DNA of 41,836 bases, taken from positions 1 to 41,836 of the IMG/VR virus record IMGVR_UViG_3300013104_000041. One strand, 5' to 3'. Origin of the DNA: a virus. The position numbers were made by a program, and so were the translations under genes. Below the pieces are notes generated by a model. It saw only the letters and a list, made by a program, of their open reading frames with translations, was not told where the DNA came from and searched no databases. Positions 1-41,836 of the stretch are shown here, piece by piece; position 1 is the first letter of the stretch; every line of letters starts with the position of its first letter.

Positions 1-1070
1 ATCTCCTCAAGGAGATGGCGAGGGCTAAGTCCGAACTGCAGCGCCTCGGCGACCTCCCAACCGCGAACCAGACCGTCGAACAGTGGTTCCGGTATTGGCT
101 CAAGCAGACAGCGAAAGAGGTGCGCCCGAACACGTTCGATGGGTACAAGCGCACCGTCGAGAACCACATCATCCCCGCGATCGGGAAGGTGAAGCTCGAC
201 AAGCTCACCGCCACCCACATTCGACGCGTGCATGACAGCATCATCGCGAAAGGCCTCTCCTCCACCACGGCACTACTTGCTCACCGCACCATGTCGGTGT
301 CATTCAAGATGGCCGTTCGTGAAGGTCGCATCGGACGCAACCCTGCCGAACTCGCTGCGGCGCCGAGGAAAGCGCGAACGAGCCTCGAGACCTTCGATCT
401 GCCCGAGGCGCTCACGTTTCTCAAGCACGTCCTCGACGACAGCGCCGGCTACAACCCAGAAGGCGCACAGTGGGCCACAGCGCTCCTCACGGGCGCACGA
501 CGGGGCGAAGTGCTCGGACTGGAACGAGAGCGCGTCACGGACGTCCTCGACCTTTCCTGGCAACTCATCCGCCTCCCGCTATCGGGCACGGATGGGCGCC
601 CTGACGTTCCGGTCGACTACGAGTACCGTCACCTCACGGGTGGCCTGTACTTGACGCGGCCGAAGTCATCGAAGTCTTGGCGGGTGATCCCGCTGCTCGA
701 CCCGCTCAAGACGATCCTCGAACGGCACATGGTCGAGACGCCCGCGAACGAGTGGGGTCTCATGTTCACGAAGAACGGGCGACCCATCAGCCCAGATCAA
801 GCATCTCGAGACTGGCGCACCGCGGTAGCCGCAGCAGGCATCCAGAAGGATGCTCGATTGCACGATGCCCGCCATGCAACAGTCGACATGCTTTACGCGG
901 CAGGCATCCCCGAAGACGTCATCATGTCGATCGTCGGGCACTCGACGCGGACAACCACCCGCGGCTACCAGTCGGCGCAGAACCGTGACCGCCTGACCGC
1001 GGCCATGACCCAGTTCTCGGCCCTGTTCACGCAGCCCGAGACAGAACGTACGCGCGAAATAGCTTCGTAG
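1..1070 (+). CDS. int: Tyrosine integrase, C-terminal 355 residues (gene continues from 41716)
   Basis: This is the body of a phage-type tyrosine recombinase that would integrate and excise the genome at attP/attB. The frame is open from base 3, and base 41836 plus bases 1-2 make one codon, so it joins the fragment at 41716 into a protein of about 396 residues. In full-length numbering the catalytic set is visible: Arg207 in TGARRGE, a lysine in the PKSSKSWR hairpin, His328 and Arg331 in LHDARH, His354 in VGHS, and nucleophile Tyr363 in RGYQ. An N-terminal SAM-like core-binding domain (VEQWFRYWL onward) precedes them. The 3' end overlaps the convergent peptidase gene by 44 bases. Family assignment is firm; target-site identity is inferred separately from the tRNA-like attP. 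Confidence 0.95.
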   Translation, partial: LLKEMARAKSELQRLGDLPTANQTVEQWFRYWLKQTAKEVRPNTFDGYKRTVENHIIPAIGKVKLDKLTATHIRRVHDSIIAKGLSSTTALLAHRTMSVSFKMAVREGRIGRNPAELAAAPRKARTSLETFDLPEALTFLKHVLDDSAGYNPEGAQWATALLTGARRGEVLGLERERVTDVLDLSWQLIRLPLSGTDGRPDVPVDYEYRHLTGGLYLTRPKSSKSWRVIPLLDPLKTILERHMVETPANEWGLMFTKNGRPISPDQASRDWRTAVAAAGIQKDARLHDARHATVDMLYAAGIPEDVIMSIVGHSTRTTTRGYQSAQNRDRLTAAMTQFSALFTQPETERTREIAS

Positions 1071-1461
1071 TCACCCCGAGCTCAGCGACGATCTTCCGCT
1101 CGTCCGGGCACCACTCATACAGGTCGGCTAGTTCGTCAGGACAGATCAAGTTCTGCGCCGCGAACTGGTCGGCCTGTTTCTCATGCTTGGGGCGATCATC
1201 CTGATGCAGAAGCTCGAAGTGGGCGATCTCGTGCGAGAGCGTCAATCGCTGGTCACCCTTGCGGAGACGATCGCTCAGGATGATCTCGCCGTACTCGCGA
1301 AAGTAGATCCCGTTCGCCGTTCGAAGCCGGCGCACGAACACCGGGATGCCGAGCGCATCCGCGTGCTCCCACGGGTCGTAGTCGCGACCCCTAGGGAGAT
1401 TCAGGCTCGTCGTGCCCAATCTCTGGATCTCGGTTGGCTGCTTGCTCCCCCTCGAACGCAT
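1027..1461 (-). CDS. ImmA/IrrE-type metallopeptidase
   Basis: The 144-residue product carries the zinc-peptidase signature HEIAH (residues 77-81) and a downstream acidic segment EKQADQFAA, the layout of ImmA/IrrE (DUF955) proteins. Members of this family cleave or inactivate a partner HTH repressor and thereby trigger induction. Its gene overlaps the upstream repressor gene by 71 bases on the same strand, which fits a repressor/anti-repressor pair made from one transcript. The 3' end overlaps the integrase tail in the opposite direction. The role in induction is inferred from family and context; the catalytic motif is directly visible. Confidence 0.88.
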   Translation of the reverse strand: MRSRGSKQPTEIQRLGTTSLNLPRGRDYDPWEHADALGIPVFVRRLRTANGIYFREYGEIILSDRLRKGDQRLTLSHEIAHFELLHQDDRPKHEKQADQFAAQNLICPDELADLYEWCPDERKIVAELGVTTKLFRAYVLSRAA

Positions 1462-1789
1462 CCAACTCCTCCTCTGTCATCTCAGACGGACGCTTCTTCC
1501 GTTGTTCAGCGATCGTAGGGATACCCTCCGACGCTAGACGTTCGGCTTGTTCCGTCTCCTTCATGATCTCGGCCATCACCGTCACCGGGTCGACCCCGAT
1601 GGCGCGCGACAACACGACCAAGTCGGTCGCTGAGATTGGTGCATTGCCGCGCATCTTCTTCTGCAGGGTTGTGAGCGGGATGTCGGATCGCTCGGCAAGT
1701 TCTTCCTGCGTGAGTCGCTTCCGCTTGTAGTAGCCCGTGAGGACATCTGCGGCGACGCGACTGATTAGCGGCTGTGGGGAGGATGACAT
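1391..1789 (-). CDS. Cro/C1-type HTH immunity repressor
   Basis: The 132-residue protein has an N-terminal helix-turn-helix of the Cro/C1 (XRE) type around residues 22-60 (RLTQEELAERSDIPLTTLQ) followed by an acidic, charged tail. It is transcribed leftward and divergently from the cro-like gene at 1883, the standard lysogeny switch layout. Its ATG lies only seven bases after a TAGACT -10-like element, so its message may be leaderless. A perfect inverted repeat (AGATTC-G-GAATCT, 1803-1815) sits just upstream and may be its own operator. The overlap with the ImmA-like gene suggests joint expression. It is the best candidate for the immunity repressor of this phage. Confidence 0.87.
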   Translation of the reverse strand: MSSSPQPLISRVAADVLTGYYKRKRLTQEELAERSDIPLTTLQKKMRGNAPISATDLVVLSRAIGVDPVTVMAEIMKETEQAERLASEGIPTIAEQRKKRPSEMTEEELDAFEGEQAANRDPEIGHDEPESP

Positions 1790-1795
1790 GCCTAC

Positions 1796-1822
1796 AAGTC
1801 TAGATTCGGAATCTGTCTAAAT
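1796..1822. promoter_or_regulatory. Candidate operator and leftward repressor promoter
   Basis: A perfect inverted repeat AGATTC-G-GAATCT (1803-1815) lies between the divergent repressor and cro-like genes. On the minus strand a TAGACT hexamer ends seven bases before the repressor ATG and overlaps one side of this repeat. Two copies of a GTCTA-type half-site (starting near 1798 and 1814) flank it. Binding by the repressor would occlude its own promoter. Operator function is inferred from symmetry and position. Confidence 0.5.
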
Positions 1823-1847
1823 CGACCAGAAAAGTGCCGGTACAGGG

Positions 1848-1883
1848 TTGCGGCAACCGCTGGCGGCATGTAGCCTACCGATA
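1848..1883 (+). promoter_or_regulatory. Rightward early promoter, probably leaderless
   Basis: TTGCGG (1848-1853), a 17-base spacer and TAGCCT (1871-1876) form a plausible sigma-70/HrdB-type promoter. Only six bases separate the -10 element from the ATG at 1883, and no Shine-Dalgarno sequence is present, so transcription probably starts at or next to the start codon. Leaderless messages are common in actinobacteria and their phages. The same -35 hexamer, spacer and gap recur upstream of the gene ending its start codon at 39303. Confidence 0.6.
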
Positions 1884-2104
1884 TGGACAGGTTGAACGCC
1901 GAAATCGGCATCGCAAGAAGAGTCACCCTCGCAGTGAGCGAGGCAGGCTCCGACGTCCACAGCGTCGCACAAGCCGCCGACATCACCACCTCCCAGATGG
2001 AGGACCGCCTTTCAGGGCGCGTTCCGTTCCAGCTGGATGAGCTGGTGCATATCGGCGGCTTTCTGCATGTACCCGCATACCGATTCATGGAGGTCGCAGC
2101 GTAA
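1883..2104 (+). CDS. Cro-like HTH regulator
   Basis: This 73-residue protein is the first rightward gene opposite the repressor. Residues 25-60 read as a helix-turn-helix: HSVAQAADITTSQMEDRLSG, followed by a third helix. Size, position and fold fit a Cro-type regulator that would shut off repressor synthesis during lytic growth. There is no ribosome-binding site; the ATG follows a -10 element by six bases, supporting leaderless translation. Its stop codon overlaps the next start (TAATG), indicating an operon. The family call is moderately sure; the precise role is inferred from position. Confidence 0.7.
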   Translation: MDRLNAEIGIARRVTLAVSEAGSDVHSVAQAADITTSQMEDRLSGRVPFQLDELVHIGGFLHVPAYRFMEVAA

Positions 2105-2307
2105 TGGAAGCCCAGCTCGACAAGATCAGCTACTCGGTTCAGAACCTTGCCGCTGCCACAGACCTGTCTGTGGATTCGATCCAGAAGGCCATCAAGCGGT
2201 CAGAGCTGGTGCCGTCGTACTTCGGCACCAAGCCGGTCATCCTGGCCGAGGAGGCCAGGAGATGGATCTCCTCGCTCCCTAACGAGAAGCCCGAGCGTGC
2301 AGCATGA
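2104..2307 (+). CDS. Small HTH protein, excisionase/MerR-like
   Basis: The 67-residue product has a winged-helix pattern: LAAATDLSVDSIQKAIKRSE (residues 15-34) followed by a short strand-turn and VILAEEARRWISSL, typical of phage excisionase or MerR-type helix_turn_helix_17 domains. It lies directly after the cro-like gene with an overlapping start, so it is likely an early gene. It is the best candidate in the window for the recombination directionality factor that would partner the integrase, but such small proteins also act as plain regulators. Its stop overlaps the start of the GIY-YIG gene (ATGA). Confidence 0.6.
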   Translation: MEAQLDKISYSVQNLAAATDLSVDSIQKAIKRSELVPSYFGTKPVILAEEARRWISSLPNEKPERAA

Positions 2308-2654
2308 CCGTCCGCGCGTGCATTCTCTATCGCTGGTGGGACGCCGACGACCGTCTGCTCTACGTCGGCAAGAGCATCTCTCTGTTCGCTCGCATTGAAT
2401 CACACCGCAACCGGTCGAGGTTCTTCGACGAGGCAACGAAGATGACGATAGAGCGCTACCCGGATCAGCTTTCTCTCGCCGAGGCCGAGGTGCGCGCCAT
2501 CCGCTCTGAGCGCCCGCCGTACAACGTGGCGCACAACCGTGAAGTCGAAATGCCTCACGATCCCGAGCTCGAGCAACAAATGCAGCTTGAGATGGCCCAG
2601 GCGATTGACGAAGTCATGGCGCCGATCTTTGCGCAGTTTGGAAGAGCGTCATGA
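2304..2654 (+). CDS. GIY-YIG nuclease domain protein
   Basis: A 116-residue protein whose N-terminus matches a single GIY-YIG nuclease fold: LYR (residues 8-10, the GIY-like strand), LLYVGKS (the YIG-like strand), an arginine in the following helix (ARIESH), and a glutamate-rich helix ending ERPPYN. The C-terminus is an acidic, glutamine-rich helix. Stand-alone GIY-YIG proteins of this size occur in phages as homing or repair nucleases. It is translationally coupled to genes on both sides (ATGA overlaps). The fold is likely; the substrate is unknown. Confidence 0.75.
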   Translation: MTVRACILYRWWDADDRLLYVGKSISLFARIESHRNRSRFFDEATKMTIERYPDQLSLAEAEVRAIRSERPPYNVAHNREVEMPHDPELEQQMQLEMAQAIDEVMAPIFAQFGRAS

Positions 2655-3067
2655 ACGCCGATCAGATCCTCGCGAGAACCGTCCGCGAGGGTGACTGCCA
2701 GATCTGGCAGGGCGCCGTGCAGTCGTCCGGCTATGGATCGGTCGGAGTGGGCAACCACAAGACGCAGCTTGCCCACCGCGTCATCTTCACGGAGATGGTC
2801 GGCCCGATCGAAGAAGGTCTGACGGTCGACCACCTCTGCTGCAACAAGCGGTGCATGAACGTCTTCCACATAGAGCTCGTCACCCGCGCTGAGAACTCGC
2901 GTCGGAAGAACGAGCGCCAGACTCACTGCATCGCAGGCCACCCTCTGTCCGGCAGTAACCTCCGCACGTCTCTCAAGCGAGACGGCCACGTGCACCGCGT
3001 CTGCAACACATGCCAGCGAGGATACGCCGCTGCATACCGCGCTCGAGTCAAGGAGCAGGCGGCATGA
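2651..3067 (+). CDS. HNH homing-type endonuclease with C-terminal zinc module
   Basis: The 138-residue protein begins with a recognition domain (ILARTVREGDCQIWQGAV) and contains an HNH_3-like core VDHLCCNKRCMNVFHIELV (around residues 57-75). It ends with a second cysteine/histidine module, CIAGHPLSGSN followed by VCNTC. Such proteins are typically free-standing homing endonucleases that nick related phage DNA. A similar C-terminal module, GHxL...N...CRxC, is found on the otherwise different HNH protein at 4287. The gene is coupled by ATGA overlaps to its neighbours. The nuclease family is clear; the target is not. Confidence 0.82.
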   Translation: MNADQILARTVREGDCQIWQGAVQSSGYGSVGVGNHKTQLAHRVIFTEMVGPIEEGLTVDHLCCNKRCMNVFHIELVTRAENSRRKNERQTHCIAGHPLSGSNLRTSLKRDGHVHRVCNTCQRGYAAAYRARVKEQAA

Positions 3068-3210
3068 ACCCCGACATCTACAGCGCCGAGTACCAAATCG
3101 CGCGTTACAAGGAGCAGATGTTCGCGGGCATCCTCGAGCAGAAGCGGCAAGCACTTCACGCCAAGGCTGTGGCTCGTCGTCGCAAGGCCAAGCGAGGGGG
3201 GAAGCGCTGA
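3064..3210 (+). CDS. Small basic hypothetical protein (48 aa)
   Basis: The ATG at 3064 overlaps the HNH stop codon (ATGA). The product is a short helix-forming protein with a strongly basic tail (ARRRKAKRGGKR), which suggests nucleic acid binding, but no family is recognised. It overlaps the start of the next gene by one base. Its place in a chain of overlapping genes is the main support that it is translated. Confidence 0.55.
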   Translation: MNPDIYSAEYQIARYKEQMFAGILEQKRQALHAKAVARRRKAKRGGKR

Positions 3211-3401
3211 TGGATACCATCCCGCTCTGGTTCGCGATCCCTGCAACCCTCGCTGCGATCTACGGCTGGCTCATCCTCGAGTTCCGTGCATCTCGTCGTT
3301 ACTGGGCGGCTCGTGAGGCGTCCGACCCGGTTGTGGTGACTGCTTCTGGTCGCCCGTCGAATCGGTATGTCCGTGCGTGTGCGGCCGAGGAGGTGGCCTG
3401 A
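3210..3401 (+). CDS. Small membrane protein (63 aa)
   Basis: Residues 3-24 (IPLWFAIPATLAAIYGWLIL and flanks) form a single hydrophobic segment followed by a basic cytoplasmic-type tail (RASRRYW). The product is therefore probably a one-span membrane protein with the C-terminus inside. It overlaps the preceding and following genes by one base each, so it is part of the early operon. Small early membrane proteins in temperate phages can act in superinfection exclusion, but nothing in the sequence shows that here. Confidence 0.6.
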   Translation: MDTIPLWFAIPATLAAIYGWLILEFRASRRYWAAREASDPVVVTASGRPSNRYVRACAAEEVA

Positions 3402-3580
3402 TGCACGTCGAACCAGTCAAGGTCACCGTGAGCGATCCGACTACCGGCGAAGTGTTCGAGGAGCGGATCGTGCAGAACGATTTCATGCTCATCTGTGCTG
3501 GTAACCGGTACATGCACGGCGTTCAGGCCTTCGCGAATGGGACCCAGGTGCTCACGATCAAGCGGGACGGTGCATCATGA
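3401..3580 (+). CDS. Hypothetical protein (59 aa)
   Basis: The start at 3401 is chosen because its ATG overlaps the preceding stop codon. The product starts MHVEPVKVTVSDPTTGEVFE and has mostly beta-type hydrophobic alternation. I do not recognise the family. It is coupled to the next gene by an ATGA overlap at 3577. Confidence 0.55.
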   Translation: MHVEPVKVTVSDPTTGEVFEERIVQNDFMLICAGNRYMHGVQAFANGTQVLTIKRDGAS

Positions 3581-3840
3581 CTCAGTTCGCGTCCACCCTG
3601 TACCCGCAGACGAACCCGACGAATCCAGCGCTCCTCGATCTGCGTTCCATCTACCTCGAGGATCACAAGCCGTTCGGTATCAAGTTGAGCAATCTGGCCG
3701 AGGACTGGCTTGATCTGCTCGAGCTAGATCCGCACATGATCGATCCCCGCAATTGGGGCAATTTGGTCGACACGATGAACGGCCATCAGATCAAACATCT
3801 CGCTCTTGTTCTTGAGCGTCTGGCAAACCTCTCCGGCTGA
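3577..3840 (+). CDS. Hypothetical protein (87 aa), last gene of the first early operon
   Basis: An 87-residue protein rich in leucine and acidic residues (NLAEDWLDLLELDPHMI; LALVLERLANLSG). It is probably a small all-helical protein in its second half. It follows the previous gene with an ATGA overlap and is followed by a 446-base stretch without a convincing gene. No family is recognised. Confidence 0.6.
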   Translation: MTQFASTLYPQTNPTNPALLDLRSIYLEDHKPFGIKLSNLAEDWLDLLELDPHMIDPRNWGNLVDTMNGHQIKHLALVLERLANLSG

Positions 3841-4286
3841 TCCCCGTCATCCGATCCGGCTCCATCGGCTCGCTGCTGATGGCGCTACTCGGCGTGCGAT
3901 TTTGCAGGCCATCTGACAACTCAATCCCCGCATATCCCGGTCGACCACCGGCAGAAATGAGCGGGGCTAACTCAACAGGGAAGTAACCCAGCAGGGTTCT
4001 GTTCGCGGTGACGTGGTGGTTCACGTGTGCTGATCGCAGTGGCTGGGGGTGACCGCGAAGGTGAGAAGCCGAGAAGCGGATCGAAGGAAGAAGAAACAGA
4101 TTGACCTCAGTGGCTACGGGGGCAGACATTCCTCATCGCATGTGCGGTGTCTGCTGCTACACGACGACGAGGCGCATAGAGGTGCGCTGACGACTCGTTA
4201 GGAACGGACTGAGGTAGCGCAGAGCCGTACGGGGTTGTCCGGGTTCGAATCCCGGCTGCGCACAAGCAAATGGAAAGGGGAGGGGC
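3841..4286 (+). other. 446-base non-coding stretch dense in inverted repeats
   Basis: No convincing gene is present. Several potential hairpins follow one another: CCCCGC (from about 3927) pairs with GCGGGG near 3960 around an inner CCGGT/ACCGG; AACCC-AGCA-GGGTT follows near 3987; TTCGCGGT near 4004 pairs with ACCGCGAA near 4055 around an inner ACGTG/CACGT hairpin. The stretch ends in a tRNA-like acceptor and T arm (4182-4263). This organisation suggests a structured RNA or a decayed gene. A short ORF at 3879-3986 lacks a ribosome-binding site. Confidence 0.45.
4182..4263 (+). ncRNA. tRNA-like acceptor plus T-arm element (not a normal tRNA)
   Basis: CCGGG-TTCGAAT-CCCGG (4239-4255) is a textbook tRNA T arm. 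GTGCGCTG (4182-4189) pairs with CTGCGCAC (4256-4263) in an 8-bp acceptor-like stem with one T/T mismatch. The 49 bases between the acceptor and T arm do not fold into normal D and anticodon arms; CGTT-AGG-AACG is a short hairpin there. The element could be a decayed tRNA or a tRNA-like end of a larger RNA. An HNH homing endonuclease gene starts 24 bases later. Confidence 0.4.
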
Positions 4287-4811
4287 ATGGAAGAGGAGCA
4301 GTGGAAGCCGGTATTCGGATACGAGGACCAGTACGAGGTGTCGAATCTGGGCCGCGTCAAGAGAACTGTCGATGGCCCGAGAACTTACGCAGGGCACATT
4401 CTCTCACCGCGCACCCACCCTTCCGGGTACAAGGTCGTGAAGTTGCGTAGCCGTTCTCACAGGGTGCACCGCCTCGTGGCGACGGCCTTTTATGGCCCGA
4501 GCAACCTGCTCGTCCGGCACCTCGATGGCGACCCGTCGAACAACCGCTTGGAGAATCTGCGATTCGGCACGCACGCAGAGAACTACGCAGACGCGCTTCG
4601 ACACGGAGATGTCAATCCTTTCCGAGCAGAGCCAGTCTGTGTTCACGGGCACGAGCTCACGGATGAGAACTCGAAGTTGAAGAAACTGCCGTCCGGAAAC
4701 ATCTGTCGTCTATGCAGAATTTGCATCCGCGCGTCTAACAAGCGATCGAGAGACCGCATCAGGCGCGCGTCGTTGGACCGCGACTCCCAGCAATCCTCGG
4801 GGCCGGTGTGA
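4287..4811 (+). CDS. NUMOD4-HNH homing endonuclease
   Basis: This 174-residue protein has an N-terminal NUMOD4 motif (EQWKPVFGYEDQYEVSNLGR, residues 4-23), a VHRLVATAFYG helix, and an HNH_3 core with HLDGDPSNNRLENLRFGTHA around residues 79-98. A C-terminal zinc-type module follows (VCVHGHEL then CRLCRIC), resembling that of the HNH protein at 2651. The ATG at 4287 is preceded by a good Shine-Dalgarno (GGAAAGGGG). Such genes are mobile and usually insert next to conserved targets; here the neighbour is the tRNA-like element. The domain calls are secure. Confidence 0.88.
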   Translation: MEEEQWKPVFGYEDQYEVSNLGRVKRTVDGPRTYAGHILSPRTHPSGYKVVKLRSRSHRVHRLVATAFYGPSNLLVRHLDGDPSNNRLENLRFGTHAENYADALRHGDVNPFRAEPVCVHGHELTDENSKLKKLPSGNICRLCRICIRASNKRSRDRIRRASLDRDSQQSSGPV

Positions 4812-4861
4812 GACCTCACTCCACCGGCCCCACTCTCAACCCACATGGAAGGATGCAAGAC

Positions 4862-5188
4862 ATGGCCAAGCGACTGCACATCTATCTGTCATCCGACATC
4901 AAGAAGTCGGTGCTGAACAAGGTCGAGATCGCGGCGAACTGTGGGCTTCGGAAGACTCTCACCGCCGCCGATATCGATGAAGCTGTCACCTCCAAGCGGA
5001 AGGCATGCGCGAAGTGCCTGGCAGTCGTCGCCGAGTTGACGAAGAGCGATGACGTCACCCTGATCAAGCGTGAGGGGTGGGAGGCGTTGCGGGATCGTCC
5101 GACTCCCGGCGTCGTCTCTTTCAAGCTCAGCCACGTTCGGACGTACAAGTTCGAAGACGGATGGAACGGATTCCCGCCCGCAGGTTGA
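4862..5188 (+). CDS. Hypothetical protein (108 aa)
   Basis: The ATG at 4862 is preferred over the in-frame one at 4853 because AAGGA at about 4847 then has normal spacing. The protein starts MAKRLHIYLSSDIKKSVLNK and contains a CAKC pair near residue 48, perhaps a small metal site or redox pair. I do not recognise the family. A strong intrinsic terminator follows immediately, marking the end of this transcription unit. Confidence 0.6.
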   Translation: MAKRLHIYLSSDIKKSVLNKVEIAANCGLRKTLTAADIDEAVTSKRKACAKCLAVVAELTKSDDVTLIKREGWEALRDRPTPGVVSFKLSHVRTYKFEDGWNGFPPAG

Positions 5189-5203
5189 TCGCTATTCACT
5201 CTC

Positions 5204-5237
5204 AGCCCGGAAAGCACTCGCGCAGTCCGGGCTTTTT
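5204..5237 (+). terminator. Intrinsic terminator
   Basis: AGCCCGGA (5204-5211) pairs with TCCGGGCT (5226-5233), followed by a run of five T. It separates the upstream early genes from the secreted-protein gene at 5261. Confidence 0.85.
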
Positions 5238-5260
5238 CGTGCCCCGAAACGGAGCCCCAC

Positions 5261-5686
5261 ATGTCTGAACCCACCCGCAGAACGATCGTCCTTGGTGCCG
5301 CATGGTCGGTCCCTGTGATCGCAGCAGCCATCGCAACACCACTCGCAGCAGCGTCACTTCCGCCCAAACCGCCCACACTCGTCTGCACCCCACGCAACCC
5401 CTACGACGGTGACCTGCAAGCTGTGACGTTCGACGGCAAAACGATGATCATCCTGTTCCGCACGACCGCACGCAACTGGGTCGATGTGACCGTTCGACAG
5501 TCCGGTTTCAAGGAGATCCACTACAACCTGGGTGCACCGGGACAGCCGACGAACAACCAGCCGCACATGAAGAATTACACGCCTGGTGGAACGTTCGTCA
5601 TCACACTCCCGCGCGCATTCGACCGGACGTGTGACTGGTTCCAGGTGCAGACGATCCACTCCGACAACTGTGTGGTGACGCCATGA
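5261..5686 (+). CDS. Secreted protein with twin-arginine-like signal peptide
   Basis: The 141-residue product opens with TRRTIVLGAAWSVPVIAAAI, a paired arginine followed by a hydrophobic stretch and an AAAS/ALAA-type cleavage region near residue 31, so it is probably exported, possibly by Tat. The mature part is about 110 residues, rich in beta-forming sequence, with cysteines (VCTP, RTCDWF, DNCVV) that could form disulfides outside the cell. It starts right after a strong terminator and may have its own promoter in lysogens. No enzymatic family is recognised. A lysogenic-conversion factor is possible but unproven. The stop overlaps the next start. Confidence 0.75.
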   Translation: MSEPTRRTIVLGAAWSVPVIAAAIATPLAAASLPPKPPTLVCTPRNPYDGDLQAVTFDGKTMIILFRTTARNWVDVTVRQSGFKEIHYNLGAPGQPTNNQPHMKNYTPGGTFVITLPRAFDRTCDWFQVQTIHSDNCVVTP

Positions 5687-5817
5687 GGTGGTTCCGCCGC
5701 TTCGGCCATTGGCGGGATCGGATGCGCGCGCGCCGTCTTCGTGCGTACGCGAAGTTCTGCCGCCACATCGCTGGGAACGCTGACCGACTCGCAGAAGCAC
5801 TCGAAGGAGAGAAGTGA
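5683..5817 (+). CDS. Small basic protein (44 aa)
   Basis: The ATG at 5683 overlaps the stop of the secreted-protein gene and the TGA overlaps the next start at 5817. The product begins MRWFRRFGHWRDRMRARRLR and is a very basic amphipathic helix. Nothing more specific can be said; coupling to both neighbours supports translation. Confidence 0.5.
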   Translation: MRWFRRFGHWRDRMRARRLRAYAKFCRHIAGNADRLAEALEGEK

Positions 5818-6131
5818 TGAACAACACAGATCAGGCCACCGAGCAATGCACGTTCGACTTCCACGGCGAATGTGAGCCATGTGTGCTCGCTGCTGGGCAT
5901 GCAGGGCTGCATCGTTGCAAGCATCAGCCACAGTCGCGTGTCTTCGACGGCGAGATGTCTTCGGAGTTTGAGACATGGCTCGGGAAAGCATTCAACTCTT
6001 GGATGCCATCGCGCCGCGGGGTTGAGATCGCGACCAGCAATGGCGTCGGACTGCAGATCGCCTACCGGGGCGACACGATCACGTTGTTCGAAGGTGGCAC
6101 AGTGGTCACGCCCGGGGAGCAGGCGCCGTGA
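5817..6131 (+). CDS. Hypothetical protein with cysteine/histidine cluster (104 aa)
   Basis: The N-terminal half contains a possible zinc site, CTFDFHGECEPC then HAGLHRCKH (residues 11-36). The C-terminal half looks like a small beta domain (GVEIATSNGVGLQIAYRGD). The start at 5817 overlaps the previous stop by one base; ATG follows GAAGGAGAG. The GTG of the next gene overlaps its stop. No family is recognised. Confidence 0.6.
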   Translation: MNNTDQATEQCTFDFHGECEPCVLAAGHAGLHRCKHQPQSRVFDGEMSSEFETWLGKAFNSWMPSRRGVEIATSNGVGLQIAYRGDTITLFEGGTVVTPGEQAP

Positions 6132-6346
6132 CCCGTGATGGCTTGACGCGTTTGAGCGTCAACATGAACCCGGAAACAGCTCGGGCGATCCGCGACTACA
6201 TGCAGAAGCACGACGTGACCGCCACGGAAGCCGTACGACGCGCGATCTCACTCATGGCATTCGCAGAGGGCGTCTACGCAGAGGGCAGGCGTCTTCTGAT
6301 CCAGATGCCAGATCGCGGAGAAACGAGTGAGGTGATCCTGCTGTGA
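6128..6346 (+). CDS. Ribbon-helix-helix (CopG/Arc-type) DNA-binding protein
   Basis: The 72-residue product has a beta strand (LTRLSVNMN) followed by two helices (ETARAIRDYMQKHDVTATEA and VRRAISLMAFAEG), the ribbon-helix-helix pattern. It probably dimerises to bind an operator and regulate early genes. GTG at 6128 is the start, overlapping the previous TGA. A second RHH gene lies at 39691 in the accessory cassette. Antitoxins share this fold, but no toxin gene is adjacent. Confidence 0.75.
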   Translation: MTRDGLTRLSVNMNPETARAIRDYMQKHDVTATEAVRRAISLMAFAEGVYAEGRRLLIQMPDRGETSEVILL

Positions 6347-6456
6347 CTGCCGAGCTTGATGCCGAGTATGAGGCGATCATCACTGTTGGTCAGGCCGCGA
6401 TCAACGGCACACGACCAACACCCGGAAGCACGCATGAAGAACGGAGGCGGTCGTGA
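6343..6456 (+). CDS. Tiny hypothetical protein (37 aa)
   Basis: GTG at 6343 overlaps the RHH stop codon and its TGA overlaps the next GTG at 6453. The product begins VTAELDAEYEAIITVGQAAI. It is too short to classify; the stop/start overlaps on both sides are the evidence that it is real. Confidence 0.45.
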   Translation: MTAELDAEYEAIITVGQAAINGTRPTPGSTHEERRRS

Positions 6457-6599
6457 CTGCGGAAGACCACGTTTCCCACATCCAGGAAGATCACTTCGAT
6501 CCCGAGTGCCTCCACTGCGAGCACGAAAAACGGGCGCTGATCTTGGCGGCGTGGTCGGATGCGGAGATTCGGAGACCGCGCAATGACCCGCACGCCTAA
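6453..6599 (+). CDS. Tiny protein with CxxC-type site (48 aa)
   Basis: Starting at GTG 6453, the product contains HFDPECLHCEHEKR, a compact cysteine/histidine cluster that could bind zinc. It overlaps the next gene by 17 bases. Several neighbouring genes (6583, 6801, 7036) share the small zinc-knuckle character. Confidence 0.5.
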   Translation: MTAEDHVSHIQEDHFDPECLHCEHEKRALILAAWSDAEIRRPRNDPHA

Positions 6600-6804
6600 C
6601 TCCGCGATCCACGACTACTGCCTCGCCTGTTTTGGATGGGGCTTCAACACGGTGAACAACAGCACCGACTACGAAGACGAACACGAATGCGTGTCCTGCC
6701 GAGGTTCGGGGAGACGCACGAAGGAGACGAACCGATGGGAAGCATCCGTTCACGCCGGCTTCGAGTTCGCAGAGGCCGCACGGTTCGCGAGGTTGGGGCG
6801 ATGA
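6583..6804 (+). CDS. Small zinc-ribbon protein, DnaJ-like CxxC repeats (73 aa)
   Basis: The ATG at 6583 is chosen because the longer reading would run deeply into the previous gene. Two cysteine pairs, CLACFGWG and CVSCRGSG, resemble the CxxCxGxG units of the DnaJ central domain, as often found in small phage proteins. A helical tail follows. Zinc binding is likely; the partner is unknown. The stop overlaps the next ATG (ATGA). Confidence 0.65.
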   Translation: MTRTPNSAIHDYCLACFGWGFNTVNNSTDYEDEHECVSCRGSGRRTKETNRWEASVHAGFEFAEAARFARLGR

Positions 6805-7055
6805 GCGACGAAACCGCTGACTGGTGCGTCGAGAGCCCTGATGTCGTCATCTGTGGCGCGCGCATGAAGGAATCGAGCCGACGCTCAGAAGGTGAGCGAT
6901 GGTGCTTCCACTGCCGGAAACGTCACGAGTTCTGGTGGGTCGTCATGGTGCCAGACGGCATCTCCTACTACGGCCCAGAAGCTCGCATGGAGGGAGTGAA
7001 GCGTGGATGCTCCGACCTCTTCCCTGGGTGGTTCCGTGAGCCGCTCGACTACTGA
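6801..7055 (+). CDS. Small zinc-binding-type protein (84 aa)
   Basis: The 84-residue product has WCVESPDVVICG near the N-terminus and WCFHCRKRHEFWWVV in the middle, giving four cysteines plus histidine in zinc-ribbon spacing. The rest is aromatic-rich (GISYYGPEARM). ATG 6801 overlaps the preceding stop. No family name can be assigned with confidence. Confidence 0.6.
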   Translation: MSDETADWCVESPDVVICGARMKESSRRSEGERWCFHCRKRHEFWWVVMVPDGISYYGPEARMEGVKRGCSDLFPGWFREPLDY

Positions 7056-7176
7056 ATCTGACTGTGTCCGGTGCGCGAATCCCATCCCAGGAATGCCCGC
7101 ACACGAACCATCACCCCACTGCAAGTACCGACCCATGTACGTGCCTCACTGCGCGTGCCCGGTCTGCTTCGGATAG
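7036..7176 (+). CDS. Tiny cysteine-rich protein (46 aa)
   Basis: GTG at 7036 opens a 46-residue frame with three cysteine groups: CVRCANP, HCKYRP and CACPVC. It overlaps the previous gene by 20 bases. The regular CxxC pairs suggest zinc binding. It ends just before the ribosome-binding site of the next gene. Confidence 0.45.
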   Translation: MSRSTTESDCVRCANPIPGMPAHEPSPHCKYRPMYVPHCACPVCFG

Positions 7177-7185
7177 GAGAACGCA

Positions 7186-7461
7186 ATGACTGAACGTATC
7201 GACCACACCGGTCGCGCTGAGAACGCTATGCAGAACGGCATCAAGCTTCGAAACGCGGGCATCATCAACGACGCGACCTTCCAGGCCACGCTCGCACAGG
7301 CATCCGCAACTCTCGCACTCGTCGAGCAGCAGCGCATCGCGAACCTGATCACTATGGCCGGATGGGTAGCCGACAGCCGTAAAGAGGATGCCGGATTCGA
7401 TCTCGACCAACTGCGCATAGGCGTCGCAGGGGAAGTCTGGGATGGGCTGGGCCTGTCATGA
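7186..7461 (+). CDS. Hypothetical helical protein (91 aa)
   Basis: The start at 7186 has a clear GGAGA ribosome-binding site. The product is mostly helical (TFQATLAQASATLALVEQQR). No family is recognised. It overlaps the next gene by four bases, forming a unit with the genes to 8145 that precede the recombination genes. Confidence 0.6.
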   Translation: MTERIDHTGRAENAMQNGIKLRNAGIINDATFQATLAQASATLALVEQQRIANLITMAGWVADSRKEDAGFDLDQLRIGVAGEVWDGLGLS

Positions 7462-7607
7462 CCTCGATCGCCGAGCTCGAACACAGACTGCAGCTCGCAC
7501 AGGAAGCCGAAGAGGTAGCCGCATCGAACCTGCAATACAGGCAGGACCAGGTTCGCATCGCACTCGACACGCTCACCCAAGCACGCATCGAGAGGGGCGA
7601 CGCATGA
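7458..7607 (+). CDS. Small coiled-coil protein (49 aa)
   Basis: ATG 7458 overlaps the previous stop (ATGA). The product is a continuous amphipathic helix with heptad character (IAELEHRLQLAQEAEEVAA). It is probably a small coiled-coil, with no further clue to function. It ends in an ATGA overlap with the next gene. Confidence 0.55.
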   Translation: MTSIAELEHRLQLAQEAEEVAASNLQYRQDQVRIALDTLTQARIERGDA

Positions 7608-7768
7608 AGGTCCGTGTTGCACACAGCGAATCAGGGTGCTGGCAAGTCATGCGAGACACCTACGTCATCGACATCTACCCACCACACATGTGGAGGGCCG
7701 CTTACAACGAAGCACGCCGAGAAGCCATCTACGACGGCCTCAGCATCATCGGAATGGAAATGCCATGA
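7604..7768 (+). CDS. Hypothetical protein (54 aa)
   Basis: The start at 7604 overlaps the previous stop. The sequence begins MKVRVAHSESGCWQVMRDTY and continues with an amphipathic helix. No family is recognised. It overlaps the next gene by four bases. Confidence 0.5.
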   Translation: MKVRVAHSESGCWQVMRDTYVIDIYPPHMWRAAYNEARREAIYDGLSIIGMEMP

Positions 7769-8145
7769 GTGAGTACACAGCAAGCAACGGGGTCAAGGTT
7801 CTCATCCTCGCCAACGGCATTGGCTTTCAGCTCCCGGGGCGCGACCCGTCCACGTTTGGAATGAACCCCGAGAAGGTCGAGGCACTCCGCGAGTACTTCC
7901 AGCATGAGGCCGCGAAGCAACCCTGGGACGACGCCAAGCGCGGGGATGTGTGGTTGTTTCGCAACGAGGTCGACAGTCAGCGAGCGCTCGCATGGCGCGG
8001 ACTCGATGACTGGGATGTCATCGATCCGCGCGGTAGCTTCCACTCTCGAATCAGTGATGTCGCTGCAGAGATGGAAGCACACAGCTACTTCGGATGGGAC
8101 AAGCCATCCGCCGAGATGATCTACCGGATCGAGGACGCATCGTGA
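7765..8145 (+). CDS. Hypothetical protein (126 aa)
   Basis: A mixed alpha/beta protein with short strands at the start (VKVLILANGIGFQLPG) and an acidic second half. GDVWLFRNEVDSQRALAWRG is a notable central stretch. It lies just upstream of the exonuclease gene and overlaps its GTG start by four bases. No family is recognised. Confidence 0.6.
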   Translation: MSEYTASNGVKVLILANGIGFQLPGRDPSTFGMNPEKVEALREYFQHEAAKQPWDDAKRGDVWLFRNEVDSQRALAWRGLDDWDVIDPRGSFHSRISDVAAEMEAHSYFGWDKPSAEMIYRIEDAS

Positions 8146-8960
8146 TCGATCACCACATGCCAGACGAGGTTTACCATCGGCGTCCGGAGCTATCCAGCAC
8201 GGGCGCTCGTTCGTTGCTACCCGCGTTCAAGGGATCGCCGGCCAAGTTCCAGTGGGACCGGATGCACCCGAGAACATCCAACGCGTTCGACATCGGACAC
8301 GCCGTTCACGCGAAGGTGCTCGGCACCGGTCTGCAGGCCATCGCATACCCGGAAGAACTGCTCGCATCGAACGGGGCAGCGTCAACCAAGGCCGCAAAGG
8401 ATTGGGCGATCGAACAGCGCGACAACGGATTCGTGCCCATGAAGTCCGTCGAGGTGAACGTCATCAACAAGATCACCGAAGCCGTGCTCGCCAACAAGGA
8501 AGCGCGACAGATCCTCGAGATGCCACACCGGGAGACGTCGATCTTCTCAAAGTCCCCTGAGGGCGTGCCGGTTCGAGCTCGGTTCGATGTCTACGGGGAT
8601 CACGACGGCGCGGACCTCAAGACCGCAGCCGACGTCACGCCTCGCGGATTCAACAAGCACGTCGTCGAGTACGGCTACTTCATGCAAGAAGCCTGGTATC
8701 GCGACGTGCACAGGTTCGAGACAGACGAAGAACTCGACTCGTTCAAGTTCATCGTCGCATCCACCACCGGGCCATACGACGTCGTGGTCTACGAACTCGA
8801 CGTCATCTACCGCGACATCGGACGCAAGCTCGCACAGGAAGCGCGCGAAGTCTACCAGCGGTGCATGGAGACGAACACGTGGCCGGGTATCGAAGGCGAG
8901 TTGCTCGCACCCCCAAACTGGCTCATCTACGAGCACGAAGACGAAATGGAGATCGCGTGA
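8142..8960 (+). CDS. PD-(D/E)XK exonuclease, RecE/exonuclease VIII-like
   Basis: The 272-residue product starts at GTG 8142, overlapping the previous stop. It has the RecE C-terminal (DUF3799-like) layout: YHRRPELSSTGARSLL near the N-terminus, GHAVHA (residues 52-57), and a PD-(D/E)XK active site with RARFDVY (Asp149) and ADLKT (Asp158, Lys160). A downstream YGYFMQEAWY motif is typical of the family helix. It should degrade duplex DNA ends to expose single strands for phage recombination. The next gene is where an annealing protein would normally sit. Fold and catalytic residues are well supported. Confidence 0.87.
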   Translation: MIDHHMPDEVYHRRPELSSTGARSLLPAFKGSPAKFQWDRMHPRTSNAFDIGHAVHAKVLGTGLQAIAYPEELLASNGAASTKAAKDWAIEQRDNGFVPMKSVEVNVINKITEAVLANKEARQILEMPHRETSIFSKSPEGVPVRARFDVYGDHDGADLKTAADVTPRGFNKHVVEYGYFMQEAWYRDVHRFETDEELDSFKFIVASTTGPYDVVVYELDVIYRDIGRKLAQEAREVYQRCMETNTWPGIEGELLAPPNWLIYEHEDEMEIA

Positions 8961-9532
8961 TGGACATCAGTGCGAGCACGGCCCCACGCAGCGACCAACA
9001 GAACTTCGATGACTACGTTGCAGGACCGAAGACAGTCACTGTCGCAGAGGTTCGACAGGGGAGTGCAGAACAGCCCGTCGAAGTACATCTTGTCGAGTTC
9101 CCCGGGCGACCGTACAAGCCGTCCAAGTCCATGCGTCGCGTTCTCGTCGCCGCGTGGGGGAGTGAGGCTTCGACATACGCCGGTCGCAGGATCAAGCTCT
9201 ACGGCGACCCAGAAGTCACGTTCGGCCGCGACAAGGTGGGCGGCATCAAGATCGCCGCACTCAGTCACATCGACAAGCCGCTCTCCATCGCACTCACAGT
9301 GACTCGAGGCAAGCGGGCACCTTTCGTCATCCAGCCGCTTGGAGACGCGCCTGCACCCGTTGCAGCCGGAGACGATGTTCCGCGCGCACTAACCGCGATT
9401 CATGCTGCGGTCGACGTCACCAAGCTCGACGCGATCGAGAAGCACGCACAGTCACTCGGCATCCACGAGACGCCCGAGATTCGTGCCGCGCTCATTGACA
9501 AGCGCGCAGAACTCGACGGGACACTCGCATGA
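8960..9532 (+). CDS. Unknown protein paired with the RecE-like exonuclease (190 aa)
   Basis: ATG 8960 overlaps the exonuclease stop, so the two are translated together. A conserved-looking core spans residues 50-120: SKSMRRVLVAAWGSEASTYA, IKLYGDPEVTFGRDKVGGIK and VTRGKRAPFVI, which suggests a beta-barrel-type domain with basic surface. The C-terminal 60 residues are helical. It is not an obvious RecT, Erf or Red-beta sequence. By position it could bind or anneal single-stranded DNA with the exonuclease; that is inference only. Confidence 0.7.
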   Translation: MDISASTAPRSDQQNFDDYVAGPKTVTVAEVRQGSAEQPVEVHLVEFPGRPYKPSKSMRRVLVAAWGSEASTYAGRRIKLYGDPEVTFGRDKVGGIKIAALSHIDKPLSIALTVTRGKRAPFVIQPLGDAPAPVAAGDDVPRALTAIHAAVDVTKLDAIEKHAQSLGIHETPEIRAALIDKRAELDGTLA

Positions 9533-9553
9533 TTCGCGTAGAGAGGAGAACTC

Positions 9554-10303
9554 ATGGCCGGCATCCTGTTCGCAAAGCTCGACCTTGACTACGCCGACCA
9601 CCCGAAGATCGAACGCCTCTCGGATGCAGCGTTTCGGGCTCACGTTTCGATGATCCTGTACGCGAGGAAGTACCTCACTGACGGCAAGATCCCTGCTCGA
9701 TACGCAAAGCGATTCGGTTCCGAAACGCTAAGCGAGTTGCTAACCAACGACGAAGCGACTCCCTCTCTGGTGCGCGTCGAGTCGGGTGACTACGAGCTGC
9801 ACGGATTCCTTGATCTTCAAGAGTCTCGCGCGAAGGTGGAGAAAAGATCCCAGGCCAACGCGGAAAACGGGAAGAAGGGTGGCCGCCCGCCGAAAACCCA
9901 ATCGCTTTCCGAATCGGTTAGCGAAACGAAAGCAGAGATAGAGATAGAGAGAGATACCTCTTCTTCTACGAAGAAGAGGGGGGCCGCTAAGCGCGGCACC
10001 CGCATCCCTGAACCGTTCATGCTCACAACCGAGATGAGGCAGTGGGCGGTCGAAGAAGTGCCCAATGTGGATGCCGATGCGTCAACGCGAAGATTTGTCG
10101 ACTACTGGCGAGCGGAGTCCGGTGCGAAGGCAACCAAAATCGACTGGATCGCTACATGGCGCAACTGGCTGAGACGAGACGCAGACAACCGCAAGCCAAA
10201 CCGCCTCACACCAACCGAACGCGCACAACAAACTGCCGCCGCTGGACGACAGGTAGCAGGCAGGAACATCACATCACTCGGGACGAAGGAGCTCGGAACG
10301 TGA
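9554..10303 (+). CDS. Replication initiator / replisome organiser
   Basis: The 249-residue protein has an N-terminal winged-helix region (FAKLDLDYADHPKIERLSD onward), a low-complexity charged linker (residues 100-155), and a C-terminal domain with RRFVDYWRAESGAKATKIDW and TWRNWLRR, a pattern typical of phage O-like and DnaD/DnaT-like organisers. It should bind the phage origin and recruit the host helicase. A clear ribosome-binding site (AGAGGAGAA) precedes it. The linker-coding DNA holds purine repeats and a perfect inverted repeat that may be the origin. The next gene could act with it in helicase loading. Confidence 0.82.
   Translation: MAGILFAKLDLDYADHPKIERLSDAAFRAHVSMILYARKYLTDGKIPARYAKRFGSETLSELLTNDEATPSLVRVESGDYELHGFLDLQESRAKVEKRSQANAENGKKGGRPPKTQSLSESVSETKAEIEIERDTSSSTKKRGAAKRGTRIPEPFMLTTEMRQWAVEEVPNVDADASTRRFVDYWRAESGAKATKIDWIATWRNWLRRDADNRKPNRLTPTERAQQTAAAGRQVAGRNITSLGTKELGT
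9934..9979. other. Candidate replication origin inside the initiator gene
   Basis: Purine-rich GAGATA-type repeats (about 9934-9956) lead into a perfect 10-bp inverted repeat CCTCTTCTTC-TAC-GAAGAAGAGG (9957-9979). The repeats encode the low-complexity linker of the initiator. Phage lambda places its origin iterons at the equivalent point of gene O. Function is inferred by analogy. Confidence 0.45.
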
Positions 10304-10641
10304 ACACAGACGAACTCACCATGTTGCTCGCACGCATCCAGGTCATCGACAACCGGCAAGTCGACGCGCTCACCATCGAGGCGTGGACACCGCTCATGGC
10401 GAAGGTCGACTACTTGGATGCGGTGCGGGCGGTCAACGCGCATTTCAAGGAGTCAACCGCCTATCTGCAGCCGGCGCACATCACAGCCGGTGTTGCTCGC
10501 ATTGAGCGCGAACGAGAACGAGAAGAGTCGCGGCAACGGGCAATGAGACCCATCGAGCCGAGGCGCAACACGTTCCCCGGACGTGAAGTCTGGAACGCCA
10601 TGGTCGCTCAGGCCATCGAAGAACACGCTAAGCCGCGGTGA
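10300..10641 (+). CDS. Hypothetical replication-associated protein (113 aa)
   Basis: The GTG start at 10300 overlaps the initiator stop codon. The protein is helical, with VDALTIEAWTPLMAKVDYLD and a STAYLQPAHITAGVARIERE segment followed by a long arginine/glutamate helix. Small proteins of this kind commonly follow phage initiators and are guessed to be helicase loaders or accessory factors. No motif proves this. A strong hairpin follows the gene. Confidence 0.6.
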   Translation: MNTDELTMLLARIQVIDNRQVDALTIEAWTPLMAKVDYLDAVRAVNAHFKESTAYLQPAHITAGVARIEREREREESRQRAMRPIEPRRNTFPGREVWNAMVAQAIEEHAKPR

Positions 10642-10665
10642 GGTTCATCACGCAACAACACCCAC

Positions 10666-10702
10666 AGGCCACTGTCCCGAACAACTCGGGTAGTGGCCTT
10701 TC
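10666..10702 (+). terminator. Hairpin terminator
   Basis: AGGCCACT (10666-10673) pairs with AGTGGCCT (10692-10699), with an inner CCCGA/TCGGG stem, followed by TTTCCC. It closes the recombination and replication unit, although the T tract is short. Confidence 0.65.
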
Positions 10703-10721
10703 CCATAGACGGAGGAAGCAC

Positions 10722-10931
10722 ATGAGCACTGACAACGAGAAGCCGAGCGAGTGGGGTAGCTACGACTTCGATCCGGACTGGGATTACTACTCCACTCGCT
10801 CTGGCGATCCGCGATGTGGAGGAGGTCGGACGAACTGCCGCCACGATCAGCGCCCACCGCTGCATTCGATGGCGTGCCCGATCTCGCGAGCAGCCGCCCT
10901 CGCCGGCCAGGGAGAGAACCGCCATGCCTGA
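10722..10931 (+). CDS. Small acidic-aromatic hypothetical protein (69 aa)
   Basis: The ATG at 10722 follows a strong GGAGGA ribosome-binding site; the longer upstream reading crosses the terminator. The product begins MSTDNEKPSEWGSYDFDPDW and ends with a cysteine/histidine-containing tail. No family is recognised. It overlaps the next gene by eight bases. Confidence 0.55.
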   Translation: MSTDNEKPSEWGSYDFDPDWDYYSTRSGDPRCGGGRTNCRHDQRPPLHSMACPISRAAALAGQGENRHA

Positions 10932-11274
10932 GTCGTGGTCGACGGCGGATGACTGGGACTGGCTCGCAGCAATCGATCCTAGACGCATCGAGTCCGAGAG
11001 ATTCAACGTCGACGCGAAGACGGTCAAGTACACAGAGGGCACTCAGCTGGGCCTCGTGTATCAGCCGCCGACGCCGGCCGAACGCATCCGCATCAGGCAG
11101 GAACGCCTAGCGGATGCCGAGATCGCACGTCGCGAGCAACTCCACCAGCAGATGCGTGACCTCGAGAAGAACCTTGCAAGGGAGCGCCGCGAACACAAGG
11201 CCTCGCAGCGTTGGGGGCAACGACTGTACGAAGTCGGCTACCAACGAGGCGCCGAAGACAGGACTACAGCATGA
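10924..11274 (+). CDS. Coiled-coil hypothetical protein (116 aa)
   Basis: The first third is acidic and aromatic (WSTADDWDWLAAIDPRRIES). The second half, from ERIRIRQERLADAEIARRE, is one long charged helix with coiled-coil heptads. The protein probably forms a dimer. Its stop overlaps the start of the next gene (ATGA). No function can be assigned. Confidence 0.6.
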   Translation: MPESWSTADDWDWLAAIDPRRIESERFNVDAKTVKYTEGTQLGLVYQPPTPAERIRIRQERLADAEIARREQLHQQMRDLEKNLARERREHKASQRWGQRLYEVGYQRGAEDRTTA

Positions 11275-11786
11275 ACGCTGACATCATCACGAATCTCGAC
11301 TACCCGCACGGCACGATCGACGGCTTCCAGGGTGGATGCAAGACCACTCACTGCCCGTCCGATGTGTCATGCGCGGTAGTTCACACGCGGTTCGTCGGCG
11401 ACTGGGCATTTCGCAAAGCACTCGACGCAGGTATGACCGCAGCCGAGTTCGTCACCGAGGAACAGGAACGCGCACAGGCGGCCGCACAAGCCGATCTCAG
11501 AGCCAAACGAGCACGACCAGGAACGCGGACAGGTGCAAGCCCCAATGACCGACGTGCAGCCGCAAACCAAGCACGCGGCAGTGAACACGCACTCATCCCA
11601 CGACACGTCCTCCGCCAACTCCTCAACCAAGGACTCACAGACCGACAGATCGCAGACAAGCTCGGACTCGAAAGACGACAAGTCACCGGATCACGAAGGA
11701 CAGCCGGATGGGCACACAACCCAGACCCGAACCGCAAAGCCCCCGCAACGACGGGGGCTTCTTCTTTGCCCCAGGAGACTTCATGA
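11271..11786 (+). CDS. HTH regulator with N-terminal cysteine/histidine region (171 aa)
   Basis: The N-terminal part contains CKTTHCPSDVSCAVVHTRFV, a possible metal site, followed by a helix DWAFRKALDAGMTAAEFVTE. A long arginine/alanine linker leads to a helix-turn-helix, LNQGLTDRQIADKLGLERRQ (residues 132-151). It is probably a regulator of nearby or late genes. An intrinsic terminator is embedded in the last codons, so readthrough into the methyltransferase gene would be tuned here. The stop overlaps the methyltransferase start. Confidence 0.65.
   Translation: MNADIITNLDYPHGTIDGFQGGCKTTHCPSDVSCAVVHTRFVGDWAFRKALDAGMTAAEFVTEEQERAQAAAQADLRAKRARPGTRTGASPNDRRAAANQARGSEHALIPRHVLRQLLNQGLTDRQIADKLGLERRQVTGSRRTAGWAHNPDPNRKAPATTGASSLPQETS
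11737..11767 (+). terminator. Terminator-like hairpin inside the 3' end of the HTH gene
   Basis: AAGCCCCCG (11737-11745) pairs perfectly with CGGGGGCTT (11752-11760), followed by CTTCTTT. The hairpin lies within the last codons of the gene ending at 11786 and just before the methyltransferase start at 11783. Confidence 0.7.
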
Positions 11787-13045
11787 GATCCGGTGAACTG
11801 TTCGCAGGCGTCGGTGGTCTCGGCATGGCGGTCGACGAGGTTTTTGGCTCAACGCCGGCATGGTTCGCAGAGCTCGATGCGGCGCCATCCAAGGTTCTCA
11901 CCCACCACTTTCCTGACGTTCCTAACTATGGCGACGTGACCAAGCTCACCAACCCAGAGAGAGTTCAGATCCTGGCTGGTGGGTTTCCGTGCCAGGACGT
12001 CAGCCTCGCCGGCCGGCGCCGCGGGATGAAGAACGGAACGCGCTCAGGGCTCTGGTCGGAGTATGCGCGCATCATCGACGAAGTACGACCAGATTGGGTG
12101 GTAATCGAGAATGTCAAAGGACTTCTATCAGCCGACGCCTCTGTCGACATGGAACCCTGCCCGCTCTGTGTGGGAGACGACCCAAGGCATGTTCTGCGGG
12201 CACTTGGAGCCGTACTCGGAGACCTGGCCGAGCTCGGGTTCGATGCGGAGTGGGTCGGTCTTCGAGCATCCGACGTGGGAGCGCCCCATGGACGGTTCCG
12301 CGTCTTCATCCTCGCCTGGCCCCGCGACCGGGTATCTTCCAACCCCTCGAGCTTCGGATGGAGAGAAGGGTGGGCCGAATCAGCGCGGCTCTTCGGGCGA
12401 CCTGACGATGTCATCAGCGGTCCAAGCGCTGATCTGAGATTGCTCCCTACCCCTATCGTGTCCGATGGCACGGGGGGCAGTAAGAACCTTGCGAAGTCCG
12501 ATTTCGCGCCCCAGATGCGCGACATCTCTAGACTGCTTCCCACGCCCACCGTAGGGAATGCCACGGGCGGGAATGCCCAGCGCGGCGGAGTACGCGCTTC
12601 GGAAAAGTTGCTACCTGGGTTGGCGGTAGAAGCTGCCGGCGGTCGATTGATGCCGACGCCAAGGGCAACTCGCGGTGGATCAGCAACCGAGATGTCTTAC
12701 GCCATGGGAGGCAGCCGATCTGACGGAGAGCGCCCTCAAGGGGTCGTTGTTCCTGGAACCGATTGGGGCCCCTATGCCGAAGCCGTGGAGCGCTGGGGGA
12801 GAGCGATGGGTCGCGGCGCGCCAGCCCCGGTGCGGATGGATGGAAGGGCTGGAAATGCTCGACTGAACCCCGAACTCACAGAGTGGATGATGGGCTGGCC
12901 TGCCGGTTGGGTGACTGATCCTGCGATTGGGCTGTCCCGCGCTGAGCAACTGAAAGCATGCGGCAACGGCGTCGTCCCCCAGCAAGCCGCTGCGGCTCTC
13001 CGGGAACTTCTTTCGCGCCCCGGAGTGCCCGAGGTGACGCCATGA
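11783..13045 (+). CDS. DNA cytosine-C5 methyltransferase
   Basis: The 420-residue protein shows the ordered C5 motifs: I (LFAGVGGLG), IV with catalytic cysteine (GGFPCQDVS), VI (ENVKG), VIII (APHGRFRVF) and X (GNGVVPQQAA). Between VIII and the end the variable region has three LPTP-type repeats (LLPTPIVSDG, LLPTPTVGN, LMPTPRATRGG), with glycine-rich sequence, as seen in many actinophage enzymes. No cognate restriction enzyme is adjacent, so it probably protects phage DNA from host restriction. The start at 11783 has GGAG upstream and overlaps the previous stop. Confidence 0.95.
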   Translation: MRSGELFAGVGGLGMAVDEVFGSTPAWFAELDAAPSKVLTHHFPDVPNYGDVTKLTNPERVQILAGGFPCQDVSLAGRRRGMKNGTRSGLWSEYARIIDEVRPDWVVIENVKGLLSADASVDMEPCPLCVGDDPRHVLRALGAVLGDLAELGFDAEWVGLRASDVGAPHGRFRVFILAWPRDRVSSNPSSFGWREGWAESARLFGRPDDVISGPSADLRLLPTPIVSDGTGGSKNLAKSDFAPQMRDISRLLPTPTVGNATGGNAQRGGVRASEKLLPGLAVEAAGGRLMPTPRATRGGSATEMSYAMGGSRSDGERPQGVVVPGTDWGPYAEAVERWGRAMGRGAPAPVRMDGRAGNARLNPELTEWMMGWPAGWVTDPAIGLSRAEQLKACGNGVVPQQAAAALRELLSRPGVPEVTP

Positions 13046-13470
13046 CATGGGCGCTCGAACTCGGCTATACGAAACCACCAGACGGTCTCTCGGCGAACTG
13101 GCGCGGCCACTGGGCCACGAAAGCACGATCCACTGCGGAGGTTCGCGCACTCGTGAAACACCTCGCCATCGAAGCAGGAATCACGCCGATGCAACGATGC
13201 CAGGTTGAAGTGATCTGGTGCGTGGCAGACAAACGACGCCGAGACGCAGACAACGCCGCACCCTTCGCCAAAGCCATCTTCGACGGGCTCGCTGCGGACA
13301 AGGGCGTATCGGCTCACATCGTCGCGGATGACACACCCGAACTGATGGTGAAGCTCATGCCGCGAATCGAACACAGACCCGGATGCACACCGCACTTCGA
13401 GGTCATCATCACCGATCTGTCGCACCGAACGGATGCGATCGACCAACTCGCAAAGGAACGACTCACATGA
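13042..13470 (+). CDS. RusA-like Holliday junction resolvase
   Basis: The 142-residue product matches RusA in length and in its acidic core, RRRDADNAAPFAKAIFDGL (Asp68, Asp70, Asp81), with a further acidic pair at VADDTPE. RusA cuts Holliday junctions and branched DNA produced by recombination or replication. The gene overlaps the methyltransferase stop by four bases and the next start by four bases. The assignment is robust. Confidence 0.93.
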   Translation: MTWALELGYTKPPDGLSANWRGHWATKARSTAEVRALVKHLAIEAGITPMQRCQVEVIWCVADKRRRDADNAAPFAKAIFDGLAADKGVSAHIVADDTPELMVKLMPRIEHRPGCTPHFEVIITDLSHRTDAIDQLAKERLT

Positions 13471-13586
13471 ACACGACACCCGCACCACCACTCACCGCAA
13501 CCGAAAAGGCTGAGGTTGCACGGTTCGGCATCCACGACGAAACACCCGGACTCCCCGAAGTGACCGTCGACAGGGGTGACCGATGA
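13467..13586 (+). CDS. Tiny hypothetical protein (39 aa)
   Basis: ATG 13467 overlaps the RusA stop. The product (MNTTPAPPLTATEKAEVARF at the start) is short and without recognisable features. The four-base overlaps with both neighbours support it being translated. Confidence 0.45.
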   Translation: MNTTPAPPLTATEKAEVARFGIHDETPGLPEVTVDRGDR

Positions 13587-13831
13587 TGCGCGCTTCGGAT
13601 CGCACCGTGCATGGCCTGACGAGTGCAGGTGCAGAGATCGTCCGCTACGACCGCGCCGGCAAGTGGTACATCGAACCGACCGTCCCCGAGATACGTCGCG
13701 CACACGTGACGGTGAGGAGCGCCGCATCTTTGGCGGCAATGGGCACGCACTATCCAGGCAAACTCGGCGGCGGCACATTCGACGCGCATGTCCGAAAGTT
13801 CCAGGAGACCAGGAAGGAGGGTGACCGGTGA
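13583..13831 (+). CDS. Hypothetical protein (82 aa)
   Basis: A small alpha/beta protein with a strand-rich core (AEIVRYDRAGKWYIEPTVPE). ATG 13583 overlaps the previous stop; a second ATG follows directly at 13586. No family is recognised. Its stop overlaps a GTG start at 13828. Confidence 0.55.
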   Translation: MMRASDRTVHGLTSAGAEIVRYDRAGKWYIEPTVPEIRRAHVTVRSAASLAAMGTHYPGKLGGGTFDAHVRKFQETRKEGDR

Positions 13832-13971
13832 TTCGTTCAGAGGCGGTCACGTTCGCCGAACTCGAAGAACACAACCGGGAAACCGACAACCCACACGTCT
13901 GCGGATTCTGCCGCAACCCGTGGTCGAAATTTGGACGACCCGACTGCCCGAATGCGAGGAGAGACCGATGA
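13828..13971 (+). CDS. Tiny zinc-knuckle-type protein (47 aa)
   Basis: The GTG at 13828 follows GGAGG with good spacing. The product contains HVCGFCRNPWSKFGRPDCPN, a CxxC plus a further cysteine, probably a small metal site. It ends in an ATGA overlap with the next gene. Confidence 0.5.
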   Translation: MIRSEAVTFAELEEHNRETDNPHVCGFCRNPWSKFGRPDCPNARRDR

Positions 13972-14570
13972 TCGAAAACGAGAAGCTGATCGAGGAAGCT
14001 GCGAAGGCGATGTGGGCCGCGAATGACCCCGAGGGGTGGGAGCGTGCCACGGGCGCAGAGCAGGCCGAGCACCTGACCCTTGCAAGCGCCGCTCTGGCCG
14101 TGTTCGAGAAGGCGCACCCCCCGACCGACGGCGAGAGGGAAGCGCTGAGCGAGTTCCTGTTCACCGTCTACGATCACGGGACGAATCCGAACGCACTCCG
14201 GGAAGCAGACGCAATCCTCGCCTTTCTTGCCTCTCGACGTTCAGTGACGATGAAGCCGAGCGCCGAGGACATTCGACTCGCAAGCCTCGCAGCGGTGAGA
14301 AAGGGTGCAAGGAGTGACGCGGAGGCCGTTCGTAACTACCGGGAAGCTGAGCGAGTCATCCGCGCGGCGATCCCGCATCTTCGTGGCATCCCGGAGCCGC
14401 AGGGCGAACCGTCCGACGCGCAGGTAGAAGCCGCCATCTCCGCCCATCGCGACTACCCGGGCGACTACATCGATCGATCGTCCACCGACTGGAACCGCGA
14501 CCGTATGCGCGCCGCTCTGCGTGCTGCATCCGCCGTCACCGAGCAGGGAGAGGGGGAGAACCATGGCTGA
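13968..14570 (+). CDS. Modular small-domain repeat protein (200 aa)
   Basis: The protein appears to be built from short helical units. Residues 7-50 (LIEEAAKAMW ... AALAVFE), 56-90 (GEREALSEFL ... ADAILAFLA) and 146-195 (SDAQVEAAIS ... RMRAALRAAS) look like separate modules. The last one is closely matched in the leftward gene at 38690, which has SDAQVEVAFA and RMRAALRAAF and the same ENHG/GNHG ending. The middle unit resembles the gene at 39001. The function is unknown. ATG 13968 overlaps the previous stop and has GAGGAGAG upstream. Confidence 0.65.
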   Translation: MIENEKLIEEAAKAMWAANDPEGWERATGAEQAEHLTLASAALAVFEKAHPPTDGEREALSEFLFTVYDHGTNPNALREADAILAFLASRRSVTMKPSAEDIRLASLAAVRKGARSDAEAVRNYREAERVIRAAIPHLRGIPEPQGEPSDAQVEAAISAHRDYPGDYIDRSSTDWNRDRMRAALRAASAVTEQGEGENHG

Positions 14571-14919
14571 TCAGAGCGCCGTCGAGCGGCTGGCGGATCA
14601 GTGGAACGCGACACCGGACAACTCGTCCACCGATTACGACTGCGGGCGGGTCGACCAGCGGCATGACATGACTACGCAGCTTCTCGAAGCGATCGAGGCC
14701 GACCGGGCGCGTGCCGGTGTCGTAGCCGAACCGGAATGGGAGTACGGCGTGAAGCCATACCCCGATCAGGACGACGTCTACTCGATAGGTGAGACCGCTG
14801 CACGTGTTGCGGTGCGCCGCGGATCTGATGAGGGCTACGAACTCCTGCGACGGTCGAAGACCATATCGGCTGGCCCGTGGGTGCCGGTGAAGCAGGAAGG
14901 AGCGGAGACCGATGGGTGA
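14563..14919 (+). CDS. Hypothetical protein (118 aa)
   Basis: ATG 14563 lies inside the previous gene's end (8-base overlap) with a strong AGGGGGAG ribosome-binding site. The product begins MADQSAVERLADQWNATPDN and has a C-terminal part with EWEYGVKPYPDQDDVYSIGE and PWVPVKQE, a small beta-rich unit seen in actinophage accessory proteins. No function is known. It overlaps the next gene by eight bases. Confidence 0.6.
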   Translation: MADQSAVERLADQWNATPDNSSTDYDCGRVDQRHDMTTQLLEAIEADRARAGVVAEPEWEYGVKPYPDQDDVYSIGETAARVAVRRGSDEGYELLRRSKTISAGPWVPVKQEGAETDG

Positions 14920-15544
14920 ACTGCTAGACGTCGTGGATGACTTGACCCTTCCACGTAACGTGAAGATCGCAACCGACGACGGACACACATGGGCAACCGA
15001 AGACGCGCTCCTCGTGCAACTCGAGGACGCGATTCACTCGACCACTGGGAGATCGGGAGGCAGATCCGCAAGCCACACTCGGATGATCCTCGACGCCGAC
15101 GCCCTGATGCAGTTCCATCGCATCACCTCCACGATCGGAGACTGGTGTCGCATGGCCGGCGCGAAGGTTGAACGAGACCCCGTGAAGGATCTTCGCGCAT
15201 GGCACGTCGCGATACTCAGCAGCCAGGATGACACGGACTTCTACCTGCGTGAACTGCAATCCTGGTCGGCGCTCATCCGAAGCAAACTCGCACCGCGATC
15301 GACACTCGAATGGCTCAAGCCCTGCCCCGAGTGCAACGCAGACGAATACGTGAACGATGAAGGCGAGACCGTCAGGCACCCGATCGTCATCGACTACGAC
15401 CCAGACGCGCCGTTCGCTTCAGTGCGGTGGACGTGCCGAGCCTGTGGAGAATCACGAGCGGGAGAGTTCGCGCAACGGGCGCTCGCATACGACGGCGAGA
15501 CACGCGGGCAAGAAGTGAATGACAACGGTGTAGTTTTGCCGTAG
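14912..15544 (+). CDS. DUF7341-like protein with zinc ribbon (210 aa)
   Basis: The 210-residue product starts with a beta-rich segment (MGELLDVVDDLTLPRNVKIA), has a long helical middle (LMQFHRITSTIGDWC; FYLRELQSWSALIRSKL), and ends with a zinc ribbon made of CPECNADEY and CRACGES. This layout resembles a common uncharacterised actinophage family that I recall as DUF7341; the name needs confirmation. It is the last gene before tandem hairpins and a terminator at 15557-15628. Confidence 0.7.
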   Translation: MGELLDVVDDLTLPRNVKIATDDGHTWATEDALLVQLEDAIHSTTGRSGGRSASHTRMILDADALMQFHRITSTIGDWCRMAGAKVERDPVKDLRAWHVAILSSQDDTDFYLRELQSWSALIRSKLAPRSTLEWLKPCPECNADEYVNDEGETVRHPIVIDYDPDAPFASVRWTCRACGESRAGEFAQRALAYDGETRGQEVNDNGVVLP

Positions 15545-15556
15545 TATCGACCCCGC

Positions 15557-15628
15557 AGGGCAGAAGTGTCGAAACTTCCACCCTCGTCCTTTGTTCCCCG
15601 TCGTCATCCGTGACTGGCGGGGATTTTT
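15557..15628 (+). terminator. Tandem hairpins ending in an intrinsic terminator
   Basis: A first hairpin has GAAGT (15563-15567) pairing with ACTTC (15574-15578), flanked by GGG/CCC. The second has CCCCG (15596-15600) pairing with CGGGG (15618-15622), with inner GTCA-TCCG-TGAC, followed by ATTTTT. This ends the early rightward transcription unit. Confidence 0.75.
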
Positions 15629-15764
15629 GTACTCCCGTGTACCCCACGTGGCAAGCGGCGGTCGAGACGCCGGATAACAACGGCACTCAGCGAATCCCGG
15701 TCGGTTCGCAACATCTGAATACGCGCTTGTCCCGTCGGCAGATAACGGGGCACACACAACATCT

Positions 15765-15850
15765 CCGTGCAGTGGTCGTCCTAGCTCAATCGGCAGAGCA
15801 ACCCCACCGGGTGCGTCCAGGATCAATGCCTGGGGACGGTCACTGCACGG
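15765..15850 (+). ncRNA. Cloverleaf tRNA-like RNA candidate closed by a 17-bp stem
   Basis: CCGTGCAGTGGTCGTCC (15765-15781) pairs over 17 positions with GGACGGTCACTGCACGG (15834-15850), with two G-T wobbles. Inside are three hairpins in tRNA order: GCTC-AATCGGCA-GAGC (D-arm-like, 15784-15799), ACCC-CACC-GGGT (15801-15812), and CCAGG-ATCAATG-CCTGG (T-arm-like, 15817-15833). The middle arm is about six bases too short for an anticodon arm, and the closing stem is ten pairs longer than an acceptor stem. It is thus tRNA-derived or tRNA-mimicking but not a normal tRNA. Confidence 0.6.
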
Positions 15851-15898
15851 TCAACCCCATCTTCCTTCGATACCCACCCTCAACGCAGGAGGCTGACG

Positions 15899-16180
15899 AT
15901 GGTCGTCATGTACGCGCTCACCGCACAGAAGCGTGCCGTGAAGCGACCGAGTCGAGGATCTGAAGCATGGGAGCCGGACACTGCCGGTTTCGAGAAGCGC
16001 TGGCCGAACGGGAAGAAGCCCGACATCGGCATGCGCAAGTCGACTGACTACGCCTCGCTCTCCGCCGAGGCAGTGCGGATGAACGCCTCGCAGATCGATG
16101 CGAACTTTCTGGACTGGCTGTTCGTTGTCGACGTCGACGCTCCCGTTCACACCTGCACCGAGAGTGAATCGGCGGCGTGA
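15899..16180 (+). CDS. Hypothetical protein (93 aa)
   Basis: The ATG at 15899 is preceded by CAGGAGG at ideal spacing. The protein is basic at the start (QKRAVKRPSRGSEAW) and has ASLSAEAVRMNASQIDANFL in the second half. No family is recognised. It is the first gene after the cloverleaf element and may start the pre-packaging transcription unit. Confidence 0.6.
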   Translation: MVVMYALTAQKRAVKRPSRGSEAWEPDTAGFEKRWPNGKKPDIGMRKSTDYASLSAEAVRMNASQIDANFLDWLFVVDVDAPVHTCTESESAA

Positions 16181-16181
16181 C

Positions 16182-16367
16182 ATGGCAACCGTCACCATCC
16201 GCCTTGACGGATACGTAGTCCCTGTAGCGGGCGAGTGCATCGATTGCGGTTTCGACGCGCTCCGTCGAGTCCGCGTCTATCACCTCGGAGCAACCGGAGT
16301 TACTACTCACGCAGACAAGACGTTCTGTGGAAGGTGTCGCGCTGAAGAGAAGCGCGCATCGCAGTGA
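16182..16367 (+). CDS. Small zinc-ribbon protein (61 aa)
   Basis: The product has two cysteine pairs in zinc-ribbon spacing, ECIDCGFD and FCGRCRAEE, separated by a short beta region. The start at 16182 is chosen because it follows the previous stop by two bases; the frame is open further upstream but overlaps that gene. The function is unknown. Confidence 0.6.
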   Translation: MATVTIRLDGYVVPVAGECIDCGFDALRRVRVYHLGATGVTTHADKTFCGRCRAEEKRASQ

Positions 16368-16540
16368 AGATCACACTCGGCATCGTCGCCGGCATCACGC
16401 TCTCGATCATCGCGTACGCCATGAAACAACCCACACTCGACATGATCTTCATGCGCAACCCGCCCGAAACGCACCCCGACTGCAAACCGCGCTACTGGAA
16501 CAAACACGCCGGGGTCATCACGAGAGAGCCATGGACGTGA
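16364..16540 (+). CDS. Small membrane-anchored protein (58 aa)
   Basis: GTG 16364 overlaps the previous stop. Residues 3-20 (ITLGIVAGITLSIIAYAM) form one transmembrane or signal-anchor segment. The rest is a short polar tail ending HAGVITREPWT. The role is unknown. It overlaps the next gene by ten bases. Confidence 0.55.
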   Translation: MKITLGIVAGITLSIIAYAMKQPTLDMIFMRNPPETHPDCKPRYWNKHAGVITREPWT

Positions 16541-16698
16541 CCGTGTACACCTGCGAGCTCTGTGGACGCGAAGATGCATCCTGGGCAGTGATTATGCGGT
16601 GTGAGTCCGACTGTCTGCAAGAGATCAAGATGGCTCGCCGAGGCGTCCCCAGCCCGAAGTTAAAGCCGACAAGCGTTCGCTGGGAAGACTTCGACTGA
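16531..16698 (+). CDS. Small cysteine-containing protein (55 aa)
   Basis: The product contains YTCELCGREDASW and MRCESDC, giving four cysteines of zinc-finger type, then a basic helix KMARRG. ATG 16531 overlaps the previous gene. A double hairpin follows its stop. No family is recognised. Confidence 0.5.
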   Translation: MDVTVYTCELCGREDASWAVIMRCESDCLQEIKMARRGVPSPKLKPTSVRWEDFD

Positions 16699-16713
16699 AG
16701 ATTCGCAAGACTG

Positions 16714-16775
16714 CTCAACCCTGTCGGGGGTTGAGTGCCCACGGTGAGGTTGCTCTCACGCGGTGGGCATTTCTT
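16714..16775 (+). terminator. Tandem hairpins with terminator
   Basis: CTCAACCC (16714-16721) pairs with GGGTTGAG (16728-16735), immediately followed by TGCCCAC (16736-16742) pairing with GTGGGCA (16763-16769) and a TTTCTT tract. The second hairpin is the likely terminator before the HNH gene at 16800. Confidence 0.7.
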
Positions 16776-16799
16776 GTACCCACCGACATGGGAGAAGCC

Positions 16800-17390
16800 A
16801 TGAACGTATGCGTCATCGAAGACTGTGAATGTGAACAGTACGCCCGAAGCTATTGCCTGCGGCACTACAGGCGTTGCAGAAAGTACGGCGACCCGATCGA
16901 TCTTCGCAAGATGAAAAGGCGCCCGGCCGACGTGACGCTCGAGGAGTGGTTCTGGTCCCGCGTCGACAAGCAGTCGGAAGGGTGCTGGATCTGGACGGCC
17001 GCGCACCATAGTGGCGGGTATGGACAGATCTCCGATGGCGAGAAGATAGCCTACGCTCACCGGTTGGCCTACGAGTTCACAAAGGGCAAGATCGACGAGG
17101 GTCTCGTCATTGACCACACGTGCCGGGTGCGCGACTGCGTCAACCCCGAGCATCTCCAAGTGACCACGCACAAGGTGAACATGGAGAACGTGGTGAACAA
17201 CCTAGGCTCAGCTTCCGGCGTTCGAGGGGTGCACAAACTCAAGAGTCGGAACAAGTGGCGAGCTTCGGTAGGGCACAACGGTGTCCGCTACGTTGGCGGC
17301 GAGTTCGCAACAATCGAAGAGGCGGAGCGGGCGGCGATATCTCTCCGCAATCAACTGTTCACCAACAACCTGCCTGACCGCGTGGCGTGA
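16800..17390 (+). CDS. HNH homing endonuclease with AP2-like domain
   Basis: The 196-residue protein has an N-terminal cysteine cluster (CVIEDCECEQYARSYCLRHY), a recognition region with EGCWIWTAAHHSGGYGQ, an HNH_3 core HTCRVRDCVNPEHLQV (near residue 106), and a C-terminal AP2-like DNA-binding segment, GVRGVHKLKSRNKWRASVGH. This domain order is typical of phage-borne mobile HNH endonucleases. It stands between terminators, just ahead of the packaging genes, and is probably a self-mobile insertion. GGAGAAG precedes the ATG. Confidence 0.88.
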   Translation: MNVCVIEDCECEQYARSYCLRHYRRCRKYGDPIDLRKMKRRPADVTLEEWFWSRVDKQSEGCWIWTAAHHSGGYGQISDGEKIAYAHRLAYEFTKGKIDEGLVIDHTCRVRDCVNPEHLQVTTHKVNMENVVNNLGSASGVRGVHKLKSRNKWRASVGHNGVRYVGGEFATIEEAERAAISLRNQLFTNNLPDRVA

Positions 17391-17461
17391 TGGTGGCAGC
17401 ACGCAAGAACCACGCCAGCCCACGCATCATGCGACCCATGCGCGACTGGCTCGAGGACTAA
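17390..17461 (+). CDS. Possible tiny basic peptide (23 aa)
   Basis: ATG 17390 overlaps the HNH stop by one base and encodes MVAARKNHASPRIMRPMRDW plus three residues. It fills the gap before the packaging HNH gene. The overlap is the only support; it could be spurious. Confidence 0.3.
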   Translation: MVAARKNHASPRIMRPMRDWLED

Positions 17462-17465
17462 GACC

Positions 17466-17765
17466 ATGCGCGTGTGCAACGTACCTGGATGCCCGACCCC
17501 CACTGAGGTAGACCGGTGCTCGATACATCGAGTGCAACGTGAGCGCACGCGAGGCACACGGCAACAGCGCGGCTACGACAGAGGACACGATGAACTCCGA
17601 TCGCAATGGGCGCCACTCGTCGCCCAAGGCACTGTCCTCTGCTGGCGATGCAAGACGCTGATCCACCCCGACCAACCATGGGACCTCGGACACGACGACC
17701 ATGACCGCAGCAAGTACCGCGGACCCGAGCACCAACACTGCAACCGAGCCACAAACGGACGTTGA
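17466..17765 (+). CDS. Packaging-associated HNH endonuclease
   Basis: The 99-residue protein has an HNH motif built on CWRCKTLI, WDLGHDDHD and PEHQHCNRA (residues 59-96). Its position directly upstream of the terminase genes matches the HNH nucleases that work with the terminase of HK97-type cos phages during genome cutting. That suggests cohesive-end packaging, though it does not prove it. An N-terminal CNVPGCPTPTEVDRC may be an additional zinc site. Confidence 0.85.
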   Translation: MRVCNVPGCPTPTEVDRCSIHRVQRERTRGTRQQRGYDRGHDELRSQWAPLVAQGTVLCWRCKTLIHPDQPWDLGHDDHDRSKYRGPEHQHCNRATNGR

Positions 17766-17912
17766 TCGGATAGGCCTTCGAGTCCAAGTGCAACAGGGGT
17801 GGCACCACCCCCTCAGCCCTACTTCTTCCGGACCGCCGGGGAGGGCAACTTTTGGTCCGCCAGGTCAAACATTGTTCCGGTCGCTCGAATGTTCGACTCC
17901 CTGGAGGTTGTC
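17766..17912. other. Candidate packaging (cos) region upstream of terminase
   Basis: This 147-base gap contains a perfect inverted repeat GGGGTGG-CA-CCACCCC (17796-17811) and near-repeated GGACCGCC (from about 17829) and GGTCCGCC (from about 17854) units. It lies between the packaging HNH and TerS genes, the usual location of cos. No cleavage site can be read directly from the sequence. Confidence 0.35.
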
Positions 17913-18371
17913 ATGCCCAGTGGCGGACACGCTCGAAGTGGGCCGGCGCCTGATCCGAATGCGCTTCGCCGGGATCGTGCTGGCGACAAGGACTGGCTGA
18001 CCCTTCCCTCTGGCGGCTTCATCGGTGTCGTTCCCGAGTGCCCGCTTCCTTCGATGTCTGCCGCCGAGTCGGCTTTGTGGGAGCGCCTCTGGAGGAAGCC
18101 GCAAGCGTCGATGTGGGCGCATCTTGAGCTTGAGTATCAGGTCGCCGCTTATGTGCGTGCGTACCTTCGGTCGGTTGCTGCTGACGACGCTCCTGTCGGA
18201 CTGATCGCTCCAGTTCTCCGCATGGAGGCGGAGCTTGGTCTATCCACTGTTGGCATGAACGCTCTGCGTTGGAAGTTCTCTGCCGACGAGGTTGGTGAGA
18301 AGCGAGCAGCACCGGCCAAGAAGGGTCCGACGATGAAGGACCGTCTGAAGGTGGTCGATGGAAGCGTCTGA
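17913..18371 (+). CDS. terS: Terminase small subunit
   Basis: The ATG at 17913 has CTGGAGG upstream with good spacing; upstream in-frame sequence lacks such a site. The 152-residue protein has a TerS-like helical core: MSAAESALWERLWRKPQASM, EYQVAAYVRAYLRSVA and GLSTVGMNALRWKF, ending in a basic tail. It should recognise the packaging site and load the large subunit. The identification leans on position directly before TerL (14-base overlap) and helical composition. Confidence 0.8.
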   Translation: MPSGGHARSGPAPDPNALRRDRAGDKDWLTLPSGGFIGVVPECPLPSMSAAESALWERLWRKPQASMWAHLELEYQVAAYVRAYLRSVAADDAPVGLIAPVLRMEAELGLSTVGMNALRWKFSADEVGEKRAAPAKKGPTMKDRLKVVDGSV

Positions 18372-19959
18372 CACCCTCGGGGTTGTCGCTGCTTGGATCG
18401 AGGCGCATTGTGTCATCCCTGATGGTGATGACGTTGGTCGTCCGTTTGAGCTTGGCGGCGAGCAGTTCGCGTTCGTAGTGAATCACTACCGCGTCCGGCA
18501 GGATGCTGACACTGGTCGCATCGTGAAACCTGTTGATGCGTTCACGTTCCGTCGTTCGCAGCTAGTTCGTGCACAGAAGTGGGGCAAGTCTCCGTTGATC
18601 GGCGCGTTCGTCTGCGCTGAGGGAGTGGGGCCGGTGGTTTTCACGGGCCGCGCCCACGGTGGCGAGGTCTATGACTGCCGCGACTTCGGTTGCGGTTGTG
18701 GCTGGGAGTACGAGTACGAAGAGCGCGAGCCGATGGGGCGCCCTTGGTCGACTCCACTGATTCAGATCACCGCAACGTCGGAGGATCAGACAGACAACAC
18801 GTACGACGCGCTTCGCCCGATGATCGACAAGGGGCCGTTGACGGATCTGATCCCGAAGACGGGCGAGGAGTTCATCCGTCTTCCTGGTGGTGGCCGCATC
18901 GACGTGGTGACATCAAAGGCGAACTCTCGTCTTGGCCAGCGAATCACTTTCGCGGCGCAAGATGAGACGGGCTTGTGGGTTGCGTCGAATGGTGGGCACA
19001 AGCTCGCTCGGACGCAGCGCCGCGGCCTGGCGGGCATGGGCGGGCGCTCGATCGAGACGACCAACTCGTGGGACCCGGCGCAGGATTCTGTGGCTCAGCA
19101 GACGTATGAGTCGCAGGCCGCGGACATCAATAAGGACTTTCAGCAGCCGCCGGCAAATCTTTCGTTTCGCAACAAGGCTGAGCGGCGGAAGATCTTCGCG
19201 TTCAACTATCGCGCGGCTCCCTGGGTCTCGGTTGACGCGATTGAGGCAGAGGCGGCTGAGCTGCTCGAGAAGGACCCTGCCGACGCTGAGCGGTTCTTCG
19301 GCAACCGAATCGTCGCCGGTTCCGGCGCGTGGATGGATGCGAAGAAGTGGGAGCTCAAGCATGAGCCTCGCATCGTCGCCCCCGGAAGTGCGATCGTACT
19401 CGGCTTCGACGGGTCAGACGTCAACGACTGGACTGGCATTCGCGCCGAAACGCTCGACGGCTACCAGTTCACGCCGTCGTACCACGGTGGGCGCCTGACG
19501 ATCTGGGACCCCACGCAGCACGATGGTCGCGTACCCCGTGGTGAAGTCATGGCGGCGTTCGAGGAACTCTTCGACACATTCGATGTTGCTCGCGCATACT
19601 TCGATCCGCCGTACTGGCAGTCGGAGATCTCCGAGCTCGAGGGACGCTTCCAAGGCCGGGTCTTCCGGTGGGAGACGTACCGGCCGAAGCAGATGCATGC
19701 GGCGCTCGAGCGGTTCAAGACTGATGTCGTGTCGCCCGATTCGGGCTTCAGCCACGACGGCAATCCGACCGTGGCGACTCACATCCGCAACGCAGTCGAG
19801 GTCGCCCGGAACCCGTACCCGTCTTACCTGATCTTCAAGGCGTCTGAGACGCAGAAGATCGACCTCGCGATGAGTTCTGTGCTCGCGCATGAGGCTGCAA
19901 GTGATGCCCGCGCGTCCGGTTACGAGCAGGTCGAATCCAAGGTTGTTGTTTTCAGGTAA
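18358..19959 (+). CDS. terL: Terminase large subunit
   Basis: The 533-residue protein combines an ATPase and an RNase H-like nuclease. A deviant Walker A, RAQKWGKSPL, lies at residues 71-80; the Walker B-like acidic pair is in FAAQDETG (Asp202-Glu203). The nuclease domain has VLGFDGSD (Asp351) and YFDPPYW (Asp416). A cysteine cluster, YDCRDFGCGCGW at 105-116, sits within the ATPase domain and is less common. It powers DNA entry and makes the terminal cuts. Order and length are typical. Confidence 0.95.
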   Translation: MEASDTLGVVAAWIEAHCVIPDGDDVGRPFELGGEQFAFVVNHYRVRQDADTGRIVKPVDAFTFRRSQLVRAQKWGKSPLIGAFVCAEGVGPVVFTGRAHGGEVYDCRDFGCGCGWEYEYEEREPMGRPWSTPLIQITATSEDQTDNTYDALRPMIDKGPLTDLIPKTGEEFIRLPGGGRIDVVTSKANSRLGQRITFAAQDETGLWVASNGGHKLARTQRRGLAGMGGRSIETTNSWDPAQDSVAQQTYESQAADINKDFQQPPANLSFRNKAERRKIFAFNYRAAPWVSVDAIEAEAAELLEKDPADAERFFGNRIVAGSGAWMDAKKWELKHEPRIVAPGSAIVLGFDGSDVNDWTGIRAETLDGYQFTPSYHGGRLTIWDPTQHDGRVPRGEVMAAFEELFDTFDVARAYFDPPYWQSEISELEGRFQGRVFRWETYRPKQMHAALERFKTDVVSPDSGFSHDGNPTVATHIRNAVEVARNPYPSYLIFKASETQKIDLAMSSVLAHEAASDARASGYEQVESKVVVFR

Positions 19960-19970
19960 GGGGGTGGGCG

Positions 19971-21347
19971 GTGGTCATTCTTTTGACGGATCGATCTCTC
20001 ACGGTGACCGAAGAATCGTTCATCTCGAGCCTGCGGAACACTCTGGTTTCGTCTCGACTGACCACGCAGCACCTGGATGAGTACTACGAGGGCGCACACA
20101 AGCTCGAGCAGCTGGGCTTGCAGATCCCGCCCGAGCTCGAAGCGTTCTCCGTGGTGCTGAACTGGCCCCGCACAACCGTGGATGCGGTCGAGCGACGGCT
20201 GGACGTGCAGGGGTTCCGTGCAGGCGACGGCAAGCCGGATTCGAGCCTGTGGGACGTGTGGCAGTACAACAACATGGACGAGAGGGCATCGTTCGCGCAC
20301 ACGGATGCGTTGGCGCTGTCTCGGTCCTATGTGTGCATCGGCACGAACGAGAACGATCGCAATTTCCCGCTGATCACCGTCGAGTCCCCGTACGAGATGA
20401 TCGCCCTGCGTGACCCTCGCACTCACCGCGTTACCGCCGCTCTGCGGTCGTATGACCCGGAGGATGGCACGGGTCAGGACAAGCGCATCACGTTGTACAT
20501 GCCGAACTACACGCGGTGGCTGATCCGCGAGGGTTCGCGCTGGGTCGATGAGTTTGAGCGCGATTGGCACAACCTGGGTTCAGTCCCGGTCGTTCCGCTC
20601 GTGAACCGCAACCGCGCTACCCGCCGACCCGGCCTCTCCATCCTCGAGGGTGTTTCGGAGATGAAGGACATCATCCCGATCGCCGATTCGGCTTCTCGCG
20701 CTCTCACAGGTGCGCAGTTGCTGCAGGAGACGATGATTGCGCCGGCGCGCGGAGTGCTTGGCGCTACTAAGGGCGACTTCGTTGACCAGAACGGTCAGCA
20801 GCTTTCTGCTTGGCAAACGTACTTCGGTGCCGTGTGGGCTTTGTCGAACAAGGACGCGAAGACGTTCCAGTTCGACGCGGCCGACATGAAGAACATCGAG
20901 ACGATCGTCAACGTCTACGCGCGTCTCGCTTCTGGCGTCGGTTCGCTTCCGGTCGAGTACTACGGCCTGAACACGGAGAACCCGCCGTCCGCCGATGGGC
21001 AGCGTGCAGGCGAGACGCGGCTGATCAAGAACGCGGAGCGGAAGCAGACGTCGTTCGGTCATTCGTGGGAGACCGTGATGCGTTTCGTGCAGCGGTTCCG
21101 CACGGGGTCATGGGATCTGAGCGCGACCCGCCTGGAGACGATCTGGCGCGACGCGGGAACTCCGACGATCGCACAGATGACGGATGCGGTTGTGAAGCGG
21201 TACCAGGTCGGCCTTGTCGACTGGGAGACCGCACAGGAGCGCATCGGTGAGACGCCGGCAACGATCGAGCAGATGAAGGAGCGCCGTAAGGCTGACTTCG
21301 AGTCGTCCTTCACTGCTGGCGTCCAGAGGTTCGTCGAAGAGGTGTAG
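19971..21347 (+). CDS. Portal protein (SPP1 gp6-like)
   Basis: The 458-residue protein is of portal length and follows TerL. Features of the SPP1 gp6-like family are visible: VTVEESPYEM-type strands in the clip region, VPVVPLVNRNRATRRPGLSI, and a helix ALTGAQLLQETMIAPARGVL. It forms the dodecameric DNA channel at the capsid vertex. Translation probably starts at GTG 19971 after AAGGGGG. It runs almost directly into the MuF gene. Confidence 0.92.
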   Translation: MVILLTDRSLTVTEESFISSLRNTLVSSRLTTQHLDEYYEGAHKLEQLGLQIPPELEAFSVVLNWPRTTVDAVERRLDVQGFRAGDGKPDSSLWDVWQYNNMDERASFAHTDALALSRSYVCIGTNENDRNFPLITVESPYEMIALRDPRTHRVTAALRSYDPEDGTGQDKRITLYMPNYTRWLIREGSRWVDEFERDWHNLGSVPVVPLVNRNRATRRPGLSILEGVSEMKDIIPIADSASRALTGAQLLQETMIAPARGVLGATKGDFVDQNGQQLSAWQTYFGAVWALSNKDAKTFQFDAADMKNIETIVNVYARLASGVGSLPVEYYGLNTENPPSADGQRAGETRLIKNAERKQTSFGHSWETVMRFVQRFRTGSWDLSATRLETIWRDAGTPTIAQMTDAVVKRYQVGLVDWETAQERIGETPATIEQMKERRKADFESSFTAGVQRFVEEV

Positions 21348-21350
21348 TCA

Positions 21351-22499
21351 ATGCGTGTCGCTGACGAAGCTCGAGCTACGCAGGACCGCGCGATACGACG
21401 TTTTGACCGAGCAGCGAATGCCGCGCTGTCGAAGTGGCGTCAGGTTGACCCGGCCTCCCTGGACTCGTCATGGGAGGCCGTGTCAACGGACATCTCTGTG
21501 ATTGCGGCTACTGCGGCGCGGGCTAACGCAGTGGGGGCCTCGGCCCTCACCGGCAAGCTTGCGTTGGCGGACGGGATGTGGGGCGATGTCTTGGTCCCCG
21601 ATGCCTTTGTTGACGTCGATGGGTCAGGTCGCGACTTGTCGACCTTGCTCCATGGCGCTGTGACGACCACGAAGCAGGCAATCGCGGCCGGGATGTCGAT
21701 ACCGGACGCGATGCTGACTGGTGGCACGTATCTCACGCTGATGATGAAGACGGCGCTGGCCGACGTCGAGCGGTCCGCTTCGATGGCCGCGGCGACAGGC
21801 AAGGGGTACGTCCGCTATGTGCGCTTGGTAAACCCGGGGGCATGCTCCAGGTGCGCGATCCTGGCGGGCGCGGACCGCTTCCGGTCCAACTTCCAACGAC
21901 ACCCCGCTTGTCGGTGCTCGACAGTCCCCATCGTCGGCACCTCGGTTCCGAGTGGCCTATTTGATACACCAGGCGACTACTTCGATTCCTTGTCGACCGC
22001 CGAGCAGGATCGGGTCTTCACGAAGGCAGGCGCAGAAGCCATCCGGCTAGGCGCCGATCCGATCAAAGTCGTCAACGCCAGACGCGGCGCCAACCGCGCT
22101 CGCATGGATGGCGCGGTCACCTTCAAGCCATCCCGTATCCAGCCGAAGACGATCGGGCGCAAGCCGGATGGGACGCCGATCATGGGGTACGTCACCACCG
22201 AGGGGACCACGAAGCGCGGAGTATATGGGCGAACGCAGGCGGGCCTGGGCTCGTCGACCACCCGCCGTCGAGGTTCGCGGTATGGATCCGTTCCCCCGAG
22301 GTTGATGCCCGAATCGATCATCGAACTGACGGACGATCCCGAGATGCGGCGCATGCTTCTGCGCGACGCCGGGTATCTCGAACCGCGCATCCGCGACTTC
22401 AGTGACAACCGCTGGATCGCGGAGAGGGCGGCACAGCAGGCGCGAGACCGCGCCGCAGCGATCGACTTCTACCAGTCGCACGGCATCTTCGTCGGCTGA
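21351..22499 (+). CDS. MuF-like minor capsid/head morphogenesis protein
   Basis: This 382-residue protein shows the MuF signature: CSRCAILAGADRF followed by HPACRCSTVP (Cys165, Cys168, His184, Cys187, Cys189). MuF proteins are minor head components next to the portal and may be ejected with the DNA. The C-terminal 150 residues are basic and unassigned. It begins three bases after the portal stop. Confidence 0.87.
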   Translation: MRVADEARATQDRAIRRFDRAANAALSKWRQVDPASLDSSWEAVSTDISVIAATAARANAVGASALTGKLALADGMWGDVLVPDAFVDVDGSGRDLSTLLHGAVTTTKQAIAAGMSIPDAMLTGGTYLTLMMKTALADVERSASMAAATGKGYVRYVRLVNPGACSRCAILAGADRFRSNFQRHPACRCSTVPIVGTSVPSGLFDTPGDYFDSLSTAEQDRVFTKAGAEAIRLGADPIKVVNARRGANRARMDGAVTFKPSRIQPKTIGRKPDGTPIMGYVTTEGTTKRGVYGRTQAGLGSSTTRRRGSRYGSVPPRLMPESIIELTDDPEMRRMLLRDAGYLEPRIRDFSDNRWIAERAAQQARDRAAAIDFYQSHGIFVG

Positions 22500-22580
22500 T
22501 GACTTCCCGCCTCGAGCGGGACAAAGACCCCGGCACGTGCGATGCGTGTCGGCAACTTGAGCGATTCAAGGAGAGAACAC

Positions 22581-23057
22581 ATGTCGGAAGAGAACAAGCC
22601 CCAGGGCGACCCTGAGGCTCTTGGAGATGCAGGCAAGCAGGCCCTTGTGGCAGAGCGGAAGCGTGCCGACGACGCCGAGAAGGCATTGAAGGCCGCGGCG
22701 GCGAAGCTGCAGCAGATCGAAGACGCGGACAAGACCGAGCTCGAAAAGGCACTCGGTCGGATCAAGTCTCTCGAGGAGGAGAACGCCACCCTGACCGGTG
22801 ACGTCGCCGCCCGCGAGAAGACCATCCTACGTCTGAACACAGGCATCGATGAGGGTCTTCCGAAGAACCTCATCGCACGCCTGCAGGGCGACGACGAGGA
22901 ATCGATCAAGGCGGATGCCGCCTCACTCCGTGAACTCATCCCCGACAACACTCCGAATCCGTTCCCGAAAGCGGACCCCTCTCAGGGGCCGAAGGGTGCG
23001 GGCAAGACATCCAACGCCGACCAGTTCGCGCAGCAGCTCGACTCGGTTGGCCTTTAA
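22581..23057 (+). CDS. Capsid scaffolding protein
   Basis: The 158-residue, highly charged protein is dominated by one long coiled-coil (ALVAERKRADDAEKALKAAA through LEEENATLTGDVAAREKTIL) with a proline-rich acidic middle and ends GKTSNADQFAQQLDSVGL. This composition and its place just before the capsid gene define the scaffold. It drives procapsid assembly and then leaves. CAAGGAGAG precedes the ATG at 22581. Confidence 0.87.
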   Translation: MSEENKPQGDPEALGDAGKQALVAERKRADDAEKALKAAAAKLQQIEDADKTELEKALGRIKSLEEENATLTGDVAAREKTILRLNTGIDEGLPKNLIARLQGDDEESIKADAASLRELIPDNTPNPFPKADPSQGPKGAGKTSNADQFAQQLDSVGL

Positions 23058-23075
23058 GCACCCCAAGGAGGGGAC

Positions 23076-23975
23076 ATGGCTGGTATTGACGTCAACCGGA
23101 CGACCACGGGCATCACTCTGACGCCCGAGCAGTCCGCAGAAATCTGGAGCGGGGCTGAATACGCATCTGCGGCACTTCAGCTCTCGCAGCGAGTCGACCT
23201 TCCCGGTTCGGGACTGTCTGTCGACATCATCACGGGCGAGCCTGAGGCTGAGTGGGTTGGTGAGACCAACGAGAAGCCGGTCGATCGCCCCACCTTCAGC
23301 TCGAAGCTGATGACCCCGTACACGATGGCCGTCATCGTGCCGTTCTCGAACCAGTTCCGTCGCGACAAGGCGCGCCTGTATGCCGAGGTTGTCCGCAAGC
23401 TGCCGCAGGCCCTCGCGCTGAAGCTCGACAAGACGATCTTCGGTGGCGCGGCTGCTCCGGGATCGAACTTCGACACCCTCGCAGGCGCTGCAACGGTCGG
23501 CATCGCGGGCAAGACCTACAAGGGTCTGGTCGCAGCAGACCAGGCCATCGCAACAGGCGGTGGCACGCTCAACGGATGGGCACTGTCTCCGCAGGCGCGC
23601 GGGCTTCTGCTCGGCGCTGAGGACACCACGGGCAGGCCGCTGTTCATCAACAACGTGCAGACCGATGGTGCGGTTCCCGCACTGCTCGGCGCCCCGGTGT
23701 ACAACACCAAGGGCGTGTTCATGACGGACTACAACGGTGCCACCGCGGGCACGGACAATCAGCTCGGCTTTGCCGGCGACTGGTCGTCCGCGCACATCGG
23801 CATCGTCGAGGACATCCAGCTGGACATCAGCACCCAGGCGACCATCAACGATGGTGGCACTCAGATCAACCTGTGGCAGCGCAACATGTTCGCTGTACGG
23901 GCTGAGTTCGAGGTCGGCTTCCGCGTCCGTGACATCGCACACTTCGTGCGGCTGTCGAACGCGGTCCAGTCTTGA
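23076..23975 (+). CDS. Major capsid protein, HK97 fold
   Basis: At 299 residues it matches short HK97-fold capsid proteins. EWVGETNEKPVDRPTFSSKL, corresponding to the E-loop/strand transition of phage_capsid family members, is followed by IVPFSNQFRRDK and a spine helix VRKLPQALALKLDKTIFGG. The late part, HIGIVEDIQLDIS to FRVRDIAHFVRL, is typical of the P-domain end. No long N-terminal delta domain is present, consistent with the separate scaffold. It has AAGGAGG upstream. Confidence 0.93.
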   Translation: MAGIDVNRTTTGITLTPEQSAEIWSGAEYASAALQLSQRVDLPGSGLSVDIITGEPEAEWVGETNEKPVDRPTFSSKLMTPYTMAVIVPFSNQFRRDKARLYAEVVRKLPQALALKLDKTIFGGAAAPGSNFDTLAGAATVGIAGKTYKGLVAADQAIATGGGTLNGWALSPQARGLLLGAEDTTGRPLFINNVQTDGAVPALLGAPVYNTKGVFMTDYNGATAGTDNQLGFAGDWSSAHIGIVEDIQLDISTQATINDGGTQINLWQRNMFAVRAEFEVGFRVRDIAHFVRLSNAVQS

Positions 23976-24100
23976 CCGTTCTCCACTTGCCTGACTCGAC
24001 CGCGACCGTCGATGTTCCTGAGGAACTCGTCGAGCGGTACGAGAAGGCGGGTTGGACGCAGGTTGAGAAGCCGAAGCCGAAGACCACGGCGAAGAAGTAA
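23972..24100 (+). CDS. Small post-capsid protein (42 aa), TTG start
   Basis: TTG 23972 overlaps the capsid stop codon. The product has LHLPDSTATVDVPEELVERY and GWTQVEKPKPKTTAKK. This short form with a lysine/proline tail is very common directly after actinophage capsid genes and is often left unannotated. The function is unknown. Confidence 0.65.
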   Translation: MTVLHLPDSTATVDVPEELVERYEKAGWTQVEKPKPKTTAKK

Positions 24101-24116
24101 CAGGAGAGGGGACGGG

Positions 24117-24551
24117 ATGCCCAGCCCAGCTACCATCACGGATCTGACTGCTCGGTCATTCCGTCCCCTCACCCCTGCCGAGGAGCAGGTCGGCGAAGTG
24201 CTGCTCGACGATGCGTGGAACCTGATTCTCACTCATCGTCCGCACGCCGCCGATCGCGTGCTCACTGATCCCGCATACCGCGATCTCGTGGTTCAGGTGC
24301 AGTGCGCAATGGTCCTACGCGTCATCAAGAACCCTGAGGGCAAGCTCTCGGAACAGATCGACGACTACCAGTACCGGCGCGACTCCGCCGTATCTGCGGG
24401 CGCGCTCTACCTTTCAGAAGCCGAGCTCGCACTTCTAGGGCCCACGCCGGGGTCTTCGGATGGCGCATGGACCATCAAAACCTTCCCGATTGGGCGTGGT
24501 CCCGGCTACTGGGCCTCTACCGACACCTGGGTGCCGCTGTGGATGTCCTAG
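24117..24551 (+). CDS. Head-tail connector (adaptor) protein
   Basis: The 144-residue helical product resembles the Gp19/Gp15/Gp42 connector family: SFRPLTPAEEQVGEVLLDDA, LTDPAYRDLVVQVQCAMVLR, and a QYRRDSA segment. Such proteins form the ring directly below the portal. The ATG at 24117 follows GAGGGGAC. The assignment is supported by its order after the capsid gene. Confidence 0.8.
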   Translation: MPSPATITDLTARSFRPLTPAEEQVGEVLLDDAWNLILTHRPHAADRVLTDPAYRDLVVQVQCAMVLRVIKNPEGKLSEQIDDYQYRRDSAVSAGALYLSEAELALLGPTPGSSDGAWTIKTFPIGRGPGYWASTDTWVPLWMS

Positions 24552-24928
24552 ATAGCGGCCGCGCCCTGGCGGAGTCGCTGATGCAGACGACGGTGGTAAT
24601 ACGGCGCGAAGGTCCACCAGTGCGCGATCCTGCAACGGGAACGATGATCCCTTCGCTGACGACTATCTACACCGGTCCCGCCCGTGTTCGTTTCCCTGCT
24701 GGCCAACCCCGTGATGTTGATCAGTCTGGTCAGCGCGTCACGGAGCAGTCCCCGTCTGTGTGGATTCCGATCCACGCGGCGGGCATACGAATCGGCGATG
24801 TTGGCGAGGTGACCGCGAACCCTCACGCCCCCGAGGACGTGGGATTGAAGTTCCGCGTGGCCGGCGTACATGCGCAGACACATTCGACGTCACGACGGCT
24901 TCCGGTGGAGGTGTTGTCGTATGCCTGA
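24539..24928 (+). CDS. Head-tail stopper/connector (DUF6093-like)
   Basis: I choose GTG 24539, which overlaps the previous gene and gives an N-terminal helix DSGRALAESLMQTTVVIRRE, the usual opening of this family; ATG 24581 would remove it. The remainder is a beta-barrel-type domain with PARVRFPAGQPRDVDQSG and WIPIHAAGIRIGDVG. It should close the portal channel after packaging. The protein is 129 residues. Confidence 0.75.
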   Translation: MDVLDSGRALAESLMQTTVVIRREGPPVRDPATGTMIPSLTTIYTGPARVRFPAGQPRDVDQSGQRVTEQSPSVWIPIHAAGIRIGDVGEVTANPHAPEDVGLKFRVAGVHAQTHSTSRRLPVEVLSYA

Positions 24929-25328
24929 ACCCGACGCCGAGGACTTCTCGAAACTGGCGCGCGACCTCGGGGACGTCCCGGAGCGCTCTGGACGCACGTT
25001 GCGTCAGGCGATCGAGGTGACCGCTCGCCACGTTCGCGACACGGCACGCGAGAACGCAACCGGCATGAGTCACGCCCCAGCCTTCCCGTACTCGATCACC
25101 TACGACATCGAGGGTTCAGGGTCTCGCGCGACCGGTTCTCAACTATCCGCTGAGATCGGACCAGACAAGGATCGCCCACAGGGTGCTCTCGGCAACCTCA
25201 TCGAGTACGGCTCGGTGAAGAATCCGCCTCAGGGCATCATGCATGGCGCTCTTCAGGCGAACGAGGCCGACTTCGAGCGTGGAGTCGACCGAGCAATTGA
25301 TGATGCTCTCAAGGCGGTGGGGCTATGA
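24921..25328 (+). CDS. HK97 gp10-like neck/tail-completion protein
   Basis: The 135-residue protein has an N-terminal helical half and YSITYDIEGSGSRATGSQLS, then GALGNLIEYGSVKNPPQG, a pattern typical of HK97 gp10-type minor tail proteins (xLExGxxxxPPxP). It overlaps neighbours by 8 and 4 bases. The role at the head-tail joint is inferred from family and order. Confidence 0.75.
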   Translation: MPEPDAEDFSKLARDLGDVPERSGRTLRQAIEVTARHVRDTARENATGMSHAPAFPYSITYDIEGSGSRATGSQLSAEIGPDKDRPQGALGNLIEYGSVKNPPQGIMHGALQANEADFERGVDRAIDDALKAVGL

Positions 25329-25771
25329 CGCCGACCGATCTCATCGAACGTCATGTCGACGCACTCCTGGACCGGATCAGGTCCGACCCGCAACTCGCAG
25401 ATAACCCCGGTGGAGCGATACCGAAGTCGGTGTTCGAGGGTGACGTGAAGGGCGATCCGGAACGCTACGTCAACGTCTGGCACGACACTGGATTCTTCGA
25501 GCCGCGGTCAATGCTCGGCGAACACCAGGACGTAGACATCACGTTCACGATCCACTCTGTCGGCGATGACCGTTGGCAGGCCACATGGGTGGACGGTCGT
25601 GTTCTCGCCGCCCTCAACGATGTAGTGCTCGAGGTTCCTGGGCGAAGGTGCTGGAAGTTGCAACCGGCCGGTTCTCAACCCGTTCAGAAGGACGACGACG
25701 TGGTGCCGGTGAAGTTCTTCGCCGTGCGCCGGTTCGTTCTGCATTCGATTCCATTGAGGGAGACCCCATGA
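25325..25771 (+). CDS. Tail terminator protein
   Basis: The 148-residue product is in the slot of the tail terminator between gp10-like and tail-tube genes. It has TPTDLIERHVDALLDRIRSD, DVDITFTIHSVGDDRWQATW and RVLAALNDVVL, matching the alpha-beta fold of that group. It ends LRETP, as does the small gene downstream. Confidence 0.72.
   Translation: MTPTDLIERHVDALLDRIRSDPQLADNPGGAIPKSVFEGDVKGDPERYVNVWHDTGFFEPRSMLGEHQDVDITFTIHSVGDDRWQATWVDGRVLAALNDVVLEVPGRRCWKLQPAGSQPVQKDDDVVPVKFFAVRRFVLHSIPLRETP
25755..25771 (+). repeat. 17-base direct repeat, copy 1
   Basis: TGAGGGAGACCCCATGA at 25755-25771 contains the ribosome-binding site, the ATG of the small gene at 25768 and the stop of the tail terminator. 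An identical copy lies at 25925-25941. Confidence 0.9.
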
Positions 25772-25941
25772 GCTACGTCGATGTGCTTGAGCGACATGGC
25801 ATCAAGGGCTCGGACGCCCAGACGGCTTTGCGCTGCTTCGAACAGCGTGGCGGCCTCCTCGGTGCGCATGAAGCGCTGGCTAAGCACTTCGGAAGCGATG
25901 CAGTGCGCGTCGCGCTCGTTCTACTGAGGGAGACCCCATGA
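25768..25941 (+). CDS. Small protein between identical 17-base repeats (57 aa)
   Basis: The product begins MSYVDVLERHGIKGSDAQTA and has a helical GLLGAHEALAKHFGSDAVRV second half, perhaps an HTH-like fold. It starts and ends within identical 17-base junction sequences, and its last five residues (LRETP) are the same as those of the gene before. This suggests it was gained or exchanged as a cassette. The function is unknown. Confidence 0.6.
   Translation: MSYVDVLERHGIKGSDAQTALRCFEQRGGLLGAHEALAKHFGSDAVRVALVLLRETP
25925..25941 (+). repeat. 17-base direct repeat, copy 2
   Basis: This is an exact copy of the sequence at 25755-25771. It provides the ribosome-binding site and start codon for the gene at 25938 and the stop for the small gene at 25768. 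Confidence 0.9.
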
Positions 25942-26135
25942 CCCGTTACATGCGCGTGAAGTCCAAGGCCACCGGGAGCGAGTTCGATCTCCCGGTCGAG
26001 ATGTTCGACGAAGACAAGTACTCCCGGGTCAGCAAGACCCGGTATCCGGAGACGTCGCGACCGCGCCGCCCCAAGATCAAGGTGAACCTCGCCGAGGGAC
26101 GCCCCACCACCCCCGTGGATTCAGAAAAGGAGTAA
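25938..26135 (+). CDS. Small protein before the tail tube gene (65 aa)
   Basis: The product has MTRYMRVKSKATGSEFDLPV and a basic C-terminal part (RPRRPKIKVNL). The format resembles the small post-capsid protein at 23972. It is coupled to the gene before through the 17-base repeat and lies just ahead of the tail tube gene. The function is unknown. Confidence 0.6.
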   Translation: MTRYMRVKSKATGSEFDLPVEMFDEDKYSRVSKTRYPETSRPRRPKIKVNLAEGRPTTPVDSEKE

Positions 26136-26138
26136 CCC

Positions 26139-26651
26139 ATGGCAATCACTCTTCCCTCGGCCGTGCCCTCGATGGGCACCCGTCGCGTTGTGTTCATCCC
26201 CGGTCCTGTGGCAGACCTCGACGCGATCACGGTCACCGCTGTGAACGCGGGCGAGAACGTCAGCTGCTACCTCACCCGCTCGGGTGGATGGAACGCTGGC
26301 GGCGACCAGGCCACCATCACTGACTCTCGTTACTGCTCCGCACAGGACTTCGAGATCCCCGGATCGAAGACGCGCACTCTCGCGCTGCAGTACACGATCA
26401 ACCTCAACGAGCCGACCGAGGATGAGGCACGCCTTGCTCTCACCGAGGGTGTCGAGGGCGTCCTGGTGCACCTCATGCAGGTCGACGAGGAAGCCGAAAC
26501 CTTCGAGGTCGGCGACTTCTACGAGGCCGTCCCCGTCCGCATGGGCGAACCGATGCTCGTCAACGTCGAAGACAACGCGGTCGACCGGGTGAACCAGAAG
26601 GCGTTCATCCGCGGCCCGTGGCGGAGCTTCAAGCAGCTCGCCGCCGCCTAA
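26139..26651 (+). CDS. Major tail (tube) protein
   Basis: The 170-residue, beta-rich protein lies immediately before a tail chaperone gene with a frameshift, which is diagnostic of the tail tube position. Segments such as GTRRVVFIPGPVADLDAITV, TLALQYTINLNEPTEDEAR and GDFYEAVPVRMGEP fit a tube fold. It should polymerise around the tape measure. AAAAGGAG precedes the ATG. A strong hairpin follows. Confidence 0.87.
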   Translation: MAITLPSAVPSMGTRRVVFIPGPVADLDAITVTAVNAGENVSCYLTRSGGWNAGGDQATITDSRYCSAQDFEIPGSKTRTLALQYTINLNEPTEDEARLALTEGVEGVLVHLMQVDEEAETFEVGDFYEAVPVRMGEPMLVNVEDNAVDRVNQKAFIRGPWRSFKQLAAA

Positions 26652-26655
26652 GACC

Positions 26656-26693
26656 CCAGGGTGTCCCGGTTTTCACGGGGCGGGACACCCTGG
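26656..26693 (+). terminator. Strong 13-bp hairpin after the tail tube gene
   Basis: CCAGGGTGTCCCG (26656-26668) pairs perfectly with CGGGACACCCTGG (26681-26693). There is no T tract, so it may attenuate transcription or stabilise the upstream message rather than terminate, keeping tube protein in excess over later tail genes. Confidence 0.6.
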
Positions 26694-26738
26694 CTCACCC
26701 GTGAACCCCCGTGACCTTTTCCTCTTAGGAGATTCCCC

Positions 26739-27383
26739 GTGTCTAACCTGTCCGAACTTCTTGGCACCCGCGTCATGCCTCACAAGGATGTCCGTATCTG
26801 CCTCGATCTGGAACTGCTCGCCCAGCGTGATGAGGCGATGAGGGCAGTCCCGCGTCGCGCCAACGTCGAAGACGACCGCATGGTTGCCGCGAAGACGTCC
26901 GCGAACGCACGCCTCGCCGAGCTCGAGAACGAGATCCAGGCGAAGTCGATCACTCTCCGCATCAAGGGTGTGGATCGGTTCGTGTACAACCAGTGGATCG
27001 TGCAGTGCCCGCCCCGCAAGGGCAAGCAGGAGACGTACGACCCGACGAAGTTCTTCATGCACGCCGCGAAGAGCTCAGCCGTGTACGTCGACGATGCCGG
27101 CGCTGAGCATGACATCACCGGCGACGAGTGGGCGACGATCGACAAGATGCTCACCGATGGTGAGCATGACCGCATCGCGCAGGCTGTCGTCCACGTGAAC
27201 CGTTCCGTGGGGGCGGTCGATGTGGGTTTTTTCGTGAACGCCTCCGAGACGACCCGCGACTCGTTCGGGATCTCCGCCTCGCGCGGAGCCTCGGCATCGC
27301 CCCGCGGCGGCTCTGGGGCTGGGAGCCGGAAGAAGTCCACGTCGAAGACCGCGACGAAGAAGGCCGAAAGCGCGTCCGCGTAA
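26739..27383 (+). CDS. Tail assembly chaperone, short form (G-like)
   Basis: The 214-residue zero-frame product begins MSNLSELLGTRVMPHKDVRI and ends in a low-complexity serine/lysine tail. It sits between the tail tube and tape measure genes, as G does in lambda. A canonical slippery heptamer lies inside the gene at 27227-27233, so a fraction of ribosomes should make a longer fusion. Both forms are expected to chaperone the tape measure protein during tail assembly. Confidence 0.9.
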   Translation: MSNLSELLGTRVMPHKDVRICLDLELLAQRDEAMRAVPRRANVEDDRMVAAKTSANARLAELENEIQAKSITLRIKGVDRFVYNQWIVQCPPRKGKQETYDPTKFFMHAAKSSAVYVDDAGAEHDITGDEWATIDKMLTDGEHDRIAQAVVHVNRSVGAVDVGFFVNASETTRDSFGISASRGASASPRGGSGAGSRKKSTSKTATKKAESASA

Positions 27384-27646
27384 CCCGTGAACCTGAGTTC
27401 GACGCCGAGCAGTACGCGATGCTCGCGGCTCTCACGGAGCATGAGGCGAGCCTCGGACCACATGGGATGCCCGTCGACGAGACCACTTCTCCCGACGCTG
27501 ACCCCAACAACCCGAAAGCCTCCTACCACTATGAGGCTCGCGTCGTTCGCGACTGGGCGCAGGACGCCATCGAACAGCGCGAGAAGGACTTCAAGGACGA
27601 CCCGTCACGTGCGCGCCTGTTCACGGCTGTCCGGGTGGATCACTGA
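26739..27646 (+). CDS. Tail assembly chaperone, -1 frameshift fusion (GT-like)
   Basis: At T-TTT-TTC (27227-27233) a -1 slip moves translation into a frame that stays open to 27646. The extension begins RERLRDDPRLVRDLRLARSL and continues through RRLWGWEPEE, RDWAQDAIEQREKDF and ends AVRVDH. Residues before the slip number 165, and the extension adds 137, for about 302 residues. The new frame reads like a typical T domain, whereas the zero-frame tail over the same bases is low complexity. This is strong sequence support for programmed frameshifting. Confidence 0.9.
27227..27233 (+). promoter_or_regulatory. Programmed -1 ribosomal frameshift site
   Basis: TTTTTTC is a canonical X-XXY-YYZ slippery heptamer in the right phase (GGT TTT TTC in the zero frame). 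GC-rich sequence about 45-70 bases downstream could form a stimulatory structure. Confidence 0.88.
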
Positions 27647-27689
27647 GCACATGACAACTCCATAGCGCCCCGCTGAGGGCATCCGAGAG

Positions 27690-30506
27690 GTGGTGATCAT
27701 CATCACTGACCGGACCGTCAAGGTGAGCTTGATCCTGGCTGCCCAGGGCTACATGCAGGGCATGGACGCCGCCTCGAAGAAGACCCGCGAGACGGGTTCG
27801 GAGATCGAGAAGCTGGCGCAGAAGCGTGAGGCCTTCAACGTTCTCGGCACGGCAGCGGTCGGGTTCGGCCTTGCTGTCGCAGCTGGTGTCGCACTGGCCG
27901 TCAAGAGCTTCGCCGACTTCGATGCCCAGATGTCTGCCGTTCAGGCGGCGACGCATGAGACCGAAGCGAACATGGGGTTGCTGCGGGACGCGGCGATCGA
28001 TGCCGGCGCACGCACGGTCTACTCTGCGACCGAGGCGGCAGCGGCGATCGAGGAGCTGTCGAAGGCTGGCATCTCCACCGCTGACGTTCTCAGTGGTGCT
28101 CTCGATGGCGCTTTGGACCTCGCTGCCGCTGGGAACATCGCGGTTGCGGACGCCGCGGAGATCGCTGCATCTGCGATGACACAGTTCGGGCTCTCGGGCC
28201 AGGACGTCTCGCACATCGCCGATCTTCTCGCTGCAGGCGCGGGCAAGGCCCAGGGCGGCGTCGAGGAGATGTCGCAGGCCCTCAACCAGTCCGGTCTTGT
28301 TGCGGCTCAGATGGGCCTTTCGCTGGATGAGACTGTGGGAACGCTGACGCAGTTCGCATCTGCTGGCCTTCTTGGGTCTGATGCGGGTACGTCGTTCCGG
28401 AACATGCTGCTTCGGCTTGCGAACCCGACCGCCGAGGCGGCGGGACAGATGAAAGACCTCAATCTCGACTTCTACGACGCCCGAGGCGAGTTCATCGGCA
28501 TGGAGGGCGTAGCCGCTCAGCTGCAGACGCGTCTGCAGGGGCTCACGCAGGAGGAGCGCAACGCTGCTCTCGCGAACCTGTTTGGTCAGGACGCTATCCG
28601 TTCCGCGTCGATTCTCTACGAGGGTGGCGCTGAGGCTGTGCGCAAGTGGGCCGAAGAGGTCGACGACGCAGGATACGCGCAACTGACCGCGGCGACCCGT
28701 CTCGACAACCTCAAGGGCGACTGGGAAGCGTTCACGGGCGCCCTGGATTCCGCGTTCATCAACATGAGCGAGGGCACGAACGGGCCGCTCCGAGAGTTCA
28801 TCCAAACCCTCACCGGGATGACGAACTCGTTCAACAACATGCCGGATTGGGCTCAGCAGACTGCTCTGGGCGTTGGCGCCGTCGTCGGTGCCGTGGCTCT
28901 TGCTGGTGGCGGTTTCATGCTCGGCGTTCCGAAGGTCCAGGCGTACCGGGATTCTCTCGCAACGATGGGTACCGGCGCTCAGCGGGCCGGTCGTTTCATC
29001 GAAGGTGTGGGCAGGGTCGCAGGGGCTGCTGCCGGGTTCTTGGCACTCACCATCGCAGCGTCGAAGACGGCTGAAGCTTTCGGTGCGGCGAGCGACGGGG
29101 CGAAGAACTACCAGGAGACTCTGAAGCTCCTCCTATCCGATGATCTCGATGCGCCTTTCGAAGGCATCTCGTCCGAAGTGTCCGACTTGGATGACGCTCT
29201 CGAGCTTCTCGTGGGCGGAAGCTTCAACAGCAACATGGAGCGTTTCGGGTCGACCCTGAATGGCATCTTCGCTGGCGGTTCGCTTGCGGATGGCGTCTCC
29301 AGCGCGCGGGAACAGTTCTCACTCGTGGGGCAGAGCCTTGCCGACATGGTGAACCGCGGCGACGCTGACCGCGCTGCCGACCTTTTCGACGAGCTCGCCA
29401 AGCGGGCCAAGGATCAAGGGTTCACTGTTGAGCAGTTGAACGAGATCATGCCCGAATATCAGGAAGCCCTTGATGGGGTGGCGAACTCGAGCGACATCGC
29501 GGGCAGTTCCACAGCAAGTGCTTCGAGTGACATCGAAGGCATGGGGGACGCTGCTGAGGTCGCGCAGGAGCAGCTCGATGCTCTGCGTGACGCTCTCGAT
29601 GAGGTCGGAGGAAAGGCGCGCGATCTCGGCGCGGCACAGGATGACGCGCAGACCGCGATGAACCGGCTTGTCGAGGCGGCTGTTGCGCAAGACGTATCCC
29701 TCTGGGGAACGAACGATGCATCAATCGCCCTCCGCGATTCCCTCCGTGAAGTCGAAGAGAAGGGCCGCGACGCAGCAGAGGCGATGCTCGACAACGGCTA
29801 CTCGGTTGACGAGGCCACGGCCGCCTACGCCCTGAACCGTGAGCAGATCCTCAACACGATTGAGCCCTACTTCGAGTCCCGGGATGCGGCGATCGCGTGG
29901 GCTGAAGCGAACCTCGGAGGCGCGGGAGAAACGATCCAGGCACTGTCGGATGTTGGCGCGGCTATCCAGAACGTCCCCGACCCCGATCCGATCAAGTTCA
30001 CGATCGACACCTCGGAGGCCTCTCGCGGCATCGACCAGTGGATAACGGATAACAGCGGGCGCGAGATCCGTGTACGCGTCGCCGCCGACGGCGGATCCAT
30101 CCAGTACGGCGGGATCACCGTCACGCCGAACGCAACCGGAAACCTCTTCGAGAAGGGCGTCAAGGTCACCGACTTCGCGGTCGGTGGCTGGTCATCCGGT
30201 GTCGGCATGGCTCGCGCAACTCCGGGAGGACTGTTGCGCGTGGCTGAGGCCGGCCACGACGAGGCAATCATCTCAACCGATCCGAAGTATCGGGCGCGGT
30301 CGATGAGTCTGGTCGAGGAGATGGCGAGCCGGTTGGGCATGTGGCAACAGCCGACGATCTCCGCGACTCCTGTAGGCGGATACGCGGCTTCGGAGCAGCG
30401 TCCCATCCAGGTTGACCAGAAGATCTACAGCCAGCCGGGGATGAGCGAAGGTCAGATCGCGGCCATCGCGGCTGACCGCCTCGATCGAGCTCTCAAGGAG
30501 GCGTGA
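27690..30506 (+). CDS. Tape measure protein
   Basis: This is the longest gene in the window, 938 residues. The first 350 residues resemble TP901-type tape measures (GLLRDAAIDAGARTVYSATE, GLVAAQMGLSLDETVGTLTQ, LGSDAGTSFRNMLLRLANPT). Hydrophobic segments occur near residues 51-70, 393-411 and 441-456. A coiled-coil region follows and the C-terminus is glycine/proline rich. It sets tail length and is ejected with DNA. GTG 27690 is used; an adjacent GTG at 27693 is an alternative. Confidence 0.95.
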   Translation: MVIIITDRTVKVSLILAAQGYMQGMDAASKKTRETGSEIEKLAQKREAFNVLGTAAVGFGLAVAAGVALAVKSFADFDAQMSAVQAATHETEANMGLLRDAAIDAGARTVYSATEAAAAIEELSKAGISTADVLSGALDGALDLAAAGNIAVADAAEIAASAMTQFGLSGQDVSHIADLLAAGAGKAQGGVEEMSQALNQSGLVAAQMGLSLDETVGTLTQFASAGLLGSDAGTSFRNMLLRLANPTAEAAGQMKDLNLDFYDARGEFIGMEGVAAQLQTRLQGLTQEERNAALANLFGQDAIRSASILYEGGAEAVRKWAEEVDDAGYAQLTAATRLDNLKGDWEAFTGALDSAFINMSEGTNGPLREFIQTLTGMTNSFNNMPDWAQQTALGVGAVVGAVALAGGGFMLGVPKVQAYRDSLATMGTGAQRAGRFIEGVGRVAGAAAGFLALTIAASKTAEAFGAASDGAKNYQETLKLLLSDDLDAPFEGISSEVSDLDDALELLVGGSFNSNMERFGSTLNGIFAGGSLADGVSSAREQFSLVGQSLADMVNRGDADRAADLFDELAKRAKDQGFTVEQLNEIMPEYQEALDGVANSSDIAGSSTASASSDIEGMGDAAEVAQEQLDALRDALDEVGGKARDLGAAQDDAQTAMNRLVEAAVAQDVSLWGTNDASIALRDSLREVEEKGRDAAEAMLDNGYSVDEATAAYALNREQILNTIEPYFESRDAAIAWAEANLGGAGETIQALSDVGAAIQNVPDPDPIKFTIDTSEASRGIDQWITDNSGREIRVRVAADGGSIQYGGITVTPNATGNLFEKGVKVTDFAVGGWSSGVGMARATPGGLLRVAEAGHDEAIISTDPKYRARSMSLVEEMASRLGMWQQPTISATPVGGYAASEQRPIQVDQKIYSQPGMSEGQIAAIAADRLDRALKEA

Positions 30507-31243
30507 TGCGTCGCATTCATCTGGGCGGGCTGTTGTTTGACGGTGGCTCAGGCGATACGACCTACACGATCGAGTCAGATTCGGTGCGTGGCTGGCTTCT
30601 CGACGGCGTGGACATGCGGTTGGAGCAGATGGAACGACCGGCAGAACACGGTTCGTTCTCGCTTCCGGGCTACCTCACGGGACGTTCAATCTCGTGGGGT
30701 GGCCTGATTCTCACTGATGGGCCTCAGGAGCAAGAGCATGCGATGCGCGCGCTCTCAGGGCTTCTTGCGAACGGCTTGACTGATCGACTGACCGTGGAGA
30801 ACAACTCCGCTCATTGGGCCGACGTGAAGCGCGCCGGCGAGTTCGATATGCGCATGCGGTCCTACGGTCGCGTCGCGTCTTACCGAGTGCAGCTGTGGGC
30901 CGCGAATCCTCGCATCTACGGCGAGGTTCGCGACTTCCCCGCGGGCGCCGCCGCGATCCACTACGGCAACTTTCCCGCCACGCCCCGTCTGCTGGTCGGC
31001 GCCGGCACTGGTGGCTACACGGTCACTGGTGCGGGTGGTCGCGTGGTGACGGTGACGACAGCGCCGGCTGGTGCTCACGAGATCGACTTCACCACGGGCG
31101 GTCTGTATCTGGGTGGCGTTCGTCAAGTGGGTGCGATCAGCGTCTTCCAGCCGTGGACGATTCCGCCTGGTCTGCCGGGTGTGACGGCGACGATCACTGG
31201 CGCACGTTCTCTGGTCCAGAGGGTGACCGACACGTTCATGTAG
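30506..31243 (+). CDS. Distal tail protein (Dit-like)
   Basis: The 245-residue protein follows the tape measure gene, as Dit does. ERPAEHGSFSLPGYLTGRSI and MRSYGRVASYRVQLWAANPR are typical of the siphovirus distal tail domain. It forms the hub joining tube and tip. ATG 30506 with AAGGAGG upstream is preferred over GTG 30503. Confidence 0.83.
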   Translation: MRRIHLGGLLFDGGSGDTTYTIESDSVRGWLLDGVDMRLEQMERPAEHGSFSLPGYLTGRSISWGGLILTDGPQEQEHAMRALSGLLANGLTDRLTVENNSAHWADVKRAGEFDMRMRSYGRVASYRVQLWAANPRIYGEVRDFPAGAAAIHYGNFPATPRLLVGAGTGGYTVTGAGGRVVTVTTAPAGAHEIDFTTGGLYLGGVRQVGAISVFQPWTIPPGLPGVTATITGARSLVQRVTDTFM

Positions 31244-31251
31244 GGAGTCCC

Positions 31252-32328
31252 ATGGCTGAGCTTCTGACGCATGTGTGCGATGGGATCACTGGCGACCGGG
31301 TGGACACGATTCCTGCTTCGGCTCGTGCGTACAGTCGCCTGCTGTCGGCGGGGGACTCTGGTTCCCAAGCCACCGTCCCTCTGGATGGGTCGTTCGGGAA
31401 GACGGCGCTGAAGGCGCTGCTGCAGCCGTGGCGGTACATGCTCGCTTTCGAGCGCGACGGGGCGATCGAGTACATGGGCTACATCCATGGCCGCGGGTAC
31501 TCTCGCGGCACCAGTGCTGCCACTGTCGCCTTGGGTGACTTGTGGTCGCTGATGAACGCTCGTCTTGCAGTGGACCATTCGGCGCCGCATGTTGAGGAGT
31601 GGTCGCAGACCGTTGTGGGCGTGTTGGGTGTTCATCTGAACACGGCGTTGGTGTGGGCGCGTGACTCGTACACGGGCTTGCCTGATGCGACTTTTCCGCT
31701 GACGATCCCTGGTGTTCCTGTGCTGGGTCCGTCTGTGACGCGCTCGTACTACGGGTATCACCTTCCCACGGTCACGGACCACCTCAATGAGCTCATGGAG
31801 CAGGGTCTCGACGTGTACTTCCTGCCCGGTTGGGGAGATCCCGGCAAGGTCGGGTGGATCACGATGTCGGGCTTGCCGTATGGGTCTGGTATGACGCGCG
31901 AGTTCTCTGTCACGGCCGACCAGTCTCCGGTGACAGGGTTCTCGGAGACGGTCGATGGCATCCGCATGATGAACAACTCGATCCGGGTTGGTGAGGGTTC
32001 CGAGGTCGACATGTTGACGATCTCGAACCTCGACACGACGTCGCCGTTGCCTCTGCTCGAGCGGGTCACACAGTCGAAGACGGTGATCTCGACGTCACAA
32101 CTTTCGATGATGGCCGGTCAGGACCTGGTGACGTTCGGTCAGCCGACCGTGCAGTGGGATCTCAAAGTGACAGCTGACACTCGCGTGGAGGTCGGCGACA
32201 CACTCCGTCTGCATTTCGACGGTGACCCGTGGATCGATGACGGCTTCTACACGCGTCGAGTGGTGAAGATCAGCGGAGACATGTCTGACACGAAGACCGT
32301 TGGCGTTCAGCCGGCTGGGGGTTCCTGA
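31252..32328 (+). CDS. Minor tail protein (tail-associated, Tal/baseplate-like)
   Basis: The 358-residue product comes second after the tape measure, the usual place of the Tal-like tip protein. Sequences such as RAYSRLLSAGDSGSQATVPL, LQPWRYMLAFERDGAIEYMG and PTVTDHLNELMEQGLDVYF fit this family's N-terminal ring domains. No lysin motif is apparent. It overlaps the next start by one base. Confidence 0.78.
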   Translation: MAELLTHVCDGITGDRVDTIPASARAYSRLLSAGDSGSQATVPLDGSFGKTALKALLQPWRYMLAFERDGAIEYMGYIHGRGYSRGTSAATVALGDLWSLMNARLAVDHSAPHVEEWSQTVVGVLGVHLNTALVWARDSYTGLPDATFPLTIPGVPVLGPSVTRSYYGYHLPTVTDHLNELMEQGLDVYFLPGWGDPGKVGWITMSGLPYGSGMTREFSVTADQSPVTGFSETVDGIRMMNNSIRVGEGSEVDMLTISNLDTTSPLPLLERVTQSKTVISTSQLSMMAGQDLVTFGQPTVQWDLKVTADTRVEVGDTLRLHFDGDPWIDDGFYTRRVVKISGDMSDTKTVGVQPAGGS

Positions 32329-33242
32329 TGGGCGTGAATCATCCGGGCCAGGGTGCCGCAGCCGAGGTGAAGCGTGCCCAACGCAACCAGGGTGTCGCGA
32401 CGATGCAGAACACGTCGATCGGTCGCGGCAACTTCACCGTGCGCGGTGGCGGTCACATCATCATCGAGAACGGTGGCCTCGACGTCACCGGTTCCGCGAA
32501 CATCACCGGCCTGCTGACCGGCGCTGGAACGATCGACTGGTACGGCCCGTCGATCTTCCGCGGCACACTGAACGTCACGGGCAACATGGCGACCGGTGGC
32601 ACGCTGACGGTCCTTGGCACGACTGCTCTCAACGGTGCGGTCACGATGAACAACGACCTCACCATGGGCACAGGGCGAATCGTCGCCGGCCCAGTCCGCA
32701 TCGACAAGGCCGGCTCATACGGCGGTCGCGTCTACTCCACCAGCATCCTTGTCCTCGAGGCTGCTAACGCCATCCTCATGCCCAACGACGTGGACATCCG
32801 CGGCATCCTGCTCACGGATGGACTCGACGTCGACGGGCCGAAGAACTTCCGCATCTCACACCCGTCGAAGCCGGGTTACTGGTTGCGTCACGGGTCGACT
32901 GAGTCGCCCGTGTCTGGCATCGAGTACTGGGGCGATGAGATTCTCGACGCGGATGGCGAGTTCGTCGTCGAGCTTCCCGATTACTTCGAAGCGTTGGCGA
33001 AGCCAGAGGGGCGCGTCCCGTTTGCTGTTGGGCGCGGATTCAGCGCCGACTGGTCCGACATCTCAGACGGCAAGTTCACGGTCGCGGGCGAGCCTGGTGG
33101 TCGCTTTTCATGGTCGGTGAAAGCCGAGCGCATCAACGCCGATTTCCTGCTCGAAGAAGAGATCCCACCGGAGCCCACCGATGACGGTCGTATCGGGCCG
33201 TGGCGCATGCCGTACTCGAGCGCCGAGGATAGCGAGGCGTGA
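32328..33242 (+). CDS. Minor tail protein with beta-helix repeats
   Basis: The 304-residue protein has a repeated strand pattern between residues 45 and 110 (GGLDVTGSANITGLLTGAGT, GTLNVTGNMATGGTLTVLGT, TMNNDLTMGTGRIV), as in beta-solenoid or trimeric fibre shafts. A compact C-terminal domain includes SGIEYWGDEILDADGEFVVE. It is probably a tail-tip or fibre component. Confidence 0.72.
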   Translation: MGVNHPGQGAAAEVKRAQRNQGVATMQNTSIGRGNFTVRGGGHIIIENGGLDVTGSANITGLLTGAGTIDWYGPSIFRGTLNVTGNMATGGTLTVLGTTALNGAVTMNNDLTMGTGRIVAGPVRIDKAGSYGGRVYSTSILVLEAANAILMPNDVDIRGILLTDGLDVDGPKNFRISHPSKPGYWLRHGSTESPVSGIEYWGDEILDADGEFVVELPDYFEALAKPEGRVPFAVGRGFSADWSDISDGKFTVAGEPGGRFSWSVKAERINADFLLEEEIPPEPTDDGRIGPWRMPYSSAEDSEA

Positions 33243-33243
33243 C

Positions 33244-34056
33244 ATGGTCCTGGTGACAACCAGTGACGGCGCGCGTCTCAACGAGGCTGCCGCGGCGTCC
33301 TACGAGCTTATGAATGCGGCGTTCTACGCAGCGTTCGGTAAGCGCCTGTACATCTCATCGGGTGCCCGGACGCACGCGCAACAGGTGCAAGCGTTCACCG
33401 ACAACCACCAGCTGACACCGATCAAGAACAACGGGCGGTACATCACCCGGAAGTGGAACGGACAGACCTGGTATCTGAAGCCAGGGAAGGCCACCGTTGC
33501 CGTACCCAGCACGAGCATGCACGAGTACCCGCCTGGGCGTGCTGCGGACTTCGGTTCTGGTGTCGCCACGCGCGGCTCTCGCGAGCACAACTGGATGCTG
33601 GCAAACGCCGGCCGATTCGGTTGGACGTGGACAGGCGAGCACTTCGTCACGGTCGAGCCGTGGCACTGGGAGCACACATCATCCGGGTCCGCTGCGGGCG
33701 GCTCCACAGGAGAAGAGGACGACATGAGCGCACGTGCGGAGCAACAGATCGATGCGGTGTACAAGGCGCTGTTCGGTCCCAACAACGGCGAGACGGCAAC
33801 GACGAAGCCTCTCGGGTGGCAGAACGTCTACGGAGACGCGCAGGCCTCAGCGTATGGTCTGCTGCCCATCGCGATTCACAATCAGGCGCTCATCGCAGCA
33901 CAGTCAGGTCGCATTGCCGCGATCGAAGAGGTCGTCGAGCAGCTCGCAAAGGGCTCTGGTGCCATCCTCGACATGAACGCAATCTCGGCAGCGGCTGAAC
34001 GCGGCACCAAGAAGGCGCTCGACGGGCTTGTCCTGACGGCCGGCACGGGCGGGTGA
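33244..34056 (+). CDS. Endolysin, VanY-type D-Ala-D-Ala peptidase
   Basis: The 270-residue protein has the peptidase M15 (VanY) signature: LYISSGARTHAQQVQAF, STSMHEYPPGRAADFG (His93, Asp102) and VEPWHWEH (Glu138, His141). It should cut peptidoglycan peptides at lysis. After an acidic linker (GSTGEEDD) a separate C-terminal domain starts at Met161, probably for wall binding. An internal ribosome-binding site before Met161 (33724) may also direct synthesis of that domain alone. It is coupled to the downstream membrane protein. Confidence 0.9.
   Translation: MVLVTTSDGARLNEAAAASYELMNAAFYAAFGKRLYISSGARTHAQQVQAFTDNHQLTPIKNNGRYITRKWNGQTWYLKPGKATVAVPSTSMHEYPPGRAADFGSGVATRGSREHNWMLANAGRFGWTWTGEHFVTVEPWHWEHTSSGSAAGGSTGEEDDMSARAEQQIDAVYKALFGPNNGETATTKPLGWQNVYGDAQASAYGLLPIAIHNQALIAAQSGRIAAIEEVVEQLAKGSGAILDMNAISAAAERGTKKALDGLVLTAGTGG
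33724..34056 (+). CDS. Possible internal translation product of endolysin (C-terminal domain, 110 aa)
   Basis: Within the endolysin frame, ATG 33724 is preceded by AGGAGAAGAGGACGAC, a strong purine-rich ribosome-binding site. The product MSARAEQQIDAVYKALFGPN onward would contain only the C-terminal domain. Several Gram-positive endolysins are known to form complexes with such internally started wall-binding subunits. Here it is inferred from sequence only. Confidence 0.45.
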   Translation: MSARAEQQIDAVYKALFGPNNGETATTKPLGWQNVYGDAQASAYGLLPIAIHNQALIAAQSGRIAAIEEVVEQLAKGSGAILDMNAISAAAERGTKKALDGLVLTAGTGG

Positions 34057-34514
34057 TTGTGGTGCCGCTGAGTTACCTCGAGTACGTGCACCCAAAGTCG
34101 AAGTGGGCGATTTGGGCGTGGTCTCCCGTGATCGTGTTGCGCGTGGCACTCGTGGGCGTCTACATCAGCTACATCTACGCCAGCGTCATCGCGTTCATCG
34201 CGGGCGTGCCCGTGTTCCGGCTCACTGCACCCGAGGGGTACACGGCCGTCTGGGCGGTGTTCCTCGGCGTATCTGCGACCCTCTCAGCAATCGGTTCGAT
34301 CAGCGACCGATGGCAGCAGCTGGAGAAGTGGTCATCGCTGGGCCTGGCGTCGATGATGGGCGCCTACGTCGGTGGTCTGAACGGTGTTGGTTTCGTCGAG
34401 GGGGATCTTGACCGGCAGTTCATCGGGGCTATCGCTTTCATAGCGTTCATCCTTCCTGCTGTGCGATTCGTGTACCTGGCGGCGCAGAGCGGGAAGAGAC
34501 GACATGAACAATGA
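34053..34514 (+). CDS. Multi-span membrane protein in lysis cassette (153 aa)
   Basis: The GTG start overlaps the endolysin stop. Four hydrophobic segments are visible: around SPVIVLRVALVGVYISYIYA, AVWAVFLGVSATLSAIG, LGLASMMGAYVGGLNGVGF and FIGAIAFIAFILPAVRFVYL. Its place after the endolysin suggests a role in lysis, as holin or accessory, but four-span membrane proteins here are also found without known function. Confidence 0.7.
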   Translation: MIVVPLSYLEYVHPKSKWAIWAWSPVIVLRVALVGVYISYIYASVIAFIAGVPVFRLTAPEGYTAVWAVFLGVSATLSAIGSISDRWQQLEKWSSLGLASMMGAYVGGLNGVGFVEGDLDRQFIGAIAFIAFILPAVRFVYLAAQSGKRRHEQ

Positions 34515-34818
34515 GCTCAGCTTCACGGAACAGATCACCCCATACCTTCCACTGCTGACGGCCGCGGTTGGTGCACTCATCGTCGGCGCGTTCGCCATGT
34601 GGAACCGACGCAAGGGCAGCACTGAAACGAAGGCCCCAACCGTTGCCGAGATATGGGCGCGCGCCGACCGCCTCGAGGCTCGGGCTCGCTGGGCTTTCCG
34701 CATCCAAGACGCATTCCGCGACTACGTGGCGCGTGTCCGCGGCGGTGGAAGTACCGAGCCGACCGCCGAAGAGCGGGCCGCTCTCGACAAGAACCTCGAA
34801 ACAACCTCCAAGGAGTAA
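34504..34818 (+). CDS. Holin-like / one-span membrane protein (104 aa)
   Basis: There is one N-terminal hydrophobic segment (YLPLLTAAVGALIVGAFAMW) followed by a charged helical tail (WARADRLEARARWAFRIQDA). One-span proteins with a long cytoplasmic tail occur in actinophage lysis cassettes as holins or regulators. It overlaps the previous gene by 11 bases and is followed four bases later by the next lysis gene. Confidence 0.65.
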   Translation: MNNELSFTEQITPYLPLLTAAVGALIVGAFAMWNRRKGSTETKAPTVAEIWARADRLEARARWAFRIQDAFRDYVARVRGGGSTEPTAEERAALDKNLETTSKE

Positions 34819-34822
34819 TGAC

Positions 34823-35158
34823 ATGAAGACTCTGTTTGACTCACTCGTCCGCACGTTCGTACCCATCGTCGTCGGTGCCGTGATCGGTGCTTTCGTGACG
34901 GCAGGCATCGAGCTCGACGCGGGTTTCGAGCCCGCACTGATCGTCGCCGTCACCGCCGCATTCCAGGGCGTCTACTACCTCGTCGTGCGGCTGTTCGAGA
35001 AGTATGTGTCGCCCAAGTTCGGTTGGCTGCTCGGTCTCGCGAAGACGCCCGAGTACGACGCCAAGTCGAAGGATGAGATCCTCGCTCGCCTCGAGCCCCT
35101 GACGCCTTCCGAGCTCAATGCGAGCATTCAGGCGGCGGCTTCCCGAGTCAACAAGTAG
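34823..35158 (+). CDS. Holin candidate, two-span membrane protein (111 aa)
   Basis: Two hydrophobic segments, FVPIVVGAVIGAFVTAGI and LIVAVTAAFQGVYYLVVRLF, are followed by a soluble charged tail (TPEYDAKSKDEILARLEPL). Size and topology fit phage holins that open the membrane for the endolysin. AAGGAG precedes the start. Of the three membrane genes here this is my preferred holin. Confidence 0.72.
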   Translation: MKTLFDSLVRTFVPIVVGAVIGAFVTAGIELDAGFEPALIVAVTAAFQGVYYLVVRLFEKYVSPKFGWLLGLAKTPEYDAKSKDEILARLEPLTPSELNASIQAAASRVNK

Positions 35159-35167
35159 GAGTACCGC

Positions 35168-35629
35168 ATGCCCACCATCACCTTCACGTTGTCGGACTTC
35201 GGTCTGGCATCGCTTGCTTCGAAGCTCCCGACCGTGAAGTTCGTGCCGTCTGGTGCGGGGGTTGCGGGGGATCGACTGTTCACGTCGACCCCTGTGACCG
35301 CGGAGATGGTGGGCGATGAGGGCACGGTCACGCTCGCTGCGACGGATGGTGTGACGCCGACTGTCTGGTACACGGTGCAGATCGAGCACCTGAACCCTGG
35401 TGGCGAGTACACGCACTTCGACCTGCTCGATTTCAAAGTCTTCGTTCCTGAGGACTACGACGGGCCGATCTCCGAACTTCCCGGCACGCCTCTCTCGCCG
35501 TACACGGTGCTGGTATCACTCGATACCCCACCGGCTGGCTATAAGGGCTGGTGGTTGTACTCGCCGGCCGAGGGGCAAGAGATGCCCTTGAACGATCCGA
35601 ACATTGGCGACCTGAGGATGGTGGGCTGA
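35168..35629 (+). CDS. Hypothetical tail/fibre-associated protein (153 aa)
   Basis: A beta-rich protein with TFTLSDFGLASLASKLPTVK, TVWYTVQIEHLNPGGEY and HFDLLDFKVFVPEDYDGPI. It resembles short beta-sandwich or fibre-assembly proteins. The gene is just before the receptor-binding fibre gene, with two bases between them. AGGAG precedes the ATG. Confidence 0.6.
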   Translation: MPTITFTLSDFGLASLASKLPTVKFVPSGAGVAGDRLFTSTPVTAEMVGDEGTVTLAATDGVTPTVWYTVQIEHLNPGGEYTHFDLLDFKVFVPEDYDGPISELPGTPLSPYTVLVSLDTPPAGYKGWWLYSPAEGQEMPLNDPNIGDLRMVG

Positions 35630-35630
35630 C

Positions 35631-37037
35631 ATGGCTTTCGTTACGATCACGAACCTGCGTGGACCCGCCGCGCGCATCACAGAGGTCACATCGGAGACCG
35701 TTGCATCGGACCAGCCGTTCGAGGTGATCATGACGGGGCTCGATCAGGACCGTCACTTCCACTTCAAGGGACCGATCGGACCACGAGGGCTTCCCGGGGT
35801 CAACGCCGTTGCGAACGACACCGCGACGGCCGGGTACCTGAACGCTACGGACAGTGAGACGTTCGCCGCCGCCAAGAACGTAGTCGGTCAGGTGGCGCTT
35901 AGTGAGCGCCTCGATGCAACCGGTGGACCCAACCTCATCCTGGGGTCGGCGGCGAACCGCTACGCATCGGCGATCAACGCAACATCCGCAACGTCGATCA
36001 TCCTGAACCCTGGCGGTCGCCTCGGTCAGAACAACATCATCGGCGGTGACGGGTCGGCGACGGTCGGGACCTCGAGCCCGAACGTCGTCAGCGCCGGCGT
36101 GATCGCGAACGTCTCCGTCGTCGGCGGGTATGACAACGTGGCCGGTCAGCTTTCCTCGAAGATCATCTCCGACCACTCCTATACCGAGATCAGCGGCACC
36201 GGCCTTGGGCACAACGCGATCTATGGTGGCGCGACGAACATAATCCGCGGTACTGCGCAGTTCTCCGGCATCTTTGCTGGGCGAGAGTCTGAGGTATCCG
36301 GTGCCTACTCGGTCGCGATGGGCTACAACGTTGAGGTATCCGGTGTTGCGTCTCGAGGCGGGGGGCGCGACCACATCGTCTCAGGCGGCGCGGCTGCGGT
36401 CGACGGCATCGGAAACACCGCGACCGGACTCGGCGATCGCGTGTCCGGAACTTCGAACTCTGCTACGGCCGACTTTGTGAACGTCGATGGCACGCTGAAC
36501 CAGGTGTCTGGTGCACACGGATCAGCGCAGGGGCAGCAGCATCGGGTCACCGGTGTGTACTCGGGCGCGCGAGGCCAGTATGGCAACGCTCGCGACGCCT
36601 ACCAGCAGGTATTTGCAGCGAACCCTTGGACCGGTGATCTCGTGCAGGGAAAGGCCCAGACGAGTCAGTTCGTAGTGAAGGTCGAAACGACAACTGCAAC
36701 AGCCACGGGTATTGGGATCGCAGGTGGGGCCGACGGACCGCTGGTTCCCGAGGGTCACTCGTTCATCCTGAACGCTGACATCATCGCCCGAGAGGCCGCC
36801 ACTGGAGACACGGCGGGATTCTCTGTTCACGCCGTCTGCAGTCGCGCAGTCGGTGGGGGCACGGCGGTTGTTGGAACACCCACGATCATTGCCCGCGGGG
36901 CCAGCGCGGGGGCAAGCACATGGGCTGTCACTGGCCTGTCGCAGAACGCAGGAAAGATCCGCATCAACGTGAGCGGACAGGCATCCAAGACCATCCGCTG
37001 GACGGGCACCATTCGAACCGCAGAGGTAGGTAGCTGA
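35631..37037 (+). CDS. Tail fibre / receptor-binding protein with YadA-like repeats
   Basis: The 468-residue protein begins with a small adaptor domain and a short collagen-like stretch, GPIGPRGLPG (residues 47-56). Residues about 130-320 carry repeats with GSATVG-, SGAYSVAMGYN- and VSGTSNSATADF-type units, resembling the left-handed beta-roll heads of trimeric autotransporter adhesins. The C-terminal 130 residues look like a globular binding or trimerisation domain. It probably recognises the host surface. The N-terminal adaptor would attach it to the tail tip. Confidence 0.75.
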   Translation: MAFVTITNLRGPAARITEVTSETVASDQPFEVIMTGLDQDRHFHFKGPIGPRGLPGVNAVANDTATAGYLNATDSETFAAAKNVVGQVALSERLDATGGPNLILGSAANRYASAINATSATSIILNPGGRLGQNNIIGGDGSATVGTSSPNVVSAGVIANVSVVGGYDNVAGQLSSKIISDHSYTEISGTGLGHNAIYGGATNIIRGTAQFSGIFAGRESEVSGAYSVAMGYNVEVSGVASRGGGRDHIVSGGAAAVDGIGNTATGLGDRVSGTSNSATADFVNVDGTLNQVSGAHGSAQGQQHRVTGVYSGARGQYGNARDAYQQVFAANPWTGDLVQGKAQTSQFVVKVETTTATATGIGIAGGADGPLVPEGHSFILNADIIAREAATGDTAGFSVHAVCSRAVGGGTAVVGTPTIIARGASAGASTWAVTGLSQNAGKIRINVSGQASKTIRWTGTIRTAEVGS

Positions 37038-37192
37038 TGAACGCAGATGAACTTGTCCTAGGGATGCTCCTCGAACAGAGAGCGGAGATCATGCAGTTGC
37101 GCGCCGAGCTCGCGCAGTATCGAGCGGAGCCGCCACGTGAGGAGAACGACGGCGTACCGACGCTCGACGGCGAACCAGGAGAAGAGACGTGA
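37037..37192 (+). CDS. Small coiled-coil protein after the fibre gene (51 aa)
   Basis: ATG 37037 overlaps the fibre stop. The product MNADELVLGMLLEQRAEIMQ continues as one amphipathic helix with an acidic tail. It may help fibre folding or trimerisation, which is only an idea from position. It overlaps the next GTG. Confidence 0.55.
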   Translation: MNADELVLGMLLEQRAEIMQLRAELAQYRAEPPREENDGVPTLDGEPGEET

Positions 37193-37623
37193 ACATCGAC
37201 CACGCTCAGGGCCGCTTCTCCGCTGGCTGGGTGCCTCCCGTGCCGATGCCGTCGATCATAGACGGGGATAAAGTGGGTGCGCGCTCTCCAATGCTCACGG
37301 GCGGATATGACAACTGGCTGATCTCCAGCGGTCCGGAAGGCCTGCGAATCGCTCGAATGAAGTCTGGGGAGCGATTCTGGGATGCGACGCCGCCAGGATG
37401 GACCGGCCATCATTCGGCGGTGAACGTGGAAAACGGCTACGTCACTGTGGTGCTCAACACTCACGATGAGTATTCGCGGCGTGAGCTACGTGCTTCGGTT
37501 GCCAGCCTTGAGGCGGGTTGCCCGCGATGGGAGCGAGGACTTACCTCATGGGTGCCGCTACTCTCGCCGGATCACCAGCCCCAGGAATCTTCCCCTTCAT
37601 CGGCGCACGCTTCTGAACAGTAA
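37189..37623 (+). CDS. Hypothetical protein (144 aa), last late gene
   Basis: The GTG at 37189 overlaps the previous stop. The product has beta-type segments (GLRIARMKSGERFWDATPPG; YVTVVLNTHDEYSRREL) and a low-complexity proline/serine tail whose codons overlap the convergent gene at 37572. It could be another tail-tip or fibre-associated protein. No family is recognised. Confidence 0.55.
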   Translation: MNIDHAQGRFSAGWVPPVPMPSIIDGDKVGARSPMLTGGYDNWLISSGPEGLRIARMKSGERFWDATPPGWTGHHSAVNVENGYVTVVLNTHDEYSRRELRASVASLEAGCPRWERGLTSWVPLLSPDHQPQESSPSSAHASEQ

Positions 37624-37757
37624 CGTCCCGGCGCGCTGACGGCGTAGAAGGCGACGAGTCCGGTCAGTTCCGAGCGACAGGTGCCGCACTCGTTTGGCTT
37701 GGGCGCGGCGAAGAATGCTCGAACCCGCTCCCGAAGCTGCGTCATGCTCGACATCAT
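37572..37757 (-). CDS. Small zinc-finger-type protein (61 aa)
   Basis: The leftward product contains ECGTCRSELTGL and YCSEACADEG, giving a CxxC...CxxxC pattern of the MYM/TRASH kind, after a basic helix (QLRERVRAFFAA). The stop lies inside the end of the rightward late gene (52-base overlap). A strong hairpin sits right upstream of the ATG, which may limit translation. The protein sequence looks genuine, but expression is uncertain. Confidence 0.5.
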   Translation of the reverse strand: MMSSMTQLRERVRAFFAAPKPNECGTCRSELTGLVAFYAVSAPGRYCSEACADEGEDSWGW

Positions 37758-37791
37758 AGACCCCACCTACCCTTCCGGGTGGGTGGGGTCT
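37758..37791. terminator. Strong symmetrical hairpin at the end of the late operon
   Basis: AGACCCCACC (37758-37767) pairs with GGTGGGGTCT (37782-37791), continued by ACCC-TTCC-GGGT, for about 15 pairs in total. TTCTGTCGTT follows on the plus strand. It probably ends late transcription and can fold on both strands. Confidence 0.65.
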
Positions 37792-37821
37792 TCTGTCGTT
37801 GGTGACCGGCATCATTGACGC

Positions 37822-38079
37822 ATGACCCGCTGGCACCCAATTTTCCTGACGGATGAACCAGAATCGGGCGTCTGGACGATGAAAGCCGCACACGAGGTCA
37901 CCCCGTTCGGTCGCATCGAACTACGCCGCGTCTCAGGTGTTGTCCGCTACAAGATCACCATGGGCGGTGACGTCATCGGCTGGTCGAACACGTTGCAGCA
38001 CGCATGTGAAGGGTTGTACGCGGCGAGACTCAAACGCGACGACGAGATCCACAGTGGGCCACCAAACGGACGCGGCTAG
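37822..38079 (+). CDS. Hypothetical protein (85 aa)
   Basis: A rightward gene isolated after the late terminator. The sequence MTRWHPIFLTDEPESGVW and GRIELRRVSGVVRYKITMGG reads like a compact alpha/beta domain common among actinophage accessory proteins. It is convergent with the leftward cassette and overlaps its last gene by four bases. No function is known. It may have its own promoter and be expressed in lysogens. Confidence 0.65.
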   Translation: MTRWHPIFLTDEPESGVWTMKAAHEVTPFGRIELRRVSGVVRYKITMGGDVIGWSNTLQHACEGLYAARLKRDDEIHSGPPNGRG

Positions 38080-38303
38080 TCGCGAGACGCGTGCAGCGGG
38101 CAGCGCGACGTGTCCATTTCAGACGTCCTTGAATACTCGCCGTTGTCGTAGCGAACTTGACGCTCAGTGCAGATGCAGACCCGCTCGCCGAGGAACGTTC
38201 GGTACATGATCGCGCGTTGTTCGGCGGTCGCGTTCGGTCGGTGCTGGTCAACCCAGGAGATATACCAGGGGAAATCCTGCGCAACATCGTTCATCTCGCT
38301 CAT
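38076..38303 (-). CDS. Hypothetical protein with cysteine motif (75 aa)
   Basis: The ATG at 38303 has AAAGGAG upstream on the minus strand. The product contains FPWYISWVDQHRPNATAEQR and ERVCICTERQVRY with a later RCPLH, a possible metal site. It overlaps the upstream HTH gene by four bases. It is the last gene of the leftward cassette. Confidence 0.6.
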   Translation of the reverse strand: MSEMNDVAQDFPWYISWVDQHRPNATAEQRAIMYRTFLGERVCICTERQVRYDNGEYSRTSEMDTSRCPLHASRD

Positions 38304-38530
38304 GACCGCTCCTTTGCGTCCGCTTTCCACCGGCTGATCGTGTTCGTCGACATGCCCGTGAACTCAGCCAGCACGCGAACCGATGAGCGTGATGAGACAT
38401 CCACGATCATATTGCGCAGGTTCTCGTCGGCCTGATCGCGTGCGTCGAGTGCTTCACGGATGAGCTTCTCGTCGTCCGGGCTCAGGACGCGTTTCGGGTT
38501 CGGTGACACGCGTTGAAGTGTAGCGGTCAT
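38300..38530 (-). CDS. HTH DNA-binding protein (76 aa)
   Basis: The C-terminal half is a helix-turn-helix: SVRVLAEFTGMSTNTISRWK (residues 50-69). The N-terminal half is a charged helix (SPDDEKLIREALDARDQADE). It could regulate the accessory cassette. It overlaps both neighbours by four bases. Confidence 0.7.
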   Translation of the reverse strand: MTATLQRVSPNPKRVLSPDDEKLIREALDARDQADENLRNMIVDVSSRSSVRVLAEFTGMSTNTISRWKADAKERS

Positions 38531-38697
38531 GACTTAGGCTCCCGAACCTGATCATCGTGAGCGGCCAGCCACCGATCGAACTCAGCTTCCGCCTGATCAA
38601 CGGTCGGCGGTAGAAATCCGTCGAGGTGTGGGCCGTCGAGACGCTCAGCGGTGTAGAACGTGCGCATCTCATCCGTCGTGGGCGTGTACTCAGCCAT
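38527..38697 (-). CDS. Short module protein, YTPTT...RWLAAHD family (56 aa)
   Basis: The product starts MAEYTPTTDEMRTFYTAERL and ends with EAEFDRWLAAHDDQVREP. The next gene upstream (38690) has the same YTPTT start and a matching NEFNRWLAAHDADV, so the two are paralogues or share a module. The function is unknown. Confidence 0.6.
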   Translation of the reverse strand: MAEYTPTTDEMRTFYTAERLDGPHLDGFLPPTVDQAEAEFDRWLAAHDDQVREPKS

Positions 38698-39004
38698 GGT
38701 TCCCCGCCTCTCCCAGCTCGGTGACGCCGAACGCCGCGCGCAGAGCGGCACGCATCCTTCCGCGTCCATCGAACGTTTCGTATCCGTCGACCCAGGCCGC
38801 AAACGCCACCTCTACCTGCGCGTCAGATGGTTCGGCGCACTCTCGCTCTGCTGCCCGAACGTCAGCGTCGTGGGCGGCCAACCAACGATTAAACTCATTT
38901 GAAGGAGAATCTGGGCGGCGCACATCCAGCGGGCGGCGCACATCCACGCGGGCGGCCCAGTAGACCTCACGCACTTGTTCAGTCGTCGGCGTGTAATCGA
39001 TCAC
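38690..39004 (-). CDS. Two-module small protein (104 aa)
   Basis: GTG 39004 is preceded by GGGAGGG on the minus strand and gives VIDYTPTTEQVREVYWAARV. The first half matches the gene at 38527. The second half, EPSDAQVEVAFAAWVDGY then GRMRAALRAAFGVTELGEAG, matches the C-terminus of the rightward gene at 13968. It is therefore a fusion of two modules present separately elsewhere in this genome. The function is unknown. Confidence 0.6.
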   Translation of the reverse strand: MIDYTPTTEQVREVYWAARVDVRRPLDVRRPDSPSNEFNRWLAAHDADVRAAERECAEPSDAQVEVAFAAWVDGYETFDGRGRMRAALRAAFGVTELGEAGNHG

Positions 39005-39303
39005 AATACACCCTCCCGTTCGGGGTGATCGTGCCCACCATTCGTCGGAGAGCAACCACACTTGCGTCGCGGCGCGTGTGCGCAATCTAGGCCGAGTCTG
39101 ATCCCTTCTGGCGAACAGTGGACCCATGTGTCCTGGTGGCGGGGTGCTAACACGTAGTTCTGGAGAACGGCGTCCGCGGCATCGAGGAGCCATGCCCGCT
39201 TCGGTTCATGCGGCTCCATCCACCGGAAGTTCATGCCGTTGTAGCCCGACCCGATCAAGTCGGCTAGCGCCTCACGACTCGCGGCTTGTTCTGTTTCGCT
39301 CAT
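39001..39303 (-). CDS. Hypothetical protein (100 aa), first gene after a leaderless promoter
   Basis: The product begins MSETEQAASREALADLIGSG and has AWLLDAADAVLQN, resembling a module of the protein at 13968 (REAL ... ADAIL). A cysteine/histidine tail follows (CAHAPRRKCGC). Its ATG follows TAAAGT by six bases without a ribosome-binding site, so it is probably read from a leaderless message. It overlaps the next gene by four bases. Confidence 0.6.
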   Translation of the reverse strand: MSETEQAASREALADLIGSGYNGMNFRWMEPHEPKRAWLLDAADAVLQNYVLAPRHQDTWVHCSPEGIRLGLDCAHAPRRKCGCSPTNGGHDHPEREGVL

Positions 39304-39338
39304 AGCAACACTTTACTCTTCTGTATCGAAAACCGCAA
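39304..39338 (-). promoter_or_regulatory. Leftward leaderless promoter
   Basis: On the minus strand TTGCGG (39338-39333), a 17-base spacer, TAAAGT (39315-39310) and a six-base gap precede the ATG at 39303. The -35 hexamer, spacer and gap are the same as for the cro-like gene at 1848-1883. Confidence 0.6.
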
Positions 39339-39415
39339 CACTTCCGCGAATGTCCGAACTCCCGAGAAAACCCCAACGGACGCGTGTGAGGTTTACAAGG
39401 ATCGGATAAACCGTT

Positions 39416-39682
39416 CTAAATCTCATAGGCTTTGACCTCACCCCACACGATGTGGATGTCGCGGCGCAACGGGACACCTTGGACACCAGCGGCATCCAGG
39501 GCTTCACGGATAGATCGGGCCGAGTCCTCGCCGCTGATGCGAATCTGGGGAATGTGCGGGTTCTCGTGAAAGGGAAGCCAGTCGGCATCCCTGTCTAGGT
39601 CAAGCGGCCATACCTCTTCGCCTTCCATGGCGCCGGAGGTGATCCGGTATCCGTATAGGACGCGGTCGCTCGATTCCAGCAT
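39416..39682 (-). CDS. Hypothetical protein (88 aa)
   Basis: A small alpha/beta protein: RVLYGYRITSGAMEGEEVWP, then PQIRISGEDSARSIREALDA. No family is recognised. It is separated from the next downstream gene (39303) by a 112-base gap holding a promoter, so it ends the upper half of the cassette. Confidence 0.6.
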   Translation of the reverse strand: MLESSDRVLYGYRITSGAMEGEEVWPLDLDRDADWLPFHENPHIPQIRISGEDSARSIREALDAAGVQGVPLRRDIHIVWGEVKAYEI

Positions 39683-39690
39683 GGGGCTCC

Positions 39691-39834
39691 TTAGCCGCGG
39701 GCGTATTCGCGCAGTAGGTCGATGACCACGCGCGAGAGAGTTTTCCCCTCGCGCTCGGCCTTCTCCTGCGCCGCCTGCTTGATGTCAGCGGGGATGCGGA
39801 AGTTAGTCAACGGAGTCTGCACACTACCCATCAT
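39691..39834 (-). CDS. Ribbon-helix-helix DNA-binding protein (47 aa)
   Basis: After MMGSVQTPLTNFRIP, the product has DIKQAAQEKAEREGKTLSRV and VIDLLREYAR, a strand plus two helices of the ribbon-helix-helix type. It overlaps the upstream gene by 11 bases. It may regulate the cassette promoters, or be an antitoxin without an obvious toxin. Confidence 0.72.
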   Translation of the reverse strand: MMGSVQTPLTNFRIPADIKQAAQEKAEREGKTLSRVVIDLLREYARG

Positions 39835-40117
39835 GCACCGCCGCGCGGTGGTCGATTGCATCTGCGAGCGCGAGGATCCCGGCGAGGGATTCCCCATCGC
39901 ATGCCGCGCATCCATCCGCGTACTCTCCCGATGAAATGTGTGCGGGGTGGGATGATTCTGCGGCATGCCTTGCGCCCATCAAACCCGCCTCCGTCTCTGC
40001 TCGGTCCGGACGGAAGCACTTCGTGATGGGGCGGTGCGTTTCGCCGCACACGCCGCAGTCGACCACCTCAACCCCAGGCAACAGCCTCTGCCCGGGCCGC
40101 AAGGTTTCTTCGCTCAT
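39824..40117 (-). CDS. Zinc-binding-type protein (97 aa)
   Basis: The product has VDCGVCGETHRPITKC (CxxC plus a third cysteine) and a later GCAACDGESLAG, suggesting one or two small metal sites. The start at 40117 follows AAAGGTGGAG on the minus strand. No family is recognised. Confidence 0.6.
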   Translation of the reverse strand: MSEETLRPGQRLLPGVEVVDCGVCGETHRPITKCFRPDRAETEAGLMGARHAAESSHPAHISSGEYADGCAACDGESLAGILALADAIDHRAAVHDG

Positions 40118-40151
40118 GTTCTCCACCTTTCCAGTACCCGCCGACGTCCGG

Positions 40152-40451
40152 TTATTTTTCGTCAGGAATGGGCGACGCCAAGCAGATCATCTCAACCTCC
40201 TGGCCAGCGACGTGGGTCTCGTCACCCCCCGCGGGATACTTGTGCCCGCAGATTTCGGCGTCGAGGTACTGAATCGTCTCGCGCATTCGATCGCTAGGAG
40301 ACTCGCCATCAGCGAGCGGGCGGAGGTTCTCCAGAATGGTCAGCGCCGCCTCGGAGTTGGGGGTGATGCCCGATGCAGCCATGGCCCCCCGCACGTCGGC
40401 GGCTGTGTACTTTGCAATACCCGGGTGTGACCCCAGTTCATGAACCTTCAT
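40152..40451 (-). CDS. Hypothetical protein (99 aa), first gene of the leftward cassette
   Basis: The ATG at 40451 has GAAGGAGATC upstream. The product begins MKVHELGSHPGIAKYTAADV and includes a helical stretch AALTILENLRPLADGESPSD. No family is recognised. A promoter with tandem 12-base repeats lies about 55-80 bases upstream and would drive the cassette. Confidence 0.62.
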   Translation of the reverse strand: MKVHELGSHPGIAKYTAADVRGAMAASGITPNSEAALTILENLRPLADGESPSDRMRETIQYLDAEICGHKYPAGGDETHVAGQEVEMICLASPIPDEK

Positions 40452-40506
40452 TTGATCTCCTTCCCAGCACCCATCGACGTTCGGTTGGTGTCTTTGAAGG
40501 ATACCA

Positions 40507-40534
40507 AGTGTAGAGACAAATGTATAGACACAAA
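40507..40534 (-). promoter_or_regulatory. Leftward cassette promoter with tandem 12-base repeat
   Basis: On the minus strand TGTCTATACATT and TGTCTCTACACT are adjacent and match at 10 of 12 positions. TTTGTG (40534-40529), a 16-base spacer and TACACT (40512-40507) form a promoter over them. A regulator bound to the repeats would block transcription. Confidence 0.5.
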
Positions 40535-40566
40535 CCGATGTCCGAACCCCCGAGCAATATGGGCGC

Positions 40567-40797
40567 ATGACACCCACAACACTCCTCGCATTCGAACGCC
40601 GGCACCCAGGCAACAGCCCCCAGAAACGCGAACTCATCCGACACATGCTCGGCATCACAGAAGTTCGATACGCCGTCCTGTTGCGACGTGCAGCATCATC
40701 CATCGAAGGGATCGCTGCAGACCCCGTGACCGCGCGTATGGTGAGGGAGACGGCAGAAGCTCGAGCTCAGGAACGCGCACAGAGGAACGCGGCATGA
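40567..40797 (+). CDS. DUF3263-like small regulatory protein (76 aa)
   Basis: The segment LLAFERRHPGNSPQKRELIR then HMLGITEVRYAVLLRRA matches the actinobacterial DUF3263 pattern (a short sigma-like or HTH-like helical domain). Such proteins are common in actinobacteria and their phages and are thought to bind DNA. The gene is divergent from the leftward cassette and shares its regulatory gap. It overlaps the next gene by four bases. Confidence 0.75.
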   Translation: MTPTTLLAFERRHPGNSPQKRELIRHMLGITEVRYAVLLRRAASSIEGIAADPVTARMVRETAEARAQERAQRNAA

Positions 40798-40961
40798 GCG
40801 ACCAGCCGCTGGTCAGGAAAGATGCGCGCCCACTCGTCTGGGATCACCCCGTCACTGCCGAGGATGAGATCGAGATGTACTACGGGCCAGTTCCGGACGG
40901 CGCAGTGTGCGTATACCGGAGCAAGGAACCGCGGTACGAGGCATGGATGGACGACATCTGA
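40794..40961 (+). CDS. Small hypothetical protein (55 aa)
   Basis: The product begins MSDQPLVRKDARPLVWDHPV and ends with EPRYEAWMDDI. It is acidic and aromatic. No family is recognised. ATG 40794 overlaps the DUF3263-like stop. It is the last rightward gene before attP. Confidence 0.5.
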   Translation: MSDQPLVRKDARPLVWDHPVTAEDEIEMYYGPVPDGAVCVYRSKEPRYEAWMDDI

Positions 40962-41034
40962 TCGAGTCGTGAGTTGACGTTTCTCGCGATCGGATACACG
41001 CGCGGGTACACTCGGCAAATCGGTCCCGTTAACG

Positions 41035-41072
41035 AAAAAGCCGCTTCCCCAGTAGAAGCCTGGAGAAGCGGC
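41035..41072 (-). terminator. Intrinsic terminator beside attP
   Basis: GCCGCTTC (41040-41047) pairs with GAAGCGGC (41065-41072). On the minus strand the stem is followed by TTTTT. It lies just past the 3' end of the tRNA-like attP sequence, so in a lysogen it could terminate the rebuilt tRNA gene. Confidence 0.8.
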
Positions 41073-41074
41073 AG

Positions 41075-41121
41075 TGGCTCCGACGGGCGTCGATCCCGTG
41101 ACCTCACGATTTTCAGTCGTG
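41075..41121 (-). other. attP: attP core: 3' part of a tRNA-Phe(GAA)-like gene
   Basis: On the minus strand CACGA-CTGAAAA-TCGTG (41121-41105) is an anticodon arm with GAA anticodon. AGGTC, the T arm ACGGG-ATCGACG-CCCGT and acceptor strand CGGAGCC plus A (41075) follow. The D arm and 5' acceptor strand are missing. Phages that integrate in tRNA genes carry exactly such a 3' portion to restore the gene. Confidence 0.72.
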
Positions 41122-41185
41122 AGGAAACTGGCGAGAAAGACTGGATTATGGTCAGAAACGTGTGCTAGCCTGTCGATATCGGCGG

Positions 41186-41210
41186 GTAACGGACGTTAGC
41201 CACCGTTAGC
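41186..41210. repeat. CGTTAGC repeats near attP, candidate Int/Xis arm sites
   Basis: CGTTAGC occurs at 41194-41200 and 41204-41210, spaced ten bases (one helical turn), with an inverted CGTTAC just before. CGTTAAC lies on the other side of the core at 41027-41033. Arm-type integrase or excisionase sites are plausible. Confidence 0.4.
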
Positions 41211-41258
41211 GATGGAGACACCATCGGGTACACCAACCTTGGCCGGAGGGAACGAGCT

Positions 41259-41369
41259 GTGACTTACGTCGAAAGCCTGAGAAGAAGAGATGCGGACAAC
41301 GGAGTCCGCGACGCCACACCGAAGAACAAACCAACCGAACGGATCGCTGATGTCATCCCTGAGCAGTGA
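41259..41369 (+). CDS. Tiny hypothetical protein (36 aa)
   Basis: GTG 41259 has GGAGGG upstream. The product VTYVESLRRRDADNGVRDAT onward is short and charged. A 16-codon leader frame (ATG 41212, METPSGTPTLAGGNEL) ends in an overlap with this GTG. Both precede the integrase in a chain of overlaps. Confidence 0.4.
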   Translation: MTYVESLRRRDADNGVRDATPKNKPTERIADVIPEQ

Positions 41370-41487
41370 ACAGCAAGAGCCCCTTGACGACATGATCCGC
41401 TGCGGATTCATGAGTATCGGACAGGCCTTCTACGAAGCCGAGCAAGGCATCGCGAAGATGGTGCGTGAGTTGGAGCAAGAGTCGTGA
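41350..41487 (+). CDS. Small acidic helical protein (45 aa)
   Basis: The product begins MSSLSSEQQEPLDDMIRCGF and ends in a helix IAKMVRELEQES. It overlaps the gene before by 20 bases and the gene after by four. No family is recognised. Its location between attP and the integrase would suit a small integration accessory factor, which is only a guess. Confidence 0.45.
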   Translation: MSSLSSEQQEPLDDMIRCGFMSIGQAFYEAEQGIAKMVRELEQES

Positions 41488-41726
41488 TAGAGGGCGTGGT
41501 GCGCAGGCTCCTCGCGAACCTTGGATACGTTCCAGCCGTGGAGGCTGCTCGTGAGCAGGAGTTTGAGACATCCCTCGCGATGCTTCTTCCGGACGAAGGT
41601 GAGCGCGAGAAGTTTCGGCAGGGATATTTGATGCTCGCGAAGGCGGGTATCACTTGCGATGACATGGAGTGGGCCGCGCGCGCCCTCGCGCTCGGTTACT
41701 ATCCGGAAGAGCGCCATGCGCGGTAA
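41484..41726 (+). CDS. Hypothetical helical protein upstream of integrase (80 aa)
   Basis: GTG 41484 overlaps the previous stop. The protein is helical (VVRRLLANLGYVPAVEAARE; REKFRQGYLMLAKAGITCDD). The integrase ATG lies within its last codons (11-base overlap), so the two are co-translated. No family is recognised. Confidence 0.6.
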   Translation: MIEGVVRRLLANLGYVPAVEAAREQEFETSLAMLLPDEGEREKFRQGYLMLAKAGITCDDMEWAARALALGYYPEERHAR

Positions 41727-41836
41727 GGGCGAGGGGTCTGTCTTCAAGGACGCGCGCACGGGGCTCTGGACAGCGGTCATCGAACTTCCACCCCTGAACG
41801 GTGAGCGCCGCCGCAAGAAGATCCGCCGCAAGAACA
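41716..41836 (+). CDS. int: Tyrosine integrase, N-terminal 40 residues (continues at base 1)
   Basis: The fragment MRGKGEGSVFKDARTGLWTA onward is a typical N-terminal AP2-like/arm-binding segment of actinophage integrases: G-E-GSV-, W-A-, and a basic cluster RRRKKIRRKN. It runs to the last base. Joining to base 1 gives AAT then CTC CTC AAG GAG ATG, in frame with the catalytic part. GGAAGA upstream is a modest ribosome-binding site. Confidence 0.92.
   Translation, partial: MRGKGEGSVFKDARTGLWTAVIELPPLNGERRRKKIRRKN

Follow-up and report, generated by a model that had tools for sequence, protein, structure and literature searches.

A non-decoding tRNA-like element ahead of the late genes of a phage, and the truncated or armless phage tRNA-likes to which it very probably belongs

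According to passages in PMC4131195 and PMC11915505 (citing Mao et al. 2009), the mycobacteriophage DS6A has a tmRNA without a coding sequence, which consists of the tRNA-like domain only. As described in the same passages, a message-less molecule of this type strongly inhibits tmRNA whether or not it can be charged, perhaps by titration of SmpB. The element reported here lies at positions 15765-15850 (+ strand) of the window, by which is meant the whole stretch of DNA analysed, an IMG/VR virus record of 41,836 bases. Like the DS6A RNA it is a phage-borne upper half of a tRNA without an anticodon arm and does not decode, and in phages related to that of the window the slot is filled by message-less tmRNA domains. 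It differs in its acceptor (GTCGTCC/GGACGGT, not GGGGCUG/CAGCUCC, and without G3-U70), in having a 4-bp tRNA D-stem where tmRNA has a stemless D-loop, in its 17-bp stem and in the stub hairpin that stands where tmRNA has P2. The principle is known from the DS6A message-less tmRNA domain; the armless phage tRNA-likes described below are a variant of it, one that fails the defining features of tmRNA and of tRNA.

With ordinary phage tRNAs the element shares acceptor, D- and T-arms, T8, A14, the D-loop GG and the 15-48 pair, as well as the slot (L017-L020, L029 and L034); its anticodon arm, in contrast, is of 12 nt rather than 17 and its stem of 17 bp rather than 7, and both the 7-nt anticodon loop and CCA are absent. 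Armless mitochondrial tRNAs are also missing an arm, but there it is the D- or T-arm that is lost and the anticodon that stays, and the phage class shows the reverse. The surroundings recall the Q-pR'-6S-tR' region of lambda in combining a putative regulator gene, a promoter-like site, a short leader, a terminator-like hairpin, a tRNA-like RNA and late genes; unlike in lambda, the upstream protein is of the DUF7341 type, and no sequence relation to Q was found. In Shiga-toxin phages tRNA genes follow the lambda-type late control region. Literature searches, in a collection with few subscription papers, returned no description of anticodon-less or armless phage tRNAs.

The element and its fold

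The first-pass annotation had described a 17-bp stem with two wobbles that encloses three hairpins in tRNA order, among them mimics of a D-arm and a T-arm; its coordinates and pairing proved exact, and sequence and fold agree on the hairpins. The arms CCGTGCAGTGGTCGTCC (15765-15781) and GGACGGTCACTGCACGG (15834-15850) pair at 17 of 17 positions (15 Watson-Crick, 2 G-U). Both wobbles are acceptor pairs, 1-72 (15775-15840) and 2-71 (15776-15839), and the ten further outer pairs, as had been claimed, are perfect and lie beyond the acceptor (5' arm 15765-15774 and 3' arm 15841-15850, both from sequence and an inverted-repeat search). Inside this extension the + strand reads as acceptor 5' strand GTCGTCC (positions 1-7, 15775-15781), D-arm GCTC-AATCGGCA-GAGC (15784-15799; sequence, fold and class comparison), truncated anticodon arm ACCC-CACC-GGGT (15801-15812; 4 bp and a 4-nt loop with no anticodon, from fold and class comparison), variable region GCGT (15813-15816; class comparison), T-arm CCAGG-ATCAATG-CCTGG (15817-15833; sequence and fold) and acceptor 3' strand GGACGGT (positions 66-72, 15834-15840; sequence). 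A15 (15789) and T48 (15816) form the Levitt pair of the elbow.

The four helices (17+4+4+5) comprise 30 pairs, every one of them standard. The minimum free energy (MFE) of 15740-15870 was -53 kcal/mol, against -40.0 +/- 3.8 for shuffled sequences (z -3.4), and was reached by none of 200 shuffles; the MFE and centroid folds were both the cloverleaf, which bears out the fold expected from the first-pass annotation. A search of 14500-18500 for inverted repeats of 12 nt or more within 150 nt returned this stem alone, and the chance of ten outer Watson-Crick pairs at a given place is about 1.6e-6 at the local base composition. Two further contiguous stems of 17-18 pairs, with fewer Watson-Crick pairs, occur in the window (1119-1177 and 30666-30706). 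Stem length by itself is unremarkable within the window; the remarkable feature is the in-register succession of TA, D-arm, 12-nt hairpin, variable region and T-arm inside the stem. The element keeps T8, A9, A14, A15, G18, G19, the A15-T48 elbow pair, T55, C56 and A58. T54 is replaced by A, pair 3-70 is C3-G70 and no CCA is encoded, the acceptor 3' strand being followed by C at 15841.

Of the parts of a tRNA, the 7-bp acceptor, the 3-4-bp D-arm with GG and the 5-bp T-arm with an NTCRA loop are present. The canonical anticodon arm with its 7-nt loop is absent and a 12-nt hairpin stands in its place, which, as noted earlier, lacks a 7-base loop and has one of 4 nt; decoding is excluded because the anticodon loop is missing. 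ARAGORN found no gene in the window, Rfam at gathering thresholds did not find the element, and the Rfam tRNA model (RF00005) gave no match over 15600-15950 even at E 10. A covariance model (R1) made from 16 armless phage tRNA-likes, with the window sequence left out, detected the element at 23.7 bits (E 1.4e-7, E-values being rough), the match beginning at 15775. An exact-pattern search of viral contigs yielded no close homologue, and the blastn matches seen among named phages were D-arms of ordinary tRNAs or short chance matches. Because no close homologue was found, the ten extra pairs are without covariation support; the compensatory changes seen in the class are confined to its acceptor and T stems. 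With A for T54, no CCA and two wobbles at the acceptor end, the window copy stands at the less tRNA-like end of that class.

Setting of the element and the same slot in relatives

A tyrosine-recombinase-like integrase gene occupies the left end of the window (15-1070), and the phage was judged from its sequence to be temperate. Upstream of the element lies a DUF7341 zinc-ribbon gene (14912-15544, +; invariant CPxC and further cysteines), which marks the slot and possibly encodes a late regulator; some relatives' zinc-ribbon proteins also contain DUF7340. At the end of this gene is a promoter-like ATGACA-17-TAGTAT (15519-15547, +; shuffle mean 0.1), and beyond it an intrinsic-terminator-like hairpin CCCCG...CGGGG-ATTTTT (15596-15627, +), a near-identical sequence of which occurs in L078. 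To judge by these features, 14912-15627 may be a region that controls late transcription through antitermination. A similar layout of zinc-ribbon gene, promoter, short leader and terminator was observed in L078 and L082. The element is followed by the motif ATCTTCCTTCGA (15859-15870, +), the counterpart of ATTCCCTTCGA, which in relatives comes right after the tRNA or tRNA-like, and by AGGAGG and the ATG of the first gene (15887-15901, +; ORF 15899-16180). It thus sits 48 nt ahead of the first late-side start codon and before the late module HNH - small terminase (TerS) - large terminase (TerL) - portal (17466-21347, +), in keeping with the boundary between early and late genes at which it had been placed. 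A terminator role for the element was rejected, there being no T-run after its 3' arm, although L006 has one. A second tRNA-like RNA, of 48 nt, is found at 4216-4263 (+; R1 17.1 bits, E 9.4e-5); it has a 6-bp acceptor GCGCAG/CTGCGC, a perfect T-arm CCGGG-TTCGAAT-CCCGG and a short hairpin that replaces the D-arm, and an HNH-like gene begins directly after it at 4287.

The late module was used to find relatives, which were recovered by TerL (L002-L081); the slot was taken as the interval between the DUF7341 zinc-ribbon gene and HNH-TerS-TerL. Ordinary tRNAs lie in the slot region of L017-L020, L029, L034, L035 and L038, and most slot tRNAs of relatives are followed by ATTCCCTTCGA and then a ribosome-binding site. 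This motif or close variants of it were also noted after the tRNA or tRNA-like of L017-L020, L029, L035, L036, L038, L041 and L159. The slots of L036, L038 and L026 hold the tmRNA acceptor GGGGCTG/CAGCTCC, a T-arm and P2 with no message domain, and RNAs of L040, L041, L017 and L020 resemble message-less tmRNA domains when judged by eye. In L006 (TerL 82%) there is a degenerate tRNA (Rfam 40 bits) with its acceptor extended to 15 pairs. The slot of L159 (zinc-ribbon protein 47% identical) contains a clean tRNA wholly without an anticodon arm (GCTGTCG-TA-GCTC-AGTGGATA-GAGC-CATGGCGC-GCAGG-TTCGAAT-CCTGC-CGACAGC). Further tRNAs without an anticodon arm were found in the slots of L202, where the RNA comes after a DUF7341-type protein (32% identity), and L215, where it precedes relatives of HNH (55%) and TerL (52%); in L195 the element comes after a zinc-ribbon ORF, and AACTGAATAG just upstream is common to L195, L159 and L006. 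L202, L215 and L195 came from the context-free scan described below and were then placed in the slot or beside slot markers.

A structural scan of the relatives' upstream regions (~248 kb) recovered the tRNAs and tRNA-likes described above as far as L159, and the reversed or complemented sequences gave none. With all ten zinc-ribbon proteins the alignment proved too divergent to scan the collection, and with four of them few new loci came to light; a TerL search of bacterial genomes returned six loci, none of which was matched in the element scans run on them. Message-less tmRNA domains, known so far mainly from phage DS6A, were observed as RNAs of 75-105 nt (GGGGCTGA...CAGCTCCA) in 70 viral stretches, with sites at L036:4046-4128, L038:2506-2588, L082:7672-7762 and L084-L152. 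Of the tested domains, three (L100, L103 and L131) are called tmRNA by Rfam, and those of the window relatives that were scanned were missed by it.

Truncated and armless tRNA-likes in viral sequences

Viral contigs were scanned for D-arm letters and T-arm letters separated by 4-22 nt, a context-free pattern in which no acceptor was required, and at least 118 viral stretches matched the truncated or armless form. Among the matches listed, 32 of the 37 shorter-gap elements and 40 of the 64 longer-gap elements have six or more of the seven acceptor pairs, where about 1% would be expected by chance at a pairing probability of 0.37. Linker lengths among the matches listed are bimodal, with a peak at 8-9 nt besides the normal 22-23; an 8-9-nt linker is the variable loop that is left once the anticodon arm is gone. 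The elbow was assessed in the 74 truncated or armless elements among the matches listed with at least six of seven acceptor pairs, a set in which position 48 was fixed by no selection: positions 15 and 48 are G-C in 52 and A-T in 17 (Fisher 1.7e-16), and the five exceptions include neither G-T nor A-C.

Sixteen armless elements align without gaps, and all seven acceptor pairs change on both sides. Their acceptor covariation is 0.719, against 0.160 when shuffled and 0.10-0.19 with slid partners; the 16 had been chosen with at least six acceptor pairs, which biases the percentage paired and, to a lesser degree, the pattern of double changes. Between L238 and L246 the DNA upstream is nearly the same, but acceptor pairs 2, 4 and 6 differ on both strands. 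These two, and likewise L169, L179, L254 and L242, are near-identical tRNA-region loci in which the truncated tRNA-like shows exchanged acceptor stems and compensatory changes. Acceptor sequences across the class are arbitrary, without a consistent alanine G3-U70 pair. Mini-stems in the truncated linkers are only a little longer than in shuffled linkers (3.75 against 3.43), and conservation of the stub hairpin is unsupported. When 297 genomes of the actinobacterial class of L154 were searched with the pattern (8-16-nt gap), none matched, which points to rarity in hosts rather than absence.

Members of the class occur in named phages. Polaribacter phage Danklef carries one annotated as 'tRNA-OTHER, Undet', and the Lactococcus phages bIL309 and D2544 carry unannotated ones, with blast matches in P335 and TP712. 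In L284 (bIL309, AF323670, ~36733) and L285 (OP323071, ~21437), both from Lactococcus phages of the P335 type, the armless tRNA, with an ACC-GTTC-GGT stub, was seen 3' of the lysin gene. Armless tRNAs also lie within apparent late structural operons, the gene roles being judged from size and sequence: that of L239 is flanked by a scaffold-like and a capsid-like gene, that of L181 follows a capsid-like gene and that of L228 stands among tail-like genes. The L239 contig, with its armless tRNA near structural-looking genes, also has an abiF RNA (RF03085, 39.9 bits) at 5309-5346 (-).

The window element shares the features of the class, with a linker of 17 nt (limit 21 or less) and an A15-T48 elbow, and very probably is a non-decoding tRNA-like RNA of the truncated or armless kind. 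Its sequence marks it as a putative truncated-anticodon member with a lengthened acceptor.

Possible roles of the element

The structure, class membership, slot and sequence constraint of the element are supported by computation; since acceptor, D- and T-arms and elbow are all constrained, the tRNA shape appears to be what is kept. The first-pass annotation had proposed a tRNA mimic or a decayed, re-used tRNA. An origin from a tRNA and a non-decoding nature stand, and re-use is favoured over decay because a recurring phage class keeps the acceptor, D-arm, T-arm and elbow pair. For its transcription, stability, decoy action and target we infer the following. The element would be transcribed in the leader of the late transcript, 3' of the promoter and terminator behind the zinc-ribbon gene. 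Its lengthened acceptor would give a very stable RNA and may block normal 5' and 3' trimming. Acting in trans, it would most probably occupy a factor that reads the tRNA elbow and acceptor and has no need of an anticodon. The leading candidate is SmpB, the normal partner of which, the tRNA-like domain of tmRNA, is also without an anticodon arm, and SmpB stands in for that absent arm. Its occupation would inhibit trans-translation late in infection, as reported for the DS6A-like molecule. SmpB/tmRNA is put first among targets because message-less tmRNA domains share the slot and SmpB replaces the anticodon arm; against it, armless tRNAs retain a D-stem that tmRNA lacks and do not consistently have the alanine G3-U70 pair, and a common slot is no proof of common function. 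That the element is a trans-acting decoy of some kind we give an even chance, and SmpB/tmRNA is a possible but doubtful target. The best explanation as a whole, a non-decoding phage tRNA-like that acts as a decoy in trans with SmpB as the best single candidate target, is offered tentatively, at somewhat below an even chance; it counts against it that a continuous 17-bp helix would be a poor RNase P substrate.

The main rival to a decoy is a role in cis, in which the tRNA-like structure heading the late mRNA would serve as a cleavage signal for RNase P and RNase Z, or for RNase III acting on the stacked acceptor/T helix of 22 bp; cleavage would trim or protect the mRNA and release an RNA with no job of its own. 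The 48 nt to the first late-side start codon would suit such a signal, as would the many armless tRNAs that elsewhere lie in leaders or between late genes (L239, L181, L228). It would, however, have no need of a conserved 15-48 elbow pair or of a D-arm, the slot in relatives is occupied by complete tRNAs whose anticodons are intact, and the extended helix in the window hides the usual cleavage points; we regard a role in cis as unlikely. The element could also be a tRNA gene in decay whose anticodon arm is on its way out; the outer stem would then be a product of chance or recombination. The missing anticodon, the changed T54, the lack of CCA, the occurrence in one genome only and the functional tRNAs in the relatives' slot are all what decay would leave. 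Decay is nevertheless less likely because all 30 pairs are standard, with no unpaired position, and the pattern is repeated: this selective loss recurs in many unrelated phages, with the 8-9-nt linker peak and intact acceptors. The ten perfect extra pairs and the kept elbow pair also speak against it, and we hold it improbable.

A decoy or sponge might instead serve against an enzyme other than SmpB that attacks or modifies the tRNA acceptor or elbow, such as a toxin or a defence enzyme acting on the CCA end. The same anatomy fits, arbitrary acceptors are expected for a target recognised by shape, and loss of the anticodon would confer immunity to anticodon nucleases; yet no defence system was matched to the carriers in this analysis, no CCA is encoded, and the message-less tmRNA domains in the relatives' slot point to tmRNA partners. 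This target class seems to us quite unlikely. A remnant of an attachment site, or another DNA-level element such as an integration site or inverted-repeat operator, is highly improbable. The phage was judged temperate and has a tyrosine-recombinase-like integrase (15-1070), and phage attP sites often contain the 3' halves of tRNAs (PMC10865867), but the integrase gene is 15 kb distant and the element has a complete 5' half including the D-arm. A role as a repeated operator was rejected, GTGCAGTGG being found 18 times in the window against 13 expected, with no enrichment.

On the preferred reading of a decoy in trans, the window RNA very probably belongs to an overlooked virus-borne group, whose members are probably decoys rather than tRNAs for protein synthesis. 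A wider and still tentative proposal, to which we give well under an even chance, is that phages of several bacterial phyla encode an unrecognised class of anticodon-less tRNA decoys, made from the tRNA upper half and directed at factors that read the elbow (SmpB/tmRNA or defences that attack tRNA), that in the window's phage family the late operon is headed now by one of these, now by a message-less tmRNA domain, and that in the window RNA a 10-bp helix extension serves as armour. If these RNAs are functional, phages repeatedly strip the decoding end from a tRNA and retain the shape by which other factors recognise it. This would amount to a testable counter-measure or regulator of translation of wide occurrence, and would account for 'tRNA-OTHER' or unannotated entries in well-studied phages. 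Inhibition of trans-translation, so far tied to one mycobacteriophage, may then be common.
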